The notes: a model not told the origin generated them from the letters alone. A stretch of DNA of 64,000 nt from an uncultured Thiotrichaceae bacterium (GCA_937925855.1 CALAMO010000027.1:62001-126000); one strand, 5' to 3'. Counted from the first letter of the stretch, positions 1 through 64,000 are shown. Numbers and translations: made by a program.

Positions 1-471
1 ATGGTTTAACGCCTCATACGCCATACCCGCAGTCATTGCACCGTCACCGATAACCGCAATCGCCTGATAATCGTCCGCCCGGTGGCGGGCAGCTAATGCC
101 ATGCCTAAGGCCGCACTGATAGAGGTGCTGGAATGGCCGACACCAAAAGTGTCATATTCACTTTCAGCACGTTTAGGAAAGGGTGACAGCCCGCCCTGCT
201 GGCGGATCGTCGCAAGTTCATGCTTGCGGCCCGTTAGAATTTTATGCGGATAAGCCTGATGACCAACATCCCACACCAGCTTGTCTTTGGGGGTATTAAA
301 CACATAGTGCAGCGCAACGGCCAGTTCGACCGTACCCAGGTTGGAGGCAAAATGCCCACCGCCGCTGGACACACTACTCAGCAGAAAATCACGCAGCTGC
401 GTGCACAGCGTCGGCAAGTCTTCTACAGTAAGTTCGCGCAGATCTGCGGGGGATTGAATATTATCAAGCAT
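1..471 (-). CDS. dxs: 1-deoxy-D-xylulose-5-phosphate synthase, N-terminal part (runs off the left edge)
   Basis: First enzyme of the MEP isoprenoid pathway: a cytoplasmic thiamine-diphosphate enzyme that condenses pyruvate with glyceraldehyde 3-phosphate. Only the first 157 codons are inside the window; the frame is open to base 1. The ATG at 471 is followed by the DXS N-terminus, with the [12 protein letters not shown] segment, the [11 protein letters not shown] motif whose histidines contact the cofactor, the [10 protein letters not shown] motif and the start of the [13 protein letters not shown] thiamine-diphosphate/Mg binding motif. It lies 72 bases downstream of ispA on the same strand, the common ispA-dxs isoprenoid arrangement, and is probably cotranscribed with xseB and ispA. 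Nothing looks broken in the visible part. Confidence 0.95.
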
Positions 472-543
472 TGGAGTCTCCGGCGACCACAGATGGGCGC
501 AATAAAAACGCCGCCAAGTACAGCTGAAGCAGCCAAGAATATA

Positions 544-1431
544 CTAGTACGCACGCTTAATGGTAAATTCAGCAATATCCTGTAATAAGCCAGCGGATAA
601 ACCTTCCAGCGCCTGGAGCGCCTCAGCGTGTAAACACTGGAGTTTATGCCGCGCAGCCTGCATCCCGATGACAGATGGGTAAGTGGCTTTGCCAGCGGCT
701 GCATCTGCACCCTGTTGCTTCCCCAGCGTCGCGGTATCACTAATCACATCCAGAATATCATCCTGCACCTGAAACGCCAAACCCAGACAGCAGGCGAACC
801 GGTCCAACCCAGCCAGCGTTGCCGCATCCACTGCGTCATCGCAGGCCGCCGCCAAGAGCACACTGCTGCGAATCAACGCGCCTGTTTTATGGCTATGCAT
901 GGTCTCCAACTCAGTCTCCGTGAGCAGCTGTCCCTCAGCGGCAAGATCAATCGCCTGCCCACCGACCATACCCTGTGAGCCCGCAGCCTGAGATAATAAT
1001 TGAATCATGTGCAGACGCTGTGCAGGCGCTACCGTTAATTCTGGGGCACAGGCCAGCCACTCAAAAGCCCGCGCCTGGAGCGCATCACCGACTAAAATAG
1101 CCGTCGCTTCATCGTAGTACCGATGACAGGTCGGCTTACCGCGCCGCAGAGCGTCATCATCCATTGCGGGCAAGTCATCATGCACCAGCGAATAGGCATG
1201 AATCAATTCTACAGCGGCGGCTGGAATGTCTAAGCGCTCAACGGGAATATTCAGTGCCTCGCCGGTCGCATAAACCAGCAGCGGACGCGCCCGCTTGCCG
1301 CCATCAAGCACGGCATAGCGCATCGCTTCATGCAAACGTGCCGGCATTTGATCTGCCGGAGGCAGCATGCGCTCCAACACACGCTCGACCCGATGCTGAT
1401 AGGCGGCCAGCGAACCACCGATACTGATCAC
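544..1431 (-). CDS. ispA: farnesyl diphosphate synthase (short-chain polyprenyl synthase)
   Basis: Makes geranyl and farnesyl diphosphate from IPP and DMAPP, feeding quinone and undecaprenyl synthesis. The 295-residue protein has the two aspartate-rich motifs of trans-prenyltransferases: DDLPAMDDD at residues 85-93 and DDILD at 224-228, with GGKRARP near residue 44 and a C-terminal TIKR element. The length is normal for IspA. The start is GTG at 1431, which shares bases with the TGA stop of xseB (GTGA overlap), so translation is probably coupled. It sits between xseB and dxs, the standard xseB-ispA-dxs order. A geranylgeranyl synthase is the alternative, but length and context favour IspA. 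Confidence 0.93.
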
Positions 1432-1679
1432 GCGGCAGCGCCTGCTGAAAAATCCTGCTCTTCACCAGTGGCACTGAGTATTTTAACCCGCTGTTCAGCG
1501 ACTTTGAGCGCATCCTGACAAATGCGCGTCAGCTGCACGCCACGCTCAAACTCCTGCAATGAAGCCTCCAGCGACAGCTCGCCGCTCTCCATGCGCTGCA
1601 CCAGCCCTTCCAATTCGGCCAATGCGGCCTCGAAATCCGGTGCCTCAGTTTGTGTTTCCGCTTGCTTGCTGCCCGCCAT
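1428..1679 (-). CDS. xseB: exodeoxyribonuclease VII small subunit
   Basis: Small subunit of exonuclease VII, which degrades single-stranded DNA to oligonucleotides together with XseA. The 83-residue protein carries the family core [32 protein letters not shown], described here by its parts: the FEAALAELE helix at residues 18-26 and the GELSLEASL turn at about 38-46, followed by a helix ending in [12 protein letters not shown]. Length is typical. It is the first gene of the xseB-ispA-dxs group and ends by overlapping the GTG of ispA. The C-terminal tail is Ala/Gly-rich. xseA is not in the window. Confidence 0.92.
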
Positions 1680-1713
1680 CGCTCACCCAGCCCATCTGGT
1701 CATTATTCTGCGC

Positions 1714-2031
1714 TTATTCCGTGATTTGATCCGGGGTCAGCGCCTGATATTTTTCAAGCTGCTCAGTCGTAGCCTTCGCTTGATACTGCTCTTTAAACTG
1801 GCTGTAAGGCATGCCATAGACCTGCACCCGCGCCTGCTCATAATCCAGCTCATGGCCACATTCAGCCGCCGCCCCTTTATACCACTTTGCCATGCAATTG
1901 CGGCAAAACCCCGCTAAATTCATCAGATCAATATTTTGCACGTCGCTGCGCTTCTGCATATGACCCACCAGCGTGCGCCAAGCCGCAGCCTCTACTTCCA
2001 GACGGGTTTGTTCATCCATTAGCTTGCTCAT
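1714..2031 (-). CDS. DUF1244 family protein
   Basis: A 105-residue soluble protein I recognise as a DUF1244 member from the FCRNCMAKWY motif (about residues 43-52) and the YGMPYSQFKEQYQ segment near the C-terminus. Function is unknown. The two cysteines in FCRNC with a third at AAECGHE suggest metal or redox chemistry, but this is only inference. It lies 34 bases upstream of xseB and 51 bases downstream of zapD, all on the minus strand, so it is probably transcribed with them. No signal peptide or membrane segment is present. Confidence 0.8.
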   Translation of the reverse strand: MSKLMDEQTRLEVEAAAWRTLVGHMQKRSDVQNIDLMNLAGFCRNCMAKWYKGAAAECGHELDYEQARVQVYGMPYSQFKEQYQAKATTEQLEKYQALTPDQITE

Positions 2032-2082
2032 CCACCATCACTTAAAGACTAAACTTTAACGGTTAAAGACCCAGTGCATCGC

Positions 2083-2847
2083 TCAAAACGTGCACAATTT
2101 CAACGTAAAGGGTACATCCTCACGCACCTGCTTACCACGCTCAGCGAAGTGACTGACCTCAACAAAGCGCAAAGAAAAACGCAGTTTACCCGCACTGATT
2201 TCCGGGTACAGCTTAGAATCCTGCGGCAGCAAAACCTGTAACATCTGATAAATTTCGTCGGCGCGGGTAGACATCTGAAAAAAACCGGCCTGTGCAATGT
2301 GCGCCTGCCCGCTACAGTGATTACGCACTAGACTCAATAGATACGTCACCGCATCAGCCGTTTTCATATAAGGACCACCCCAGTCGCGCAAATCATCGGC
2401 CCGCGCTTCTGCCGGGGTTTCCAGCCAAAAGTTAAGCAGTGGAATATCAAAACCATTTACCCCACCCGGCAGTGAGGCACGCTGCCGCAAGGTACTAAAG
2501 AACACATGATTCCGTAGATTTTGACCCAGTGGGCCACGCTGCTGATGCAACGTTTTATTATGGCCGTCTAGACGCTCTAGCACCTCATACTGCGCAGGAA
2601 TATCAGCTTTACTCACAGCATTAATATTGCGCCGCACCGTCTGACTCATGCGATCTATCTCTTTAATTACATCACTTTTCAAATCCATACGCGCAGAAAG
2701 ATTGTACAGTTCAAGCAGGGCTGTCAGCGCAGAGAGCGTATCTGAACGCCACTCTTTTTCGAGGTGGTGGCGAAAGCGTTTTACCAACAGCTCCAACCGC
2801 AGAAAAATCCGTATTTTCTCATTGAGGGGTTGTTCATATACGATCAT
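2083..2847 (-). CDS. zapD: cell division protein ZapD
   Basis: Cytoplasmic FtsZ-ring-associated protein that bundles FtsZ filaments (formerly YacF/DUF1342). The 254-residue protein starts with the typical YEQPLNEKIRIFLRLE segment and has the expected all-helical N-terminal half and a beta-rich C-terminus. Length matches the family. It lies 60 bases downstream of coaE on the same strand; coaE-zapD adjacency is characteristic of gammaproteobacteria (often next to pilD and yacG, which are not seen here). No unusual features. Confidence 0.93.
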   Translation of the reverse strand: MIVYEQPLNEKIRIFLRLELLVKRFRHHLEKEWRSDTLSALTALLELYNLSARMDLKSDVIKEIDRMSQTVRRNINAVSKADIPAQYEVLERLDGHNKTLHQQRGPLGQNLRNHVFFSTLRQRASLPGGVNGFDIPLLNFWLETPAEARADDLRDWGGPYMKTADAVTYLLSLVRNHCSGQAHIAQAGFFQMSTRADEIYQMLQVLLPQDSKLYPEISAGKLRFSLRFVEVSHFAERGKQVREDVPFTLKLCTF

Positions 2848-2907
2848 GAATAAAATGCTGCCAGTTCCATTGGATTAAGACAAGACACACGATCAACGCC
2901 AGACTAT

Positions 2908-3507
2908 TTACGCACCAGCCAAAAGGCTTAGGTCGCGGTGCAGCTGATTGATTTGCGGGTAAAGCGCGTCCTGCACCGAACGATTATCGAGAATATGCGT
3001 TGCACTCTTCAGTCGCTCTGCCCGGGACGACTGCGCTTGCATTATACCCTTAATCAGCGCCGCGTCACTACCATCACGCTGCACGGTACGTTCTAACTGC
3101 TGTTCTGGCTCACAATCAACCACCACAATGGCATCGAATAATGATTGATAGCCCTTTTCTACTAATAGGGGAATGTCTACGACCAGATAGTTAGCGCCGG
3201 ACTGCTCAGCCATTGCGGCTAACAGACGCTGTCGAATATACGGATGCGTAATAGCCTCCAAGCGCGCTCTGGCCGCAGGATCGTCAAACACCTGCTCCCG
3301 CAGCCACTCCCGGTTCAGCTCCCCGTTAGAACGCAGTGATGACTCGCCAAACACCTCCACGATTTCCCGAAGCGCTACCTGCCCCGGCTCAACCACGCTA
3401 CGAGCAACTTGATCAGCATCAATCACCGGCACGCCCAACGTCTTGAGGTATTTTGCCACGGTGCTTTTACCGCTGCCGATACCGCCAGTGAGACCTACTT
3501 TTAACAT
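2908..3507 (-). CDS. coaE: dephospho-CoA kinase
   Basis: Last step of coenzyme A synthesis: ATP-dependent phosphorylation of the 3' hydroxyl of dephospho-CoA. The protein opens with the P-loop GLTGGIGSGKST, then VIDADQVAR near residue 33, the THPYIRQRL lid region and VDIPLLVEKGY. I place the start at ATG 3507 (199 residues), which puts the P-loop at the usual distance from the N-terminus. An upstream in-frame TTG at 3531 would add eight residues and has AGGA directly abutting it, which is too close for normal initiation. It follows the rpsT terminator and precedes zapD. Confidence 0.94.
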   Translation of the reverse strand: MLKVGLTGGIGSGKSTVAKYLKTLGVPVIDADQVARSVVEPGQVALREIVEVFGESSLRSNGELNREWLREQVFDDPAARARLEAITHPYIRQRLLAAMAEQSGANYLVVDIPLLVEKGYQSLFDAIVVVDCEPEQQLERTVQRDGSDAALIKGIMQAQSSRAERLKSATHILDNRSVQDALYPQINQLHRDLSLLAGA

Positions 3508-3568
3508 GGCACAGCGTGAAGCCTTCAGCAATCCTATTCCGGTGAGTATCTAGCCCAGCACACCACGC

Positions 3569-3598
3569 AAAAAGGCCGACTTGAAAACAAACCGGCCT
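3569..3598 (-). terminator. intrinsic terminator of rpsT
   Basis: Reading the minus strand just past rpsT there is a perfect 6-bp stem AGGCCG...CGGCCT with a 14-base loop, running directly into a TTTTT tract. On the plus strand the arms are 3573-3578 and 3593-3598 and the A-run is 3569-3573. Position and polarity fit Rho-independent termination of rpsT, which would separate it from coaE. Confidence 0.85.
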
Positions 3599-3634
3599 AG
3601 CATACAGCTTTGCGTTACCGCAATGGGTTAAAGC

Positions 3635-3901
3635 TTAGGCACTGAGCGCACGAACATGCGCGTTCAGGCGACTCTTATGCCGCGCAGCCTTATTCTTGTG
3701 AATAATGCCTTTGTCAGCAATCGAATCAATGACGGGCACGGCTGCCTGATAAGCAGCAGTCGCGGCTGCGTGATCACCAGCCTCAATCGCACTCAACACG
3801 CCTTTGATATGAGTACGCAGACGTGAGCGTAGGTTCTTGTTGTGCATACGGCGCTTGTTGGCCTGACGAACACGTTTTCTGGCAGATTTAATATTAGGCA
3901 A
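3635..3901 (-). CDS. rpsT: 30S ribosomal protein S20 (TTG start)
   Basis: Primary 16S rRNA-binding protein of the small subunit. The sequence from NIKSARKR through NKRRMHNKN, the alanine-rich middle and [17 protein letters not shown] is unmistakable S20. The family begins with MANIKSA or similar, and here the matching codon before PNIKSA is TTG at 3901, with GGAG eight bases upstream as ribosome binding site. This gives 88 residues, the usual length. A second in-frame TTG at 3916 would add five residues that are not part of the family and would remove the Shine-Dalgarno. The gene has its own promoters upstream and a strong terminator, so it is monocistronic. E. coli rpsT also starts with UUG, which is linked to its translational autoregulation. 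Confidence 0.95.
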
Positions 3902-3940
3902 GGGTCTTCTCCGCAAAACCGATCTAAAACTAAGGCGCGT

Positions 3941-3969
3941 ATTATGCAGACAATCAACTACCGCATCAA
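3941..3969 (-). promoter_or_regulatory. promoter of rpsT (proximal)
   Basis: On the minus strand a -35 hexamer TTGATG (3969-3964) is separated by exactly 17 bases from a -10 hexamer CATAAT (3946-3941), 40 bases upstream of the TTG start of rpsT. A good sigma70 match in position and spacing. Confidence 0.65.
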
Positions 3970-3973
3970 CTAC

Positions 3974-3979
3974 ATTATA
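3974..3979 (-). promoter_or_regulatory. candidate second rpsT promoter, -10 element
   Basis: A perfect TATAAT on the minus strand lies about 30 bases upstream of the proximal promoter's -10. Its -35 region is poor. E. coli rpsT has two tandem promoters, which makes a second one plausible, but this call rests on the -10 box alone. Confidence 0.4.
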
Positions 3980-4012
3980 CGCTCAGTTTGAAATTTATTA
4001 CTGAATGAGGAG

Positions 4013-4867
4013 CTACTGAATGTGGTGTAAAATCCCATCCAGCTCATCCAAACTATTATATTCAATCACCATACGCCCCTTACCGCGCTGATTATAGCGA
4101 ATCGCCACCTTAGCGCCGAGCTGATCCGCTAACTTACGCTCCAGGTGTTCAACATCAGGTGAAAGGGGCTGTTCCACTTTCTCTGGCTTACCTTGCAACA
4201 AGGTCTTCACCAGTCTTTCGGTTTCACGTACCGACAGTTGGCGCGCCACCACTTTTTGCGCGGCATTAAGCTGTACCATCTCATTCACCAGTGCCAATAA
4301 GGCACGCGCATGCCCCATACTCAACTCGCCCGTTTCCAGTAAGGCCTTAACGTCTGGCGTGAGCTCTAACAGGCGCAGCAGATTAGTCACCGCCGCCCGC
4401 GAGCGCCCAACAGCCTCGGCCGTTTGCTGATGGGTCAGGCCAAATTCATCAATCAGACGCCGTAAACCGGCGGCCTCTTCCAAAGCATTCAGGTCTTCAC
4501 GCTGAATATTTTCAATCAGCGACATCGCAGCCGCGGCCTGATCTGGGATTTCACGCACCACTGCCGGAATATCATGCATCTCAGCCAGCTGCGCTGCTCG
4601 CCAGCGCCGCTCACCCGCGATAAGCTCATAGCTACCATCGCTCAGACGCCGCACGACCACCGGCTGGATCATGCCCTGGGCTTTAATCGAGTCCGCCAGC
4701 TCTTGTAAGGCAACAGCCTCAAACTGCATACGCGGCTGATAGGCGCCCGGTTTGATCTTCTCAATCGGCAGTTTCTTCAGCAGCGTCTCATCTGACTGGC
4801 TGACTGCCTCCCGCGCTGAGCTGAGCAGTACATCCAACCCGCGTCCCAATCCCGGCTTCTTTACCAT
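4013..4867 (-). CDS. parB: chromosome partitioning protein ParB
   Basis: CTP-dependent DNA clamp that loads at parS and, with ParA, segregates the replication origin. The 284-residue protein has the N-terminal LGRGLDVLL peptide that contacts ParA, the IKPGAYQPR and GERRWRAAQLAEM motifs of the CTP-binding domain, the EDLNALEEA motif, a helix-turn-helix (TAEAVGRSRAAVTNLLRLL, about residues 145-163) and a C-terminal dimerisation domain. Its ATG at 4867 overlaps the last codons of parA by 7 bases. Size and order (mnmG-rsmG-parA-parB) are standard. No downstream atp operon follows; rpsT is next. Confidence 0.95.
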   Translation of the reverse strand: MVKKPGLGRGLDVLLSSAREAVSQSDETLLKKLPIEKIKPGAYQPRMQFEAVALQELADSIKAQGMIQPVVVRRLSDGSYELIAGERRWRAAQLAEMHDIPAVVREIPDQAAAAMSLIENIQREDLNALEEAAGLRRLIDEFGLTHQQTAEAVGRSRAAVTNLLRLLELTPDVKALLETGELSMGHARALLALVNEMVQLNAAQKVVARQLSVRETERLVKTLLQGKPEKVEQPLSPDVEHLERKLADQLGAKVAIRYNQRGKGRMVIEYNSLDELDGILHHIQ

Positions 4868-5652
4868 GCGCTGCCTCCCACTTCGGCGTGACTATCCTTG
4901 CGCAGCATCTCCGCTGCCAGCGCTAAATAAGCCAGCGCACCGCGTGAGTTTTTATCATAGTTCAACACTGGCAGGCCATGACTCGGCGCTTCTGCCAGCC
5001 TAATATTACGCGGGATAGAAGTGGCATAGAGTCGATCCTTAAAGTGCGACTGCAACTGATCCGAAACATCACGCGACAAATTACTGCGTGGGTCATACAT
5101 CGTGCGAATCAACCCCATAATTTTCAGCCCCGGATTGGCCGAAGCCGAAATTTCATCGATGGTATTCACCAGCGCACTCAAGCCCTCCAACGCATAATAT
5201 TCACATTGCATCGGAATCACCACACCATCCGCAGCCACCAAGGCATTCACCGTCAGCATATTAAGCGAGGGCGGACAGTCCACCAAGATAAAGTCATAAT
5301 CACTCACCAGCGGCTGGAGCGCCATTTTCAAGCGGAACTCGCGTTGCTCACGCTGCATCAATCCGACTTCTGCCACCGTCAAATCCGGCGTACCCGGCAG
5401 TACCGCAATATTAGTTTCAGGGATTTCATAGAGAATATCAGCCGCCGGTACGCGCCCCAACAACACATCATGCAATGCCGGATTTTGGTCGTGCTTATCA
5501 ATCCCAAAACCGGTGGTGGCATTGCCTTGGGGATCCATGTCAATCATCAGAATTTTACGTCGCATCGCCGCCAGCGAGGCCACCAGATTCACTGTGGTAG
5601 TGGTTTTACCGACGCCGCCTTTCTGATTGGCAATCGCAATGACTTTGCTCAT
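4861..5652 (-). CDS. parA: chromosome partitioning ATPase ParA (Soj)
   Basis: Deviant Walker ATPase that forms a DNA-bound gradient and moves ParB-parS complexes. The 263-residue protein begins IAIANQKGGVGKTTT (deviant Walker A, residues 5-19), with MIDMDPQGNATTGFG (Walker A'), VDCPPSLNMLT (Walker B) and the SIPRNIRLAEAPSHGLPV segment typical of Soj. Length is right for chromosomal rather than plasmid ParA, which carries an N-terminal extension. It overlaps parB and lies 43 bases after rsmG. Confidence 0.95.
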   Translation of the reverse strand: MSKVIAIANQKGGVGKTTTTVNLVASLAAMRRKILMIDMDPQGNATTGFGIDKHDQNPALHDVLLGRVPAADILYEIPETNIAVLPGTPDLTVAEVGLMQREQREFRLKMALQPLVSDYDFILVDCPPSLNMLTVNALVAADGVVIPMQCEYYALEGLSALVNTIDEISASANPGLKIMGLIRTMYDPRSNLSRDVSDQLQSHFKDRLYATSIPRNIRLAEAPSHGLPVLNYDKNSRGALAYLALAAEMLRKDSHAEVGGSAW

Positions 5653-5695
5653 GAATATCCCAACAGATGTGTAAGAAATAGAGTGGACAATGCGC

Positions 5696-6337
5696 CTAAA
5701 CCGAACGCATTAGAGCCAGCAAATGACGCTCTGCCGCTAACTCCGGTACGCTCAGGGAGTGTGTCTCTGCGACACGCCATCCTGCTGGCAAGGCAGCAAC
5801 TTCCTGTGCGGGGTAACGTCCTTTCATTGCATACAGCCTGCCATCATCCTGTAAATGTGCAGCGCTTACAGTAACAAAATCGCCGAGTGAGGCAAAGGCC
5901 CGGCTGACAATAGCCGTAAACTTATGTTTCGGCTGCCACTGTTCGACCCGCTGCTGTATCACCGTCACATTTTTTAAGCCCAACTCTAGAACCGCCTGCT
6001 GTATAAAGCGGGTTTTCTTGCCGTTAGTATCTAACAGTGTGCAGGTTCGCTGTGGATAAATAATCGCCAGCGGAATACCGGGCAATCCTGCCCCGCTCCC
6101 CACATCCAGGCAAGTCTCACCGCGCATGAGCTGCACCACGCTCAGACTGTCCCACAGATGCAGCGGCAACATCTGTGCCGGATCACGCACCGCCGTTAGG
6201 TTATAAACCTTATTCCAACGGTACAGCAAACTGAGATAGGCCTGTAACTGCGCCAGCTGTACCGCATCGACCTCACAGTTTAGCGCGGACAGACCACGCT
6301 GCCAGCGCCCAAGGTCAGGAACTAGTGCTGCTTTCAT
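5696..6337 (-). CDS. rsmG: 16S rRNA (guanine527-N7)-methyltransferase RsmG
   Basis: SAM-dependent methyltransferase that makes m7G527 in 16S rRNA (GidB). The 213-residue protein has YNLTAVRDPAQMLPLHLWDSL, shown here as its parts YNLTAVRD and LHLWDSL, then the SAM-binding CLDVGSGAGLPGIPLA and the SRAFASLGDF motif. The ATG at 6337 is 15 bases downstream of the mnmG stop. Part of the mnmG-rsmG-parA-parB operon. Confidence 0.95.
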   Translation of the reverse strand: MKAALVPDLGRWQRGLSALNCEVDAVQLAQLQAYLSLLYRWNKVYNLTAVRDPAQMLPLHLWDSLSVVQLMRGETCLDVGSGAGLPGIPLAIIYPQRTCTLLDTNGKKTRFIQQAVLELGLKNVTVIQQRVEQWQPKHKFTAIVSRAFASLGDFVTVSAAHLQDDGRLYAMKGRYPAQEVAALPAGWRVAETHSLSVPELAAERHLLALMRSV

Positions 6338-6352
6338 GACACCATAGTCCGC

Positions 6353-8290
6353 TCAGGCACGCGCACGCAGCGGCGCATCAGCCCGCAGCTGCTCAACACC
6401 CACCGCCCGCATGGACTGTTTTTTCAAGTGCACCAGTAGCAGTGAAATCGCCGCAGGGGTCATACCCGGAATACGCGCCGCATGACCAATCGTTATCGGG
6501 CGCTGCGCCTGTAATTTCTGCCGGGCTTCATTGGATAAACCCTGCACGTTGGCGTAGTCGAGCTGCTCCGGCAGGAGCGTCGCTTCATGCCGCTGCTGCT
6601 TGGCGACTTCAACCTGCTGGCGTTCGATATAACCGGCGTATTTACACTGAATTTCCACCTGCTCACAGACTTTTTCATCCAGCACAGTGGCGGCCGCAGG
6701 TTGTGCTGCGGCTAGGCTCATCAGGCTAGCATACGTCACCTGGGGCCGCCGTAGCAGCTCAGACAAACGATACTCATGGCTGATTTTATCGCCAAACACC
6801 CGCTCATTCTCAGCGGCGCTCAGCATGCGGGGATGCAGGAAGGTTTCCTGTAAACGCTGCTGCTCACGCACAATGGCCTCACGCTTCGCGCTGAACTGAC
6901 GAAACCGCTCCTCATCCACCAGACCCAACTCTCGACCCAGCTCAGTCAGTCGCAGATCCGCATTATCCTCACGCAGCAAGAGCCGGTGTTCCGCACGGCT
7001 GGTAAACATCCGGTAAGGCTCACGGGTACCGTGCGTAATCAGATCATCCACCAACACGCCAAGATAGGCCTGATCGCGCCGTGGCCACCAACCGTCTTTA
7101 CCCTGCACTTGGAGCGCAGCATTCAGCCCGGCCAACAACCCCTGAGCACCAGCCTCTTCATAGCCGGTGGTGCCATTAATTTGTCCAGCAAAGTACAGCC
7201 CGCCTAACACGCGCGTTTCCAGCGTCGGTTTTAGATCACGCGGATCAAAGAAATCATATTCAATCGCATAGCCTGGACGGGTAATATGCGCCTTTTCAAA
7301 CCCGGCAATCGACCGAATGAAATCATACTGCACATCAAACGGCAGGCTGGTAGAAATACCATTGGGGTAAAGCTCGTACGTATCCAACCCTTCTGGCTCG
7401 ACAAAAATCTGATGCCGATCTTTATCCGCAAAACGCACAATCTTGTCTTCAATCGAAGGGCAATAGCGTGGACCCACACCGTCAATCACCCCGGTATACA
7501 GCGGCGAACGATCCAGCGCACCGTGAATGATTTCATGCGTGCGCGCATTGGTATAGGTGATATGGCACGGCACCTGCGCGGGATGATCCTCGCGGCGACC
7601 CAAAAAGGAGAATACCGGCAGCGGCTCGTCGCCGGGCTGCACGGCCAGCTGACTGAAATCAACACTCCGAGCATCAATCCGGGCTGGCGTGCCCGTTTTC
7701 AACCGATCAACACGCAGCGGTAATTCACGCAACCGCTCCGCCAGCGCGATCGACGGGGGATCACCCGCCCGACCTGCGCTGTGGTTTTCCATACCAATAT
7801 GAATTTTTCCACCGAGAAAAGTACCGGTCGTTAATACCACCGTTGGCGCTGAGAAGTTCAGCCCCATTTGAGTACGAACGCCCCGAACGCGCTCACCGGC
7901 CAGTAGCAGATCATCGGCGGACTGCTGGAAGACATCCAGATTAGCCTGCGCCTCAACGATGTTGCGAATCGCCGCTTTGTAGCGGACACGATCAGCCTGG
8001 GCGCGGGTGGCGCGCACTGCCGGGCCTTTGCGAGCATTCAGAGTGCGAAATTGAATCCCGCCCTTATCTGCCGCCTGTGCCATTGCCCCTGCCAGTGCGT
8101 CGATTTCTTTCACCAAATGGCCTTTGCCAATCCCTCCAATCGCTGGATTGCAGCTCATCTGGCCGATGGTCTCAATATTGTGGGTCAATAATAAGGTGCG
8201 CTGCCCCATACGCGCCGCTGCCAGTGCGGCTTCGGTGCCGGCGTGACCGCCGCCGATGACGATAACATCGTAGGACTGTGGGTACTGCAT
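6353..8290 (-). CDS. mnmG: tRNA uridine 5-carboxymethylaminomethyl modification enzyme MnmG
   Basis: FAD enzyme that, with MnmE, installs the cmnm5 group at the wobble uridine of several tRNAs (GidA). The 645-residue protein starts with the dinucleotide-binding [19 protein letters not shown] segment, followed by [17 protein letters not shown], split here as SCNPAIGG and [10 protein letters not shown], the [10 protein letters not shown] motif and the [14 protein letters not shown]-terminal FAD motif. Length is close to the 629 residues of the E. coli protein, with a slightly longer C-terminus ending in DAPLRARA. First gene of the par operon, with a good promoter 47 bases upstream. Confidence 0.97.
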
Positions 8291-8336
8291 CAGATATGAC
8301 CTTGCGCTTTAGCGCTGTGTTCTGGGAAAGCGGTGT

Positions 8337-8365
8337 ATTGTAGTATGCGGTGCGGTGGTACTCAA
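8337..8365 (-). promoter_or_regulatory. promoter of the mnmG-rsmG-parA-parB operon
   Basis: On the minus strand -35 TTGAGT (8365-8360) and -10 TACAAT (8342-8337) are exactly 17 bases apart and 47 bases upstream of the mnmG ATG. The leader between them and the ATG holds a small GCGC-TAAA-GCGC hairpin. Confidence 0.65.
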
Positions 8366-8414
8366 TACAATGTCCGACAATGGCCATACGCAATGCACGC
8401 CCACGGCTACGCCG

Positions 8415-9641
8415 CTAACCCTCCGGTGAATCATAGAGCAAATAAGCCGCCCGCTCATCACGCCAGTTCACCTCGTCCAACGCCGTTAGCGTTAACAAAT
8501 CGCCGGGATGTGCCGCACTATCATCCACCCACTCACGTAGCAGCGGCGAACCATTAATCACATCAATCGGCAGCTTACCCTGTTCATACTCATAGGGAAA
8601 ATCACGCCAAATTTCGTAATCCGACCGCAACATGCGTACGGCTTTAAACAGCAGCGCAATCAAATGCCAGGGACGAAAGGTCGCATGCTGATAGTGCGCA
8701 TGTTCGACATGAAGCTGTACCCCGGCACAGAGTTGACCAGCATGCTTCTGGAACGTCGGCTCGAACCAGCAGGCACGCAAACAACAACCCCGCAGCCAGT
8801 CCGGTGCCAGCGTGCGCATCGTTTTCAACAGCCCAGGCACATCCAAATCAGGCGCACCCCACAGCTCCAACGGGCGCGTCGTGCCCCGTCCTTCGGACAG
8901 GGTGGTACCTTCCAGCATCACCGTGCCAGAGAAGCAACGCGCCATCGCAATGGTCGGTGCATTAGGACTGGGATTCACCCAACTGCGCTGCGCCAGTGGC
9001 CAACCGTAACCGGGCGCCGCCTCCGGCTGCCAGCCCTGCATCACCACAACCTGCGGATCAATATTTAATCCCAGTTGCTGCTCAAAATAAAGCGCCATTT
9101 CCCCTAGGGTCAAACCATGTCGCATCGGCATAGCCGCCGCCCCAACAAAGCTCTCCCAGCCCGGACGCAGCGCCAGCCCTTCTACCGGTCTGCCTGCAGG
9201 ATTTGGTCGATCTAGGATCCAGATTTCCTTATCATATTGCGCCACCGCTTCCATCATGTAGCGCAGCGTAGTGATATAGGTATAAATCCGGCAGCCTACA
9301 TCCTGCAAATCCACCAACAGTACGTCAAAGCTCGCCATCATCGCAGGCGTTGGGCGACGCACCTCGCCATACAGACTGAACACGGGGATACCGTAAATCG
9401 GGTCAATATAGTCCTGCGACTCGATCATATTGTCCTGTTTATCGCCGCGCAGACCGTGCTGTGGCCCAAACGCTGCACTGAGCTGCAACTCTGGCAACGC
9501 CGCCAGAGCGTCCAGTGAGTGAGTCAAATCAGCCGTCACTGAAGCGGGATGCCCTAACAAGGCCACCCGCTTACCCACCAGCGGCTCACGCAGCTGCGGA
9601 CTATTGATTAAGCGATCAATACCCAATTCGATGGTTTGCAT
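8415..9641 (-). CDS. DUF1343 / NamZ-like exo-beta-N-acetylmuramidase (GH171 family)
   Basis: The 408-residue protein matches the DUF1343 family, whose characterised member NamZ of Bacillus subtilis removes terminal N-acetylmuramic acid from peptidoglycan fragments (GH171). Visible family motifs are VALLGHPASV near residue 26, FGPQHGLRGD around 80, the DVLLVDLQDVGCRIYTY motif around 130, and WILDRPNPAGRPVEG around 165, then VNPSPNAPT and the EGRGTTRPLELWGAP motif. There is no signal peptide or membrane segment, so in this organism it should be cytoplasmic, which suggests muropeptide recycling rather than secreted wall digestion. It lies upstream of mnmG on the same strand, separated by the mnmG promoter. 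Substrate is inferred from the family. Confidence 0.82.
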   Translation of the reverse strand: MQTIELGIDRLINSPQLREPLVGKRVALLGHPASVTADLTHSLDALAALPELQLSAAFGPQHGLRGDKQDNMIESQDYIDPIYGIPVFSLYGEVRRPTPAMMASFDVLLVDLQDVGCRIYTYITTLRYMMEAVAQYDKEIWILDRPNPAGRPVEGLALRPGWESFVGAAAMPMRHGLTLGEMALYFEQQLGLNIDPQVVVMQGWQPEAAPGYGWPLAQRSWVNPSPNAPTIAMARCFSGTVMLEGTTLSEGRGTTRPLELWGAPDLDVPGLLKTMRTLAPDWLRGCCLRACWFEPTFQKHAGQLCAGVQLHVEHAHYQHATFRPWHLIALLFKAVRMLRSDYEIWRDFPYEYEQGKLPIDVINGSPLLREWVDDSAAHPGDLLTLTALDEVNWRDERAAYLLYDSPEG

Positions 9642-9721
9642 GCAGACATTCCAGTGTATTTAGAGACCGCACAACATATGTGCTATTTTAGGCCCATCAA
9701 CATAGCATAGTAGTGAACAAT

Positions 9722-10342
9722 ATGTCCGCAACCAATAAAACACGCACCCTTTACCACGTTCACGACCCAATGTGCAGCTGGTGTTACGCCTTTCGCCCGG
9801 TCTGGCAGGCGGTGAGAACGCAGCTGCCGCAAGATGTCTCACTTCGCTATGTACTCGGTGGCTTAGCCCCTGATTCTGACGCCCCCATGCCGGCAGATAT
9901 GCAAGCCATGTTGAGCGGCACCTGGCAGCGCATTGAGCAGCAGGTACCAGGCACAACGTTTAATTTCGACTTTTGGAAGACTAATCAGCCCAGGCGCTCG
10001 ACTTATCCGGCCTGTCGCGCCGTATTAGCGGCGCGACAACAGAAGCCAGCGGCGGAGCATGACATCATTCGGGGCATCCAAAACGCTTATTATCAGCGCG
10101 CCATGAATCCTTCCGATGACAGCACATTGATTCAAGTAGCCGCTGAAACCGAGCTCGATGCGGAGCAGTTCGCTGCTGATTTACAATCATCGGCCACCCA
10201 CGAGGCCTTGCTAGAAGAAATACGCTTTGCCCGCAGCATTGGGGGCGACAGCTTCCCCTCGCTTATAATGCAGGAGGGCAAGCAGCTGCGTCTGATTATG
10301 CTGAGTTACACCGACAGCTCACATATCCTGAAGCAACTTTAA
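9722..10342 (+). CDS. DsbA-family thioredoxin-fold protein (CSWC motif)
   Basis: A cytoplasmic thioredoxin-fold protein of the DsbA/FrnE group. It starts with a short strand (TLYHVHDPM) leading to the CSWC active site at about residues 17-20 counted from the ATG at 9722, followed by the DsbA helical insert, and the cis-proline-type loop appears as GGDSFPSLIM near residue 177. The C-terminal half has ACRAVLAARQQ, typical of this family. There is no signal peptide. A GTG at 9713 would add three residues; neither start has a clear Shine-Dalgarno. It is divergent from the NamZ-like gene. Likely a disulfide oxidoreductase or glutathione-linked isomerase; substrate unknown. Confidence 0.8.
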   Translation: MSATNKTRTLYHVHDPMCSWCYAFRPVWQAVRTQLPQDVSLRYVLGGLAPDSDAPMPADMQAMLSGTWQRIEQQVPGTTFNFDFWKTNQPRRSTYPACRAVLAARQQKPAAEHDIIRGIQNAYYQRAMNPSDDSTLIQVAAETELDAEQFAADLQSSATHEALLEEIRFARSIGGDSFPSLIMQEGKQLRLIMLSYTDSSHILKQL

Positions 10343-10401
10343 ATCACGGCAGCAGTATTTGGACCGTTCGTCTCAGCATTAAGAATCAATCTAGCGTCCA
10401 T

Positions 10402-11052
10402 TTAGGATTCAGACTCACCGGCTTGCTTCTCCGCGTCGGCCTCGGCCTGACGCTTTTCTTCTTGCAGATGCAGAAAACGCTCACGTAGCCTGAGCGCCTC
10501 GGCCTGGACGCCTTGCTCCTCGGCCCTATTCTGGTCAATCGCATTGCGATAGGCCTCAGCGTTCTCTAAGTTAGTGTTGATAAACTGCTTCACCTGTTTT
10601 TTTATCGCATCTGTAGGGCTGGTCTCATACTGTTTACGCAAGCGCGCCATTTCACTGTCCAGCTTGTCACGCAGTAACTCCAAGAACTTCCGATTCTCAG
10701 CCAGCAAATGAATGCGATCAGCATAAAATTCATCAATTTGCTCGACATCTTCATAGCTGCTTAGCAGCTGAAAGTCTTTGCGAGCCTGTATGGCTTTTTC
10801 CGTTGCAATTTTGGCGTCTTTCTTGGACTGCGACTTTTCCTTGGCAATCTGCTCTTTAGATTTAGCGGGCTTTACCGTTTTTAAATTATTGCCCAAGGTA
10901 TCTAACTGAGTGTGTCCTTTCTGTACTCTAGCAGGCGGCAAGCTGTCTGAGTAATGCACTTTCCCATTGTCATCGACCCAACGGTAGAGACTGGCTGAAG
11001 CAGTAGTGTTCAGTAAGCACAGACCCAGAAACGCTATGACATAGTATTTCAT
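10402..11052 (-). CDS. secreted DUF4124-domain coiled-coil protein
   Basis: A 216-residue periplasmic protein. A signal peptide (YYVIAFLGLCLLNTTASA) is followed at once by a DUF4124 domain: LYRWVDDNGKVHYSD, the hallmark WxDxxGxxHYSD strand pair. The rest is highly charged and helical from about residue 60 to the end, probably a long coiled coil. DUF4124 proteins are common in gammaproteobacteria and their role is unknown. I take the ATG at 11052; the TTG two codons earlier is also in frame. A perfect 11-bp inverted repeat lies 37-65 bases upstream and may be its operator. The Deg-type protease gene precedes it on the same strand. Confidence 0.82.
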   Translation of the reverse strand: MKYYVIAFLGLCLLNTTASASLYRWVDDNGKVHYSDSLPPARVQKGHTQLDTLGNNLKTVKPAKSKEQIAKEKSQSKKDAKIATEKAIQARKDFQLLSSYEDVEQIDEFYADRIHLLAENRKFLELLRDKLDSEMARLRKQYETSPTDAIKKQVKQFINTNLENAEAYRNAIDQNRAEEQGVQAEALRLRERFLHLQEEKRQAEADAEKQAGESES

Positions 11053-11088
11053 TGGCAAAGGTATCCGTATAGATTTGGTAATAAATAT

Positions 11089-11117
11089 TATTATGATAAG
11101 TAAGATTTATCATAATA
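11089..11117. promoter_or_regulatory. AT-rich perfect inverted repeat, candidate operator
   Basis: TATTATGATAA (11089-11099) and TTATCATAATA (11107-11117) are perfect 11-bp inverted arms with a 7-base spacer. It lies between the protease stop and the DUF4124 gene start. A TTGACT hexamer sits on the minus strand just upstream of the palindrome (about 11119-11124), consistent with a promoter overlapping it. No T-tract follows at the right distance, so an operator is more likely than a terminator. Confidence 0.5.
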
Positions 11118-11172
11118 TAAGTCAATTCGCCAAAATAGACGCCTAACGGATGATTTAGCGAGGTGAACGCAC

Positions 11173-12678
11173 CTATTCTGCGGTAACTTCAGCCAACTGC
11201 GCCTCCTGGTGCAATTGCCTCAGGTCCTCAGACTCACCGGCCTCCATATTGTAACGCCTCAGTAACGCTTCATGCTCGGCTTGTGCAATTTGCCGATCAA
11301 TCGCCACCTGAAACCCCGCCTCATTCTCTAAAATGGTAAACGGTTCGCTGCCTTGCTGCACCAAATGGTAAAACGCTCTAAAATCATTATAAGTCGAACC
11401 GTTAATGGTTTTGACTCGCATCACCAAATCATGAAAGCCAACGTTGCTGCTGGAAGCCAACACTTTAGTGATAATGACATGTTCCTGCTGATCCTTGTGT
11501 TCTTGCCGATCATAGTCTTTCCGGCTCAGACAGTAGTCCGGTATCCGACTCGGCGTAAATACAAAGCCACCGTACACAAAGTAACGCGGCTTCTGGTCGT
11601 AGCTATAAAAGGTCTTTGCCGGCTTATCGAGCGGCACATCAACCGTCAGCGCCTCGCCTGCACGGATAATATCCAGCACCAACGTCTCACCCAGCTGATG
11701 CTGATTTACCTGATGCTCAAAATTGATGTACTTACCGGGCCGGAACATGACCGTGCCATTATTTTCAACGTTCAGTCCATCCACCGCCGTCACGATATCA
11801 CCGGTTTGCAACACCGATTCTGCGGGCGTGTTGGCACACACCCGCGTAATCATGACTCCGGTTTGCTGCTTGCTGAGCTTATATTTTTTGCGCAAGGCCG
11901 GATTGACTAGGCGCTCCGTAATCGCTGAAAATTCCGGGTAGCCATCGTAGCGACCATCAGCCACATCCGTCAGAAAGTGCTGCACCACCTGCGGCGGAAT
12001 CATATAGCCGATGTTTTCCTCTCCGTTACCCGCGACCTGCATCGCCACCCCGATCGCCTTCCCTCCGGCCATTGCCGGGCCACCACTATTGCCAGGATTA
12101 ATCGCCGCATCAATCTGTATGGCCTGAAAGGACAGCGCACTGTGCGCATATTCCAGGTACTCGATGCGCGACACAATCCCCTTGGTAACGCTCAGCGTAT
12201 TACCCCCGGTGGGGAAACCATACACGCTCACTTCTTTGCGCACACGGGGCAACTCACCCAGCGGAATATAAGCCCCACTACTAAAAAACGCCTCATCTTC
12301 CACCGTCAGCAAAGCAAGATCAACCTCATGCGAGACCGCAACACGCTTGGCCTCAAACCGATCGGGCTTTCCGTCGCGACGCACCTCAATAAACGTATGA
12401 TCGGCCACGACATGGGCATTGGTGAGAATATACTGCCCCTTAATCACGAAACCCGTGCCAATGCGCGATTCTGTATTCGAGTTCCACGGCGTATAGTTAC
12501 TATAGGTTTCAGCCGTGGCGTAAATCTTAACCACAGACTGCGCCACCGTGTCCATATCGTCCTCAACTGTGAGCTGCATGACCGTGACTTCTTCTGCCTG
12601 CGCAGCACTCAACCCACTTGCCAGCAGGGCGAGCCATAGCCAAAATACAACTCCCAATACGTTTTTTTTATACCTCAT
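11173..12678 (-). CDS. periplasmic trypsin-like serine protease, Deg9-like
   Basis: A 501-residue secreted serine protease. From the ATG at 12678 there is a clear signal peptide (GVVFWLWLALLASGLSAAQA), then a trypsin-fold domain with all three catalytic residues in context: His in LTNAHVVAD, Asp in SHEVDLALL and Ser in INPGNSGGPA. Two PDZ-like regions follow (around QTGVMITRVCANTPAES and a second around EHVIITKVLASS). This layout, with the long linker carrying a YFVYGGFVF segment, resembles the Deg9-type branch better than DegP/DegS, which lack that segment. GAGGG upstream supports the chosen start; the frame is open for 31 further codons upstream, giving a longer form without a sensible signal peptide. 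Probably periplasmic protein quality control. Confidence 0.85.
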   Translation of the reverse strand: MRYKKNVLGVVFWLWLALLASGLSAAQAEEVTVMQLTVEDDMDTVAQSVVKIYATAETYSNYTPWNSNTESRIGTGFVIKGQYILTNAHVVADHTFIEVRRDGKPDRFEAKRVAVSHEVDLALLTVEDEAFFSSGAYIPLGELPRVRKEVSVYGFPTGGNTLSVTKGIVSRIEYLEYAHSALSFQAIQIDAAINPGNSGGPAMAGGKAIGVAMQVAGNGEENIGYMIPPQVVQHFLTDVADGRYDGYPEFSAITERLVNPALRKKYKLSKQQTGVMITRVCANTPAESVLQTGDIVTAVDGLNVENNGTVMFRPGKYINFEHQVNQHQLGETLVLDIIRAGEALTVDVPLDKPAKTFYSYDQKPRYFVYGGFVFTPSRIPDYCLSRKDYDRQEHKDQQEHVIITKVLASSSNVGFHDLVMRVKTINGSTYNDFRAFYHLVQQGSEPFTILENEAGFQVAIDRQIAQAEHEALLRRYNMEAGESEDLRQLHQEAQLAEVTAE

Positions 12679-12818
12679 CTGGTGCGCCCTCTGCCGTTGC
12701 TCGCTGAAGTCAGAGTATGCCTGAAAAACAAGCGCAGCCAAAGCACAGCCTGTACAAATGCAGCGAAGCAACCGAGCGGCATATGGCGTTTTATTACGCT
12801 GCCTATATCATTGATCGT

Positions 12819-12841
12819 GACAGGGCCATTTTTAACCTGTC
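12819..12841. promoter_or_regulatory. short inverted repeat in the divergent protease/oxidoreductase promoter region
   Basis: GACAGG (12819-12824) and CCTGTC (12836-12841) are perfect 6-bp arms with an 11-base AT-rich spacer, located between two divergent genes. It could bind a regulator, but 6-bp arms are weak evidence. Confidence 0.25.
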
Positions 12842-12936
12842 CATGTTTAGGTAAAATCCGCCGAGAAAGACAAAACCAGCGGCGCATTGCACCAGCAATA
12901 CGGCTGACCCAACCCTCTTAGTCAAGGTAAAGTTAG

Positions 12937-15036
12937 ATGAGCATCGAGCCTGTCCACAGCACCACAAAACGTACGACCTGTTATGAATGCGACGCTAACT
13001 GCGCTTTCGATGTGACCATTAACGCAGCGGGTATTGCCACCCATGTCGAGGGCATGCCAGACTGCCCACGCGGCCAGATGCAGTTGGATCGACAGTATCA
13101 CCCCGACCGCCTGCTTTACCCCTTGAAACGCAGCGGCCCCAAAGGTTCTGGTGAATTTACGCGCATTAGTTGGGCCGAAGCCTTAGACACCATTAGCACT
13201 CGATTACAGCAGGCCAAGCAGCAGCATGGTGCACCTGCCGTAGGCTTTTTTGCTGGTTACACTAAGGAAGCTCGCCCCCAACTGCAACGTCTCGCACACG
13301 CCTTCGGCAGCCCCAATTTCCTCACCGAAGCAGGCTGCTGTTTTTCAGCCACCATGGTCGCCGAAAGTCTCACCTACGGCCATAAACTGAAAACCACCTC
13401 AACCGTTCAATCGCCCAAAACGGCCTGCGTCATGGTGTGGTCGACCAATGCAGTCGGTTCGATCCCACCGTTTGACACGCACCACCTGAATCAGCGCAAA
13501 AAAAATCGCAAGATGATTGTAGTTGATCCACGGCGCACGGAGACCGCAGAACTGGCGGATATACACCTGCAAATTCGCCCTGGCACCGACGGCGCGCTGG
13601 CGCTGGGCTTCCATCATCTGATTTTCAAAAACGGCTGGCAAGATCAGGCCTTCCTTGATGAGTGGGCCAGCGGCCTGGAAGCGTTTAAAGACTATGTGAC
13701 CAACTTCACGCCGGAGCGTGTTGCCCAGATCTGCGGTATTCAGGTAGCCGACCTAGAGGCGGCAGTGAAAATGTTTGCCACCACGCTGCCCGCCCAAATC
13801 GCGATGTCGCCAACCTCTACCGTGCAGCACAGCAATGGCTTTCAAAATCACCGTGCGATGATCTTATTATCCGCCGTGCTGGGCATGATCGATCGCGAAG
13901 GCGGCAACCGGTTTTTCAACAATAAGGTTTTGCCTAAACCGATTGAGCTGTTTGATGTTTGCGTCAACGAACTGCCACCGCGCATCGGTGACGAGGTCTT
14001 TCCCATCTGGACGAAGTATTGGCCCGCCGCACAAAGCATGCTGATGCCGGACTGTATTTTGGAGGGCAAACCACAGCCACTAAAAGCGCTGTTAGCCATG
14101 GGCATTAACACTGCAATGTGGCCGAACTCCAAACGTATGGAGCGAGCCTTAGGCGAACTAGAGTTTTTCGCGGTCTCTGATTTTTTTCATAATCCAGCTA
14201 CGCTACAGGCTGATATTGTCCTGCCAGCGGCAACCAATCTGGAACGCCCCGCGCTCATCGCTTATCCGGGCTGCGCCTATCAGGGCGAGGTCAAATACCG
14301 TCACCAGGCCTTACCGGCACGCGGCGAAGCCAAAGCAGATGCGGAGATATTTCTAGAGCTGGGGGTGAAAATGGGCATGGCCGAAACCTTCTGGCAGGGC
14401 GACCTCGACGCTTCCTGGGCCGAAATGGCAGAGGGTTTGCCAGATGAGGTGCGAGAAGAAGCGTATAATAATCCAGACGGCGTAGTTGTTTATAGCCCAG
14501 TGATCGATGAGCTGGTGGATGAAGGTTATCTGGATGCGGATCGCCAGTGGCGGTTGTACGGCTTCCGCACCGCGACGGGCAAAGTAGAATTTGACTCAAA
14601 GGAACTACGCGAGCAGGGTTACGCGGGTCTGCCACTGTATGAGGAACCCGCCGAAAGCCCGCTCTCCACGCCAGAGCTATTAACAGATTATCCGCTGGTA
14701 CTGACTTCAGGCGGACGCCAAAAGTACTTCACTCACTCACAACAGCGCAATGTTGCTGCAATGCTGGCCTACGACCCTAAACCACGTATCCAGCTACACC
14801 CTGAGGATGCTGCCAACCGGAGCATTAGTGAGGGTGATTCGGTCTGGGTCAGCTCACCGCGCGGCGCAGTTAAATTTGTGGCAGCGGTGACCGACATTAT
14901 GAAGCCGGGCGTGGTACATTGCTTCCACGGTTGGAATGAGGCGAATATTAACGAACTCACCGACCATACCACACTGGATCCCATTAGCGGCTTTCCAGCC
15001 TTTAAATCATTGCTGTGTGAAGTGAAAGCAGCCTAA
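12937..15036 (+). CDS. molybdopterin-dependent oxidoreductase (bis-MGD family, single subunit)
   Basis: A 699-residue member of the DMSO-reductase superfamily. Residues 15-43 form the N-terminal [4Fe-4S] site, Cys15-x2-Cys18-x3-Cys22-x20-Cys43, followed by the PDRLLYPLKR and RISWAEALD motifs. EAGCCFSAT at 132-140 is where the Mo ligand is expected, so Cys134 or Cys135 may bind molybdenum, as in the formate dehydrogenase/NapA type. VVDPRRTETAELADIHLQIRPG, quoted in part (VVDPRRTETA), is the typical nucleotide-binding region, and the C-terminal molydopterin-binding domain includes LTSGGRQ and HPEDAANRSISEGD. There is no Tat signal, and no iron-sulfur or membrane subunit gene nearby, so it appears to be a cytoplasmic single-subunit enzyme. 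Substrate cannot be told. A MetR-like regulator follows 47 bases later. Confidence 0.88.
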   Translation: MSIEPVHSTTKRTTCYECDANCAFDVTINAAGIATHVEGMPDCPRGQMQLDRQYHPDRLLYPLKRSGPKGSGEFTRISWAEALDTISTRLQQAKQQHGAPAVGFFAGYTKEARPQLQRLAHAFGSPNFLTEAGCCFSATMVAESLTYGHKLKTTSTVQSPKTACVMVWSTNAVGSIPPFDTHHLNQRKKNRKMIVVDPRRTETAELADIHLQIRPGTDGALALGFHHLIFKNGWQDQAFLDEWASGLEAFKDYVTNFTPERVAQICGIQVADLEAAVKMFATTLPAQIAMSPTSTVQHSNGFQNHRAMILLSAVLGMIDREGGNRFFNNKVLPKPIELFDVCVNELPPRIGDEVFPIWTKYWPAAQSMLMPDCILEGKPQPLKALLAMGINTAMWPNSKRMERALGELEFFAVSDFFHNPATLQADIVLPAATNLERPALIAYPGCAYQGEVKYRHQALPARGEAKADAEIFLELGVKMGMAETFWQGDLDASWAEMAEGLPDEVREEAYNNPDGVVVYSPVIDELVDEGYLDADRQWRLYGFRTATGKVEFDSKELREQGYAGLPLYEEPAESPLSTPELLTDYPLVLTSGGRQKYFTHSQQRNVAAMLAYDPKPRIQLHPEDAANRSISEGDSVWVSSPRGAVKFVAAVTDIMKPGVVHCFHGWNEANINELTDHTTLDPISGFPAFKSLLCEVKAA

Positions 15037-15082
15037 ACCGCCAGCGACGTGGGCACGCACAGCGCATGAAACCGACCTATTG

Positions 15083-16003
15083 ATGAATATCCAGCGCAAA
15101 CACCTCAACCTGATCTTAGCGCTGCAACACGCAGAAACGCTGGCTGACGTAGCGCAGCAGTTAAATCTAACGCCTTCCGCCCTATCCCATCAGCTGAGTG
15201 ATTTGGAAAAACGCATTGGCATGCCGGTGGTGAATCGCAAGGCGCGGCCCCTACGCTTAACTGCGGTGGGAGAACGTCTGCGCGATACGGCGCACAATAT
15301 TACGCCGCGCTTTGAACGCCTTGAGCAAGATTTAACTCGTATTGTGGGCGGCGACGGCGGGCGGCTTAATTTGGCGATTGAATGCCATTCCTGTTATTTA
15401 TGGCTGCTGCCGACGCTGGATCAGTTTCGCCGCCAGTGGCAGGGAGTCGAGCTGGATATTTCCAGCGGCTTTAGCTTTGATGGTCTGCGCGGACTGGCCG
15501 AAGGCGACCTTGATCTGGTAATTACCGCCGACCCGGAACCGCTCAACGGCATCAGCTATATCCCGCTGTTTCAGTATGAGGCCCAGCTGATTATGCCGCT
15601 AGAACACCCGCTCACCCAGGTTGAAGTGATTGAACCTGCGATGCTGCGTGATCAGACCCTTATCATCTATCCGGTACCACACCGCAAACTCGACATTTTC
15701 AGCTTGTTTCTTAATCCGGCCAACGTCGAACCGGCTCAGGTACGCCAGTGCGAGCTTACGGTTATGATGGTTGCCCTGGTCGCTAGTGGTCGCGGATTAT
15801 GTGTGCTGCCGAATTGGGCCGCAGACGAATATACGGATCGCAGTTATGTCACGGCCCGTTCACTGGGCAGCACCGGCGTTTATAATACGCTGCATGCAGC
15901 GGTGCGCGAAGAAAGCCTACAACAAGGCTTTCTCCAAGATTTTTTGTTTCTCGCCAAAGACCTGCCGTTTTCTACACTGAAAGGTATCGCCCGCCCGGCC
16001 TAG
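15083..16003 (+). CDS. metR: LysR-type regulator, MetR-like
   Basis: A 306-residue LysR-family transcription factor. The N-terminus has the winged helix-turn-helix (LADVAQQLNLTPSALSHQ, about residues 21-38, then LSDLEKRIGMPVVNR). The effector domain carries the segments I associate with MetR, the homocysteine-responsive regulator of methionine genes: LAIECHSCYLWLLPTL, LDLVITADPEP and TLIIYPVPHRKLDIF. It therefore looks like MetR, but no met gene lies next to it; instead it follows the molybdopterin oxidoreductase on the same strand, 46 bases on, possibly cotranscribed. I chose ATG at 15083; a TTG one codon earlier is also in frame. Assignment to MetR rather than another LysR is moderately sure. 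Confidence 0.75.
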   Translation: MNIQRKHLNLILALQHAETLADVAQQLNLTPSALSHQLSDLEKRIGMPVVNRKARPLRLTAVGERLRDTAHNITPRFERLEQDLTRIVGGDGGRLNLAIECHSCYLWLLPTLDQFRRQWQGVELDISSGFSFDGLRGLAEGDLDLVITADPEPLNGISYIPLFQYEAQLIMPLEHPLTQVEVIEPAMLRDQTLIIYPVPHRKLDIFSLFLNPANVEPAQVRQCELTVMMVALVASGRGLCVLPNWAADEYTDRSYVTARSLGSTGVYNTLHAAVREESLQQGFLQDFLFLAKDLPFSTLKGIARPA

Positions 16004-16062
16004 CCAAACCCGCAGCGGATGCGGCAAGCATGGCCAAATACACCCGCCAGCACAAGCGAGCT

Positions 16063-16437
16063 TTAAAATACCGCGTATAAAATAATTAACCCAATCAGCA
16101 CTCCCGCACCGCCTGCAATGGGCGCAAACGGACGATACTGATTAATCACGGTGCGGACTAAATGACTAAAGGTTTCCTGCTTGAGGCAGAGAAAGACCAA
16201 GCCAGATAGAACTGCCAGCCAGCCCAAAATAGTCAGCAGCGTCGGTAAATTAGAATGGCTCGCATAAACCAGTAACGCTATCCCAAGTAAAATGCGCCCA
16301 ATAGAAGCCAACACCTGCAAGCCGGTTTCATCCGCATACAGTTTTAACATACCCAGCACTGAGTCCGGCTTCCAGACCAGCATGACGCCCATAAAAACAA
16401 TTGCTAGCGCAATCAGCGTTAAAATAAATTCCATCAT
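16063..16437 (-). CDS. small hypothetical membrane protein, 4 predicted membrane helices
   Basis: 124 residues, almost entirely hydrophobic. Four membrane segments can be seen: residues 4-22 (ILTLIALAIVFMGVMLVW), 42-58 (ASIGRILLGIALLVYAS), 65-84 (PTLLTILGWLAVLSGLVFLC) and 106-123 (IAGGAGVLIGLIILYAV). I do not recognise the family. It is convergent with the MetR-like gene and divergent from curA. Two adjacent ATG codons start the frame; the first is used here. Confidence 0.6.
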   Translation of the reverse strand: MMEFILTLIALAIVFMGVMLVWKPDSVLGMLKLYADETGLQVLASIGRILLGIALLVYASHSNLPTLLTILGWLAVLSGLVFLCLKQETFSHLVRTVINQYRPFAPIAGGAGVLIGLIILYAVF

Positions 16438-16611
16438 TTAACTCTCAAAGTTAGTTAACAACATCATTAGAAGTGATTCTCTCTGATGGACTTTATCTTA
16501 ACATGACTGCCGTTTATTTTTCAGCGCTGAATTTGGTTTCTCCACAACTGGCATGGTGGTAGCATCATATAATGAATTAAAGCGAGCACACTATACTTTT
16601 GAGGTAGCATT

Positions 16612-17646
16612 ATGACCGCCACTGTCGCCGTTAATCGCCGCATCCTACTCAAATCACGCCCCATCGGCGCACCCAGCGCTGACAACTTCCAGCTGGTTGA
16701 AGCCCCCATACCCACCCCTGGCGAGGGTGAAGTACTGCTACGCACGATTTACCTATCGTTAGACCCCTACATGCGAGGCCGCATGAGTGACGGGCCATCC
16801 TATGCCGAACCTGTGGGTATTAATGCAGTAATGACTGCAGGCACTGTGGCTAAGGTCGTGACCTCTAATCATGCGGATTATGCGGTTGGCGACTGGGTCA
16901 TCAGCTATCACGGCTGGCAGGATTACGCCGTGTCTGACGGTACGGGCCTCAGTTCATTGGGTGCGAATCCCGCACATCCTTCCTATGGCGTTGGTGTATT
17001 GGGTATGCCCGGCCTTACGGCTTACGGCGGCCTGCTTGAATTTGGCCAACCAAAAGCGGGGGAGACCGTGGTGGTTGCAGCAGCTACCGGGGCCGTCGGC
17101 TCCTTGGTCGGGCAGATTGCTAAACTTAAAGGCTGCCGCGTCGTGGGCATTGCTGGTGGCGCCAAGAAATGCCGCCATGCGGTTGACACACTCGGCTTTG
17201 ACGCCTGCATCGATCATTATCAGGACGACATGGCCCAACGGCTAGCGGCGGCCTGCGACGCGGGTATTGACGTTTATTTTGAGAATGTCGGCGGTGATAT
17301 CTTGCAGGCCGTGCTGCCGCTCTTAAATCAGGGTGCACGCATTCCAGTCTGTGGCCTGATTGCCGCTTACAATGCCACCGCATTGCCTGCTGGGCCAGAC
17401 CGTACCGCACTCTTGCTGCGCACCCTATTGATTAAACAGGTCAGCATGCGTGGCTTCATCGTCTTTAACGATCTAAATCATCTGTTCAAACCCTTTATGC
17501 AAGACATGACCGCCTGGCTGGCTGCGGACAAAATCCATTACGAGGAAGATGTTGTGGTCGGACTGGAGCATGCGCCGGAAGCCTTTATCGGCCTGCTAGA
17601 AGGTAAAAACTTCGGCAAGCTGATTGTACAAGTCGCGCCGGACTGA
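16612..17646 (+). CDS. curA: NADP-dependent medium-chain reductase, CurA-like
   Basis: A 344-residue zinc-independent medium-chain dehydrogenase/reductase of the CurA/leukotriene B4 dehydrogenase type, which reduces activated double bonds with NADPH. Signature stretches are SLDPYMRGRMSD near residue 50, GMPGLTAYGGLLEFGQPKAG at about 127-146, the Rossmann motif AAATGAVGSLVGQIAKLKG (about 148-166) and VYFENVGGDILQAV. It lacks the structural-zinc cysteines of alcohol dehydrogenases. GAGGT seven bases before the ATG is a good ribosome site. It leads a plus-strand run of transporter and nucleoside genes, 34 bases before the LivG-type ATPase. Physiological substrate unknown. Confidence 0.87.
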   Translation: MTATVAVNRRILLKSRPIGAPSADNFQLVEAPIPTPGEGEVLLRTIYLSLDPYMRGRMSDGPSYAEPVGINAVMTAGTVAKVVTSNHADYAVGDWVISYHGWQDYAVSDGTGLSSLGANPAHPSYGVGVLGMPGLTAYGGLLEFGQPKAGETVVVAAATGAVGSLVGQIAKLKGCRVVGIAGGAKKCRHAVDTLGFDACIDHYQDDMAQRLAAACDAGIDVYFENVGGDILQAVLPLLNQGARIPVCGLIAAYNATALPAGPDRTALLLRTLLIKQVSMRGFIVFNDLNHLFKPFMQDMTAWLAADKIHYEEDVVVGLEHAPEAFIGLLEGKNFGKLIVQVAPD

Positions 17647-17680
17647 AAGCGCGCTTTATGATCACAGCTCTGGATAAAAC

Positions 17681-18433
17681 ATGACGACTCCCCTGCTCGA
17701 AATACACGGCTTAAACAAGCGTTTCAGCGGCATCGTCGCCACTGACAACGTTAATCTCAGCGTCGCCGCCGGTCAGGTGCACGCCATCATCGGCCCGAAC
17801 GGTGCGGGGAAAACCACGCTGATTGCGCAGCTCTGCGGTGAACTGACGCCTGACAGCGGCACGCTGACTTTTGCGGGGCAAGATATGCTGCCGCTTAGCA
17901 TGGCACAGCGCGCCCGCGCCGGGCTGGCGCGTTCGTTTCAGATCACCAGCGTGGTCATGCCGATGACGCTATTGGAAAATGTTATGCTGGCGGTTCAGGG
18001 CCGTTCTGGGCATTCGTTTCGTTTTTGGTCGCCCGTCAGCCGTGACGCAGAGCTGCGCGAAAGGGCGCTGGCGGTGCTCAGTGAAATTGGCCTGGATGAT
18101 CGGGCTGATCGGGTCGCAGCCCATGTATCGCACGGCGAACAGCGCCAGCTAGAAGTCGCCATGGCGCTAGCGATGCAGCCGCGCATGCTGCTGCTGGATG
18201 AACCCATGGCGGGGATGGGTAAGGAAGAAAGCCTGCAAATGGCGACTATTTTAAAGCGCCTACAGGGCGACAAGAGCATTTTACTGGTAGAGCACGATAT
18301 GGATACGGTATTTCGCATGGCTGATACACTGTCGGTGATGGTCAACGGCCATATTATCGCCACCGACACCGTCGACAATATCCGCAGCAACCCCAAGGTA
18401 CAGCAGGCCTATCTAGGAGATAGCCATGCCTGA
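17681..18433 (+). CDS. branched-chain-amino-acid-type ABC transporter ATPase, LivG-like
   Basis: A 250-residue ABC ATPase of the HAAT family (LivG/UrtD). It has Walker A GPNGAGKTT at about residues 37-45, the Q-loop region LARSFQITSV, the signature VSHGEQRQLE (with SHGEQ in place of LSGGQ, usual for LivG), Walker B MLLLDEPMAGMG and the switch His in LLVEHDMDTVF. It overlaps the LivF-like gene by eight bases. LivG and LivF normally work with two permeases and a binding protein; none of these is in the window, so the partner subunits must be elsewhere or lost. Substrate unknown: members carry amino acids, urea, amides or nucleosides. Confidence 0.88.
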   Translation: MTTPLLEIHGLNKRFSGIVATDNVNLSVAAGQVHAIIGPNGAGKTTLIAQLCGELTPDSGTLTFAGQDMLPLSMAQRARAGLARSFQITSVVMPMTLLENVMLAVQGRSGHSFRFWSPVSRDAELRERALAVLSEIGLDDRADRVAAHVSHGEQRQLEVAMALAMQPRMLLLDEPMAGMGKEESLQMATILKRLQGDKSILLVEHDMDTVFRMADTLSVMVNGHIIATDTVDNIRSNPKVQQAYLGDSHA

Positions 18434-19184
18434 AACACAACACGACCCTGCACAGGCCACGTCGGGCACCACGCCGCTGTTGGAATTGCAGAGGGTCGAG
18501 ACCTTTTACGGCAATATCCAGGCGCTGTTTGGTATGAGCATTCGCTGTCAGCCCGGTCAGGTGACAACCCTGCTAGGACGCAACGGCATGGGCAAAACCA
18601 CCACCGTCGGATCGATTATGGGCACGCTGCCCTGCCGCAGCGGTGCCGTGTATTTCCAGGGCGAGCGCATCGACAGCCAAGCGGCATACCACATCGCGCG
18701 ACAGGGCATTGGCCTAGTGCCGGAAGGTCGGCAGATTTTCCCCAACTTAAGCGTCCGCGAAAACCTAATAGCCACCGCCGCCAATTACAGTGCGACCGCA
18801 GCGGCAGACTGCTGGACGCTGCCCAAAGTGCTAAGCTTTTTCCCCCGCCTGGCTGAGCGGCTGGATAATATGGGCAGTCAGCTTTCCGGCGGTGAACAGC
18901 AAATGCTAGCGCTGGGACGGGCACTCATGTTGAATCCGAAACTGTTGATTCTGGATGAAGCCACCGAAGGACTGGCTCCGCTGATTCGCCAGGAAATCTG
19001 GCAGCGGCTGGCCGAACTGAAGCAGGCCGGACTGACTATTCTACTGATCGACAAAAATATTGATGAGCTGAGCACAATTGCGGACTGGCATTACATCATT
19101 GAAAAAGGTCAGGTCGTTTGGGCCGGAGATTCTGCCGCACTCAATGCAGGGAGCGCATTAAAAGCGCGCTATCTGGGCGTCTAA
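18426..19184 (+). CDS. branched-chain-amino-acid-type ABC transporter ATPase, LivF-like
   Basis: A 252-residue LivF/UrtE-type ATPase. Motifs: VETFYGNIQALFGMS, Walker A GRNGMGKTTTV at about residues 52-62, GIGLVPEGRQIFPNLSV at about 96-112 (the LivF family hallmark), signature LSGGEQQMLALGRAL and Walker B LLILDEATEGLAP. The ATG at 18426 overlaps the upstream LivG-like gene and is preceded by AGGAGA. It ends one base before the start of the DMT exporter gene, so the three are surely cotranscribed. No permease or binding protein is adjacent. Confidence 0.88.
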   Translation: MPETQHDPAQATSGTTPLLELQRVETFYGNIQALFGMSIRCQPGQVTTLLGRNGMGKTTTVGSIMGTLPCRSGAVYFQGERIDSQAAYHIARQGIGLVPEGRQIFPNLSVRENLIATAANYSATAAADCWTLPKVLSFFPRLAERLDNMGSQLSGGEQQMLALGRALMLNPKLLILDEATEGLAPLIRQEIWQRLAELKQAGLTILLIDKNIDELSTIADWHYIIEKGQVVWAGDSAALNAGSALKARYLGV

Positions 19185-19185
19185 A

Positions 19186-20112
19186 ATGAAAGGCATTCTC
19201 TTTGCACTCGGCGGCTTTGCTGTATTTTCCCTGCACGATGTTGTCATCAAGCTGCTAGCCAACTACTCCGTGTTCCAGATCGTATTTTTCGCCATGCTGT
19301 TTGGCTACGTGCCCTTCTCTATTGGCCGCCTATTTGACCGCCGTGAAATCGCACTACGCCCGGTGCACCCACTGTTAGTGCTACTGCGCTCAGTCCTGGT
19401 CACCACCTCTCTTTGCTGCGCAGCGCTGGCCTTTTCGCTCCTGCCAATGGTACAGGTTTATGTCCTTATCTTTATGACGCCACTGATTATTTCGGTGTTG
19501 GCTATTCCAGTGCTGGGCGAAAAAATTCATCGGTTTCGCTGGATGACGATTTTACTGGGCTTGGTCGGCATTGTGATTGTCCTGCGCCCTTCGCCAGACA
19601 CACTGCAAGCCGGACACCTATTTGCCCTGATTGCAGCTTTTGCCAGCGCGGGCGCGGCGATCATCTCACGTAAAATTGGCCATGTGGAAAATACGGCAAC
19701 GCTCATGCTCGCCCCCATGATAATGAATATTCTAGTCAGCGGCAGCATCCTTTATTTTGTCTATCAACCCATGCCAGTTGACGATCTGGCGTTGATGTTC
19801 CTAATCGGTGCGCTGGCGCTGGTGGCTCACCTGCTGCTTCTCGCCGCCTACCGCAATGCACCGGCCTCGCTGGTGGCACCGATGCAATACAGCCAGCTGC
19901 TCTGGGCGCTTGTGTATGGCTTTTTCTTCTTCGGCGAGCAGATCGACTCATTTATCGTATTAGGCTCGTTGGTCACCATTCTGTCTGGCCTACTAATGAT
20001 TTGGCGGGAAACGCGCGTTTCGACCATCAAACCCATCCTGCGCACGCGCAATATACGCATGGTCAGCGCCGCACCGGTGCCGGGGTCTGAGCAAGATAAA
20101 ACACAGCCTTAG
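19186..20112 (+). CDS. EamA-family (DMT superfamily) transporter
   Basis: A 308-residue inner-membrane protein with ten predicted helices in two EamA repeats. The first repeat begins GILFALGGFAVFSLHDVVIK and ends with VGIVIVLRPSP; the second begins at about residue 145 and closes with FFFGEQIDSFIVLGSLVTILSG, shown in part as the FFFGEQID motif common to this family. Members export metabolites such as amino acids, nucleosides or S-adenosylmethionine. The start codon follows the livF-like stop immediately, suggesting coupling. The C-terminal tail is cytoplasmic and polar. Substrate is unknown; the nucleoside genes downstream are the only hint. Confidence 0.85.
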   Translation: MKGILFALGGFAVFSLHDVVIKLLANYSVFQIVFFAMLFGYVPFSIGRLFDRREIALRPVHPLLVLLRSVLVTTSLCCAALAFSLLPMVQVYVLIFMTPLIISVLAIPVLGEKIHRFRWMTILLGLVGIVIVLRPSPDTLQAGHLFALIAAFASAGAAIISRKIGHVENTATLMLAPMIMNILVSGSILYFVYQPMPVDDLALMFLIGALALVAHLLLLAAYRNAPASLVAPMQYSQLLWALVYGFFFFGEQIDSFIVLGSLVTILSGLLMIWRETRVSTIKPILRTRNIRMVSAAPVPGSEQDKTQP

Positions 20113-20231
20113 CCCCTGTAGCCCACCGTGGATTGGATGCGGCTGCTGGTTTGTGTACAACTCGCTTTAACCATACAGCTCAACAGCCGCGCGGTGTATA
20201 CTGTAGGCTTGATCAATCCTGGTGGCCCCGC

Positions 20232-21143
20232 ATGCAAATCTACAACTACGGTTCTATCAATATCGACCATATCTACCGCGTGCCACACCTGGTACAGCCC
20301 GGCGAAACCCTCGCCAGCCACAGCTACCAGCAGGTGCTCGGCGGTAAAGGCGCGAACCAGTCGATCGCACTGGCCAACGCCGGGGCCAATGTGCGCCATC
20401 TCGGACGCTACCACCCAAACGACGCCGCGCTGTTAGATAATCTGCGGCACGCAGGCGCAGATTTAAGCCTATTACAAACCACCGACACCCCCAGCGGCCA
20501 TGCCATTATCCAGGTCGATGATCAGGCTGAAAATGCCATCGTACTCTACGCTGGGGCGAATCATAGCTTCCGTGCCGATGAGCTAGCCGGGCTATTAGCC
20601 GATGCCCAGCCCGGTGACTGGCTGCTGTTACAAAACGAATGCAGCTGCACTGCGGACATGATCCACACCGCAGTTGAAGCGGGCCTGCAGGTCGCGTTCA
20701 ATCCGGCACCCATGACACCCGCTGTCGCCCAGCTGCCGCTGGACAAACTCAGCGTGCTATTCGTCAACCAGGTTGAAGTCATGCAGCTGTTAGCCACCGA
20801 TAGCCCCCAACCACTCGACCTGAACGCGCTGGCAACACAGCTCCAACAGCGACTGCCGGAGACCGAGGTGGTGATCACGTTGGGCGCTGCGGGTGCCTGC
20901 CACGTCTATCACGGAAAAGTCCGCAGCGTCGCGGCCTGGAAGGTGAATGCAATGGATACTACCGGCGCAGGTGATACGTTTATCGGTTACTATTTACAGG
21001 CTATTGCAGGCAACAATACGGTTGAGACCGCGCTGCAATTGGGCTGTGCCGCTGCCGCACTGTGTGTCCAACAAATGGGCGCCTCCTCCAGCATCCCAAC
21101 CGCCGCCGCCGTCACTCACTTTCTAGCCGGAGCCAAGGCATGA
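20232..21143 (+). CDS. rbsK: PfkB-family sugar kinase, ribokinase-like
   Basis: ATP-dependent sugar kinase, most like ribokinase. The start is ATG 20232 (303 residues): the product begins IYNYGSINIDH, the usual first strand of the PfkB fold, whereas the longer frame adds 33 unrelated residues. Signature 1 is LGGKGANQSIALANAGA (about residues 37-53) and signature 2, with the catalytic Asp, is DTTGAGDTFIGYY near residue 245. Its TGA overlaps the ATG of the nucleoside hydrolase (ATGA). Together the pair would release ribose from nucleosides and phosphorylate it to ribose 5-phosphate. A nucleoside kinase of the same family is the alternative. Confidence 0.83.
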   Translation: MQIYNYGSINIDHIYRVPHLVQPGETLASHSYQQVLGGKGANQSIALANAGANVRHLGRYHPNDAALLDNLRHAGADLSLLQTTDTPSGHAIIQVDDQAENAIVLYAGANHSFRADELAGLLADAQPGDWLLLQNECSCTADMIHTAVEAGLQVAFNPAPMTPAVAQLPLDKLSVLFVNQVEVMQLLATDSPQPLDLNALATQLQQRLPETEVVITLGAAGACHVYHGKVRSVAAWKVNAMDTTGAGDTFIGYYLQAIAGNNTVETALQLGCAAAALCVQQMGASSSIPTAAAVTHFLAGAKA

Positions 21144-22123
21144 GCCAAACCAGTCCACACCGCCACAAGGTTATTCTCGACACCGACCCAGGCATTGATG
21201 ATGCCATGGCCATCTTCAGCGCAATGGCGCATGATGAGATTGAACTGCTGGGCCTGACCACAGTCTTTGGTAATGCCAGCGTCGCACAAACCACCCGCAA
21301 TGCGCTCCAGCTAGTAGCGATGTCCGGCGCTACCCTGCCGGTCGCCCAGGGCGTGGCCGTGCCTTCACAACAGGAACCACATCCCTACCCCGACTTTGTC
21401 CACGGCAAGGACGGTCTGGCCGACCTCAATTTAGTCCCACCAGCACAGCAGCCCATTAACCAAGACGCCGCTCAATTTATCATCGATCAGGTCAACGCCC
21501 AGCCCGGTGCCATTACTCTAGTGGCGATTGGCCCACTCAGCAACCTTGCGCTGGCTTTGGAACGCGCGCCCGGTATCGCGCGGAAGGTTAAACAGGTCGT
21601 CATTATGGGCGGCACCCTGCTGGAAAACGGCAATGTCTCTCCAGTGGCAGAGGCAAATATTTTCTGCGATCCACACGCTGCTGATACAGTGATGACCGCC
21701 GATTGGCCGGTGACCATGGTGGGGCTGGATGTCACCCACCAGGTACTGCTCAGCCGCCAATTATTCGCCGACATTGCCGCTGCCAATCCGCGGGTCGGCG
21801 ACTTTATGCAGCAGGCCGCCGCATATTATATCGATTTTTACGAGCAGCAGCGTGAAGCCAACGACGGCTGTTTTGGGCACGATGTTTCCGCCATTGCCTA
21901 CGTTGTGCAACCCGAATTATTTAGCACCGTCAGCGGTGAAATCAGAGTTGCCACCGACGGCGTCGCCTGTGGTCAGACCATTATGAATCGCAAACCCTGG
22001 CGCAGCTATGCACTCGACGCCTGGACACAACAACCGCAGCAGCACGCCTGTATCCAGGTCGATGCCAACGGCCTGATTGAGCTGTTTCGCCGCAGCATGA
22101 CTCACCCCTACTGGCAGCGTTAA
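21140..22123 (+). CDS. inosine-uridine-preferring nucleoside hydrolase
   Basis: Hydrolyses nucleosides to base plus ribose. From ATG 21140 the 327-residue protein begins with the family calcium-binding motif DTDPGIDDAMA (residues 13-23), then LLGLTTVFGNASV, VHGKDGLAD, the VAIGPLSNLALAL segment and VIMGGTL with AEANIFCDPHAA. The histidine in CFGHDVSAIAY completes the Ca/active-site set. These fit the IUNH family including RihA/B/C; base preference cannot be read from sequence. The frame could extend 26 codons upstream, but that would overlap the kinase gene heavily; the ATGA overlap indicates translational coupling. Confidence 0.88.
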   Translation: MSQTSPHRHKVILDTDPGIDDAMAIFSAMAHDEIELLGLTTVFGNASVAQTTRNALQLVAMSGATLPVAQGVAVPSQQEPHPYPDFVHGKDGLADLNLVPPAQQPINQDAAQFIIDQVNAQPGAITLVAIGPLSNLALALERAPGIARKVKQVVIMGGTLLENGNVSPVAEANIFCDPHAADTVMTADWPVTMVGLDVTHQVLLSRQLFADIAAANPRVGDFMQQAAAYYIDFYEQQREANDGCFGHDVSAIAYVVQPELFSTVSGEIRVATDGVACGQTIMNRKPWRSYALDAWTQQPQQHACIQVDANGLIELFRRSMTHPYWQR

Positions 22124-22200
22124 CGTACCGCAGCCGCCATGCAAGCATATTATCTGCTGCCCCACCCTCTTTCACCACAACCGAATGTGCGCCCATCGCT

Positions 22201-23052
22201 ATGACCCAAACCCTGACACCAGTTGATTATCAGCACCCAGCGGCCGCCGCACAGTTCGTGCAGTCGCTGCGTGACACAGGCTTTGCTATCTTAAAAAATC
22301 ACCCGCTCTGCGCTCAGCAGATTGATCGCCTCTATCACCAGTGGCAGCAGTTCTTTAGCCGCCCAGAAAAAAACCAATACCGCTATCACCCCGAACATAT
22401 GGACGGTTTCTTCCCAGCGGAAGTCTCCGAAACGGCAAAAGGCCATCAGGTCAGAGACCTCAAAGAATATTTTCATTTCTATAGCCCCTGGGGGCAGTGC
22501 CCACCTGCACTGCGCCCTGAGCTGACGGCCTACCGGGAATGTGCCAATGAACTTGCCGCCGAGCTATTGGGTTGGGTCGAATCCCACTCCCCACCCGCCG
22601 TATCAGCCTTGTACAGCGAGCCGCTGCCAACCATGATTGCGGGTAGTGAGCAGACTTTGCTGCGCGTGCTGCACTATCCACCACAGCCAGGTACTATCCC
22701 AGCGGGCGCTATGCGCGCAGCGGCTCATGAGGATATTAATTTGCTGACGCTTTTACCCGCCGCTAGCACGCCGGGCCTGCAAATAAAAGACCGCGATGGG
22801 ACTTGGCTGGACGCACCCTGTGATCTGGGTCTGCTGATTGTGAATATTGGTGATATGCTACAGGAAGCCTCAGCGGGATACTTTCCCTCCACCACGCACC
22901 GGGTCATCAATCCACCCGCAGAGTTTCAGCGTCAGTCCAGAATTTCGCTGCCGCTGTTCCTGCATCCACGGCCCGATGTGGTTTTATCAGCACGGCATAG
23001 CGCCAGAAGTTATTTACAGGAAAGACTGCGTGAACTGGGGGTTAAAGACTAA
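22201..23052 (+). CDS. 2-oxoglutarate/Fe(II)-dependent oxygenase, isopenicillin-N-synthase family
   Basis: A 283-residue cytoplasmic dioxygenase of the IPNS/gibberellin-oxidase type. The iron triad is visible as HED (AAHEDINLLTLL, about residue 178) and the distal His in STTHRVINP (about residue 236); the 2-oxoglutarate-binding Arg-x-Ser is QSRISLPLF. The N-terminal GFAILKNHPL corresponds to the family's conserved entry segment. Such enzymes hydroxylate or desaturate small molecules. It is the last plus-strand gene of the nucleoside group, 77 bases after the nucleoside hydrolase and only seven bases from the convergent kinase gene. A modified base or nucleoside is a possible substrate, by context only. 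Confidence 0.85.
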   Translation: MTQTLTPVDYQHPAAAAQFVQSLRDTGFAILKNHPLCAQQIDRLYHQWQQFFSRPEKNQYRYHPEHMDGFFPAEVSETAKGHQVRDLKEYFHFYSPWGQCPPALRPELTAYRECANELAAELLGWVESHSPPAVSALYSEPLPTMIAGSEQTLLRVLHYPPQPGTIPAGAMRAAAHEDINLLTLLPAASTPGLQIKDRDGTWLDAPCDLGLLIVNIGDMLQEASAGYFPSTTHRVINPPAEFQRQSRISLPLFLHPRPDVVLSARHSARSYLQERLRELGVKD

Positions 23053-23059
23053 GCCTGGC

Positions 23060-23713
23060 TCAGGCCGCCGCCCGCTGCTGCGCGGCCATGGTATGAATCG
23101 CTTTCACCAAGTCAGGCATAGTCTCGGCAAAATCAATCTCACCGGACACAATCTTGTCTACTCGCTGTTTATGCGGTTCAACATAGCGGTTGTGCATGGG
23201 CCGCACTGTGCTCAAATACTGCTCTACCACCGATTCCAGCGTCCGGCCACGTTCCGCCACATCGCGCAGCAACCGCCGCGCTAAGCGCACATCCGCCGCC
23301 GTATCGACATAGATAGAGAAATCCAGATAATCAAAAATCCCTTCCAGCGCGAACAGCAAGACGCCATCCAGCACAATCACCGGCTGGCAGTTCAGCACCT
23401 CAGTCTGCGCGAGGCGACGATGCGTCGCGAAGTCATAGCAGGGCACATCTACCGACTCGCCGAGGCGCAGCTGGCGCAGATGATCGAAAAACAGCTGTTG
23501 ATCAATCGAATCGGGATGATCAAAATTCCCTCTAACCGCCAGCGGCATATCCACCTGATTTTTATAATAAGCGTCCAAACTCAACAGCACAGTATTTTCC
23601 AAACCAAGTCGCAGACACAGCATAGTAGCCAGCAGCGTCTTACCGCCGCCACTACCGCCGCTAATACCTATGATTTGAGGACGCTTTGCATTTTTCATTT
23701 GTTCGGCCACCAT
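23060..23713 (-). CDS. udk: uridine-kinase-like nucleoside kinase
   Basis: A 217-residue P-loop kinase of the uridine kinase/phosphoribulokinase family. Walker A is GISGGSGGGKT at about residues 16-26, followed by SLDAYYKNQ (substrate-binding region, like YY in Udk), FDHPDSIDQQLF and YDFATHRR, all Udk hallmarks, and the lid RRLLRDVAERGR. Udk makes UMP/CMP from uridine/cytidine. Two starts are possible, ATG 23713 or ATG 23698; neither has a strong Shine-Dalgarno. It is separated from the upstream SH3-protein operon by a terminator and has a perfect palindrome upstream. Confidence 0.85.
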   Translation of the reverse strand: MVAEQMKNAKRPQIIGISGGSGGGKTLLATMLCLRLGLENTVLLSLDAYYKNQVDMPLAVRGNFDHPDSIDQQLFFDHLRQLRLGESVDVPCYDFATHRRLAQTEVLNCQPVIVLDGVLLFALEGIFDYLDFSIYVDTAADVRLARRLLRDVAERGRTLESVVEQYLSTVRPMHNRYVEPHKQRVDKIVSGEIDFAETMPDLVKAIHTMAAQQRAAA

Positions 23714-23742
23714 GAAAAGTTCGATCTCAAGCAGTAAAGAGT

Positions 23743-23754
23743 CTCAGCGCTGAG
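23743..23754. promoter_or_regulatory. 12-bp perfect palindrome upstream of the uridine-kinase-like gene
   Basis: CTCAGCGCTGAG is its own reverse complement and lies 30 bases upstream of the kinase ATG on the minus strand, followed by a related half (GCTCAGC). A candidate operator; no regulator is identified. Confidence 0.35.
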
Positions 23755-23767
23755 GTGCGCTCAGCAC

Positions 23768-23800
23768 AAAAGACGGGGCAGATGATACCTGCATCCGCCC
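23768..23800 (-). terminator. intrinsic terminator of the rmuC-motor-SH3 operon
   Basis: On the minus strand GGGCGGATG pairs with CATCTGCCC (nine pairs, one G-U) around a 7-base loop and is followed after four bases by TTTT. Plus-strand arms are 23792-23800 and 23776-23784, A-run 23768-23771. It lies 80 bases past the SH3 gene and before udk. Confidence 0.7.
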
Positions 23801-23879
23801 AGCCTTTTGAAGACATTTTTAAATTACCTTCAGATTCCAAACGCAATAATCCACGTAGGCCTCTGTAATTAATCGCATT

Positions 23880-24680
23880 TTATTTTACCTGATAGGAACG
23901 ACAGCAGCCTTTAATAAGGTCATCATTAAACTTACCCTGGACGCTAAACGCGACTCTCTTGTTCAGCAAGGTGCTGTGACAGGATTTATTATACGTCAGC
24001 ACAATCTCCAAACGATTCCATTTATTACGCCCACGAATTTCAGTCTCAAGTGCCACGTTACGGTACTGGCCGTGTTGCTGCCGCTGATGCACAATCGGCA
24101 TGCCAGTCTTGTGCGCGCCCAGGGTGCCCCGTAGCCACTGCGGTAATACCTCGACTTTCCAGTACGGCGAACGATTGCCGCATTCCAGCACCCACATGCC
24201 ACTCTGTTTTTTCTTAACGATTTGATCGGTGGGGGCAGGCGCAGACTGCGGCGTGGCGGTTACCGGATCAGTGGACGCACCAGCCACCTCTGCCGGCGAC
24301 TTGGCAGCATTAGCGCTCGTCGGTGGTTTAGCAGATGGGGCAGGCGACTCAGCCAGGGCCGCAGCGACCGCAGTTTTAGCAGAGCCCGCAGCCTGCTTGC
24401 CAAGATACGCCTTGCTCACCCAGCCGCGTTTATCCTGCCAGCTGATCTGCACCCAGTGCGTTTTGCCGACCTGTTGCGTGTCACCCAATAGCTCAATCCC
24501 AGTTGCGTCATGCGGCAGCTGTGCCACTGCATCCTGACCAACGCCTGGCCCAGCACGCATATTCAGCGTATCCCAGGATTCAACCTTAATGACCTGATAC
24601 GCCACAGCAGCCTGTACCGCAGAGACAAAAGTTGCACCGCTAAGCAGCAATGTGGCCACAAGAACGAATCGATTTTGCAT
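23880..24680 (-). CDS. secreted SH3-domain protein with C-terminal domain of unknown function
   Basis: A 266-residue exported protein. ATG 24680 has AAGGA about ten bases upstream and is followed by a clear signal peptide (FVLVATLLLSGATFVSAVQA). Next comes a bacterial SH3 domain (about residues 29-95): WDTLNMRAGPGVGQD is the classical LNVRSGPG-type motif and RGWVSKAYLG the closing strand. An Ala/Pro/Ser linker follows (about 96-150), then a C-terminal domain with WVLECGNRSPYWKVEV, a lone Cys in NKSCHSTLLNKR and a final GCCR. That layout resembles the COG3650-type domain that follows GNEPFW-like openings. It is the last gene of the rmuC-motor operon, 57 bases after the MotB-like gene. SH3 domains of this type often bind peptidoglycan. 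Confidence 0.8.
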   Translation of the reverse strand: MQNRFVLVATLLLSGATFVSAVQAAVAYQVIKVESWDTLNMRAGPGVGQDAVAQLPHDATGIELLGDTQQVGKTHWVQISWQDKRGWVSKAYLGKQAAGSAKTAVAAALAESPAPSAKPPTSANAAKSPAEVAGASTDPVTATPQSAPAPTDQIVKKKQSGMWVLECGNRSPYWKVEVLPQWLRGTLGAHKTGMPIVHQRQQHGQYRNVALETEIRGRNKWNRLEIVLTYNKSCHSTLLNKRVAFSVQGKFNDDLIKGCCRSYQVK

Positions 24681-24737
24681 GCTCAATATCCTTTTGAGAT
24701 TAAAAATATTTTCTACCGCCGCCCTTAAATTAATCAC

Positions 24738-25820
24738 CTACTGCACAGGATCAATCGCCTCCGGCGTTGTATCGGGCTGATAGTAATAGTCGTATTTATT
24801 CAACATATCACGAGTAAACAGCCAGGCTTGGTTATAGGAGAGGCCGCTATCTTCAGGAATAATAATCTTTACATAAAGATCATTCCCATGCTCGGCTTTC
24901 AGCGCAGCCAGCTCCAAATCAAGTGCCGCTAAATTAACATTGCGGTAGTCCGCTGCGCCGGGCCGACGAATACGGTAGCCCGACTTCTGATACATCACAT
25001 CAACCACGGTCTTACCCTTGGTAGAGCGCGTTGGTTTTAACAGCTTCTGGTATTTTTTGTTGAGCTCGTCATACTCGCCTTCCAGACTGGCTAGCCGAAG
25101 ACGCTCAGTCACGGTCTGCTCTCGCAGCGTCGCCAGCGACTGCTCGCTGTTGAAGTTTTCTTGCTGACTCGCAGCCAGCTCATTGCGCGCGGCCTCCAGC
25201 TCACTCTGTAAGCGTCCCGTTTCCAGCAGCAGATTTTGCTCTGCGCTCACTAATTCTTCCTGCAAACGCGCTCGCTCCAGCGTCAGTGCTTCGCGGGCCT
25301 GTGCCAATTCTCCTTGGAGGCGATTGCGCTCACTGGCGCGGGCTTGCTGCGCTTGATTCAGACTGCTTTGTAATTGGCTGGTGGTACGCATCTGCTGCTG
25401 TAGCGTTGTTTGCAGCACGGCAAGCTCCTGCTCACGCCGCTTAATAGTGCGGGCCTGACTAAGCTGCAAATCTTCCAGACGGCTTTGCTCAGCCATGCTT
25501 CGTGCTAGCTGGTTGCGCGTTTCTTCATCCTGCGCGCGGTTACGCAGTAGTTCCAGTTCCAAGGAAGAGGCGCGCTGTTGGAAATACTCCAGCTGCTCTT
25601 CCAACGTGGCATTTTCCCGCAGCGTAAATTCAGCCAGCTGGCTGGCCTGTTCTTCTGCGACCAGGCTGCTTTTCAGCTCATCCAACAGGCGCGTATTGCT
25701 CATCACCACGGCCACTGTGACCAATAAGAAGGTCATCACAATAACCATCATAATATCGGTAAACGAAGGCCAAAAACTGTCTTCAGTATCCTCGCTGTGA
25801 TAAAGATGACCCCAACTCAT
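24738..25820 (-). CDS. MotB/ExbD-like stator subunit with a long coiled coil
   Basis: A 360-residue inner-membrane protein with a short cytoplasmic N-terminus, one membrane helix (about residues 18-42) and a large periplasmic part. The helix opens FWPSFTDIMMVIVMTFLL; Asp22 sits where MotB, TolR and ExbD have their proton-carrying aspartate. Residues about 45-265 are a nearly unbroken Glu/Gln/Leu/Arg-rich coiled coil. The last 90 residues form a small alpha/beta domain (GYRIRRPGAADYRNVNL to LYVKIIIPEDSG, then NQAWLFTRDMLNKY). This is not an OmpA-type peptidoglycan domain as in MotB or ZorB and is more like an ExbD/TolR periplasmic domain. The ATG overlaps the stop of the MotA-like gene (ATGA). 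A 5:2 ion-driven stator pair is inferred. Confidence 0.78.
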   Translation of the reverse strand: MSWGHLYHSEDTEDSFWPSFTDIMMVIVMTFLLVTVAVVMSNTRLLDELKSSLVAEEQASQLAEFTLRENATLEEQLEYFQQRASSLELELLRNRAQDEETRNQLARSMAEQSRLEDLQLSQARTIKRREQELAVLQTTLQQQMRTTSQLQSSLNQAQQARASERNRLQGELAQAREALTLERARLQEELVSAEQNLLLETGRLQSELEAARNELAASQQENFNSEQSLATLREQTVTERLRLASLEGEYDELNKKYQKLLKPTRSTKGKTVVDVMYQKSGYRIRRPGAADYRNVNLAALDLELAALKAEHGNDLYVKIIIPEDSGLSYNQAWLFTRDMLNKYDYYYQPDTTPEAIDPVQ

Positions 25821-26776
25821 CGCGTGCGCCCACTGCTCTGAATAGACGAACGCTCTGCATCAAGCCGAAAGCCTTCCCGCAGCGATTCGCGGATCACCCG
25901 AATGTCGCGACTGCCAGAACCGATGCTATTCTGTAGCTCATCCACGGCCTGTTGCAGACGCTCACCCGCCTGTAAGAAGCGCTGCTGGATATGGGCAATC
26001 GACTCCGCCGTGAGACGCAGCTCCCCGGCCAGCACCGAGACATCATGCAGCAAATTACTTTCGACCGTACGGAACTGCGGCAATATGAGGCGCGCCGTGA
26101 CATCCTCGATATTCGCCAGTAACTGCGTGCGTATATCCTGGAGGCGCAAATGAAAATAAGTGTAGAACACATAGCAGATAATCGCAGTAATCGTCGTACT
26201 CAGCGCCATCGACATACCGCCGATAATCGTACCCATTTCCTCTAGGCTATCCGGCGAATCCAACAGCCCCGCCGCCCCAACCAACGCAACCGACAGCGAG
26301 ACAATCGTGCCAAAAACCCCTGCCAGTATTAGCGTATTATGCACAAAACGAATGAGCGTGAAGCGTGAGTTTTGGGAGGCAGCCAGGGTCGAGGCCAGCG
26401 CGCCCTGGTCGACATTCATGTGCTGCTCTGTGATTTCTTTGACCGCCATAAAACGATCCACAATCAGGGCATGCTGCACCATTTTATAGGTTGGATTCGC
26501 CACTTTGTCGCGCAGGCGCTGGATGAACTGATTTAAGGCGCCCTGCTCGCGCGCATAAGACAATACCAGCAAAATAATGCGCATGAGACCCAATAGAAAC
26601 AGCAGCAAGATCAGGCCATTCAATATCAGCCCAAGCTGTCCAGCCTGTCCAAGGTGGGTAGTTTGAAAAAACCCCAGCACCCAAGTCTTGTGATAAACCA
26701 TTAACCCGATGCTGAGCGACAGCAGAACCAGAATCTGTAACACCGTTAAATAACACCGCATCTTTATTGCTCTCAC
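25817..26776 (-). CDS. MotA/TolQ/ExbB-family proton channel subunit
   Basis: A 319-residue membrane protein with the four-helix plan of MotA/TolQ/ExbB. Helices lie at about residues 10-28, 48-75, 148-170 and 188-214. The last two carry the ion-path motifs VFGTIVSLSVALVG and GGMSMALSTTITAIICY, with Thr/Ser residues placed as in TolQ and ExbB. The cytoplasmic loop is 75 residues, and the C-terminal tail of about 100 residues is helical (AELRLTAESIA-like heptads). It starts four bases after rmuC and overlaps the MotB-like gene, so the pair should be made in coupled amounts. The start is GTG 26776 (GGGGAG seven bases upstream) or ATG 26761. Too large for ExbB, no flagellar genes nearby: a non-flagellar motor. 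Confidence 0.82.
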   Translation of the reverse strand: MRAIKMRCYLTVLQILVLLSLSIGLMVYHKTWVLGFFQTTHLGQAGQLGLILNGLILLLFLLGLMRIILLVLSYAREQGALNQFIQRLRDKVANPTYKMVQHALIVDRFMAVKEITEQHMNVDQGALASTLAASQNSRFTLIRFVHNTLILAGVFGTIVSLSVALVGAAGLLDSPDSLEEMGTIIGGMSMALSTTITAIICYVFYTYFHLRLQDIRTQLLANIEDVTARLILPQFRTVESNLLHDVSVLAGELRLTAESIAHIQQRFLQAGERLQQAVDELQNSIGSGSRDIRVIRESLREGFRLDAERSSIQSSGRTR

Positions 26777-26780
26777 TGCC

Positions 26781-28079
26781 TCACTCCCCGTCTTTTAAGC
26801 TAATTTCTGTCTGTACCGACCTACGTGGCACACCTTCCAGCGGCTCGGTTTCTGCCAGCTCTCGCCCTGATCCCGTACCCAACTCAGCCAGCTTACGCGC
26901 CCCAGGCAGCACATTACGCTCCAGTGAACCCAATAATTTATTATAAGTATCCACACTATCCGCGACGTGCTTACCCAAGCGGTCGACATGCGCGGTAAAT
27001 ACGCTCAGCCGCTTATGCAGCTCCACACCCACATCGCGAATCCGGCGCGCATTATCCGTCAACACGGACTGCTGCCAGCCAAACGCCACCGCGCGCAGCA
27101 GCGCCATTAAGGTCGCAGGCGTCGCCAAAATCACCCGCAGCTCCAACGCATCCTGCATCAAATTTTTATCACACTCCAGCGCCGCGCCTAAAAACTGTTC
27201 ACCCGGCATGAATAACACGACAAAGTCAGGTGCATTCTCAAACTGTTCCCAATAGCGCTTGCCCGCCAAAATGCGCACATGTTCTCGCACCCTTTTGGCA
27301 TGTTGCTGCAAATGCTGCTGGCGCCGCGTTTCATCCTCGCTTTCAAACGCATCCAAATATGCATCCATCGGCGCTTTTGCATCAATCACCAACTCACGCT
27401 TATCCGGCATACGGACTAACATATCCGGGCGAATCGTACGCTCCGCATTACTGCGCTGCACCTGCTCAGAGAAATCGCAATGTTCGGTCATCCCCGCCAT
27501 TTCAGCAATGCGTTTCAGGCTCAGTTCACCCCACTGGCCGCGCATCCCCGGCGTCCGTAGCGCCGTTGATAATTTACTGGTTTCTTGGCGCAGCGCCATC
27601 TGATCGACGCCGAGCTGGCGCAACTGCTCGCCTAAAGCGCCAAACGAAGCCTGCCGCTTTTGTTCAATCCGCTGAATCTGCTGCTCCGTTTTCTCTAGCG
27701 CCTGCTGTATGGGTGTGATCAGATGCTGAATCGATTGCTGGCGCTGGGTCAGGTCAGCTCTGGACTCAGTGTGGAAACGCCGCATGCTTTCCTGCGCAAG
27801 CTGTAGGAATTGCTGATTATTTTCCTGTAGGGCATGACGCGAAGCCGCAGAGAAGTTATGGTGCAAGCGATCCTGAGCATCATCCAGCATGCGCAGGCGC
27901 TCTTCATGCATCTGCTCTTCGTTTTTCAGCTGGAGCTGTAGACGCTCGACAGTGCGCCGGGCCTGCTGAAGCGGGCGACTGTAAATTAGATAAGCCACCA
28001 GCATCCCTAACAAAAACATCAGCAGGGCGACAATCAGCAGTATATTATCATCAATAATATGTCCAATGCCTACATTCAC
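26781..28079 (-). CDS. rmuC: DNA recombination protein RmuC
   Basis: A 432-residue membrane-anchored protein of the RmuC family, which in E. coli limits recombination between inverted repeats. Residues 13-33 form an N-terminal membrane helix, residues about 38-175 a coiled coil, and from about 178 the RmuC domain (GQWGELSLKRIAEMAGM, then a PD-(D/E)xK-like nuclease core with Asp219 in RPDMLV and Asp233/Lys235 in VIDAKAP). GTG 28079 is preceded by GAGGAG at a spacing of eight, a good start; there is no usable ATG near. It is the first gene of an apparent four-gene operon ending at the SH3 protein, an unusual partner set for RmuC. Confidence 0.9.
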   Translation of the reverse strand: MNVGIGHIIDDNILLIVALLMFLLGMLVAYLIYSRPLQQARRTVERLQLQLKNEEQMHEERLRMLDDAQDRLHHNFSAASRHALQENNQQFLQLAQESMRRFHTESRADLTQRQQSIQHLITPIQQALEKTEQQIQRIEQKRQASFGALGEQLRQLGVDQMALRQETSKLSTALRTPGMRGQWGELSLKRIAEMAGMTEHCDFSEQVQRSNAERTIRPDMLVRMPDKRELVIDAKAPMDAYLDAFESEDETRRQQHLQQHAKRVREHVRILAGKRYWEQFENAPDFVVLFMPGEQFLGAALECDKNLMQDALELRVILATPATLMALLRAVAFGWQQSVLTDNARRIRDVGVELHKRLSVFTAHVDRLGKHVADSVDTYNKLLGSLERNVLPGARKLAELGTGSGRELAETEPLEGVPRRSVQTEISLKDGE

Positions 28080-28176
28080 TGCTGCTGCTCCTCTTAACTC
28101 AGGGGGTACGGCCTGATTGTTCCGCTTTCAACAATAACTTACGTATTAACATATACAACCCAGACCAGAGGCTACC

Positions 28177-28743
28177 ATGAACGCAAGTCAACACACTCCT
28201 ATGATACCGCAGATGCAGAATGTTCACCGCCGGACAGGGCAGTTTATGGCAAAAACAACCGCGCTAATTATCACATTAATGGCGGGGCTTAGCCTATTCT
28301 CTGCCCCAGCGCTAGCGCTAAGCGATATGCAGGGCAAACCGCAAAAATTCAGCGACTTTATTGGCAAAGGTCAATGGACTGTATTTGAGGTATGGTCTTC
28401 ACAGTGTCCAGCTTGCCCAGATGCCGTTTTTTATATGAATAACCTGAAAAAACGCTACGCTAAAGCACAGCTGATTGGGATTTCAGTCGATGGCGATTAC
28501 GGCGCGGAAGGCCCCACGCTAGCTAAACGGTTTATCACACAGCATGAAATCAGCTTTCCAACGCTGTATAGCAGCACTGCCGAAGTAGATGAATGGCTTG
28601 GGCAGTATTCCGAAGTGCTGTTTGGCACGCCCTCGGTACTGTTTTTTAATCCACAGGGTGAACTGAGTAATATTGAGGTTGGCGCCATTATTTCTCAGGA
28701 TGTCATTGATTTTATTGAGCAGACCGAAAACAACTCGCGCTAG
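28177..28743 (+). CDS. TlpA-like periplasmic thioredoxin
   Basis: A 188-residue thioredoxin-fold protein. An N-terminal hydrophobic segment (about residues 27-48, ALIITLMAGLSLFSAPALA) is a signal peptide or anchor. The redox motif is WSSQCPACPDAV with CPAC at about residues 76-79, and the cis-proline loop is FGTPSVLFF. The GGxxDYG-type insertion ISVDGDYGAEG matches TlpA/ResA. It would act as a periplasmic thiol reductant. The ATG at 28177 has GAGG five bases upstream; the later ATG 28246 gives a shorter, cleaner signal peptide, so the start is uncertain. Divergent from rmuC and convergent with minE. Confidence 0.83.
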   Translation: MNASQHTPMIPQMQNVHRRTGQFMAKTTALIITLMAGLSLFSAPALALSDMQGKPQKFSDFIGKGQWTVFEVWSSQCPACPDAVFYMNNLKKRYAKAQLIGISVDGDYGAEGPTLAKRFITQHEISFPTLYSSTAEVDEWLGQYSEVLFGTPSVLFFNPQGELSNIEVGAIISQDVIDFIEQTENNSR

Positions 28744-28783
28744 GCACTGATCCGTTACGCGCCTGGAACGCCTTATTAAGCGA

Positions 28784-28805
28784 CGCAGTCCCAGTTCGGT
28801 CTGCG
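28784..28805. terminator. hairpin between convergent tlpA-like gene and minE
   Basis: CGCAG (28784-28788) and CTGCG (28801-28805) with inner CC/GG pairs form a stem of about seven pairs in the 85-base gap between the two convergent genes. It has only a short T-run (TTT), so a weak bidirectional terminator at best. Confidence 0.3.
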
Positions 28806-28828
28806 CCGTTTAATAGCCTGATTACGAC

Positions 28829-29086
28829 CTATAAAGCCCGCTCCGGCAAAGCAATATTCAATTCCAGAATATCGCAATCAGCACCCTTCTCAAACTGTAC
28901 GTTCACCGCTTCTTCATCAATTTTCACGTATTTATTAATCACGCCCATAATATCGCGCCGCATCTGCGGCAAATAGTCTGGCCCGCCGCGATCCAGGCGC
29001 TCATGCGCAATCACAATCTGCAAACGTTCCTTCGCCAACTGCGCACTTTTAGGTTTTTTCTTATTGAAATAATCAAATAGTCCCAT
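28829..29086 (-). CDS. minE: cell division topological specificity factor MinE
   Basis: Stimulates MinD ATPase and drives MinC/MinD pole-to-pole oscillation. I use ATG 29086 (85 residues), where MGLFDYF gives the membrane-targeting N-terminus of MinE; a TTG at 29104 would start six residues earlier. The anti-MinCD helix reads KERLQIVIAHER and the C-terminal topological domain has YLPQMRRDIMGVINKYV. GGAGG lies 11 bases upstream and overlaps the minD stop. Third gene of minC-minD-minE; length is normal. Confidence 0.96.
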   Translation of the reverse strand: MGLFDYFNKKKPKSAQLAKERLQIVIAHERLDRGGPDYLPQMRRDIMGVINKYVKIDEEAVNVQFEKGADCDILELNIALPERAL

Positions 29087-29093
29087 GGTTTTA

Positions 29094-29903
29094 TTATCCT
29101 CCAAACAAGCGTTTGAAAATTCCTTTTTTCTCTACCTCAAGGAAACGATGCGGCACCGTCTCACCCAGAAAACGCTGTACAAAGTCCTCGTAGGCCTGCC
29201 CAGCCGTACTTTCCTTGTCGAGGATAACCGGCGAACCGCTATTGGAAGCCTGCAACACCGCCTGTGACTCTGGGATAACACCGATTAACGGCACGGCCAA
29301 AATTTCCAAAATATCTTCCAGTGCCAGCATGTCACCGTGCTCAACCCGCTCCGGTGAGTAGCGCGTAATCAATAGATGCTCGCGAATGGTCTCACCCTGC
29401 TCTGCTTTGCGCGTGCGACTCTGTAACAAACCCAAAATGCGGTCTGAATCACGCACTGAGGAAACTTCAGGATTCGTCACAATCACCGCATCATCCGCAA
29501 AATACATCGCCATCGCAGCACCTTTTTCGATACCTGCTGGCGAGTCACAAATAATGAACTCAAAACCGTCATCAACCAGCTCATTCAGCACTTTCTCGAC
29601 GCCTTCCTGCGTCAACGCATCTTTATCGCGCGTTTGTGAGGCCGGTAGAATATATAAGTTATTCGTGCGTTTATCTTTAATCAGTGCCTGTTTTAGATTA
29701 GCTTCACCGCTAATCACATTCACAAAATCATAGACAACCCGCCGCTCACAGCCCATGATTAAATCCAAATTACGCAGACCAACATCAAAATCGATGACCG
29801 CTGTTTTATGTCCTTTTAATGCCAGTCCGGTAGCAAATGCTGCACTGGACGTTGTCTTGCCCACACCGCCCTTACCCGAAGTTACCACCACGATTCTGCT
29901 CAA
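29094..29903 (-). CDS. minD: septum site-determining ATPase MinD (TTG start)
   Basis: Membrane-associated ATPase that recruits MinC and is driven off the membrane by MinE. The 269-residue protein opens VVVTSGKGGVGKTTSSAAF (deviant Walker A at residues 9-17), then AVIDFDVGLRNLDLIMGCE and ICDSPAGIE, all MinD hallmarks. The C-terminal amphipathic membrane helix is FLEVEKKGIFKRLFG. The codon is TTG at 29903 with AAGGAG eight bases upstream; the nearby ATG is out of frame. It lies 56 bases after minC and ends just before minE. Confidence 0.97.
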   Translation of the reverse strand: MSRIVVVTSGKGGVGKTTSSAAFATGLALKGHKTAVIDFDVGLRNLDLIMGCERRVVYDFVNVISGEANLKQALIKDKRTNNLYILPASQTRDKDALTQEGVEKVLNELVDDGFEFIICDSPAGIEKGAAMAMYFADDAVIVTNPEVSSVRDSDRILGLLQSRTRKAEQGETIREHLLITRYSPERVEHGDMLALEDILEILAVPLIGVIPESQAVLQASNSGSPVILDKESTAGQAYEDFVQRFLGETVPHRFLEVEKKGIFKRLFGG

Positions 29904-29959
29904 AACCCATTCTCCTTAATCCTGATTGAGGCTGATTGATTATAAACCTTTCCCTAGCA

Positions 29960-30655
29960 TTATATTGCGATAATTTTAAGTTTTTCATCTTCCAAACAAA
30001 CCATCACCGCCTGCCCTTTAAAATTCTCTTCCATTTCATCCAGCAGCCGGTAACGTCCAGCAATCGCCACTAATTCTGCTTCGAGTTGCTGACAAAATAT
30101 ACGCGCCCCAGTATCACCCTGCACCCCGGCGAGCACTCGGCCACGCAGTGCGCCATACACATGCACTGACCCCCCAGCCAGTAATTCTGAGCCTGCACTG
30201 GTTTGTTGCAACACCACAATATCACCATCTGGACAATAGACTTGCTGTCCAGAACGCACCGGACGCTCCACTGTCATCAGGCGCTGTACCGGCTCAGATA
30301 CAGTTTTATTTTTAAGCGGCGGTGTGCGCGTCTGACTGCCACCGGGCCTTAAAACTGCCCAACCCGCTTTTTCCGCTGCTACTGACGCTGCATCATTTAG
30401 ATTACGAATGCCCACCGGAATCAGACCCGTCTGCTGCAATAGACGCCGCAAACGCTCAAAATCCATCGTCTCAGACTCAGGCACAGCGGAAATCTGCTGG
30501 CAGTCGACGATAATTGGGCTGCGCGCCAGCATTTGCCAGGCCGCCGCATCATGCTCCTGTAGCGCATCAGCAATCGCGTCTGTATCAGATGCATGCAGTA
30601 ATAAAACGTTCAATAAAGACATCTCACCCTTCAACTCAAAGACCGAATTTTTCAA
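29960..30655 (-). CDS. minC: septum site-determining protein MinC (TTG start)
   Basis: Inhibitor of FtsZ polymerisation. The conserved N-terminal FELKG strand follows directly after TTG 30655 (product KNSVFELKGEMS), with GGTGGA at a normal spacing upstream; this gives 231 residues, the usual length. Residues to about 100 are the N-domain that acts on FtsZ, a linker follows, and the C-terminal beta-helix (VYCPDGDIVVLQQTSAGSELLAGG, given as VYCPDGDIV and ELLAGGSVHVYGALRGR) binds MinD. The next in-frame ATG would delete FELKG; upstream candidate ATG codons add unrelated residues. First gene of the min group, divergent from the Sel1 gene across a 408-base gap. Confidence 0.93.
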   Translation of the reverse strand: MKNSVFELKGEMSLLNVLLLHASDTDAIADALQEHDAAAWQMLARSPIIVDCQQISAVPESETMDFERLRRLLQQTGLIPVGIRNLNDAASVAAEKAGWAVLRPGGSQTRTPPLKNKTVSEPVQRLMTVERPVRSGQQVYCPDGDIVVLQQTSAGSELLAGGSVHVYGALRGRVLAGVQGDTGARIFCQQLEAELVAIAGRYRLLDEMEENFKGQAVMVCLEDEKLKIIAI

Positions 30656-30734
30656 AATTCCACCACTCCATTGGATCCGACAATTTGCCTGAAAATAACA
30701 CATTAACGACCTAAAAGGCGTGCAGGTTTTAATC

Positions 30735-30769
30735 AAAAAATCACACACACACAGCCAAAAAAATCACAC
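30735..30769. repeat. direct repeat AAAAAATCACAC, two copies
   Basis: AAAAAATCACAC occurs at 30735-30746 and 30758-30769, 23 bases apart, in the minC/Sel1 intergenic region. They may be binding sites or part of an A/C-rich low-complexity stretch. Confidence 0.5.
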
Positions 30770-30777
30770 GATCAACC

Positions 30778-30841
30778 TATAAATAATCGATAAAATCAAA
30801 CATCCGACAGGGCATGAACCTGAACATTATAAATAATTGAT
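30778..30841. repeat. direct repeat TATAAATAATYGAT, two copies 50 bp apart
   Basis: TATAAATAATCGAT (30778-30791) and TATAAATAATTGAT (30828-30841) differ at one base and are exactly 50 bases apart, close to five helical turns. Both contain TATAAAT/TAAT and could be promoter -10 regions or protein sites. Confidence 0.55.
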
Positions 30842-31063
30842 TTTTATGACAATAAAAAAACAATTGATTCAAAAAGAAACCTTAAAAGTAACCGTAAACC
30901 AGACGATACATCATAAATTCAGGTTATTCGATTATGCACAATAATTAATTTCCTGTAATATCCTCAACAGAGGGTTAACGATGGCTTCTCACTAAAAGTA
31001 TCTTAACGAAGCCTGAATATACCTAAGGAAATCAAACACTCCTCACTTCAGGGCAGCAGGGTG

Positions 31064-32365
31064 ATGAAAAATAATTTATCAAAAAAGCGACTTGTGCCAA
31101 TAAGCGTCGCTGGGGTTTTTTTGTGCTTGTCTCACAACATGGTAACAGCCGCAACGCCGGAGCTTGGCTCGGTCTATAATCCGACGCAGCAATATGAAAT
31201 TGCTAAAAAATTAATCAAATCTGAAGCGACTCACTCATTCAACAGCGGCTTGAAATGGTTGAGACTAGCCGCTGCTCAACAGCACCCTGAGGCCCTATAT
31301 CAGCTAGGATTTTATTATGAGTTCGGACTGCATGACTTAGCGAAAAATTATGAAAAAGCCATTTCACTTTACAAGAAAGCCGCCGCAACGGGACATCTTA
31401 CTGCACAGCTGCGACTGAGTAATCTGTTTCTGCATACTGACCTCCCCTTTTACGATAGCAAACAGGGGCATTTCTGGCTCAAGCAGGCGGCTAAACAGGA
31501 CGATGCCCAGGCTCAGTTCAGCTTAGCTATGTTTTACAGGGACCATCTTTCGACCCAGGCAAGTGTACAGGAGATGTTGCTCTGGCTAAACAAAGCCGCC
31601 ACCAATGGCCACCAAGAAGCGCAGTACATGTTGGGCACCTATTACTTACAGGGTCGGTTCATCATGCAAAACTTAACCAAGGCCTTTTCCTGGTTTAGCC
31701 AAGCTGCTGACCAAGGCGACGCCGCATCACAATATAACGTAGGGCTGATGTATGAACTCGGTAATGGTACCCACGTCGATCAACAAGAGGCCATTCACTG
31801 GTACCGGAACGCGGCGGCCCAGGACGAACCCAATGCCCAATTTCATCTGGGCAAGAAATACCTACTGGGCGAGAACCTAGAGAAAGATATCAGCCGGGGC
31901 ATTCAGTTCATCACTCAGGCCGCAGAGGCTGGGAATCCAGCAGCGCAGACCATGTTGGCGAACTATCTGCTGCTTGATCAGCACACCGAAAAGGACTTTG
32001 AACGCGCCTTTGAGTTATACCTAGCGGCCGCTCGCAAAGACTACCCAGAAGCACAGTACCGGGTTTCCGTCATGTTTGCCAAAGGCCAAGGCGTCACGAA
32101 AGATGAGCGCAAGTCTGTGCATTGGATCAGCAAAGCTGCCGAGCAGAATCATCCGACCGCGCAGTACGGCCTGGGGGCTTATCTGTTTAACGGTGTGGGC
32201 ATCGAGAAAAATATACTGCTCGCGGCCTACTGGATGTCACTGGCCGCACTACAGGGCCAGGAACATGCGCTGGAATCACGCGATAAGGTTATTAATCTGC
32301 TCAGCGATTCTGAACGGGATGATCTTAAACAACGCATAAAAATGTTCGACCCGCCACAGCAATAA
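31064..32365 (+). CDS. Sel1-like repeat protein, secreted
   Basis: A 433-residue protein: a signal peptide (PISVAGVFLCLSHNMVTA) followed by about ten Sel1/TPR-like repeats of about 36 residues, each with the pattern A-x-x-x-L-G-x-x-Y-x-x-G-...-A-x-x-W-x-x-x-A-A. Clear ones start at YQLGFYYEFG, FSLAMFYRD, YMLGTYYLQG, YNVGLMYELGNG, FHLGKKYLLG and YGLGAYLFNG. Sel1 proteins scaffold protein complexes in the periplasm or interact with hosts; the partner here is unknown. The start is ATG 31064 with AGGG upstream (a GTG precedes it). It is expressed from the AT-rich region shared with minC and ends before a hairpin terminator. Confidence 0.85.
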   Translation: MKNNLSKKRLVPISVAGVFLCLSHNMVTAATPELGSVYNPTQQYEIAKKLIKSEATHSFNSGLKWLRLAAAQQHPEALYQLGFYYEFGLHDLAKNYEKAISLYKKAAATGHLTAQLRLSNLFLHTDLPFYDSKQGHFWLKQAAKQDDAQAQFSLAMFYRDHLSTQASVQEMLLWLNKAATNGHQEAQYMLGTYYLQGRFIMQNLTKAFSWFSQAADQGDAASQYNVGLMYELGNGTHVDQQEAIHWYRNAAAQDEPNAQFHLGKKYLLGENLEKDISRGIQFITQAAEAGNPAAQTMLANYLLLDQHTEKDFERAFELYLAAARKDYPEAQYRVSVMFAKGQGVTKDERKSVHWISKAAEQNHPTAQYGLGAYLFNGVGIEKNILLAAYWMSLAALQGQEHALESRDKVINLLSDSERDDLKQRIKMFDPPQQ

Positions 32366-32384
32366 TATCCAGGTCGCACCACAC

Positions 32385-32415
32385 GGGCAGCAGCTGTTCA
32401 TGTACAATGCTGCCC
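32385..32415 (+). terminator. probable intrinsic terminator of the Sel1 gene
   Basis: GGGCAGCA (32385-32392) and TGCTGCCC (32408-32415) form a perfect 8-bp stem with a 15-base loop, followed by TTTGTCATTTT. The T-tract is interrupted. The same hairpin overlaps the upstream TTG start candidate of mfd. Confidence 0.55.
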
Positions 32416-32440
32416 TTTGTCATTTTCTGAACGCAAACCT

Positions 32441-35400
32441 ATGGTTGATTCTGCTGCGCTAACTCCGGCTTACCCTCCGCCCAAGCAGGGCCTTATTCGC
32501 TGGGGACAGCTGTATGGCAGCTCACAGGATTGGCTGATTGCTCGCACGGCGCGCGAATTTAAGGGCAGCGTATTGGTGGTCACACCCGATACGCATAGCG
32601 CACATACGACTGCGGCGGCCCTACAATTTTTTGAACCCACACTGACCGTGCAGATTTTTCCAGACTGGGAAACGCTGCCTTATGATCTATTTTCTCCGCA
32701 CGAAGACATTATTTCAGACCGCCTGAAAACTCTGGCAGCTCTGCCCGTGATGCAAAGCGGCGTACTCATTGTACCCGTCACCACGCTAATGCAGCGCCTA
32801 GCACCAGTCCATTATGTCCAGCAGCACAGCTTACTGCTGCGTACTGGGATGAAGCTGGATATTGATCACTTTCGCCAACATCTGGAAAAGTCCGGTTACC
32901 GCCATGTCAGTCAGGTCATGGAACACGGCGAATACGCCACGCGCGGCGCGCTGCTCGACCTGTTTCCTATGGGCAGCAGTCAGCCTTATCGCATTGACCT
33001 GTTTGATGATGAAATAGAAACGATCCGCAGTTTTTCTGCTGAAACCCAGCGCACCGCAGATAAATTTAGCCAGATTGAATTATTACCGGCGCGCGAGTTT
33101 CCGCTCGATGAAGCCGGCATCCAACAGTTTCGCGCAAACTATCGCACCCAGGTTGAAGGCGATATTACGCGCAGTCAGATTTATAACGCGGTCAGCAAAG
33201 GCAACCCGCCTGCGGGCATCGAATACTATCTGCCACTGTTCTTTAACGCAACGGTAGACCTGTTTGCTTACCTGCCGGGCAAGGCACTGATCATTCAAAG
33301 TGGCGAGGTCGCACAGGCCGCCGACACCTTCTGGGAGACAGTGAATTACCGCTATGAGGAGCGCCGTCACGATCTAGAGCGCCCCATCCTGCCGCCGACA
33401 ACGCTCTACACCTCACCCGACGAACTCAGCGCCCGACTCCAGCAGCAGCGCGTCATTAATGCCCATCATTTTGAGCAGCAGGGACAGGCAGAGAATTACG
33501 GCACGCGCGCCTTGCCGTCCCTGCTGATCCATGCCCGCCATGAACAGCCGTTAATGCTGCTGCATGAGTTTCGCACCGCCCTACAGGGCCGCCTCTTATT
33601 TACCGCCGAATCCGCAGGACGACGAGAAGCGCTTATTGGCTTGCTGCGTGATAATCGGCTTGCCATCAGTAGCGTTGACAGCTGGCAGGACTTCTTCAAC
33701 AGCGAGCATGCGCTGTGCGTGACCGTCGCGCCGCTGGAAACCGGCTTTATGCATCCTGCGCTGGGCATTGCGGTTGTACCGGAAACCCTGCTACACGGCG
33801 ACCAGGTGAGACAAAAGCGCCGCCGCACCCGCCCAACCCGCGATGCCGATGCCATTATCCGCAACCTAACCGACTTGAGTGAAGGCGCGCCGGTAGTGCA
33901 TGAAGAACACGGCATCGGCCGCTATCTCGGCATGCAGACACTGGCCACCGGCGGTATGACCTCCGAGTACCTAGTGCTGGAATATGCTGGTGGCGACCGC
34001 CTGTACGTGCCGGTGGCAGCACTGCATCTCATTAGTCGCTACACCGGTGGCTCGACCGAGCATGCGCCGCTGCATAAGCTGGGCAGCGGCGCCTGGGAGA
34101 AAAGCCGCCGCAAGGCTGCTGAAAAAGCGCACGATGTTGCGGCAGAACTGCTGGAAATTCACGCCAAACGTGCGGCACAGCAGGGCCAAAGCCTTGCGCT
34201 GGACGCCGCAGACTATCGGCTATTTGCCGGAGCGTTCCCCTTTGAGGAAACCCCAGATCAGGCGCTGGCGATTGAATCTGTCATCGCCGACATGGCAACC
34301 TCACGCCCCATGGATCGCGTCGTCTGTGGCGATGTAGGTTTCGGTAAGACCGAAGTCGCGATGCGCGCGGCTTTTGTGGCGGCGAATGCCGGTAAGCAAG
34401 TGGCTATGATTGCACCGACCACACTGCTCGTGCAGCAGCATCTGAATAACTTTTTAGACCGCTTCGCTGACTGGCCGTTTCGGATCGAATCCATCTCGCG
34501 CTTCAAAACAGCAAGCCAGCTGAAAAAAGCCCTGGACAGTCTGGCGAGCGGCCAAATTGATATTATGATCGGCACGCATAAACTATTGCAGCGCGATGTC
34601 GTCTTCAAAAACTTGGGCCTAGTCATTATCGACGAAGAACACCGTTTTGGCGTGCGCCATAAAGAACAACTCAAGAAACTGCGCGCCAATGTTGATATGC
34701 TCACCATGACCGCCACACCCATTCCGCGCACGCTCAATATGTCGCTGTCTGGGCTGCGTGATTTGTCCATTATTGCTACCCCACCGGTACAGCGGCACGC
34801 GATCAAAACCTTTGTCAGTGAGTGGCGTAACGCGCTGGTGAAAGAAGCCTGCGCGCGTGAAGTTGCTCGCGGTGGTCAGGTCTATGTGCTGCATAATGAA
34901 GTCAAAAGCATTGAAAAGATGGCTGCTGATTTGAGTGAGCTGATGCCAGATATCAAAGTGCAATTTGCCCACGGCCAGATGCGCGAACGCGAGCTGGAAT
35001 CGATCATGCAGGATTTTTACCACCAGCGTTTTCAGATCTTGGTCGCCACCACCATTATTGAAAGCGGCATCGATGTTCCCACCGCCAATACCATTATTAT
35101 TAACCGTGCCGACAAACTCGGCCTTGCCCAACTGCACCAGCTACGCGGGCGCGTTGGGCGCTCCCATCACCGCGCCTACGCCTACCTGATTACCCCCCCG
35201 AAAAGAGGCCTGAGCCACGATGCACGCAAACGGCTGGAAGCGATTGAATCGCTGGAAGACCTTGGCGTTGGCTTTACCCTGGCGACCCATGACCTGGAAA
35301 TTCGCGGAGCAGGTGAGTTATTAGGCGATGGCCAAAGCGGACAGATTCAAGAAATTGGCTTTACCTTGTATAACGAGCTGCTGGAGCGCGCTGTGAAAGC

Positions 35401-35902
35401 CCTTAAGTCTGGCCAGATGCCAGAACTGGACAAACCGCTGCACCAATTAACCACCGTTGATTTAGGCAGCCCGGCACTGATTCCAGAAGATTACCTGCCG
35501 GATGTACATAGTCGCCTCATCCTGTATAAGCGCATTGCCAGCGCAGCCGATGAGGCAGCACTACGTGAACTCCGGGTGGAAATGATTGACCGCTTCGGCC
35601 TGCTACCGCCGCAAGTACAGCATCTATTTGCTACGACGCGCCTTAAATTAGTCGCCCAGCAAATGGGCATTAGAAAATTGGATATGAATGCCTACAGTGG
35701 GCGTATCCTGTTTGCGGAACAGCCCAATATTGATCCCATGAAAATTATCGAACTGATACAGCGACAGCCCTCTACCTTTAAACTGGATGGTCAGGACAAG
35801 CTGCGTATCACCCAGGCTATCGAGGACATTGATCAACGAGTCGACTGGCTGATCAAGCTGCTGGAGCGCATTGCGCTCAAACCGGCTGCGCCCGCCGCAT
35901 AG
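32441..35902 (+). CDS. mfd: transcription-repair coupling factor Mfd
   Basis: DNA translocase that removes stalled RNA polymerase from lesions and recruits UvrA. From ATG 32441 it has 1153 residues (E. coli: 1148). Order: UvrB-like N-terminal domains (FPDWETLPYDLFSPHEDI near residue 75), the RNA-polymerase-interaction domain (EEHGIGRYLGMQTL and LEYAGGDRLYVPV), the helicase core with Walker A GDVGFGKTE, Walker B IIDEEHRFGV, TATPIPRTLNMSLSG and the LRGRVGRSHH motif VI, then the C-terminal TRCF domain. A TTG at 32417 would add eight residues but lies just after the terminator-like hairpin. It is the only gene between the Sel1 gene and convergent truA. Confidence 0.96.
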   Translation: MVDSAALTPAYPPPKQGLIRWGQLYGSSQDWLIARTAREFKGSVLVVTPDTHSAHTTAAALQFFEPTLTVQIFPDWETLPYDLFSPHEDIISDRLKTLAALPVMQSGVLIVPVTTLMQRLAPVHYVQQHSLLLRTGMKLDIDHFRQHLEKSGYRHVSQVMEHGEYATRGALLDLFPMGSSQPYRIDLFDDEIETIRSFSAETQRTADKFSQIELLPAREFPLDEAGIQQFRANYRTQVEGDITRSQIYNAVSKGNPPAGIEYYLPLFFNATVDLFAYLPGKALIIQSGEVAQAADTFWETVNYRYEERRHDLERPILPPTTLYTSPDELSARLQQQRVINAHHFEQQGQAENYGTRALPSLLIHARHEQPLMLLHEFRTALQGRLLFTAESAGRREALIGLLRDNRLAISSVDSWQDFFNSEHALCVTVAPLETGFMHPALGIAVVPETLLHGDQVRQKRRRTRPTRDADAIIRNLTDLSEGAPVVHEEHGIGRYLGMQTLATGGMTSEYLVLEYAGGDRLYVPVAALHLISRYTGGSTEHAPLHKLGSGAWEKSRRKAAEKAHDVAAELLEIHAKRAAQQGQSLALDAADYRLFAGAFPFEETPDQALAIESVIADMATSRPMDRVVCGDVGFGKTEVAMRAAFVAANAGKQVAMIAPTTLLVQQHLNNFLDRFADWPFRIESISRFKTASQLKKALDSLASGQIDIMIGTHKLLQRDVVFKNLGLVIIDEEHRFGVRHKEQLKKLRANVDMLTMTATPIPRTLNMSLSGLRDLSIIATPPVQRHAIKTFVSEWRNALVKEACAREVARGGQVYVLHNEVKSIEKMAADLSELMPDIKVQFAHGQMRERELESIMQDFYHQRFQILVATTIIESGIDVPTANTIIINRADKLGLAQLHQLRGRVGRSHHRAYAYLITPPKRGLSHDARKRLEAIESLEDLGVGFTLATHDLEIRGAGELLGDGQSGQIQEIGFTLYNELLERAVKALKSGQMPELDKPLHQLTTVDLGSPALIPEDYLPDVHSRLILYKRIASAADEAALRELRVEMIDRFGLLPPQVQHLFATTRLKLVAQQMGIRKLDMNAYSGRILFAEQPNIDPMKIIELIQRQPSTFKLDGQDKLRITQAIEDIDQRVDWLIKLLERIALKPAAPAA

Positions 35903-35973
35903 TTAGGTCACCAAGCCAATGAGCAGAATGCGAGACAAACGTTAGGCCCACTGACTGCCTGCTGACACCCCTT

Positions 35974-36774
35974 TTAATCCAGTAAGAACTGGGGCAGTGT
36001 GTACCTATTCGGCAACCCAAATTCAGCGGGATAATCCACATGCACGAAGTACAAACCCGCCGCTGGTGCCGTCGCCCCGGCCTGCGTCCGATCACGCAGC
36101 GCCAACAACTCTGCCATCCACTGCACGGGCTGATCCCCACGGCCAACAGCGAGCAGTGAGCCCACAATATTACGCACCATATGATGCAGAAAGGCATTGG
36201 CTTTTATATCGACATAGATACAGCTACCGAAGCGCTGTACCCGAATTTCCTGCAGTTCACGCATGGCATGACGCGCCTGACAACCCGCCGCCCGGAAACT
36301 GCTGAAATCATTTTCACCAAGCAAGTGCTGGGCCGCCTCATGCATGCGTTCAACCGCCAGCTGATGATGATGCCAGGTCACTCGGCCGTTCAGTAAGGCA
36401 GGCCGTGCCGAACGATTCAGAATAATATAACGATAGCGCCGCGCCGTCGCTGCAAATCTTGCATGAAAAGTCGCGCTTACGGCTTGCACCCAACGTAAAG
36501 CAATTCCACTCGGCAGTTGCACATTGCTGCCCATAAGCCAGCCACGCAGCGGACGCTCCACCGCCACATCAAAGTGAATGATTTGTCCGCTAGCATGCAC
36601 ACCACTGTCCGTGCGTCCCGCACACACCACACTCACTTCATGGTTAGCCACCTGCGATAAGGCCTGTTCGACACACGCTTGCACTGAAGGCGCATGGCCC
36701 AGCCTTTGCCAGCCGCAGTAGGCGCTGCCATCGTACTCAACACAGGCCGCTAGACGCTGCTTAATCAGCGTCAT
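35974..36774 (-). CDS. truA: tRNA pseudouridine(38-40) synthase TruA
   Basis: Makes pseudouridine at positions 38-40 of the tRNA anticodon arm. The 266-residue protein starts CVEYDGSAYCGWQR, contains the catalytic Asp in CAGRTDSGVHASGQ (about residue 58), SARPALLNG and the HHMVRNIVGSLL motif. Length is standard. It follows fimV by 48 bases on the same strand, the usual fimV-truA arrangement in gammaproteobacteria. Confidence 0.96.
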   Translation of the reverse strand: MTLIKQRLAACVEYDGSAYCGWQRLGHAPSVQACVEQALSQVANHEVSVVCAGRTDSGVHASGQIIHFDVAVERPLRGWLMGSNVQLPSGIALRWVQAVSATFHARFAATARRYRYIILNRSARPALLNGRVTWHHHQLAVERMHEAAQHLLGENDFSSFRAAGCQARHAMRELQEIRVQRFGSCIYVDIKANAFLHHMVRNIVGSLLAVGRGDQPVQWMAELLALRDRTQAGATAPAAGLYFVHVDYPAEFGLPNRYTLPQFLLD

Positions 36775-36822
36775 CGGCGGTGACCTGGCTGAGCACTCGT
36801 TCTATTATAGGAATGGTGGTAC

Positions 36823-39800
36823 CTAACCGGTTTCATGCAGCAGTTTTTCTGCCTCGTGCCGCTGGCTGTCATTACCTTCGACCATGACCTCTTCCAGCGT
36901 ACTGCGCGCACCCTCAACATCACCCATGTCCAGGTAGGCCCGCGCCAAATCCAGCTTGGTACTGATATGTTCTTTATGCAGATCAATTTCGTCATCCGGC
37001 CTGTTAAGGAAAGACAGCGCGTCATCAATATCACCCATATCGCCCAGCCAGTCTTCACCGTCTTCACCGGTCGGAGTCGCGGCTTTCTGACCAGAAGTAT
37101 AGGAGGTGTCATCCGGCAAAATCTTCTTTAGGCCAGTATCTTGATCTAGGTGCAGATTGAGGTTAGTAACCTTATCGCCCGCATCCGGCGCAAACCCAGC
37201 GGTGCCCTCTTGTTCAGCGGTTGACGGCGCAGGAATTGAGCTGGCAGTCGTCACTGGGTCATCAGACAAAAAATCCAACCCACCCAACTCAGTCTCATCT
37301 TCAAGCACAGCCTGCACAGAAGTACTCTCTGTCACCTCGGCGGCTTCATCAAGTGCCAACGGCGGAGCGAGGTCACCGAGTGTATCATTTAATGAGCCGT
37401 CCAATAAATGGCTGGGCTCATTGTTATCCAGGTTCGGCAGTTCAGCCAACTCCTGGTCAAAACTCAACGCGCCCAATTCCTCATCTTGCTGCCCCGCATC
37501 CTGAGCTGGCATAGGCTCTACAGCCGCCGCCAGATCCGTTAGGCTATCATCAAAGTCCAGCGCGTTATCGACAGCACCACCGACATCTTCCAGCACCTCA
37601 GCCGACGCCAGATCCGGCAAATCATCATTAAAGTCCAGCGCGTTATCGACAGCGTCGTCAACGGCATCACCGACATCTTCCAGCGCCTCAGCCGACGCCA
37701 GATCCGGCAAGTCATCATTAAAGTCCAGCGCGTTGTCGACGGCATCACCGACACCTGTCAGTGCCTCTGCCGCTTTATCTTTGCCACTGGCAACAGCGAC
37801 AGTCGCCGCACCCGCCGCCAGTGCAGCACCGGCTGCCAATGTACCCGATAGACCCGCACCACCCTCGCTATCACGCAGGTCGTCGTTTGGCTCAGCGAAC
37901 GGCATGTTGCCTAAATCACCCGCTGCATCTGGATCGCTACTCTGCAATCCATCAAGATCTAACGCACCGGCTACTGACATATCGGACACCTCAGACGAAA
38001 AGCTGTCCCCACCTTCAATTCCATTCTGACTCGCCTCTTCCAATTCTTTGGCAAGCTCATCGAAATCAAAGTCCAGACCGTCATCAATAGTGTCTGCTGA
38101 CTCATGGCCAGACTGCGCAACTGTTTCCTCATCGCTTGCATCAGCAGCTGCCACATCCGCTGGCTGCTGAGCCGCCGCCAAGCCTTCACCCTCAGCGGCA
38201 TCCTGCAGATGAGCATCAGCATTGCTAGTTTCATCGCGTCCCAAGTCGTCGAGATTGAAATCAAAATCGTCTAATCCCAGATCATCGTCATCCTGCAAAT
38301 CATCCAGCAATCCACTGAGATTTTCCTGTTCTAGGTGATCATCAGCCGTTGTAGCATCGGCCTCCGCCACACGCCCCTGACTCGGCCCATCCGCATCTGA
38401 CTGACCACTGTCACTATGCCCTAATGCAACCGCAGAAGCGGCAGCACCTGCCAACGCAGCACCAGCGACGGCCACAGCGGCTCCCGCTCCCGCTGACTGC
38501 GTATATAGTGAATTATCAGGGCTAATTTTTTTGCCCCAGCCCACGATGTCCTGCCACATACTGCTCTTGGTATCGGCCCCCGACGTCGCTAGGAATGTTT
38601 CCGCATGCTGATCAAAGGCTTCACGATCATTGGAGGCAAAATAATTCTCCAACAGCTTATGGCGATATTCCAAACGATCTGGCTGTGTTTCCAGCGCTTT
38701 TTGCAGCTCACTCTCAGCCTGCTGATGTAAACCATAGGCAATATAAACATTAGCCTCCATCAGCGTTTCGTCTTCACCCTGTTCAGAACGCGCCTCAACA
38801 ATATCCGGCGATGCATCGATAGGTTCACGTTTACTGACGGTGCGCACCGGCCCAACCCCAAACGGGTCTTCATCACTGGTACTCTGTTCAGCTTTATTCA
38901 GCTCGGTTTCGAGGTCACGGAAGGAGTGTTCACCGGCTACCCCATCCACGGCATCCGGGTCAGCATCAAAAATCACCGGATCGTCTGCAGCTAGCCCATT
39001 ATTCTCCGGGTTCGACTTGCGACGCTCTAACAAACGTAGCAGCAGCCATAGCAGCAGCAGGAAGAATAAGGCCGCACCTGCAATCTGCCAAACGAGCGGC
39101 GAGGTCAACAGCCCCATCAGATCCGTTTCTTGATCCTGCTGGTCACTAAACACATTGGCCGGCTGAGTCACTTCAGCAGGTGTATTCGCGGCCGCGCTCT
39201 GCGTGTCATTCGCAGACGTATCACCTGGCTGCTGCGCACGCACCACCTGGTTTTGCGCGGGCTGTAGGTTATTGGCGACTTGATTTTGAATATCGCTGCC
39301 CTGCACACGGCTATTAGCAGGTGCTAGATTATTCTGCGAATCGGCAGCTCCAATACTGGCCGCAGGCAAGGCCGGTTCGGCCGGAGCACTAATACCATTA
39401 TTAAGCAGCTGTTTCTGTAGCTGAGCCAGCTGATCATCGCGCAGGGCAATCAAGCGATTTTTCTTGCGCAACATCGATTCGAGGTCGTTGACACGCGACT
39501 TCAACTCTTTATTTTCACGCTGTCGAGATACCATCGACTCACGCGCCAGTGCCAGCTGTTGCTCCAGCTGACTCAAACGCTCGGAACCCGCCGCAGAATT
39601 TCCGCTGTCGGTAGCCTTAGCGTCGTTTTTACCCAATACTTCCAGACGTGCTTTGTCGTTTGTAGCTGCGGTTACCGTCTGCGTAGATACAGGCTCTGCT
39701 GCCGCCGGTTTAGCCGTTTCCGCTGGTGCTGTGCTCGCCTGCGCGGTCGGCTTTGCCACGCTCTGTTGCGGCACGGTATTCTTCGCCAGCGAGGAACGGA

Positions 39801-40779
39801 AATTCTTCCAGTCCGAATACTGTTGGCGCACTTGACGCCGCGCCTGCGCCCGCGAAGCACTTTGTGCCGCCTGGGCTGAAGGTGCGCGTAATACTACACC
39901 CGCTCTCAGACCGTTAATATTGCCATTAATAAAGGCCTGCGGATTGGCGCGATATAGGGCCATCATCATCTGATTGGCGTTAACGCCGGGCTGCTTTAAG
40001 CGCGATGCAATTTTATACAGTGTATCGCCGTTGCGTACACGGTAAGTTCGATTACTACTACGCGCCGCATTTTGGGCCTGCTGCTGGGCTTGGGCCTGCT
40101 GCTGGCGAGCACGCTGCTGTTGCTGTTGGGCTTGAGCCTGTTGCTGCTGTTGCTGCTGCTGTTGTAGCTGCTGCTGGCGCGCGCGCTGCTGTTGGGCTTG
40201 AGCCTGCTGTTGCTGTTGGCGGGCACGCTGCTGTTGGGCTTGGGCCTGCTGTTGTTGTTGCTGGCGAGCACGCTGCTGCTGTAATTGAGCTGCTGTTGGC
40301 GCGGCGCGGTTAACAGCACCCGCCACTGGACGCGGCTCGGCGCGCACCGCCGCTTCATTACCTGCGAAAGCCGTACCGGGCTGCATCAGCACCGGTGGGT
40401 TCAGCATCACAGTATATTCTTTTAATAGTTGACCTTGAGGCCAGCTCACTTCGACCAGAAAATTTATGAAGGGTTCAGCAATGGGCGCATCAGAGGTTAC
40501 CAAAATAATAGGCTTACCGTTCTGCACCGTATTGGTGAAACGCAGACTGTTCAAAAACGCCGGGCGATCTACACCCACACGGCTAAAGACAGTTTCAGGC
40601 GCAAGGCGCACTCGTAGTTGCTGGGCCTCTGCCGCGTTAGCAGACAATAGCTCGATCTTAGCCCGAAGTGGCTGATTAAGGTTAGAGTTTGATTCAATAT
40701 CGCCGAGACTCAGCGCGTATGATGCTGCGGGGCAGGCCCCGGCAACCAGCACGGCTAAACTTAGAGCCTTTTTATTCAC
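36823..40779 (-). CDS. fimV: FimV/HubP-family polar scaffold protein
   Basis: A 1318-residue polar organiser, needed in relatives for type IV pilus assembly, twitching and polar localisation. Layout: signal peptide (1-23), FimV N-terminal domain opening LSLGDIESNSNLNQPL and reaching SWPQGQLLKEYTVML, a glutamine-rich repeat stretch (about 165-240), a LysM domain (YRVRNGDTLYKIASRL, about 245-295), coiled coil (about 385-460), one membrane helix (about 570-595), a TPR-like segment (LHQQAESELQKALETQPD), a very acidic domain with tandem repeats, and the C-terminal FimV domain (TKLDLARAYLDMGDVEGA). Start is GTG 40779. Genes around (leuC-leuD-asd-fimV-truA) are the classical order. Repeats are in-frame, so length may vary between strains. 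Confidence 0.93.
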   Translation of the reverse strand: MNKKALSLAVLVAGACPAASYALSLGDIESNSNLNQPLRAKIELLSANAAEAQQLRVRLAPETVFSRVGVDRPAFLNSLRFTNTVQNGKPIILVTSDAPIAEPFINFLVEVSWPQGQLLKEYTVMLNPPVLMQPGTAFAGNEAAVRAEPRPVAGAVNRAAPTAAQLQQQRARQQQQQQAQAQQQRARQQQQQAQAQQQRARQQQLQQQQQQQQQAQAQQQQQRARQQQAQAQQQAQNAARSSNRTYRVRNGDTLYKIASRLKQPGVNANQMMMALYRANPQAFINGNINGLRAGVVLRAPSAQAAQSASRAQARRQVRQQYSDWKNFRSSLAKNTVPQQSVAKPTAQASTAPAETAKPAAAEPVSTQTVTAATNDKARLEVLGKNDAKATDSGNSAAGSERLSQLEQQLALARESMVSRQRENKELKSRVNDLESMLRKKNRLIALRDDQLAQLQKQLLNNGISAPAEPALPAASIGAADSQNNLAPANSRVQGSDIQNQVANNLQPAQNQVVRAQQPGDTSANDTQSAAANTPAEVTQPANVFSDQQDQETDLMGLLTSPLVWQIAGAALFFLLLLWLLLRLLERRKSNPENNGLAADDPVIFDADPDAVDGVAGEHSFRDLETELNKAEQSTSDEDPFGVGPVRTVSKREPIDASPDIVEARSEQGEDETLMEANVYIAYGLHQQAESELQKALETQPDRLEYRHKLLENYFASNDREAFDQHAETFLATSGADTKSSMWQDIVGWGKKISPDNSLYTQSAGAGAAVAVAGAALAGAAASAVALGHSDSGQSDADGPSQGRVAEADATTADDHLEQENLSGLLDDLQDDDDLGLDDFDFNLDDLGRDETSNADAHLQDAAEGEGLAAAQQPADVAAADASDEETVAQSGHESADTIDDGLDFDFDELAKELEEASQNGIEGGDSFSSEVSDMSVAGALDLDGLQSSDPDAAGDLGNMPFAEPNDDLRDSEGGAGLSGTLAAGAALAAGAATVAVASGKDKAAEALTGVGDAVDNALDFNDDLPDLASAEALEDVGDAVDDAVDNALDFNDDLPDLASAEVLEDVGGAVDNALDFDDSLTDLAAAVEPMPAQDAGQQDEELGALSFDQELAELPNLDNNEPSHLLDGSLNDTLGDLAPPLALDEAAEVTESTSVQAVLEDETELGGLDFLSDDPVTTASSIPAPSTAEQEGTAGFAPDAGDKVTNLNLHLDQDTGLKKILPDDTSYTSGQKAATPTGEDGEDWLGDMGDIDDALSFLNRPDDEIDLHKEHISTKLDLARAYLDMGDVEGARSTLEEVMVEGNDSQRHEAEKLLHETG
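37538..37752 (-). repeat. in-frame tandem repeat in the acidic domain of fimV
   Basis: The unit AVDNALDF(N/D)D appears three times, 30 and 26 residues apart, each followed by LPDLASAE or a diverged form. At DNA level the copies are nearly identical, which suggests recent duplication or gene-conversion rather than ancient repeats. Confidence 0.75.
40065..40290 (-). repeat. Gln/Ala/Arg-rich repeat (CAG-type triplets) in fimV
   Basis: Within the stretch before the LysM domain the protein is built from units such as RARQQQQQ and QAQAQQQ. On the plus strand this is a dense array of CTG/CTTG/TTG triplets (CAG/CAA on the coding strand). All variation is in multiples of three, so frame is kept; slippage could change length. 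Confidence 0.75.
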
Positions 40780-40941
40780 TGCGATTTCCCCTTTCCTAGT
40801 GCAATTTTTGCATCTCTATCCATCCCCTGAGTTTACGTCAGCCCTTGGTGTTAGAATTTCTGGATGAAGAGTGATTTTTGGTTGTTGTTAGTGCTTAGAC
40901 TCTATATCAGTGTCTACGGACGTTGTCATCTTGTCCGAACT

Positions 40942-40990
40942 GCCCCGAATCACAGCGGTTAAACTGCGCCTATCATTCGGGGCTATTTTT
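40942..40990. terminator. strong hairpin upstream of fimV, terminator-like on the plus strand
   Basis: GCCCCGAAT (40942-40950) and ATTCGGGGC (40975-40983) are perfect 9-bp arms with a 24-base loop that can itself form an inner GCGGTT/ACTGC stem. On the plus strand it is followed by TATTTTT (40984-40990), so it would act as a terminator there. On the minus strand, where asd and fimV are transcribed, no T-tract follows. The rest of the 256-base fimV-asd gap shows nothing else clear. Confidence 0.5.
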
Positions 40991-41035
40991 ACAGGTGCGA
41001 ATTAATTTGTGCTGAATCCCACGACAAATTTGAGC

Positions 41036-42058
41036 TTAGAGATGATCACGAACTAACAACTCAGCAATTTGTACGCTATTTAAAGCAGCGCCTTTACGCA
41101 CATTATCAGCAACCACCCAGAGGTTTAACCCGCTGGGATGTGAAATATCTTCACGAATCCTGCCGACGTAAACCGAATCGTTATTTGCACCTTCCGTCAC
41201 CGCAGTGGGGTAACCCCCATCTGTCCTCTCATCCATTACCACAACACCTTCAGCCTGTTCCAGAATTTCCCTGGCCTGTGCAACGCTCAGCTTGGTTTCG
41301 GTTTCAATGTGGATGGCTTCGGAGTGCCCAAAAAACACAGGAATACGCACTGCCGTTGGGTTCACCTTAATCTCTGGGGCTTCCATGATCTTATGTGTCT
41401 CCCAAACCATCTTCATCTCTTCCTTGGTGTAGCCATTGTCCATGAACTTGTCTATGTGGGGCAAGGCATTGAACGAAATTTGCTTAGGATAAACGCTACA
41501 TTCCACCGGTTTGCCGCTGAGTAAGCTAATCGTCTGTGATGATAGCTCATCAATGGCGTCTTTACCGGTGCCTGAAACAGCCTGATAGGTCGCAATATTC
41601 ATGCGTGTGATTTTCGCCGCATCATGCAGCGGTTTCAGTGCGACTAACATCTGGATCGTTGAACAATTGGGGTTAGCGATAATACCCCGATTTTTATACT
41701 GCGCAACGGCATGCGGATTAACCTCCGGCACCACCAGCGGAATATCATCGTCATAGCGAAACTGCGAGGTATTATCAATCACCACGCAGCCCGCCGCCGC
41801 CGCTTTGGGCGCATAGGTCGCTGAAATCGCCGCACCCGGCGAGAACAGCCCAATCTGCACTTGGCTAAAGTCAAATGTCGCCAGGTCCTCTACCACCAGC
41901 GTCTTACGGCCAAAATTGACTTCTTTACCCGCGGAGCGCTCACTCGCCAATGCATACACTTTCCCCACCGGAAATTTGCGCTCCGCTAGAATTGAAAGCA
42001 AGGTTTCGCCCACTGCGCCAGTGGCACCCACTACCGCTACGTCGTATGTCTTCGACAT
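41036..42058 (-). CDS. asd: aspartate-semialdehyde dehydrogenase
   Basis: Reduces aspartyl phosphate to aspartate semialdehyde with NADPH, the branch point to lysine, diaminopimelate, threonine and methionine. The 340-residue protein has the Rossmann motif VVGATGAVGETLL (residues 8-20), the active-site Cys in IIANPNCSTIQML (about residue 133), the YQAVSGTGKDAIDEL segment, and HSEAIHIETE with the catalytic His. It is the second of leuD-asd-fimV in transcription order, separated from leuD by a palindromic repeat element. AGGA lies ten bases before the ATG. Confidence 0.96.
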   Translation of the reverse strand: MSKTYDVAVVGATGAVGETLLSILAERKFPVGKVYALASERSAGKEVNFGRKTLVVEDLATFDFSQVQIGLFSPGAAISATYAPKAAAAGCVVIDNTSQFRYDDDIPLVVPEVNPHAVAQYKNRGIIANPNCSTIQMLVALKPLHDAAKITRMNIATYQAVSGTGKDAIDELSSQTISLLSGKPVECSVYPKQISFNALPHIDKFMDNGYTKEEMKMVWETHKIMEAPEIKVNPTAVRIPVFFGHSEAIHIETETKLSVAQAREILEQAEGVVVMDERTDGGYPTAVTEGANNDSVYVGRIREDISHPSGLNLWVVADNVRKGAALNSVQIAELLVRDHL

Positions 42059-42090
42059 TTGTATGTTTCCTAATTGTAAATAAGTGCCAC

Positions 42091-42189
42091 TCCCCCCTCA
42101 CCCCAAACCCTCTCCCTAATGAGGCGAGGGGCTAAAGCTTTTACTCCCCCTCGCCCTTTAGAGGAGGAGGGGGGCTGGGGAGTGAGGGT
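42091..42189. repeat. long G/C-rich imperfect palindrome between asd and leuD, REP/MITE-like
   Basis: A left arm starting CCCCTCACCCCAAACCC with TCTCCC and GAGGCGAGGGG is mirrored by a right arm containing CCCTCGCCC, GGAGGAGGGGGG and GGGGAGTGAGGG. The arms of about 45 bases pair imperfectly around the AAAGCTTTTA centre. Elements with such ends are dispersed in many proteobacterial genomes. No copy elsewhere in this window was noticed. Confidence 0.65.
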
Positions 42190-42225
42190 AGCAACCCGGC
42201 ACAATTGTTTTTCGTAGTTACCGTG

Positions 42226-42861
42226 CTAAAACAGCCAGGACGCAGCCTGCTTATGCTGCACTTCAAAAGCCTTAATCGCATCGGCATGCTGTAAAGTCAG
42301 GCCAATATCATCCAAACCATTAAGCAAACAGTACTTGCGAAATTCATCCACTTCAAAATCAAAGGTCTGGCCATCAGCCGTTTTTACCTGCTGCGCTTCC
42401 AGATCAACGGTCAACTGATAGCCTTCTTCCGCCTCAGCCGCATCAAACAGCTGGTCAATCACCGCAGCCTCTAATTCAATGGGCAATAACCCGTTTTTAA
42501 AGCTATTATTAAAGAAAATATCGGCAAAACTCGGCGCCAGCACCACCTTAAACCCATAGTTCGTCAGCGCCCAAACGGCATGCTCGCGTGAGGAACCACA
42601 GCCAAAATTTTCCCGCGCCAGCAACACCGAAGCCTCGGCATAACGCGGCAGATTCAACAAGAAATCGGCGCGTGGCGTGCGGGTGGAATGATCCATCCCC
42701 GGCTCACCTGGCTCATGATAACGCCATTCATCGAATAAAGTCGGGCCATAGCCGCTGCGTTTAATCGACTTTAAGTATTGCTTTGGAATGATCGCATCGG
42801 TATCCACATTGGCACGATCCAAGGGCGCAACCAAACCCGTATGTGTAGTAAATTTATCCAT
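42226..42861 (-). CDS. leuD: 3-isopropylmalate dehydratase small subunit
   Basis: Small subunit of isopropylmalate isomerase in leucine synthesis. The 211-residue protein has [21 protein letters not shown] (given in part as [12 protein letters not shown]), [18 protein letters not shown], the active-site loop near residue 80, and [12 protein letters not shown]. Its ATG is preceded by AGGAGA at a good spacing and lies 23 bases after leuC, so translation follows from one transcript. Length is standard for LeuD. The complex needs LeuC, the next gene. Confidence 0.97.
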
Positions 42862-42884
42862 TACATTCTCCTGTCAGGCCGTCA

Positions 42885-44294
42885 TCAAAACTGACGCACA
42901 TCCACAAAGTGGCCTGCAACTGCTGCTGCTGCTGCCATCGCCGGACTCACCAAGTGGGTACGCCCCCCCTGGCCTTGACGCCCTTCAAAATTACGGTTTG
43001 AGGTTGAAGCACAACGCTCACCCGGTGCTAAGCGATCTGCATTCATCGCCAGACACATGGAACAACCCGGCTCGCGCCATTCAAATCCGGCAGCGGTAAA
43101 TATCTTATCCAGACCTTCCGCTTCCGCCTGCAGCTTCACCAGACCCGACCCCGGCACGACCATCGCCAGTTTAATGGTGTCTGCCACCTGACGCCCTTCC
43201 GCCACCGCTGCCGCCGCACGTAAATCCTCAATGCGGGAATTGGTACAAGAACCGATGAAGACCTTATCCAGCTGCACTTCAGTCAACGGCACATTCGCTT
43301 CCAACCCCATATACTCCAAGGCGCCGCGAATACCGCTGGCTTTGGTCGCATCGCGTTCCACCGCTGGGTCAGGCGTCATCCCATTCACCGGCACCACCAT
43401 TTCTGGCGACGTGCCCCAGGTAACCTGTGGAATAATGCTAGCCGCATCCAGGTTCACTTCCAGATCGAATACCGCATCAGCATCAGAATGCAAATCGCGC
43501 CATGCGCTCACCGCCGCTTCCCACTGCTCAGCAGACGGCGCATAAGGCCGCCCCTTGACATAATCAATCGTGATATCGTCCACCGCGATCATGCCGGCAC
43601 GGGCACCACCTTCAATCGCCATATTACAGACTGTCATCCGTCCTTCCATCGACAGATCACGAATCGCCTCACCGGCAAACTCCAGCGCATAACCGGTGCC
43701 GCCCGCAGTGCCAATTTCACCAATAATGGCCAGCACAATGTCTTTGGCCGTCACGCCAGGACCAGCCTTACCGTTCACATTGACCCGCATATTTTTCATT
43801 TTCTTCTGAATCAGGCACTGGGTCGCCATCACATGCTCAACTTCAGACGTGCCGATACCGTGTGCCAACGCACCAAACGCGCCGTGCGTTGAAGTATGCG
43901 AATCGCCACAGACCACGGTCATACCGGGCAGCGTCACACCCTGTTCCGGCCCCATAACGTGCACAATGCCCTGGCGCGGGTCGCCAATATTAAATTCAGT
44001 AATCCCCAACTCACTGCAATTATTGCCCAGGGTTTCGACCTGTAGGCGCGCAATAGGGTCGCTAATGCCTTTGGCTTGGTCGATGGTGGGAATATTGTGA
44101 TCGGGTACCGCAATCATAGTCTCGGTACGCCAGGGCTTACGCCCGCTTAACTTCAGACCCTCGAAAGCCTGTGGAGAGGTGACTTCATGCACCAAATGAC
44201 GATCGATGTAGAGTAAAGCGGTGCCGTCTGCTTCACTTCTCACCACATGGGCATCAAAAACCTTGTCATACAGCGTTTTACCAGCCATTTTCAT
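42885..44294 (-). CDS. leuC: 3-isopropylmalate dehydratase large subunit
   Basis: Large subunit with the [4Fe-4S] cluster of isopropylmalate isomerase, converting 2- to 3-isopropylmalate. The 469-residue protein contains [12 protein letters not shown], the cluster cysteine regions [18 protein letters not shown] (shown as IGSCTNSR) and [13 protein letters not shown], plus [19 protein letters not shown]. Two ATG codons stand at the start (44294 and 44288); GAGG supports either. Divergent from a LysR gene whose product probably regulates it. Confidence 0.97.
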
Positions 44295-44396
44295 TTACCT
44301 CAATTCAACAAAACGTATAAATTCATCATAGCATTGCACTAATAATAAATTAAATTCATAATTTTCATATCATCCATTCTCAATCGGAATGCAACT

Positions 44397-45317
44397 ATGG
44401 ATTTCAATGCCTTGCACGCTTTTATGGAAGTCGCCCGCTGTCAGTCTTTCTCACAGGCCACTGAAACGCTATTTATTACCCAGCCCGCCATCAGTAAGCG
44501 CATTACCGCCCTGGAAAAGACTTTGGGGGTCAAACTGTTTAACCGCATCAACCGTCGCGTCAGCCTAACAGAAGCCAGCCGGGCGCTGTTACCCCGGATA
44601 CAGGCGATCCACAGTGAAATTGAAGCGATTCGGCGCTATGCCGCCGACCTATCCGGCGATGTAAGCGGCATCCTCAGTATGGGTACTAGCCATCATATTG
44701 GCCTGCGCCGTCTCCCTCCAGTACTCAAGCATTTTAATACCGCCTACCCGCAGGTGCAGCTTGATATTCGATTTGAAGATTCAGAACAGGCCTGTCTGGC
44801 GGTTGAACGCGGCGAGCTGGAAATAGCGATTGCCACCCTGCCCGCCCATATTCCATCGCAGCTGAAAACGCATACTATCTGGACGGATAAACTCCAGATT
44901 GTCACCGCGCCTGACCACCCGCTCCAGCAGCAAAGCAGCGTCACACTGCCCGCACTGGCGGCCTATCCCTGCGTGCTGCCCAGTAAAGACACCTTTACCT
45001 ACCAGATTCTGCGTGCCGCCCTCCAGCCGCTGAACGTCGAGCTGAATGTGCACATGAGCACCAATTACATTGAGACCCTCAAAATGCTGGTTAGCTCTGG
45101 CTTTGGCTGGTCGTTACTGCCCCACACTATGTTGGATGCTAGTATTGCGTCGCTTGATACTGAGCTCAGGTTAGAACGCCAGCTCGGCACAGTGACGCAT
45201 CGTAAACGCACCTTGTCTAATGCCGCGCTGGCAATGCTCAGTACGCTGGAGAAATTTCAGGATCAACCCACAGCAGCGATGGACAGCAATGTACCCGCTA
45301 AACACAGCAGTTTTTGA
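44397..45317 (+). CDS. LysR-type regulator, divergent from leuCD
   Basis: A 306-residue LysR regulator. The helix-turn-helix is in FSQATETLFITQPAISKRI (about residues 18-36), followed by LEKTLGVKLFNRINRRVSLT, the classical wing. The effector domain has LRRLPPVLKHFNTAYPQVQLDI and GFGWSLLPHTML. It faces leuC across a 102-base AT-rich gap, the usual layout for a LysR gene and its target; leucine-pathway control is therefore inferred. The effector is unknown. Confidence 0.82.
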   Translation: MDFNALHAFMEVARCQSFSQATETLFITQPAISKRITALEKTLGVKLFNRINRRVSLTEASRALLPRIQAIHSEIEAIRRYAADLSGDVSGILSMGTSHHIGLRRLPPVLKHFNTAYPQVQLDIRFEDSEQACLAVERGELEIAIATLPAHIPSQLKTHTIWTDKLQIVTAPDHPLQQQSSVTLPALAAYPCVLPSKDTFTYQILRAALQPLNVELNVHMSTNYIETLKMLVSSGFGWSLLPHTMLDASIASLDTELRLERQLGTVTHRKRTLSNAALAMLSTLEKFQDQPTAAMDSNVPAKHSSF

Positions 45318-45423
45318 CTGGGGAGCGGGCTGCACGTACGGTTGGCGTAATGATATGAATCAGGACTTACCTTAAGCGGACGGGTCTAAGACTGGTACCG
45401 CACTACTGAATGAGGACGATACA

Positions 45424-45759
45424 ATGAAAGCAGTGAACTACCTATTACCCCTCAGCCTAATTCTGGCGGGCGGGCCCGTACTGGCGGAAGAGAACAGCGG
45501 AAAAAAACTGTATGAAGGCAAAGGCTGTGTCAGCTGCCACGGTGCGGCAGGCATCGCACCGATTATGGCGACCTATCCCAAGCTCGGCGGACAGTCCGCT
45601 GCGTATACGGTAGCCAAACTGAAAAGTTACAAAGCCGGGGAAATTAAGGGCGCCTCCTCAGCCCTAATGACACCGATGGCCAGCATGCTGAGTGAGGAAG
45701 AAATGGGTGCCGTGGCCGATTACCTGGAAGGTGCGGCGGAGATTACTGCGGCAGAGTAA
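45424..45759 (+). CDS. small periplasmic c-type cytochrome
   Basis: A 111-residue class I cytochrome c. Signal peptide 1-21 (LLPLSLILAGGPVLA), one heme-binding CVSCH at 35-39, and the axial methionine in the LMTPMASML loop at 82-89. The GKGCVSCHGAAGI and LGGQSAAYTVAKLKSYKAGE patterns resemble cytochrome c4/c553-type domains. It would carry electrons in the periplasm. GAGGA precedes the ATG. No oxidase or reductase gene flanks it: rng follows convergently and a LysR gene precedes, so the partner cannot be told. Confidence 0.87.
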   Translation: MKAVNYLLPLSLILAGGPVLAEENSGKKLYEGKGCVSCHGAAGIAPIMATYPKLGGQSAAYTVAKLKSYKAGEIKGASSALMTPMASMLSEEEMGAVADYLEGAAEITAAE

Positions 45760-45859
45760 AGGCGGAGCACCTGCTTTAGCGTTGATGCAGGCCTAGCTTT
45801 TCAAGCAACACTGACCACCATGCACCAATGTCTCGCACTGCGGGGCTTTGGTGCGTTAT

Positions 45860-47404
45860 TTAAAGCAGCACCACATCAAACTGCTCCTGTGTGTACAGCG
45901 CCTCCACCTGGAGTCGCGTCGGAATATTCACAAATTCCTGTAATTCCGCCAAGCTGTCCGATTCCTCATCCACCAATAGGTCAATCACATCCTGCGACGC
46001 TAGGACTAATAAACCCTTGGCTTCAAACTGGCGTACAGCCCGCAAAATCTCCCGAAAGATCTCATAGCACACCGTTTCTGCGGTCTTAACGTACCCCCGC
46101 CCTTTACAGGATGGGCAGGGCTCACACAGCACATGCTCCAAGCTTTCGCGGGTACGCTTGCGGGTCATTTCCACCAAACCCAGCGGCGACACATCGCAGA
46201 TATAGGTTTTAGCGTAGTCTTTTTCCAGCGCCCGCTCCAACGTCTTCATCACCTGCTGCTTATGATCACCCTCAGCCATATCAATGAAATCGAGAATGAT
46301 AATACCGCCCAGATTACGCAGTCTGAGCTGGCGCGCAATCGCCTGCGCTGCTTCCATATTGGTACGAAAAATTGTTTCTTCCAGATTGCGGCTGCCGACA
46401 AATCCGCCAGTATTAACATCGATGGTGGTCATCGCTTCGGTCTGGTCAACAATCAAATAACCGCCAGACTTTAACGGCACTTTACGCTGCAAGGACTTCT
46501 GGATTTCCTCTTCCACCCCGTGCAAATCGAAAATAGGCCGCTCACCGGGGTAATGCTCAATCACTGCGCTTAAATCTGGGGTGTATTTCTCGCTGAAGCC
46601 ACGCACTTTCGCCACGGTTTCACGCGAATCAATCAGCACCCGTTCGATCGGTTCGCCGACCATATCGCGCAAAACCCGCTGCACCAGCGGTAAGTCCGAA
46701 TAAACCAGCATGGTTTTCTCAGAAGACGCACCGGATTCCATCACGCTGAGCCAGAGTTTACGCAAAAACTTCATATCTCGGCGCAGCATCTCCTCGCTGA
46801 TCCCTTCACCCGCTGTCCGCACGATATAGCCAAAATCATCCTGAAATTCTTCCCGCAGGCTCTGCACTAGGGTACGCAGCCGATCACGCTCTTCGGGCTG
46901 TTCGATCTTACCGGAGATGCCAATATTATTATTATCCGGCATCAGCACCAAAAACCGCGAGGGCACGGTCACATAGGTGGTTAAGCGCGCGCCTTTACTC
47001 CCCAGTGGGTCTTTAATCACCTGCACCAGCAGACCCTTACCTTCATGCAGCAGGTCGGCAATTTGCGGCACATCAATCGGCGGTACATTCATCTGCGCGC
47101 CACTCATCTGCACCCCGTTCGCATCACCCTCTGGCGGTACCAACAGATCAGTCGCCGTATCCAGCGCTTCCACGCCCGGCACGACTAAATCAGAAGCGTG
47201 CAAAAAGGCAGATTTCTCCAGCCCAATATCGATAAAGGCCGCTTCCATACCCGGTAATACCCGCGACACCTTGCCTTTATATATATTGCCGACGATACCG
47301 CGCCGCGACAGCCGCTCAATCAGCATCTCCTGGAGCACCCCGTTTTCCAACAGCGCAACCCGTGATTCCTGTGGCGTTATATTAATTAATAGTTCAGCGC
47401 TCAT
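45860..47404 (-). CDS. rng: ribonuclease G
   Basis: Endoribonuclease of the RNase E/G family that processes 16S rRNA and mRNAs. The 514-residue protein opens LLINITPQESRVALLE, has the S1 domain with VLPGMEAAFIDIGLEKSAFLH (partly quoted), the catalytic Asp-containing TIDVNTGGFVG and IIILDFIDMA, and the zinc-link CEPCPSCKGRG. A stretch rich in polar residues (DATDLLVPPEGD-like, about residues 82-110) interrupts the S1 domain; family members often have a loop there, though this one is long. It shares four bases with maf. Length is close to E. coli RNase G. Confidence 0.95.
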   Translation of the reverse strand: MSAELLINITPQESRVALLENGVLQEMLIERLSRRGIVGNIYKGKVSRVLPGMEAAFIDIGLEKSAFLHASDLVVPGVEALDTATDLLVPPEGDANGVQMSGAQMNVPPIDVPQIADLLHEGKGLLVQVIKDPLGSKGARLTTYVTVPSRFLVLMPDNNNIGISGKIEQPEERDRLRTLVQSLREEFQDDFGYIVRTAGEGISEEMLRRDMKFLRKLWLSVMESGASSEKTMLVYSDLPLVQRVLRDMVGEPIERVLIDSRETVAKVRGFSEKYTPDLSAVIEHYPGERPIFDLHGVEEEIQKSLQRKVPLKSGGYLIVDQTEAMTTIDVNTGGFVGSRNLEETIFRTNMEAAQAIARQLRLRNLGGIIILDFIDMAEGDHKQQVMKTLERALEKDYAKTYICDVSPLGLVEMTRKRTRESLEHVLCEPCPSCKGRGYVKTAETVCYEIFREILRAVRQFEAKGLLVLASQDVIDLLVDEESDSLAELQEFVNIPTRLQVEALYTQEQFDVVLL

Positions 47405-48015
47405 GCCGTCCTCGATAATTGTTGTAGCGGGTGCACCCCTGCCGCAGCCAGCATAGCCGCCGTTTCAAACAACGGCAATCCCATCACCGCCGAATAAGAA
47501 CCTTCCAGGCGCTCCACAAACACCGCACCCAAGCCTTGGATCGCATAAGCCCCGGCTTTATCCGCTGGCTCTCCGCTGTCCCAGTATGCCTGAATTTCTG
47601 CCTCACTCATCGCACGCAACCAGACCGTACTGCGGCACACGAGCACCTGCTCTCCCGCTGCACTGCACACCGCCACGCCGCTGAGAATCTCATGCTTGCG
47701 CCCAGCCATCGTCCGCAGCATACGCCGCGCATCCGCACAGTCCGTCGGCTTAACCAATAACTCATCCCCCAGCTGCCCCAAGGTGTCGGCACCCAATACC
47801 GGCAAGGTTTTAGCGCTGCGCGTCCAAATCGCCCGCGCTTTGGCTAAGGCAAGGCGCTGTACTAACGCATCCGGCGTTTCATTGGCTAAGGGGCTTTCAT
47901 CAATATCAGCGGCAGCCACCCGATAGCGGATACCAATTTGATCTAATAGCTCGCGCCGTCGGGGCGAGGCGGAAGCCAGAATAATTTGGGCCTGATCTGC
48001 CGGTGTGTCGCTCAC
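47401..48015 (-). CDS. maf: Maf-type nucleotide pyrophosphatase
   Basis: Hydrolyses non-canonical or certain canonical nucleoside triphosphates. The 204-residue protein begins IILASASPRRRELLDQIG, the universal Maf signature, then ALAKARAI, LGADTLGQLGDELLVKP and the ADKAGAYAIQGLGAVFV motif. GTG 48015 has AAGGAG six bases upstream. It overlaps rng and follows rlmH after 42 bases. Confidence 0.93.
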   Translation of the reverse strand: MSDTPADQAQIILASASPRRRELLDQIGIRYRVAAADIDESPLANETPDALVQRLALAKARAIWTRSAKTLPVLGADTLGQLGDELLVKPTDCADARRMLRTMAGRKHEILSGVAVCSAAGEQVLVCRSTVWLRAMSEAEIQAYWDSGEPADKAGAYAIQGLGAVFVERLEGSYSAVMGLPLFETAAMLAAAGVHPLQQLSRTA

Positions 48016-48057
48016 GGGTGACTCCTTGAAGGAAGGGGTTATAAGGGGGCCACACGG

Positions 48058-48531
48058 TCAATCACCTCGATGGTAGGGGTGATTAGACACAATGCTCCAT
48101 GCCCGAAACAGCTGTTCCGTTACGATAATACGCACCAGAGGATGGGGGAAAGTCAACGCCGACAACGACCACTTCATGTCTGCGCGCTGCAAGCACGCCG
48201 TCGATAAGCCTTCTGGCCCACCGACCAAGAGGGCAATATCCTGCCCGGACTGCATCCAGCTTTCCAGCTCACCAGACAACTGCTCTGTCGACCAGCTTTT
48301 CCCCCGCACATCGAGCGCAATGACCTTAGCCCCCGCCGGTATCGCCGCCAGCAGTTTTTCGCCTTCGCTCCGGCAGATGCGCTGTAAATCGGCATGCTTA
48401 CTGCGTTTTTCCTGTGGGATTTCTTTGATGATCAGCTGACAGTGCGCGGGCATGCGCCCGGCATAATCTTGGCTCGCTGTCGTGACCCAGGTGGGCATCT
48501 TGGTGCCCACGGCTAACAGATGGATACGCAT
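48058..48531 (-). CDS. rlmH: 23S rRNA (pseudouridine1915-N3)-methyltransferase RlmH
   Basis: SAM-dependent SPOUT methyltransferase acting on the assembled ribosome. The 157-residue protein shows the SPOUT knot: ALDVRGKSWSTEQLSGELE, LLVGGPEGLS and SLSALTFPHPLVRIIVTEQLFRAWSI, ending SNHPYHRGD, the ribosome-contact C-terminus. Length is standard. It is 78 bases after rsfS on the same strand. Confidence 0.96.
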   Translation of the reverse strand: MRIHLLAVGTKMPTWVTTASQDYAGRMPAHCQLIIKEIPQEKRSKHADLQRICRSEGEKLLAAIPAGAKVIALDVRGKSWSTEQLSGELESWMQSGQDIALLVGGPEGLSTACLQRADMKWSLSALTFPHPLVRIIVTEQLFRAWSIVSNHPYHRGD

Positions 48532-48609
48532 CGCCTAAGGCTTACCTAAACCGCAGGTCGGGCAAACACTCCGCAGGCATAGCGCCGCAGAAGGCTACAA
48601 GCCCCGCCA

Positions 48610-48984
48610 CTAGCCAGCCTGACGCTGTAACATCGCATCCGGCAGATCATCATGCGCGACCTCGCCCTCACCCCACAGCTTTTCCAGGTTGTAGAAATCA
48701 CGGGTAGCCGGAGTCATCACATGCACGATAATGTCATTCAAATCGACCAGCATCCATTCGGAGTCACGCCCGCCCTCAGTGCCCAGCGGCTGTTCACCCG
48801 CATTTTTAGCCTGGAGACCTACATTCTCCGCAATGGATTTCACATGGCGAGTTGAAGTACCGGTGGCGATGACCATCAGATCAGTAATGGTTGATTTACC
48901 GCGCACATCCAGCACCCGTACTTCCTGTGCCTTCATGTCGTCCATCGCGGTGGTTACCAACTCTTGCAGCGCTTCAAGTTCCAT
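48610..48984 (-). CDS. rsfS: ribosomal silencing factor RsfS
   Basis: Binds L14 and blocks subunit joining in starvation. The 124-residue protein has the ITDLMVIATGTSTRHVKSIAENV-type core (in parts: ITDLMVIATGTS and RHVKSIAENV), then DSEWMLVDLNDIIVHVM and YNLEKLWGE. GAAGG lies five bases before ATG 48984. It starts the rsfS-rlmH-maf-rng run; nadD, a common upstream neighbour, is absent here. Confidence 0.95.
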   Translation of the reverse strand: MELEALQELVTTAMDDMKAQEVRVLDVRGKSTITDLMVIATGTSTRHVKSIAENVGLQAKNAGEQPLGTEGGRDSEWMLVDLNDIIVHVMTPATRDFYNLEKLWGEGEVAHDDLPDAMLQRQAG

Positions 48985-49085
48985 TTATACCTTCGTTCAT
49001 AGTTGAGTTCATCATTGTCTAGTGGCCAAGCATAACATGGCTATTGCCGCATTGATTAATGAGATTAGCACCGACCTATGCTTAC

Positions 49086-49622
49086 TTACCTAATCAACTG
49101 CTGCAACAAGGCATAATTCTCCTCGGTAAACGGCATACGCGCATGCGTCTGCGGATGAAACAGCGAGCGTTCCACCGTAGTCAACTTGCCCAGATACACA
49201 TGCAGCCCGCAGCACGGCCGCGCACTGACACAGGTCACCGCATGAATCGCCGCAACCCCCATCACCAATAAATCGCCCGGCTCCAATACTTGATATCCGC
49301 TATGTTGCAGTGTTTCAGCGGTGGTGAGCTGATAGAAATCGTTACGCTCCTGCCCGCGATAAAGCCCAATAAAAGCCGGGATGCGGTGCTCATGCGGCGG
49401 CACGTTTACACCAGGCGTAAAGCGCACATGCCAAACCGAAAGGCCGTCATCCTCGTATAACACGGTGTCATTTTCTGGGTAATGCGGTAACGCCGCCGCC
49501 AATGTTTCCGGGTCAGCAATGGCAGCCTGTAGAATACCTTTTACCTGCGCCTCTGCGTCAGGCTGCTTAGCAACTGCGCGTAAATCAGTAATAAACTCAG
49601 CCATCGAAAATGTCATGCTCAT
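49086..49622 (-). CDS. cysteine-dioxygenase-type cupin protein
   Basis: A 178-residue cupin of the cysteine dioxygenase-like group. Cupin motif 1 is VPPHEHRIPAFIGLYRGQE (His at HEH, about residues 79-81) and motif 2 has LEPGDLLVMGVAAIHAV with the third His. FTPGVNVPP and WHVRF also fit. The catalytic Cys-Tyr pair of true cysteine dioxygenase cannot be confirmed, so this is a family assignment only. The stop of the upstream App1-like gene overlaps the ATG region by a few bases, suggesting cotranscription. Confidence 0.75.
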   Translation of the reverse strand: MSMTFSMAEFITDLRAVAKQPDAEAQVKGILQAAIADPETLAAALPHYPENDTVLYEDDGLSVWHVRFTPGVNVPPHEHRIPAFIGLYRGQERNDFYQLTTAETLQHSGYQVLEPGDLLVMGVAAIHAVTCVSARPCCGLHVYLGKLTTVERSLFHPQTHARMPFTEENYALLQQLIR

Positions 49623-49626
49623 ACCC

Positions 49627-50676
49627 TCATCGGTTTAGTGTTGCGCTTGGGACACGCATGACCGTCATGCCGTCTAACCGCTCCGTGCCTGCATCACCCG
49701 CCACATCTCGAATCATAATCTCCGCAATTTGCTGTGGAAAAGCAGCGCGGATGCCCCGGAAAATCTCGGGATCATGCTCGCCCGAATCACCAATCAGGGT
49801 AAAGCGACGCTGCGGGAAGTGCTGCAGCAAGGTTGTGATCTGCGTATGTTTTTGTGCCATGGTCGCCTGACCGGAACCGCCCACCAACAGTTTCCAGATA
49901 TCCTCATACGACGCTGCCTCCAATAAATTTGTGCGTACATTTTTCATATGCACGCTGCCCAGCGGGAAGCCCGCCGCTGGCCCAAACAAAAACTCCGCCA
50001 GCACCGGATACAGCTGCCACGGCCCACCGGACACATAGTGAAAGCTAGTCTCCGCCGGTAGTGCCCGATAGCGCTCTGCCATCCCCGGCGCCGCAATAAA
50101 GTCCTCAAAAAACGTGCGCCGCAGCACCACATCAGCGCCCTCCACAAAGCCGGTCACTTTAATCGTATCATCAATATCAGAAATGACCGACGCACCGGTC
50201 GGTGGAATCAGCCGAATATAACCGCTGCCATAGTGCTTAGCCGATACCGCATTAAGCTTAAGCCAAGCAGAATCATTGGCCTGTGTCGCTAATAACTGCG
50301 CGGCCTTTGCCGCCGTCAGCACCAGCGTTCCTTCCAGCAGGCCATTAAAATCCGTCGTGCTGCGACCCTGTGCATCATATAGACTGAACACGGTCTGCTC
50401 AGCATCGTCCGCAAAACAAAATCGCACCTGCTCGCGTGATTCACGATCGGCAATAAACGCCTCCGCCCGCTGCTTAAACCGGTCTTTCTGCACCGGCGTC
50501 AACGCATCCAGCCCGGCCTTATTGCGCAACAGTCTGCGGATAAACTTTGACGCCAAACGCAGCGGAAAATCAGCCGGTTCTCGCACCCAAATTCTAAGCG
50601 GAATATGCCAATCGCCCGCGCGCTGATAGCCATAACTCGGATAAAAAGTGACTTGTTTTTCGTGATTAAATGGCAC
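49627..50676 (-). CDS. App1-family phosphatase (DUF2183-type)
   Basis: A 349-residue protein with the App1 phosphatase core: the DxDxT nucleophile motif SDIDDTIKVTGF (about residues 168-179), YVSGGPWQLYPVLAEF, and FTLIGDSGEHDPEIF with the metal-binding Asp. The yeast family member is a phosphatidate phosphatase; the bacterial substrate is unsettled. The N-terminus (YPSYGYQRAGDWHIPLRIWV) is the expected lead-in. No signal peptide. It is four bases upstream of the cupin and divergent from the double-thioredoxin gene. Confidence 0.8.
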   Translation of the reverse strand: MPFNHEKQVTFYPSYGYQRAGDWHIPLRIWVREPADFPLRLASKFIRRLLRNKAGLDALTPVQKDRFKQRAEAFIADRESREQVRFCFADDAEQTVFSLYDAQGRSTTDFNGLLEGTLVLTAAKAAQLLATQANDSAWLKLNAVSAKHYGSGYIRLIPPTGASVISDIDDTIKVTGFVEGADVVLRRTFFEDFIAAPGMAERYRALPAETSFHYVSGGPWQLYPVLAEFLFGPAAGFPLGSVHMKNVRTNLLEAASYEDIWKLLVGGSGQATMAQKHTQITTLLQHFPQRRFTLIGDSGEHDPEIFRGIRAAFPQQIAEIMIRDVAGDAGTERLDGMTVMRVPSATLNR

Positions 50677-50760
50677 GTTGCTGGCCCTCAGTAGTGCATG
50701 AACACCGGGATTATCGGTTACAATCTTTATCTTAGATCAACACAGAGGAGAAACACGGTC

Positions 50761-51843
50761 ATGTTGACACACCCGATAATAGCCACTATACCGCGTTTAT
50801 TAACACAAATTCTGCTGTTGTTATGCCTGTGCCTGAGCCCGCTCCAGGCCGCCGAGCAAAGCGCGGCGCTGGCCGAAGGACTGGTGAATCCGGGCTATGC
50901 AGAAAAACCAAGTTGGTTTAGAGATTCTTTTCTCGACATCCGGGAAGACATTGCCGAGGCAGCGGCGCTCAATAAGCGCATCGTATTGTATTTCTATCAG
51001 GACGGCTGCCCCTACTGCGGCAAGCTGCTGCAAGATAACTTCGGCAACCCGGAGATTGCGGCGCTGACCCAACAGCACTTTGACGTCATCGCACTTAATA
51101 TGTGGGGCGATCGCGAAGTGACCGATCTTGCGGGCGAGGCGAGTACGGAAAAAGCCTTCGCGGCCGCGCTCAAGGTACAATACACCCCGACGCTCATCTT
51201 TTTCGATGAGGCTGGTAGCGTCGCGCTGCGCGTTAACGGCTATTATGCCCCCGATGAATTTAAACTGGCACTGGACTTTGTCGCGGGCAAGCATGAACGC
51301 CAGGGCAGTATCCGTGACTACCTACTGAAACGCATCGCGGCGGAAAAAGCGACCGCACAAACCGCCGCCCTGCCCGCGCTACCAGGGGAACTCGCACAGC
51401 CTCTACAGCTCCAGCAGACACTGCGCGACCAAAAACGCCCGCTCCTGCTGATCTTTGCCCAACCGAACTGCGCGGCCTGTGATGAGCTGCGCGCCGACGT
51501 ATTAAAGCGCAAGGAAGTCGCCTACTCCCTCAGCAACCTTGAGGTCGCCCAGCTCAACATTCAGTCCAAGGCGACGCTGCAAACCCCAACGGGTGACACA
51601 CAATCGATGGCGGACTGGGCACAGCACCTCGGTATTAAGTACACCCCAAGCCTGGTCTTTTTCGATCCGACAGGCCAGGAGGTTTTCCGCACTGAAGCCT
51701 ACCTGAAAAGCTTCCACCTTCACGGCGCAATGGATTACGTCATCACCCAGGCTTATCAACACCAACCCTCGTTTCAGCGCTTCCTACAGCATCGCATGGA
51801 TAGGATGCAGGCCCGGGGCTTTAGCATTAATTTGCTGGAATGA
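50761..51843 (+). CDS. periplasmic protein with two thioredoxin domains (SoxW-like)
   Basis: A 360-residue exported protein. ATG 50761 has GAGGAG about ten bases upstream and is followed by a signal peptide (LTQILLLLCLCLSPLQAA). Two thioredoxin folds follow: the first has the redox centre CPYC in YQDGCPYCGKLL (about residue 79) and the cis-Pro loop QYTPTLIFFDEAG; the second has CAAC in AQPNCAACDELR and KYTPSLVFFDPTG. Tandem thioredoxin proteins of this type occur with sulfur-oxidation systems (SoxW-like) but no sox gene is nearby. It may deliver electrons to periplasmic thiols. Confidence 0.83.
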   Translation: MLTHPIIATIPRLLTQILLLLCLCLSPLQAAEQSAALAEGLVNPGYAEKPSWFRDSFLDIREDIAEAAALNKRIVLYFYQDGCPYCGKLLQDNFGNPEIAALTQQHFDVIALNMWGDREVTDLAGEASTEKAFAAALKVQYTPTLIFFDEAGSVALRVNGYYAPDEFKLALDFVAGKHERQGSIRDYLLKRIAAEKATAQTAALPALPGELAQPLQLQQTLRDQKRPLLLIFAQPNCAACDELRADVLKRKEVAYSLSNLEVAQLNIQSKATLQTPTGDTQSMADWAQHLGIKYTPSLVFFDPTGQEVFRTEAYLKSFHLHGAMDYVITQAYQHQPSFQRFLQHRMDRMQARGFSINLLE

Positions 51844-51880
51844 GGCGACACGGCATGAAACAACAGGGAATAAAACAACA

Positions 51881-52363
51881 ATGACGATTCATATTCGCCG
51901 CGCCACCGCCGCTGACACCGCTGCTATCGCCGCCTTTAATATCAGCATGGCGCTGGAAACCGAAGGCAAACACCTCGACCCCACCACCATCACAGCAGGC
52001 GTCGCTAATATGATCGCCCACCCGGAGCGGGGGTTTTATTTGGTGGCGGAAGACAGCGCGACGGTCGTGGGATCACTCATGGTGACCACCGAATGGAGCG
52101 ATTGGCGCAACGGTTTATTTTGGTGGATACAAAGCGTGTTTATCATCGCCCCCTATCGGCGCCAGGGTATCTATAGCCGCCTGTACGCGACGGTACAAAC
52201 GCTGGCGGCTGAGGCGGATAATGTGTGTGGTTACCGCCTCTATGTCGAGAAGGACAATCGCCCGGCGCAGCTCACTTACGAGCACCTCGGCATGCAGGCG
52301 ACGGATTATCTATTGTATGAGGCGCTGCGGCCGTCCACCACGACAAGAAGCACACCGCACTAA
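51881..52363 (+). CDS. GNAT-family N-acetyltransferase
   Basis: A 160-residue acetyltransferase. The acetyl-CoA-binding motif is FIIAPYRRQGIYSRLY (about residues 86-101), with the RRATAADTAAI opening and the YVEKDNRPAQLTYEHLG motif typical of the family. Substrate unknown. It follows the double-thioredoxin gene by 37 bases on the same strand and is convergent with the transglycosylase gene. Confidence 0.83.
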   Translation: MTIHIRRATAADTAAIAAFNISMALETEGKHLDPTTITAGVANMIAHPERGFYLVAEDSATVVGSLMVTTEWSDWRNGLFWWIQSVFIIAPYRRQGIYSRLYATVQTLAAEADNVCGYRLYVEKDNRPAQLTYEHLGMQATDYLLYEALRPSTTTRSTPH

Positions 52364-52367
52364 GGCC

Positions 52368-53570
52368 TTACTGCTTCTTAAACAGCTGTGGGGCGATCTT
52401 TTTGGTGGCCTGCCACCCGCCACGGCCCGGCTTTGACAAGCGTGGCGGTGGTAACGGCTGCTGCTCAACGGGGGGCGATTGCTGCGCGGTGGCGTTTGCC
52501 TGCTGCTCGCGCGGCGATGGCGCTGGCGTAGCCGCGGCTGATGCGGGCTGCTGTTGAACAGTTTGCGGCGCGCTGACGGCCTTCAGTGGCGGCTGCCCAA
52601 TCGTAATTTCCGGCGCGGGTGGCGGCGGCTCGGCGGACGCTGCATTGCCTTTTCTGCCGGCCACACCCTGCGCATTGGCGGCGGCTTTTTTTTGTTGTAA
52701 TGCCTGCTGCATCCTACGCTGCGCCTGCTGTTGCCTAAGTCGAGCCTGCTGCTGCAATACCCGCTGTTTTTTAAGCTGCGCCTGCCGTTGCTGGGTGCTG
52801 AGCGGGGCCGGTACCTGCTTACTCTGCGGCGATAATGCCTGCTGTTTTTTTCGCGGCGTCTGCTGAACACTAGGCGATGCCTGCGCCTGTGGGTTCTGCG
52901 CTTGCTTATGCTGCTTTAGCTTGTGGTAGACCGCCAGCACATCATGCACATAATGCTGCGTCTCGCGATAAGGCGGAATCCCCTGATAGCGCTCCACCTT
53001 ACCTTCCCCGGCATTATAGGCCGCCAGGACTTTTTCCAGGTCACCGTCAAAACGCTGCGACAACCAGGCCAGATAGCGCGCCCCACCCTTGATATTCTGA
53101 TAGGGTTTATACGGATCACTCAGGCCAAAGCGCTTGGCGGTCGCCGGGATCAATTGCATCAGACCCTGCGCCTGCTTGGGCGACAGTGCCTTGGGCTGAT
53201 AACAGGATTCGACCGTGATCACAGCCTGAATCAAGTCGCGATCCACCTCATAGCGAATGGCATGAATCGTCATACTGCTCAAAAAGGGTTTGGCGCGCCG
53301 GTTTAATTCGCTGGCTGAATGCCGCGCGCAGGGATGAGTGATGGTTTTTGGCGACGATGGGGCCGCCTGCTTGGACGCTTTAGCCGGTGCTTGCTGTTTA
53401 TTATCGGCGGCATACGCACCGCCTGCAACAAGGACTAAACTCTGGAACACAATGACCACCCAAATCAGCAGTCTACATACCGGTGTACGCGCCGGTATTA
53501 GCCGCCCGCCCCAGGTCGCTGCGGGCTGCCCCAGATGCTGTGCCTCGCCTAGCGCCGCGCTGCTGTTCAT
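52368..53570 (-). CDS. lytic transglycosylase (SLT domain) with Gln-rich tail
   Basis: A 400-residue envelope protein. An N-terminal membrane segment (about 32-55, VCRLLIWVVIVFQSLVLVAG) anchors or exports it. The SLT domain is at about 95-225: catalytic Glu121 in ITVESCYQPKAL, AQGLMQLIPATAKRFG, the ARYLAWLSQRFDGD segment and AAYNAGEGKV, all family hallmarks. From about 235 to the end it is a low-complexity Gln/Ala/Pro-rich region. It cleaves the MurNAc-GlcNAc bond of peptidoglycan. Its gene starts six bases after the ABC ATPase gene ends, so it appears to be the last gene of the transporter operon. Confidence 0.87.
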   Translation of the reverse strand: MNSSAALGEAQHLGQPAATWGGRLIPARTPVCRLLIWVVIVFQSLVLVAGGAYAADNKQQAPAKASKQAAPSSPKTITHPCARHSASELNRRAKPFLSSMTIHAIRYEVDRDLIQAVITVESCYQPKALSPKQAQGLMQLIPATAKRFGLSDPYKPYQNIKGGARYLAWLSQRFDGDLEKVLAAYNAGEGKVERYQGIPPYRETQHYVHDVLAVYHKLKQHKQAQNPQAQASPSVQQTPRKKQQALSPQSKQVPAPLSTQQRQAQLKKQRVLQQQARLRQQQAQRRMQQALQQKKAAANAQGVAGRKGNAASAEPPPPAPEITIGQPPLKAVSAPQTVQQQPASAAATPAPSPREQQANATAQQSPPVEQQPLPPPRLSKPGRGGWQATKKIAPQLFKKQ

Positions 53571-53575
53571 CGCAC

Positions 53576-55447
53576 TTAAGCCGCCGCTCCATCCAAGGCC
53601 AGCCGGGTTTCAGTCTCAACTTGATTGAGCTGTTCTAAAGTGAGGTGGCAGTTAATCTCATGCCCAGCGTTCAGCTTGAGCAGCGGCGCGACCTGTTCAT
53701 CACAGGTGCCTTTAATTCCCTGTGGACAGCGATTAAAGAATGGGCAGCCCTTCGCTGTAATCTCAACGCCACGCGCAATCCCCACGGCCATCTCGCGCTT
53801 CTGGAGCGTATCTTCCAACCAGCCCAGGCGCATTTCCGGTACCGAGCTAATTAATAGCCGGGTATAAGGATGGAAAGGCGGCTCTAAAACCTCATCCGTT
53901 GGCCCCTGCTCAACAACCCGCCCGGCATATAGCACCACAATTTCATCGGCAAATGACGCCACCGTCGATAAATCATGGCTAATAAACATAAAGGATACGC
54001 CGGTCTTATCACGCAGGCTGGTCAATAGCTTGATCACATTGGCCCCGACAATGCTATCCAGTGCCGAAGTCACTTCATCACACAGCATCACTTCCGGGTC
54101 GGCGGCCAGCGCACGCGCCAGATTAATGCGCTGCTTCTGTCCACCAGACAGCTCCATCGGATAGCGGCTAGCAAATTCCGCCGGTAATTCCACGAGCTGC
54201 AAAATCTCAGCGACCTTCTGGTGTTTTTCCTTCCCCTTCAGCCCGTGATAAAACGTCAGTGGCCTGCCAATAATATCGCCAATCAGCTTTTTGGGGTTCA
54301 GCGCGGTATCTGCCATCTGAAACACAAACTGTACCTTCTGTAGCTCATTCAGCTCGCGCTCCTGTAAGCTACCGGCCAGCGTGTCACCATCGAGAATGAT
54401 ATCACCTCGTGCGGGAGGCAACATACCCGCCATTACTCGCGCCAGGGTTGATTTCCCACAGCCCGATTCACCAATCACTCCGACGACGTGACCGTTCTTT
54501 ACGCTGACGTTTATGTCTTTCAGAATCGGGAACTTCGGCTCACCGTTAACCAGGCCACCGTAGCCCGCAGTCATCGCTCGCACTTCGAGATTATCAATAT
54601 CGCGGTGATGATCCCCACTCACCTCCGTGCCCATCCCGGCCATGGGTCGCGGCCGTACCGCCTCCATCAGCCGTTTGGTATAGGCGTGCTGCGGATCATT
54701 AATGATTTGATCAGCGGTGCCCTGCTCCATCACCTCGCCGTTGTACAACACCACGATATGATCGGCAATCTGGGCGACGACGGCTAGATCGTGCGTGACA
54801 TAAATCGCCGCCGAATTTTCTTCGCGGATCACTTTTTTAAAGGCTTTCAACACCTCAATCTGCGTAGTCACATCCAGTGCGGTTGTTGGCTCATCCAGCA
54901 CCATTAAATCAGGTTTACCACACAGCGCCATCGCAGCCATCAGCCGCTGTAGCTGCCCACCGGACACCTGATGCGGATAGCGATGCCCAATGCGATCAGG
55001 ATCAGGCAGCTCCAGCGCGTGGTATAGCTCTTCTGCCCGTTGCGTCGCCGAGGCCTGATCCATAATCCCATGCAGCACCGCCGATTCCGTCACCTGCTCA
55101 CCAATGGTTAGCGCCGGGTTAAACGTCGCGGCCGCGCTCTGTGCCAAATAGGCCACTTTAGCCCCGCGTATGGCCCGCTGCTTGAGCGGCGCCATCGTCA
55201 GCAGATCTTCGCCATGCAGCCTCACCTCGCCACCGGCGAAGTGCAGCCCTGGCTTGGTATAAGCCAGCGCGGCCAGTGAGATCGTGGTTTTGCCTGAGCC
55301 CGATTCGCCGATCAGCGCGACCACTTCGCCCTTGTGCACCTGAAAATCCACGCCTTTAACGATAGGGATTTCCTGGCCTTCATCGCTGGTCGCGCTAATA
55401 CGCAAACCATCCACTGCGATTAGTACTTCTTTTTCTGCCTGTGCCAT
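53576..55447 (-). CDS. fused double-ATPase of a peptide/nickel-type ABC transporter (DppD-DppF fusion)
   Basis: A 623-residue protein containing two complete ABC ATPases. The first has Walker A GESGSGKTTIS (about residues 50-60), signature VSGGQLQRL and Walker B LMVLDEPTTALDV; the second has GESGCGKST, LSGGQKQRINLARAL and VMLCDEVTSALDS. Each half ends in the C-terminal oligopeptide-transporter motif (VEQGPTDEVLEPPFHPYTRLL, in part; and ITAKGCPFFNRCP with Cys residues that can bind Fe-S). This is an OppD-OppF-type fusion. It is followed by the transglycosylase gene and preceded by two permeases; no binding protein is encoded. Confidence 0.9.
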   Translation of the reverse strand: MAQAEKEVLIAVDGLRISATSDEGQEIPIVKGVDFQVHKGEVVALIGESGSGKTTISLAALAYTKPGLHFAGGEVRLHGEDLLTMAPLKQRAIRGAKVAYLAQSAAATFNPALTIGEQVTESAVLHGIMDQASATQRAEELYHALELPDPDRIGHRYPHQVSGGQLQRLMAAMALCGKPDLMVLDEPTTALDVTTQIEVLKAFKKVIREENSAAIYVTHDLAVVAQIADHIVVLYNGEVMEQGTADQIINDPQHAYTKRLMEAVRPRPMAGMGTEVSGDHHRDIDNLEVRAMTAGYGGLVNGEPKFPILKDINVSVKNGHVVGVIGESGCGKSTLARVMAGMLPPARGDIILDGDTLAGSLQERELNELQKVQFVFQMADTALNPKKLIGDIIGRPLTFYHGLKGKEKHQKVAEILQLVELPAEFASRYPMELSGGQKQRINLARALAADPEVMLCDEVTSALDSIVGANVIKLLTSLRDKTGVSFMFISHDLSTVASFADEIVVLYAGRVVEQGPTDEVLEPPFHPYTRLLISSVPEMRLGWLEDTLQKREMAVGIARGVEITAKGCPFFNRCPQGIKGTCDEQVAPLLKLNAGHEINCHLTLEQLNQVETETRLALDGAAA

Positions 55448-55459
55448 CGTCCAGCCCCC

Positions 55460-56446
55460 TTAAATCATTTTCTGCGCGAGACTGCCACCCGATCTGGCGG
55501 AAATATCATCAACAATCAGGTTAATCGCAATGGTAAAGCTAGCGATAGCTAGCGCAGGCCAAATCGCGGCATAAGAGATGACCGTGTTACCCTCCAAATC
55601 AATGCCGCCGCTCAGCCCGGCGAGGTTTTCACGCACCATGCTGCCCCAGTCGGAGGCCGGTGGCTGCACGCCCAGACCTAAAAAGCTCAGGCTGGAAATA
55701 AACAGCACCACAAACACCAGACGCAGTCCAAAATCCGTCGCCAGCGGCATCGCCGCATTAGGCAGCACCTCTGATTTAATGATGTACCAGATGCCCTCAC
55801 CCCGCGCATGCGCGGCCTCGACAAAATCCTGCACCATAATGTCCTGCCCCAGCGCCCGTGCAATGCGGAACACGCTGGTGGCATAAATAATTCCGGCGGT
55901 GGCAATCAAAATCGGAATCGATGAGCCGAACGCAGCAATCGCAATCAGCCCCAGCATAATCGCAGGCAGCGCGAGAATCGCATCGTTCACCCGGCTAATC
56001 CCCATATCAATCCAACCACCTTTGACCGCCGCCAAGATACCCAGCGTAATGCCCAGCAAGTAGGCCAGAAAGGTGGAAAGCAAGGCAATCCCAATCGTAT
56101 TACGCGCTCCGTACATGACACGCGAGAGCGTGTCCCGCCCAAGGTAATCGGTGCCTAAATGGAAGGTGCCGTATTCGTTGCTATGCGCGACCATAAAGCT
56201 ATCGTCGCCGTCCATATCCATCTCATGATGCGGCGCAAGCCACGGGCCAATAACAACCAGCACCATCCAAAACGCGACGACCAGACTCGCCAGCTTACCC
56301 ACCCAGGATAAACGCAGCTTACGTTTTGGCGCAGCGTCCGGTAACTCAGCGAAATCATCCAGCTTGGCGAGGACATCTTCTTCCTGCTTAGGCTGCGCGG
56401 CGGCTGCGTTTTGTGTGGGGCTAGGCGTTACTATTTGTTCAGTCAT
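55460..56446 (-). CDS. peptide/nickel-type ABC transporter permease, DppC-like
   Basis: A 328-residue inner-membrane permease of the BPD_transp_1 type with an extended cytoplasmic N-terminus and six helices. The characteristic HLGTDYLGRDTLSRVMYGARN opening lies at about residues 96-116 (quoted as LGTDYLGRD), and the EAA loop is FVEAAHARGEGIWYIIK. GGAGG eight bases before the ATG. It follows the DppB-like gene by 15 bases. Confidence 0.9.
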   Translation of the reverse strand: MTEQIVTPSPTQNAAAAQPKQEEDVLAKLDDFAELPDAAPKRKLRLSWVGKLASLVVAFWMVLVVIGPWLAPHHEMDMDGDDSFMVAHSNEYGTFHLGTDYLGRDTLSRVMYGARNTIGIALLSTFLAYLLGITLGILAAVKGGWIDMGISRVNDAILALPAIMLGLIAIAAFGSSIPILIATAGIIYATSVFRIARALGQDIMVQDFVEAAHARGEGIWYIIKSEVLPNAAMPLATDFGLRLVFVVLFISSLSFLGLGVQPPASDWGSMVRENLAGLSGGIDLEGNTVISYAAIWPALAIASFTIAINLIVDDISARSGGSLAQKMI

Positions 56447-56461
56447 CTCGAAACCTCCGCC

Positions 56462-57412
56462 TTATTTAGGGTGCCGCAAGCGCGGGTTGGACAGAATGGA
56501 TGCAATATCCGCAATCAGAATCAGCAGCACATAGGTGCCACAGAAAATCATCGCACAGGCCTGCACCAGCGGCAGGTCGCGTGTCTGCACTCCATCAATC
56601 ATCAGTTTAGCCAGACCGGGATAGGAGAAAATGGTTTCTACAATCACCACGCCGCTGACCAGATACGCCAGATTAAGCGCAATCACATTCACAATGGGGC
56701 CAATCGCATTATGCAGGGCATGACGCAGGATAATGCGGCGACGCGGCACGCCTTTCAAAATCGCCATTTCGATATAGGGCGAGCTCATGACGTTGAGAAT
56801 ACCGGCGCGGGTCATGCGAATCATTTGGGCGGACACCACAATCACCAGCGTCAGCAGCGGCATCGCCAGTTTGCGCAGCCACTCCAGCCAGGTTTCACTG
56901 CCAGTTAAATTCAGCGTGGAAGGCAACCACTTCAGCTGTACCGCAAACACCAGCACCAGAATCGTCGCAATAAAAAACTCCGGCACAGAGATCGTACTCA
57001 GGGTGCCAAAAGTCACACCCCGATCCAGCCAAGTACCCGGATGCATCGCCGCCCACAGCCCCAATAGAATAGAAATAGGGATCGAGATCAGTGCCACCAG
57101 CCCAGCCATCATCACCGTATTCCAAATGCGACTGTCAATCAGGCTGGAAATCGTAGCCCCACCCGCCTTAGACACTCCCAAATCGCCCGTGGCCATATCC
57201 CCCAGCCAGCTGAAATAGCGTACATAGGCCGGACGATCTAAACCATGTTCGGCTCGGTACGCCGCGAGTGTTTCCGGCGTCGCCGATTGGCCAAGCACAA
57301 TGTTTGCCACATCGCCGGGTAAAATACTGGTCATCAGAAACACGATCACTGAGACAACAAACAGTGTCACGATTCCAATACCCATCCGTTGTAAAACCAT
57401 TCGCATCATCAT
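56462..57412 (-). CDS. peptide/nickel-type ABC transporter permease, DppB-like
   Basis: A 316-residue permease with six helices: the N-terminal LQRMGIGIVTLFVVSVIVF helix, MTSILPGDVANIVLG, and the EAA loop YIEMAILKGVPRRRIILRHA. The ATG 57412 is used, because GGAGG lies eleven bases upstream; the TTG at 57430 is the Shine-Dalgarno itself. First gene of the operon dppB-dppC-(dppDF fusion)-SLT. Substrate unclear; without a binding-protein gene it may use one encoded elsewhere. Confidence 0.9.
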   Translation of the reverse strand: MMMRMVLQRMGIGIVTLFVVSVIVFLMTSILPGDVANIVLGQSATPETLAAYRAEHGLDRPAYVRYFSWLGDMATGDLGVSKAGGATISSLIDSRIWNTVMMAGLVALISIPISILLGLWAAMHPGTWLDRGVTFGTLSTISVPEFFIATILVLVFAVQLKWLPSTLNLTGSETWLEWLRKLAMPLLTLVIVVSAQMIRMTRAGILNVMSSPYIEMAILKGVPRRRIILRHALHNAIGPIVNVIALNLAYLVSGVVIVETIFSYPGLAKLMIDGVQTRDLPLVQACAMIFCGTYVLLILIADIASILSNPRLRHPK

Positions 57413-57541
57413 GGAATAGTCATCCTCCAACTATTAATGATTACTGTGCAAGATGACTGCGCAAGCAGGCTTGCAGGGGTGAATTTTATAGGCGTCACTG
57501 CGCTAAGCCCTGAACTGATGGCATGTGAGATGGAAGCACAC

Positions 57542-58003
57542 CTAGGAAACGCTCTTGGCAAGCGCCGCTTTCGCTCGCACCAGCTTCTCGCTTACCTCAT
57601 CAGGCAGGTCTCTACAATCATGACCGAACTGCCACAGATACTGTTGGTACATACCATTAACGTACATCATCTCAGCACCGGCTAACGAATCGGCTTTTTC
57701 CGCCTGCAACTGTGCGACCAAGGCCGTACGCGCGTGGTATTCAGCCACTCTGAACTCAGAAATCAGCTCAATCGTAGTCAACGTCTCCAATATGATCTGT
57801 GCTTCCGCCCAGTAGTGCCCAAAATTCTCGCGCACAAAGGACGTATCAGAGGTGTTACCATCGTCCAAGGTGATTTCAATAAACGGTTTACGAAACATCG
57901 GCGCGCTAGCACGGATACTGCTGATCGCCTGCACACGCGGCGGCCAGCACACCAGCTCGTCAATAATGGGATTATCAGTAAACTGATCCAGCGTGTGATT
58001 CAT
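57542..58003 (-). CDS. hypothetical protein
   Basis: A 153-residue soluble protein I do not recognise. It lacks a signal peptide and membrane helix and looks mostly alpha-helical at its C-terminus, with the sequence HYWAEAQIILETLTTIELISEF in the middle and AKSVS at the end. It has several Trp and aromatic residues but no recognisable active site. It lies between the ABC transporter (129 bases from the DppB-like start) and the ankyrin gene, all on the minus strand. Confidence 0.55.
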   Translation of the reverse strand: MNHTLDQFTDNPIIDELVCWPPRVQAISSIRASAPMFRKPFIEITLDDGNTSDTSFVRENFGHYWAEAQIILETLTTIELISEFRVAEYHARTALVAQLQAEKADSLAGAEMMYVNGMYQQYLWQFGHDCRDLPDEVSEKLVRAKAALAKSVS

Positions 58004-58126
58004 GAAAAATTACAAGATCCTGCACTATGCGACGCAGCAAGCCCATCCAATGGCGGATGCCACATAGTTTAATGATTTATTAAACGTCGCACTACAACAC
58101 CACGACACTTAATAGCCTACCACAAC

Positions 58127-59767
58127 TCAGGATTCAGGGCGCGGATGATATTGTTGCCAAATTCGCAGATACTCTAATACGCCACGGTTATCCAGCTGAT
58201 ACTTAGAGTTTTTCATGGCAATCGCTGATAGATTATAAGCGTCATAGCCATCAGAATTGACTTGATACACATCGGCTCCACCCTTAAGCAGGTGCATCAG
58301 GGCCAGCTTGTGCCCAAAACGCGCAGCATGATGTACCGGCGACCAATTTTTAACCGTCACCGAATTAGGGTCAGCGCCCGCTGCTAGCAGCACCACAACC
58401 GCCTCGCTATGACCGCGCGCGGCGGCGGCATGCAACGGTGTTTCACCCTCTTGTGTGCGGTGATTAAGGTAGCGCTTGAGGCGGGCAAGCACCTTCACCC
58501 AAACCATATCCCCTTCCAGCGCCGCATCGAACAGCTTTTGACCGTATTTCCCCGAGGGATCATCTCCTCCGGCACTAATCAGCATATTCGCCATATTCAT
58601 ATTTTCTGCGTCGAGCGCAGCTGTCAGCGGTGCTTTGCCATGCATAGTGTAATTAACATCCGCCCCGAGCTTAAGTAGCTGCTTAGCATGATCGGGATTA
58701 GCTTGCTCGATCGCGCGAAACAAGGCCCTTCCCAACACGCTAGGCTTCGGCGTTGCGCCCTGCTTAACTAATAAAGTCGCCAATCCCAGATTGCCCGCTT
58801 CAATCGCGCTGGAGAAAACGCTGGCACCCTCTTCCGCATAATCAGCCGCCGCCCCCAGGCGTAACAGCGTCTGCGCCGCATTCTGATCACTTTTGCGCAC
58901 GGCTTGGAACAATAATTTTCCCAGCCCCTGCGGATCGGGCCGAGCACCGTATTTAATTAGGCTGCTGATGATGCGCAGATTACCGCTACGAGTAGCCGCC
59001 AACATGGGCGTCATCTTACCATCAGCATAGTTGGGATCTGCATTGAGCTTCATCAGATTATCAATACGGGTCGTATCGCCCTGCGTTGCCGCCTTCACCA
59101 GCGCCTTACCCAAGACGCGCTCAATATCCGCACGCGGCAGCTGTTCATTGCTTTTTACCAACAGATAAGCAATACCGGTATAGCCGCCATCAACCGCCAG
59201 CTGAACCGCGTCAATATCCGGCTTTGCGCCCTGATTAACCACGCTTTTCGTCGCATTGTAATCGCCAGCCATAATAAATTGAGTCAGACGGTCTTTGAGG
59301 GCATTCTGCGCGGCTTTCTCTTTATTTGTTTTCTCTTTTTCAGCCAACTGCTGATCCTGGCGCAAAATATAAAGGACGCGCTGCTCACCCTTTAAGTGTG
59401 CGGGCACTTTAATTCCCCGCAGGCGGGCAATCTCATCGGCCTGATCAGCCTTCGACCGTGCTTCTTTTAATAACGCGGCCTGTTTAACCTCCGCCTCACG
59501 CTCCGCGACAATGGCTTCCCAATTGCGGATTTCTTGCCGCGCCGTTGCCGCAGCCGAAGTATCACCACTCCGCACTGCCTTGTTTAATTCATTCTGCCAC
59601 ACAGATGCCTGTGCACGCGCTTCCGCTAATGTGGGCACCTCAGCACCATAGCCTGGAGAACCCATCAGTCCCAAGAGCAAACCTACTGCCAGCAGCAGAC
59701 GACAACAGGCGTTAAAACTGACGGCACGCACCCCGGACGGATGCATCTGAGAGTGAAAATTTTTCAT
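58127..59767 (-). CDS. secreted ankyrin-repeat protein
   Basis: A protein of about 546 residues with an N-terminal signal peptide (VSFNACCRLLLAVGLLLGLMG), a charged coiled-coil-like region (residues about 50-150) and then about ten ankyrin repeats. Clear ankyrin units are TPLHAAAARGHSEAVVVLLAAGADPN and SPVHHAARFGHKLALMHLLKGGADVYQ, quoted here by their cores TPLHAAAARGH and VHHAARFGH. I chose ATG 59767; ATG 59797 and 59821 are in-frame alternatives. Exported ankyrin proteins mediate protein binding. Partner unknown; its gene is divergent from lptF. Confidence 0.8.
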   Translation of the reverse strand: MKNFHSQMHPSGVRAVSFNACCRLLLAVGLLLGLMGSPGYGAEVPTLAEARAQASVWQNELNKAVRSGDTSAAATARQEIRNWEAIVAEREAEVKQAALLKEARSKADQADEIARLRGIKVPAHLKGEQRVLYILRQDQQLAEKEKTNKEKAAQNALKDRLTQFIMAGDYNATKSVVNQGAKPDIDAVQLAVDGGYTGIAYLLVKSNEQLPRADIERVLGKALVKAATQGDTTRIDNLMKLNADPNYADGKMTPMLAATRSGNLRIISSLIKYGARPDPQGLGKLLFQAVRKSDQNAAQTLLRLGAAADYAEEGASVFSSAIEAGNLGLATLLVKQGATPKPSVLGRALFRAIEQANPDHAKQLLKLGADVNYTMHGKAPLTAALDAENMNMANMLISAGGDDPSGKYGQKLFDAALEGDMVWVKVLARLKRYLNHRTQEGETPLHAAAARGHSEAVVVLLAAGADPNSVTVKNWSPVHHAARFGHKLALMHLLKGGADVYQVNSDGYDAYNLSAIAMKNSKYQLDNRGVLEYLRIWQQYHPRPES

Positions 59768-60112
59768 GTGCGTGACTACACTCTTTGTGTTTGACATAGA
59801 TAACTTCTGGCCCGTTTTCATGCATAAATTCCATATAAGCGTCGCCGTACAACCGTGTGGACAGGCGGAGAAAACCAACTGTGTATCTGCCCGAATGCCC
59901 ATATCCGAGGAAATACCAACTACCTGACTATATTGAAACAGCTATAATATTGAAAGCTCCATTTCTATCCAACGGCGGTAAAACCAATCTTCACAACAGG
60001 TTACACAACAAGTATTGTGCGCCGGAACAACTCATTGGCCGTGCCAATCACACAACACACATGTCCCTTAGCCTAGACCCTACGACCGCGTGAGTGCTCT
60101 GGATTAATTGTC

Positions 60113-60139
60113 TTTTCCGGGGAGGCACTGCCCGGAAAA
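60113..60139. promoter_or_regulatory. perfect 9-bp inverted repeat upstream of lptF
   Basis: TTTTCCGGG (60113-60121) and CCCGGAAAA (60131-60139) with a nine-base spacer, 38 bases before the lptF ATG and immediately upstream of the likely -35 region. No T-tract follows on the plus strand, so an operator is more likely than a terminator. Confidence 0.5.
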
Positions 60140-60164
60140 TCATACAAGCATAGCGTAATACTAA

Positions 60165-60170
60165 TATAAT
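60165..60170 (+). promoter_or_regulatory. -10 element TATAAT directly upstream of lptF
   Basis: A perfect TATAAT ends six bases before the lptF ATG, so transcription would start at or next to the A of the start codon. The -35 region (near 60142-60147) is poor. If used, the lptF message would be leaderless. Confidence 0.4.
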
Positions 60171-60176
60171 GCCCAA

Positions 60177-61244
60177 ATGATACTCAATCGTTATCTGTTT
60201 AAAGAAATAGCATTTAGTTTTTTTGCCACCCTATCAGTGCTCAGCCTGATTATTATTGGCAATACCTTTGTGCGCCTGTTAGCTAGCGCCAACAGCGGTG
60301 ACTTGCCCGTTGACTTATTGAGTCAGATGCTGATGTTTGGTTCACTACGCAATTTAATTCGTTTGATTCCCGTGGCCTTACTGATTGGTATGATGCTGGC
60401 TTTTAGTCGCTTGTATCGTGATTCAGAAATGGTCGCTCTGCGGGCATCTGGCGTCGCCCCTAGCCATTTTTATCGCGCTATTTTTAGTTTCGTCGCCCCA
60501 CTGACACTGCTAATGGCCGTCATGGTTTTTTATGCCAGCCCCCTTTTAGAAGGCCACAGCCAGACCTTAAAAAAAGAAATGCATGAGCGCCCGGAAGCCG
60601 CAGGCATTCCCGCAGGAGAGTTCATCACCTCCGGCAGCAAAGCGCGTAACTACACAATTTTGGCCGAAGCAATCGATCCCTCACGCACGATTATGGAACG
60701 CTTTTTTATTCGCGCTAAAGACGGTGCGAATGAGGTCTTAATTTGGGCACGCTCCGCCATCCTGTTTATTGATTCAGCCAACGGTGAGCGTTTCTTGCAG
60801 ATTCGTGACGGCTATCGTTATGAAAATGACCCCGAACAAGGCGGCATGTCGGTCATTCGGTTTGGCGAACACGGTATTCGCATCCCGCTGCGCAGTTTTA
60901 GCCGCGATGATGATATTGAAACGGTGCCAACACTGGCGCTCATCAACGCCGCTGATCCAAAGGCCACGGCAGAATTACAGTGGCGCATTTCTATCGTACT
61001 CTCCGCTCCCATCTTGGCTCTGCTGGCGTTTCCGCTCAGCTATACCGCACCGCGCCAGGGGCGCTACAGTAAGATTGCTATCGCGATTTTAATTTATGGT
61101 TTTTATGCCAACGTGCTGGCAACACTGCGAGGCATGCTGGAACGGGAAGCCTTATCACCGTGGATTGGTATGTGGTGGGTACACCTTGTACTCATCGCAT
61201 TAGCACTCGGACTATTACGCAAGTATTACGGGAAGCCTGCATGA
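60177..61244 (+). CDS. lptF: LPS export system permease LptF
   Basis: Inner-membrane subunit of the LptB2FG transporter that extracts lipopolysaccharide. The 355-residue protein has the N-terminal RYLFKEIAFSFFATLSVLS helix, SLIPVALLIG-like helices with the conserved coupling-helix region (RLYRDSEMVALRASG), a central periplasmic beta-jellyroll domain (about residues 130-270), and C-terminal helices ending in LSYTAPRQGRYSKI. The start matches the E. coli protein's start (ILNRYL). No Shine-Dalgarno is visible. Its TGA overlaps the lptG ATG. Confidence 0.95.
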   Translation: MILNRYLFKEIAFSFFATLSVLSLIIIGNTFVRLLASANSGDLPVDLLSQMLMFGSLRNLIRLIPVALLIGMMLAFSRLYRDSEMVALRASGVAPSHFYRAIFSFVAPLTLLMAVMVFYASPLLEGHSQTLKKEMHERPEAAGIPAGEFITSGSKARNYTILAEAIDPSRTIMERFFIRAKDGANEVLIWARSAILFIDSANGERFLQIRDGYRYENDPEQGGMSVIRFGEHGIRIPLRSFSRDDDIETVPTLALINAADPKATAELQWRISIVLSAPILALLAFPLSYTAPRQGRYSKIAIAILIYGFYANVLATLRGMLEREALSPWIGMWWVHLVLIALALGLLRKYYGKPA

Positions 61245-62308
61245 ATCTGTTGGAACGCTACCTATGGAAAAATATTTTGGTCAGTATCTTGGTCACTTGG
61301 CTGGCCTTATCGATGCTGTTCGCACTGTTTGATTTTCTTTCTGAACTCGGCGATACCCAAGCAGAAACACGCTACGGTGCCTTACAGGCATTGCTCTACG
61401 TGTTGTATAAGCTACCGCGCACCCTGTACACCAATTTCCCTTACGCCGTACTCATTGGCAGCCTTATGGGCCTGGGCAATTTAGCGGCCCACAGTGAAAT
61501 TACCGCCATGCGGGCTGCCGGCCTATCGATCCGCCGCATTGTGTTCACCACGCTTAAACTGGGTCTCATGCTAGCGCTTGGGGCATTTGCTTTAGGTGAA
61601 TGGCTGGTCCCCAATAGTGAAGCCCACGCCCAAAATTTTAAAATGAATATGTTACAAAAACAGGTCGCGCGCTCCTCCGAAGGTACCTGGCTGAAAAACG
61701 GCGAACAGCTGCTGCATATCGACCGGATTTGGTCAGAACAGAGAATAGACGGCATTACGGTCTATCATATTGACCCACAGCGCGGCGGCATTAGCCGCAT
61801 ACTGCGAGCGCAAGGGGCGCTAAAGACAGAACAGCGCTGGGTCATTCAACGAGCAGAAGAACAGCGTTTTACGGACAGCGGGGTCACCGTCACTCGTTAT
61901 GAGACGCTAAATGAACCCGGCTTGCTGCCAGACAATATTCTTAGTATCGCCAGCGTCCGCCCGGAACAGCTAGCAGCGCATGAACTGGCAGAATTTATTA
62001 AACACCAGAATGAAAATGCCCTCAGCAGTGAACGCTTTGAGCTGGAATTTTGGAAACACTTCACCACACCGCTCTCGACCCTCGTCATGCTGATTCTTGC
62101 CGCGCCACTGGTCTTCGGGTTTCAGCGCAATACGGGCGCAGGCCAGCGCATTTTCATCGGCATTATCATCGGCATCACCTACCTGTTACTAGATCGCATT
62201 ATCAGCCGCACCGGACTGGTTTATGGCCTTTCACCGCTGATTTCTGCAACCCTGCCGCTGGTATTATTCAGTGGCATCGGCCTATTCATGCTCAAACGGG
62301 TACGCTAA
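61241..62308 (+). CDS. lptG: LPS export system permease LptG
   Basis: Partner of LptF in lipopolysaccharide extraction. From ATG 61241 (355 residues; the overlapping ATGA with lptF fixes the start) it begins NLLERYLWKNILVSILV, then the LIGSLMGLGNLAAHSEITAMRAAG segment (coupling helix part: SEITAMRAAGLS), a periplasmic beta-domain and the C-terminal LPLVLFSGIGLFMLKR. Typical LptG. A longer upstream frame overlapping lptF is not supported. Confidence 0.95.
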   Translation: MNLLERYLWKNILVSILVTWLALSMLFALFDFLSELGDTQAETRYGALQALLYVLYKLPRTLYTNFPYAVLIGSLMGLGNLAAHSEITAMRAAGLSIRRIVFTTLKLGLMLALGAFALGEWLVPNSEAHAQNFKMNMLQKQVARSSEGTWLKNGEQLLHIDRIWSEQRIDGITVYHIDPQRGGISRILRAQGALKTEQRWVIQRAEEQRFTDSGVTVTRYETLNEPGLLPDNILSIASVRPEQLAAHELAEFIKHQNENALSSERFELEFWKHFTTPLSTLVMLILAAPLVFGFQRNTGAGQRIFIGIIIGITYLLLDRIISRTGLVYGLSPLISATLPLVLFSGIGLFMLKRVR

Positions 62309-62397
62309 TTCAGCATTCAGTGAGGATTCATAAAAATTTGTACTTGGCCATCAAACCTTTTAAACTTTTGATTCGACAATAATTTTAACAAACGCAC

Positions 62398-62434
62398 AAC
62401 ACGCTTTTATTGAACACGCTTAATTAACACGCTT
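62398..62434. repeat. three direct copies of AACACGCTT upstream of the BON-repeat gene
   Basis: AACACGCTT occurs at 62398-62406, 62413-62421 and 62426-62434, spaced 15 and 13 bases apart, 27 to 63 bases before the downstream ATG. Such iterated sites suggest a cooperative regulator, or chance decay of a short repeat. Confidence 0.6.
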
Positions 62435-62460
62435 TTCTTGCTAACTAAGGATTAACAAAC

Positions 62461-64000
62461 ATGACATCAAAGCCCTGTTGGTATTGTCGCGGTTTACCGA
62501 AATTGTGGTGGTGGTTAGCCGCACTGCTTGGTTTACCTCTGCTTTTCTTTTTCATGATCTCAGACCGCCAGGGACCGGTGGAAAGTGACCTCAATGACCG
62601 AGTCAGAAAAGAACTTATCGACAGGGATGTTAGCTGGGCCGAAGTCAATCTGGCACAACGTGGGCGTGATGTTATGCTCAGCGGTGCCGCACCAGATGAA
62701 GCTGCGCGCGACCTCGCCGTCGCAACAGCAGAAGGTGTTTATGGTGTGCGTCAAGTTGACCATAACATTGAAATTCTACCGCTGAAGTCACCAGAGCTTG
62801 CGCTCAGCACCGATGGCAGCGGCATCACACTCCAGGGACTATTACCCAGCCAAGCCCATATCGACAGCACAGTCGCCGCGGCGGGTGAAGCCTTTGGGGC
62901 GGATAACGTACAAAACCAACTTAGCGTGGGCGAACGCCTGAAAGAATCGGCTTGGCTGGATAATATCGGAACCGTCTTGCCTGCGCTGGCAGGCTGGAAA
63001 CTAGCCACGCTAGCTATTAATGATGACGGCAGCAAAATCAGTGGCACCGCGCGCAGTGCTGACGCCAAAGACGCCGTATTACAGCAGGTCACAACCTTAT
63101 TCGGCGATAAAATGACCGATGAGGTCACCGTGCAGCCGTTACAGCCTGCTCGCTTAGCCACTCAAATGACTGATGGCAAGATCACTCTGAGCGGTCTATT
63201 GCCTACGCAGCAAGACGCTGCCAGCCTAGTGGAGGCTGCGGCCAAAAAACTCGGGGCTGATAACATCGTTAATGCCATTGAAGTGAACGATGACACCGCT
63301 GCTGCGCCATGGCTGCAGCAGGCTCAGCGCTTTTTAGGTACGCTGTCACCGGCGCTCACTAGCACCCGCATAGCTGATGATACGCTCACGCTGGAAGGCA
63401 CAGCCAACAGCTATCAGGCGCATATCAACACGCTAGGCGTGGCGCAGACCGCTATCGCCGGGAGCACACTGCGTTTACAGGATAATCTGACGGTTTCCGT
63501 CCCTGCACAGCCGGAGGCTAAGTATGCTGTCTTCACCCCGCCACCACCCGCAGGACAGCTGCAGGCTCGCTTTACTGACGATCAGCTCACACTGTCTGGC
63601 AGCTTAGCCAGCACACAGGAAGTTGAGGCCATCGTCTCTGCCGCCAGCACGCGCGTCGGCGCAAATAATGTGATTAATCAATTACAGGTTGATGCCGCAC
63701 ACAGTGCGGCGCCGTGGTTAGACAATGCCGGTCAGCTGTTATCCGGTCTGCCCACGCTACAAGGCGCTTTATCGATCAGCGATGCAGGCGCAGTCTTCAA
63801 CGGCACGACTGAAACCCGCGAGGATTATATGCGCGCCCTGCGGCAGGCACGTAGCGCGATGCAAGGACAATCCATTGCCTTTGAAAATAATGTGGTACTG
63901 GACACCCGCAGACTTGATCAGCTGTCGAAGGAAAAGGCCGAGGCCGAAAGGCTGGCGCGCGCGAAAGCCGAACAAGAACAGCTGGCGCGAGAACAGGCCG
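62461..64000 (+). CDS. BON-domain repeat membrane protein, 5' part (runs off the right edge)
   Basis: The frame is open from ATG 62461 to the window end (513 codons). Residues 16-33 are a membrane helix (LWWWLAALLGLPLLFFFM). The rest, as visible, consists of about seven BON-like modules of roughly 45 residues with the pattern G-x-x-x-L-x-G-x-x-...-A-A-x-x-x-x-G-A-x-N-V-x-N-x-L-x-V (for example ITLQGLLPS, GADNVQNQLSV, GADNIVNAIEV, GANNVINQLQV). Modules come in pairs separated by a WLxxxxxLxxLPAL linker. The last residues before the edge (KEKAEAERLARAKAEQEQLA) start a coiled coil. The expected continuation, by analogy with multi-BON OmpA proteins such as ArfA, is a C-terminal OmpA-type domain; that is not visible here. 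AAGG lies about ten bases upstream of the ATG. Confidence 0.8.
   Translation, partial: MTSKPCWYCRGLPKLWWWLAALLGLPLLFFFMISDRQGPVESDLNDRVRKELIDRDVSWAEVNLAQRGRDVMLSGAAPDEAARDLAVATAEGVYGVRQVDHNIEILPLKSPELALSTDGSGITLQGLLPSQAHIDSTVAAAGEAFGADNVQNQLSVGERLKESAWLDNIGTVLPALAGWKLATLAINDDGSKISGTARSADAKDAVLQQVTTLFGDKMTDEVTVQPLQPARLATQMTDGKITLSGLLPTQQDAASLVEAAAKKLGADNIVNAIEVNDDTAAAPWLQQAQRFLGTLSPALTSTRIADDTLTLEGTANSYQAHINTLGVAQTAIAGSTLRLQDNLTVSVPAQPEAKYAVFTPPPPAGQLQARFTDDQLTLSGSLASTQEVEAIVSAASTRVGANNVINQLQVDAAHSAAPWLDNAGQLLSGLPTLQGALSISDAGAVFNGTTETREDYMRALRQARSAMQGQSIAFENNVVLDTRRLDQLSKEKAEAERLARAKAEQEQLAREQA

Follow-up and report, generated by a model that had tools for sequence, protein, structure and literature searches.

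How 5:2 ion motors transfer motion to distant layers of the cell envelope is an open question for the Tol, Ton and gliding systems, in which the link is flexible or is provided by a separate protein. In ExbD, TolR and MotB the periplasmic link is short or flexible, and in Tol-Pal the tolQR genes are linked to tolA, tolB and pal. Zorya, which is found in defense islands, has its long coil in the ZorA tail, an OmpA-like head, and the partner genes ZorC, ZorD and ZorE. Non-flagellar motors have been classed as diverse in structure, bearing large additions in the periplasm (PMC12505986), and in TPH-vWA proteins that occur with TolQ homologues the axle subunit is fused to the transducer (PMC12204202). 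Here, we describe a pair of genes, A and B, that shares features with each of these systems. Like TolQ-TolR and ExbB-ExbD, the pair combines an ExbB/TolQ core fold and pore threonines in A with a membrane aspartate and a TolR/ExbD head fold in B. With MotAB and PomAB it shares four transmembrane (TM) helices in A, an Asp in the B helix and the ion-motor plan; with the TPH-vWA proteins it shares a proposed axle that acts as a force transducer, together with the conserved Asp and Thr ring (PMC12204202). By contrast with the Tol, Ton and gliding systems, however, the AB axle is itself a coiled coil.

The pair lies in a window of 64,000 nucleotides from an uncultured Thiotrichaceae bacterium (GCA_937925855.1 CALAMO010000027.1:62001-126000), where the original prediction had read four genes as one operon encoding an envelope motor system. 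Four open reading frames are indeed present at the predicted places, all on the minus strand, as are the features of A and B given below: rmuC (26781..28079), gene A (25817..26776, 319 aa), gene B (24738..25820, 360 aa) and a gene for a secreted SH3 protein (23880..24680). The predicted operon geometry is also borne out, with a 4-bp gap between the end of rmuC (26781) and the GTG start codon of A (26776) and an ATGA overlap of A and B at 25817-25820. The SH3 reading frame as listed begins directly after B, but an ATG at ~24680 that opens a signal peptide, 57 nt away, is the likelier start. A hairpin resembling the predicted terminator does exist 3' of the SH3 gene (23800-23776), but such hairpins are hardly commoner in the window than by chance (7 versus a mean of 5.6 in shuffled sequence). 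Pfam identifies the first protein as an ordinary RmuC (PF02646, E=3e-94) and finds one SH3_3 domain in the last (E=5e-7). In Thiotrichaceae genomes, many SH3_3 proteins share parts of the window protein (23880-24737), with up to eleven matches per genome. A TlpA/ResA-like thioredoxin gene (28177-28743) is divergent from rmuC, and genes of this kind often occur beside the AB locus in Thiotrichaceae, in one or two copies.

Gene A encodes the channel subunit and is a borderline member of the MotA_ExbB family (PF01618, with an E value, 2e-4, just under the cut-off). Its AlphaFold model (pLDDT 86, pTM 0.68) is all-helical and has a predicted ExbB/TolQ fold, with an extra N-terminal TM helix (residues 4-28), an ExbB/TolQ core (residues 31-248), further TM helices at about residues 44-72, 124-173 and 178-212, and a cytoplasmic tail helix (residues 239-302). 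In two structure comparisons of this model, ExbB and TolQ are the top matches (Z up to 13.6 over 207 residues), and ZorA (Z about 11) and MotA (Z about 9.8, not a strong similarity) rank lower; a sequence search of solved structures with A returned no match. Two threonines, Thr157 in GVFGT (26306..26308), the equivalent of the ExbB/TolQ pore threonine, and Thr195 in ALSTT (26192..26194), the second pore threonine, are invariant in an alignment of 50 diverse A sequences. GV[FL]GT surrounds Thr157 in 104 of 107 orthologs, and the TT at Thr195 aligns with the TT of the host ExbB. A differs from TolQ and ExbB by its additional TM helix and by a tail that closes with a GFRL motif (residues 302-305; 25862..25873), invariant as GF[RH]L at the end of the tail in all 107 orthologs. 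This conservation suggests a cytoplasmic contact, and the motif probably serves to dock a partner whose gene lies elsewhere.

Gene B encodes a single-TM axle subunit with a long coiled coil and a TolR/ExbD-like head. No Pfam family matches it above cut-off, only its membrane segment resembles ZorB and MotB, and a sequence search of solved structures returned coil or ZorB-like matches only. By profile, the membrane motif of B, W-x-S-F-x-D-[IL]-M, is closest to ZorB (E 1.5e-6). The aspartate of this motif, Asp22 (25755..25757; WPSFTD), lies in the N-terminal third of the TM helix and is kept in 97 of 97 sequences, as the original prediction had required of a true motor subunit. Not a single Cys follows the TM helix in 30,398 residues across orthologs; together with topology by homology, this absence fits an oxidizing periplasm, and we infer that the coil and head lie on the periplasmic side. 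The head (residues 257-346; 24783..25052) has the predicted order strand-strand-strand-helix-strand-helix, and structure matches to its AlphaFold model are led by two TolR structures (Z 7.9 and 7.5), with ExbD at Z 5.9. These matches outrank unrelated folds by a modest margin (Z range 5.7-7.9), and profile comparison of the head with the host TolR and ExbD found no match, leaving the likeness one of fold alone. A TolR/ExbD-like fold is thus predicted for the head, which supports the ExbD-like domain proposed originally. Pfam finds neither an OmpA family match nor a vWA domain in B, and vWA is likewise absent from the listed fold matches of the head. B differs from MotB and PomB in having no OmpA-like anchor, and appears to differ from the TPH-vWA proteins in having a TolR/ExbD-like head rather than vWA and a long, phase-locked coiled coil as its link (PMC12204202).

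Between membrane and head, residues 43-256 of B (25053..25694) form a periplasmic coiled coil of 214 residues, or about 32 nm, upholding the unusually long coil of about 220 residues that had been predicted. Orthologous coils range from 146 to 440 residues with a median of 178, which if straight would measure about 26 nm, roughly the depth of the periplasm. Across 22,821 residues the coils are devoid of Pro. Their hydrophobic pattern repeats mainly every 3.50 residues, with 101 of 103 orthologs giving 3.50 or 3.52. When phase is measured as the distance from the membrane Asp to a conserved Tyr of the head, 114 of 119 orthologs give a value of 3 or 6 modulo 7. The same holds for 27 of 32 distinct lengths, each counted once (about 2e-9 under a uniform null, with the choice of classes allowed for), and for 16 of 17 loci that were retrieved afterwards with other aims. 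A rough control based on regular-expression anchors revealed no modulo-7 clustering in the lengths of the A tail. Mapped on the A tree, B has undergone at least 41 length changes but 14 changes of modulo-7 class, indicating that insertions and deletions are mostly heptads or half-heptads, which would leave the hydrophobic seam unbroken from membrane to head. This quantized length supports a continuous, in-register rod over a flexible linker. Nevertheless, any continuous coiled coil should show heptad-preserving changes, which alone are no proof of torque transmission; phase conservation is necessary for a drive shaft, but a rigid spacer would show the same. An antiparallel hairpin is disfavored, as we infer from lengths that step by 3-4 and 7 residues rather than 14.

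Five orthologs leave the heptad lattice, including the window B itself (235 = 4 mod 7). Relative to its closest relative, L066, the window B has insertions of 7 and 36 residues, and it is the latter (residues 171-206; 25203..25310), situated in a run of 18-residue repeat-like units, that takes the coil off the lattice; a tandem-repeat search found no repeat at the DNA level behind this insertion. The longest coils, 440 residues or 65 nm, occur in one clade and exceed the usual periplasm, so the rod cannot always span it straight, and these coils must be bent or displaced to the side, unless the periplasm is wider. A Thiotrichaceae clade without rmuC (L034-L041, L060 and L061) has much longer coils, many of them with 280-440 residues, roughly double the norm. 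The length of the TolA frame proved unsafe as a yardstick of periplasmic width, with several TonB_2 proteins per genome.

The genomic neighborhoods define A and B as a pair. Scanning 84,980 species genomes with a B profile identified 347 relatives, of which 80 were kept and 70 have both genes whole. A and B are adjacent in all 70 of these loci, with gaps of -4 to +20 nt and one exception at -56 nt, and no third gene family lies beside either gene in more than 12 loci. In loci fetched from relatives, B follows A wherever the contig continues, and of 20 additional loci, drawn from other families and a second class of the phylum, 19 have the pair. In the remaining genome (G466) and a relative (G460), which represent one genus outside the class (L159, L173 and L174), A and B are unlinked on different contigs and both are retained. 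Four near-complete genomes without A are also without B. In one Thiotrichaceae genus (g6; G013 and G019), both A and B have been lost from the sampled near-complete genomes, one of which keeps rmuC, and this genus offers a natural comparison for AB function.

The distribution of AB is that of a core gene pair and not of a mobile defense system. A single-sequence search of genomes with A alone gave no matches, but the B alignment did find relatives. In a search of relatives, A is present in 55 of 95 genomes (a few by weak matches), almost throughout Thiotrichaceae and in single genomes of other families; across the class, 54 of 364 near-complete genomes, belonging to 40 of 272 genera, contain it, the matches being set off by a clear gap in score and all main matches but one having E<1e-67. 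A is also present in two families that belong to a different class within the phylum. Neighboring genes are housekeeping genes, with no conserved effector. In Thiothrix fructosivorans (L075), the record that carries AB is 446 kb long and titled plasmid pTfr446; in other complete genomes the pair is chromosomal. The host genome has three genes that pass the PF01618 cut-off, A, tolQ and exbB, the second within a complete ybgC-tolQRAB-pal operon and the third accompanied by exbD next to msbA- and lpxK-like genes. The original statement that tol and ton genes are missing is thus correct near the locus but not genome-wide, and with tol-pal and exbBD encoded separately, A is the third motor-type channel of this host and AB would be a third motor.

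The AB unit, the conserved Asp and Thr residues and the phase-locked coil are established at the level of sequence. Building on them, we think it rather probable that the two genes encode an ion-driven 5:2 motor of the inner membrane with a coiled-coil axle across the periplasm. In such a motor, an ExbB/TolQ-like pentamer of A would surround a B dimer, and the membrane aspartates of B would cycle past the pore threonines of A as proton flux through A steps the dimer. The axle would extend as an uninterrupted parallel coiled coil of 146-440 residues ending in the small TolR/ExbD-like head, and the rod could carry its movement, rotation or twist, directly to the peptidoglycan or the outer membrane. 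One subunit, B, would then do the work that is split between TolR and TolA, and at the cytoplasmic end GF[RH]L of the A tail could dock a partner encoded elsewhere.

Several other explanations merit consideration. RmuC, A, B and the SH3 protein could cooperate, coupling the motor to a nucleic-acid effector and a grip on the wall, as the original prediction proposed. The tight spacing of RmuC, A and B in the window fits this idea, as does the adjacency of RmuC to AB in 17 sampled loci of Thiotrichaceae, the family in which most rmuC genes stand beside A. This adjacency, however, is confined to a Thiotrichaceae clade and was never seen in the loci examined from other families. Moreover, rmuC, which is single-copy where present, is missing in three genera with AB, judged by their sampled genomes, and is retained in a genus without it, and the SH3 gene adjoins AB in four genomes only, with similar SH3 proteins sitting elsewhere in Thiotrichaceae genomes. 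Thus, tabulating neighbors confirms the co-occurrence of A and B but not that of RmuC and SH3. An obligatory four-gene system is refuted by the neighbor tables and the rmuC distribution, and any looser cooperation of the four seems to us highly improbable; judged by linkage, co-loss and the distribution of rmuC and SH3, the functional unit is AB, two genes rather than four, and both flanking genes are judged to lie outside the motor. An anti-phage motor related to Zorya has the ZorB-like membrane segment and the match of the A model to ZorA in its favor, and yet these similarities are limited: the ZorB family model covers only residues 9-62 of B (E 1e-5), NCBIfam ZorB1 scores 21.6 bits against a cut-off of 400, the ZorA family model matches A weakly (E 0.018), and ExbB/TolQ outrank ZorA in structure. 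Unlike Zorya, AB has no ZorC, ZorD or ZorE partner genes, carries its long coil in the B subunit and has a head that is TolR-like rather than OmpA-like. A defense-island setting and a Zorya-like combination of motor and nucleic-acid effector had also been envisaged, but nearly all members of the family carry the pair, searches of phage and PLSDB plasmid records gave no match, and PADLOC detected only generic helicase and Mad-type domains among the window neighbors, none convincing. We therefore give a defense role very little credence.

AB could instead replace or assist Tol-Pal or Ton in particular lineages, energizing a TolA- or TonB-like partner and representing no new type of transmission. 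The ExbB/TolQ-like core and TolR-like head are compatible with such a role. It is nonetheless doubtful, as the host already has complete tol-pal and exbBD, AB neighbors are unrelated, no TolA, TonB or other transducer gene is conserved beside AB, and B already has reach of its own through the coil. Alternatively, B might be static, serving as a tether or as an anchor to peptidoglycan, with A as a gated ion channel and the coil as a spacer or ruler rather than a drive shaft. TolR/ExbD heads can bind peptidoglycan, and coil length varies widely among lineages, which a transmission shaft need not tolerate; conversely, conservation of the Asp and both Thr residues suggests ion-coupled cycling, and conservation of phase suggests that more than length matters, although any continuous coiled coil shows phase too. 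We consider a static tether unlikely, if worth keeping in mind. Our best reading remains that AB is a variant of the 5:2 ion motors, its axle bearing a rigid trans-periplasmic shaft. By sequence features, the pair falls within the 5:2 superfamily and outside Zorya, Tol-Pal and the flagellar stators, with no flagellar genes near it, and the original view of A and B as an ion-motor-type pair gains from their conservation across many families.

No described family in Pfam, NCBIfam or the Zorya models fits B or the AB pair, and the searchable papers contain no description of a B subunit that joins a long coiled coil to a TolR-like head, in agreement with the original prediction, although subscription coverage is thin and absence is not proof. 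AB could tentatively be regarded as an undescribed class of direct-drive trans-envelope motor, a proposal we hold at a little less than even weight, in which the shaft would be phase-locked to the Asp, the roles of TolR and TolA merged, and a cytoplasmic docking motif added. A coiled-coil axle of measurable length and phase would make rotation or twist testable by insertions. More broadly, about 15% of the Gammaproteobacteria species sampled carry AB, which also occurs in a second class of the phylum. The pair would be a third, widespread envelope motor for a large bacterial group, whose carriers include many named sulfur-oxidizing filaments and symbionts, among them Thiothrix, Thiolinea, Thiofilum, Leucothrix, Thiodiazotropha and tubeworm symbionts.
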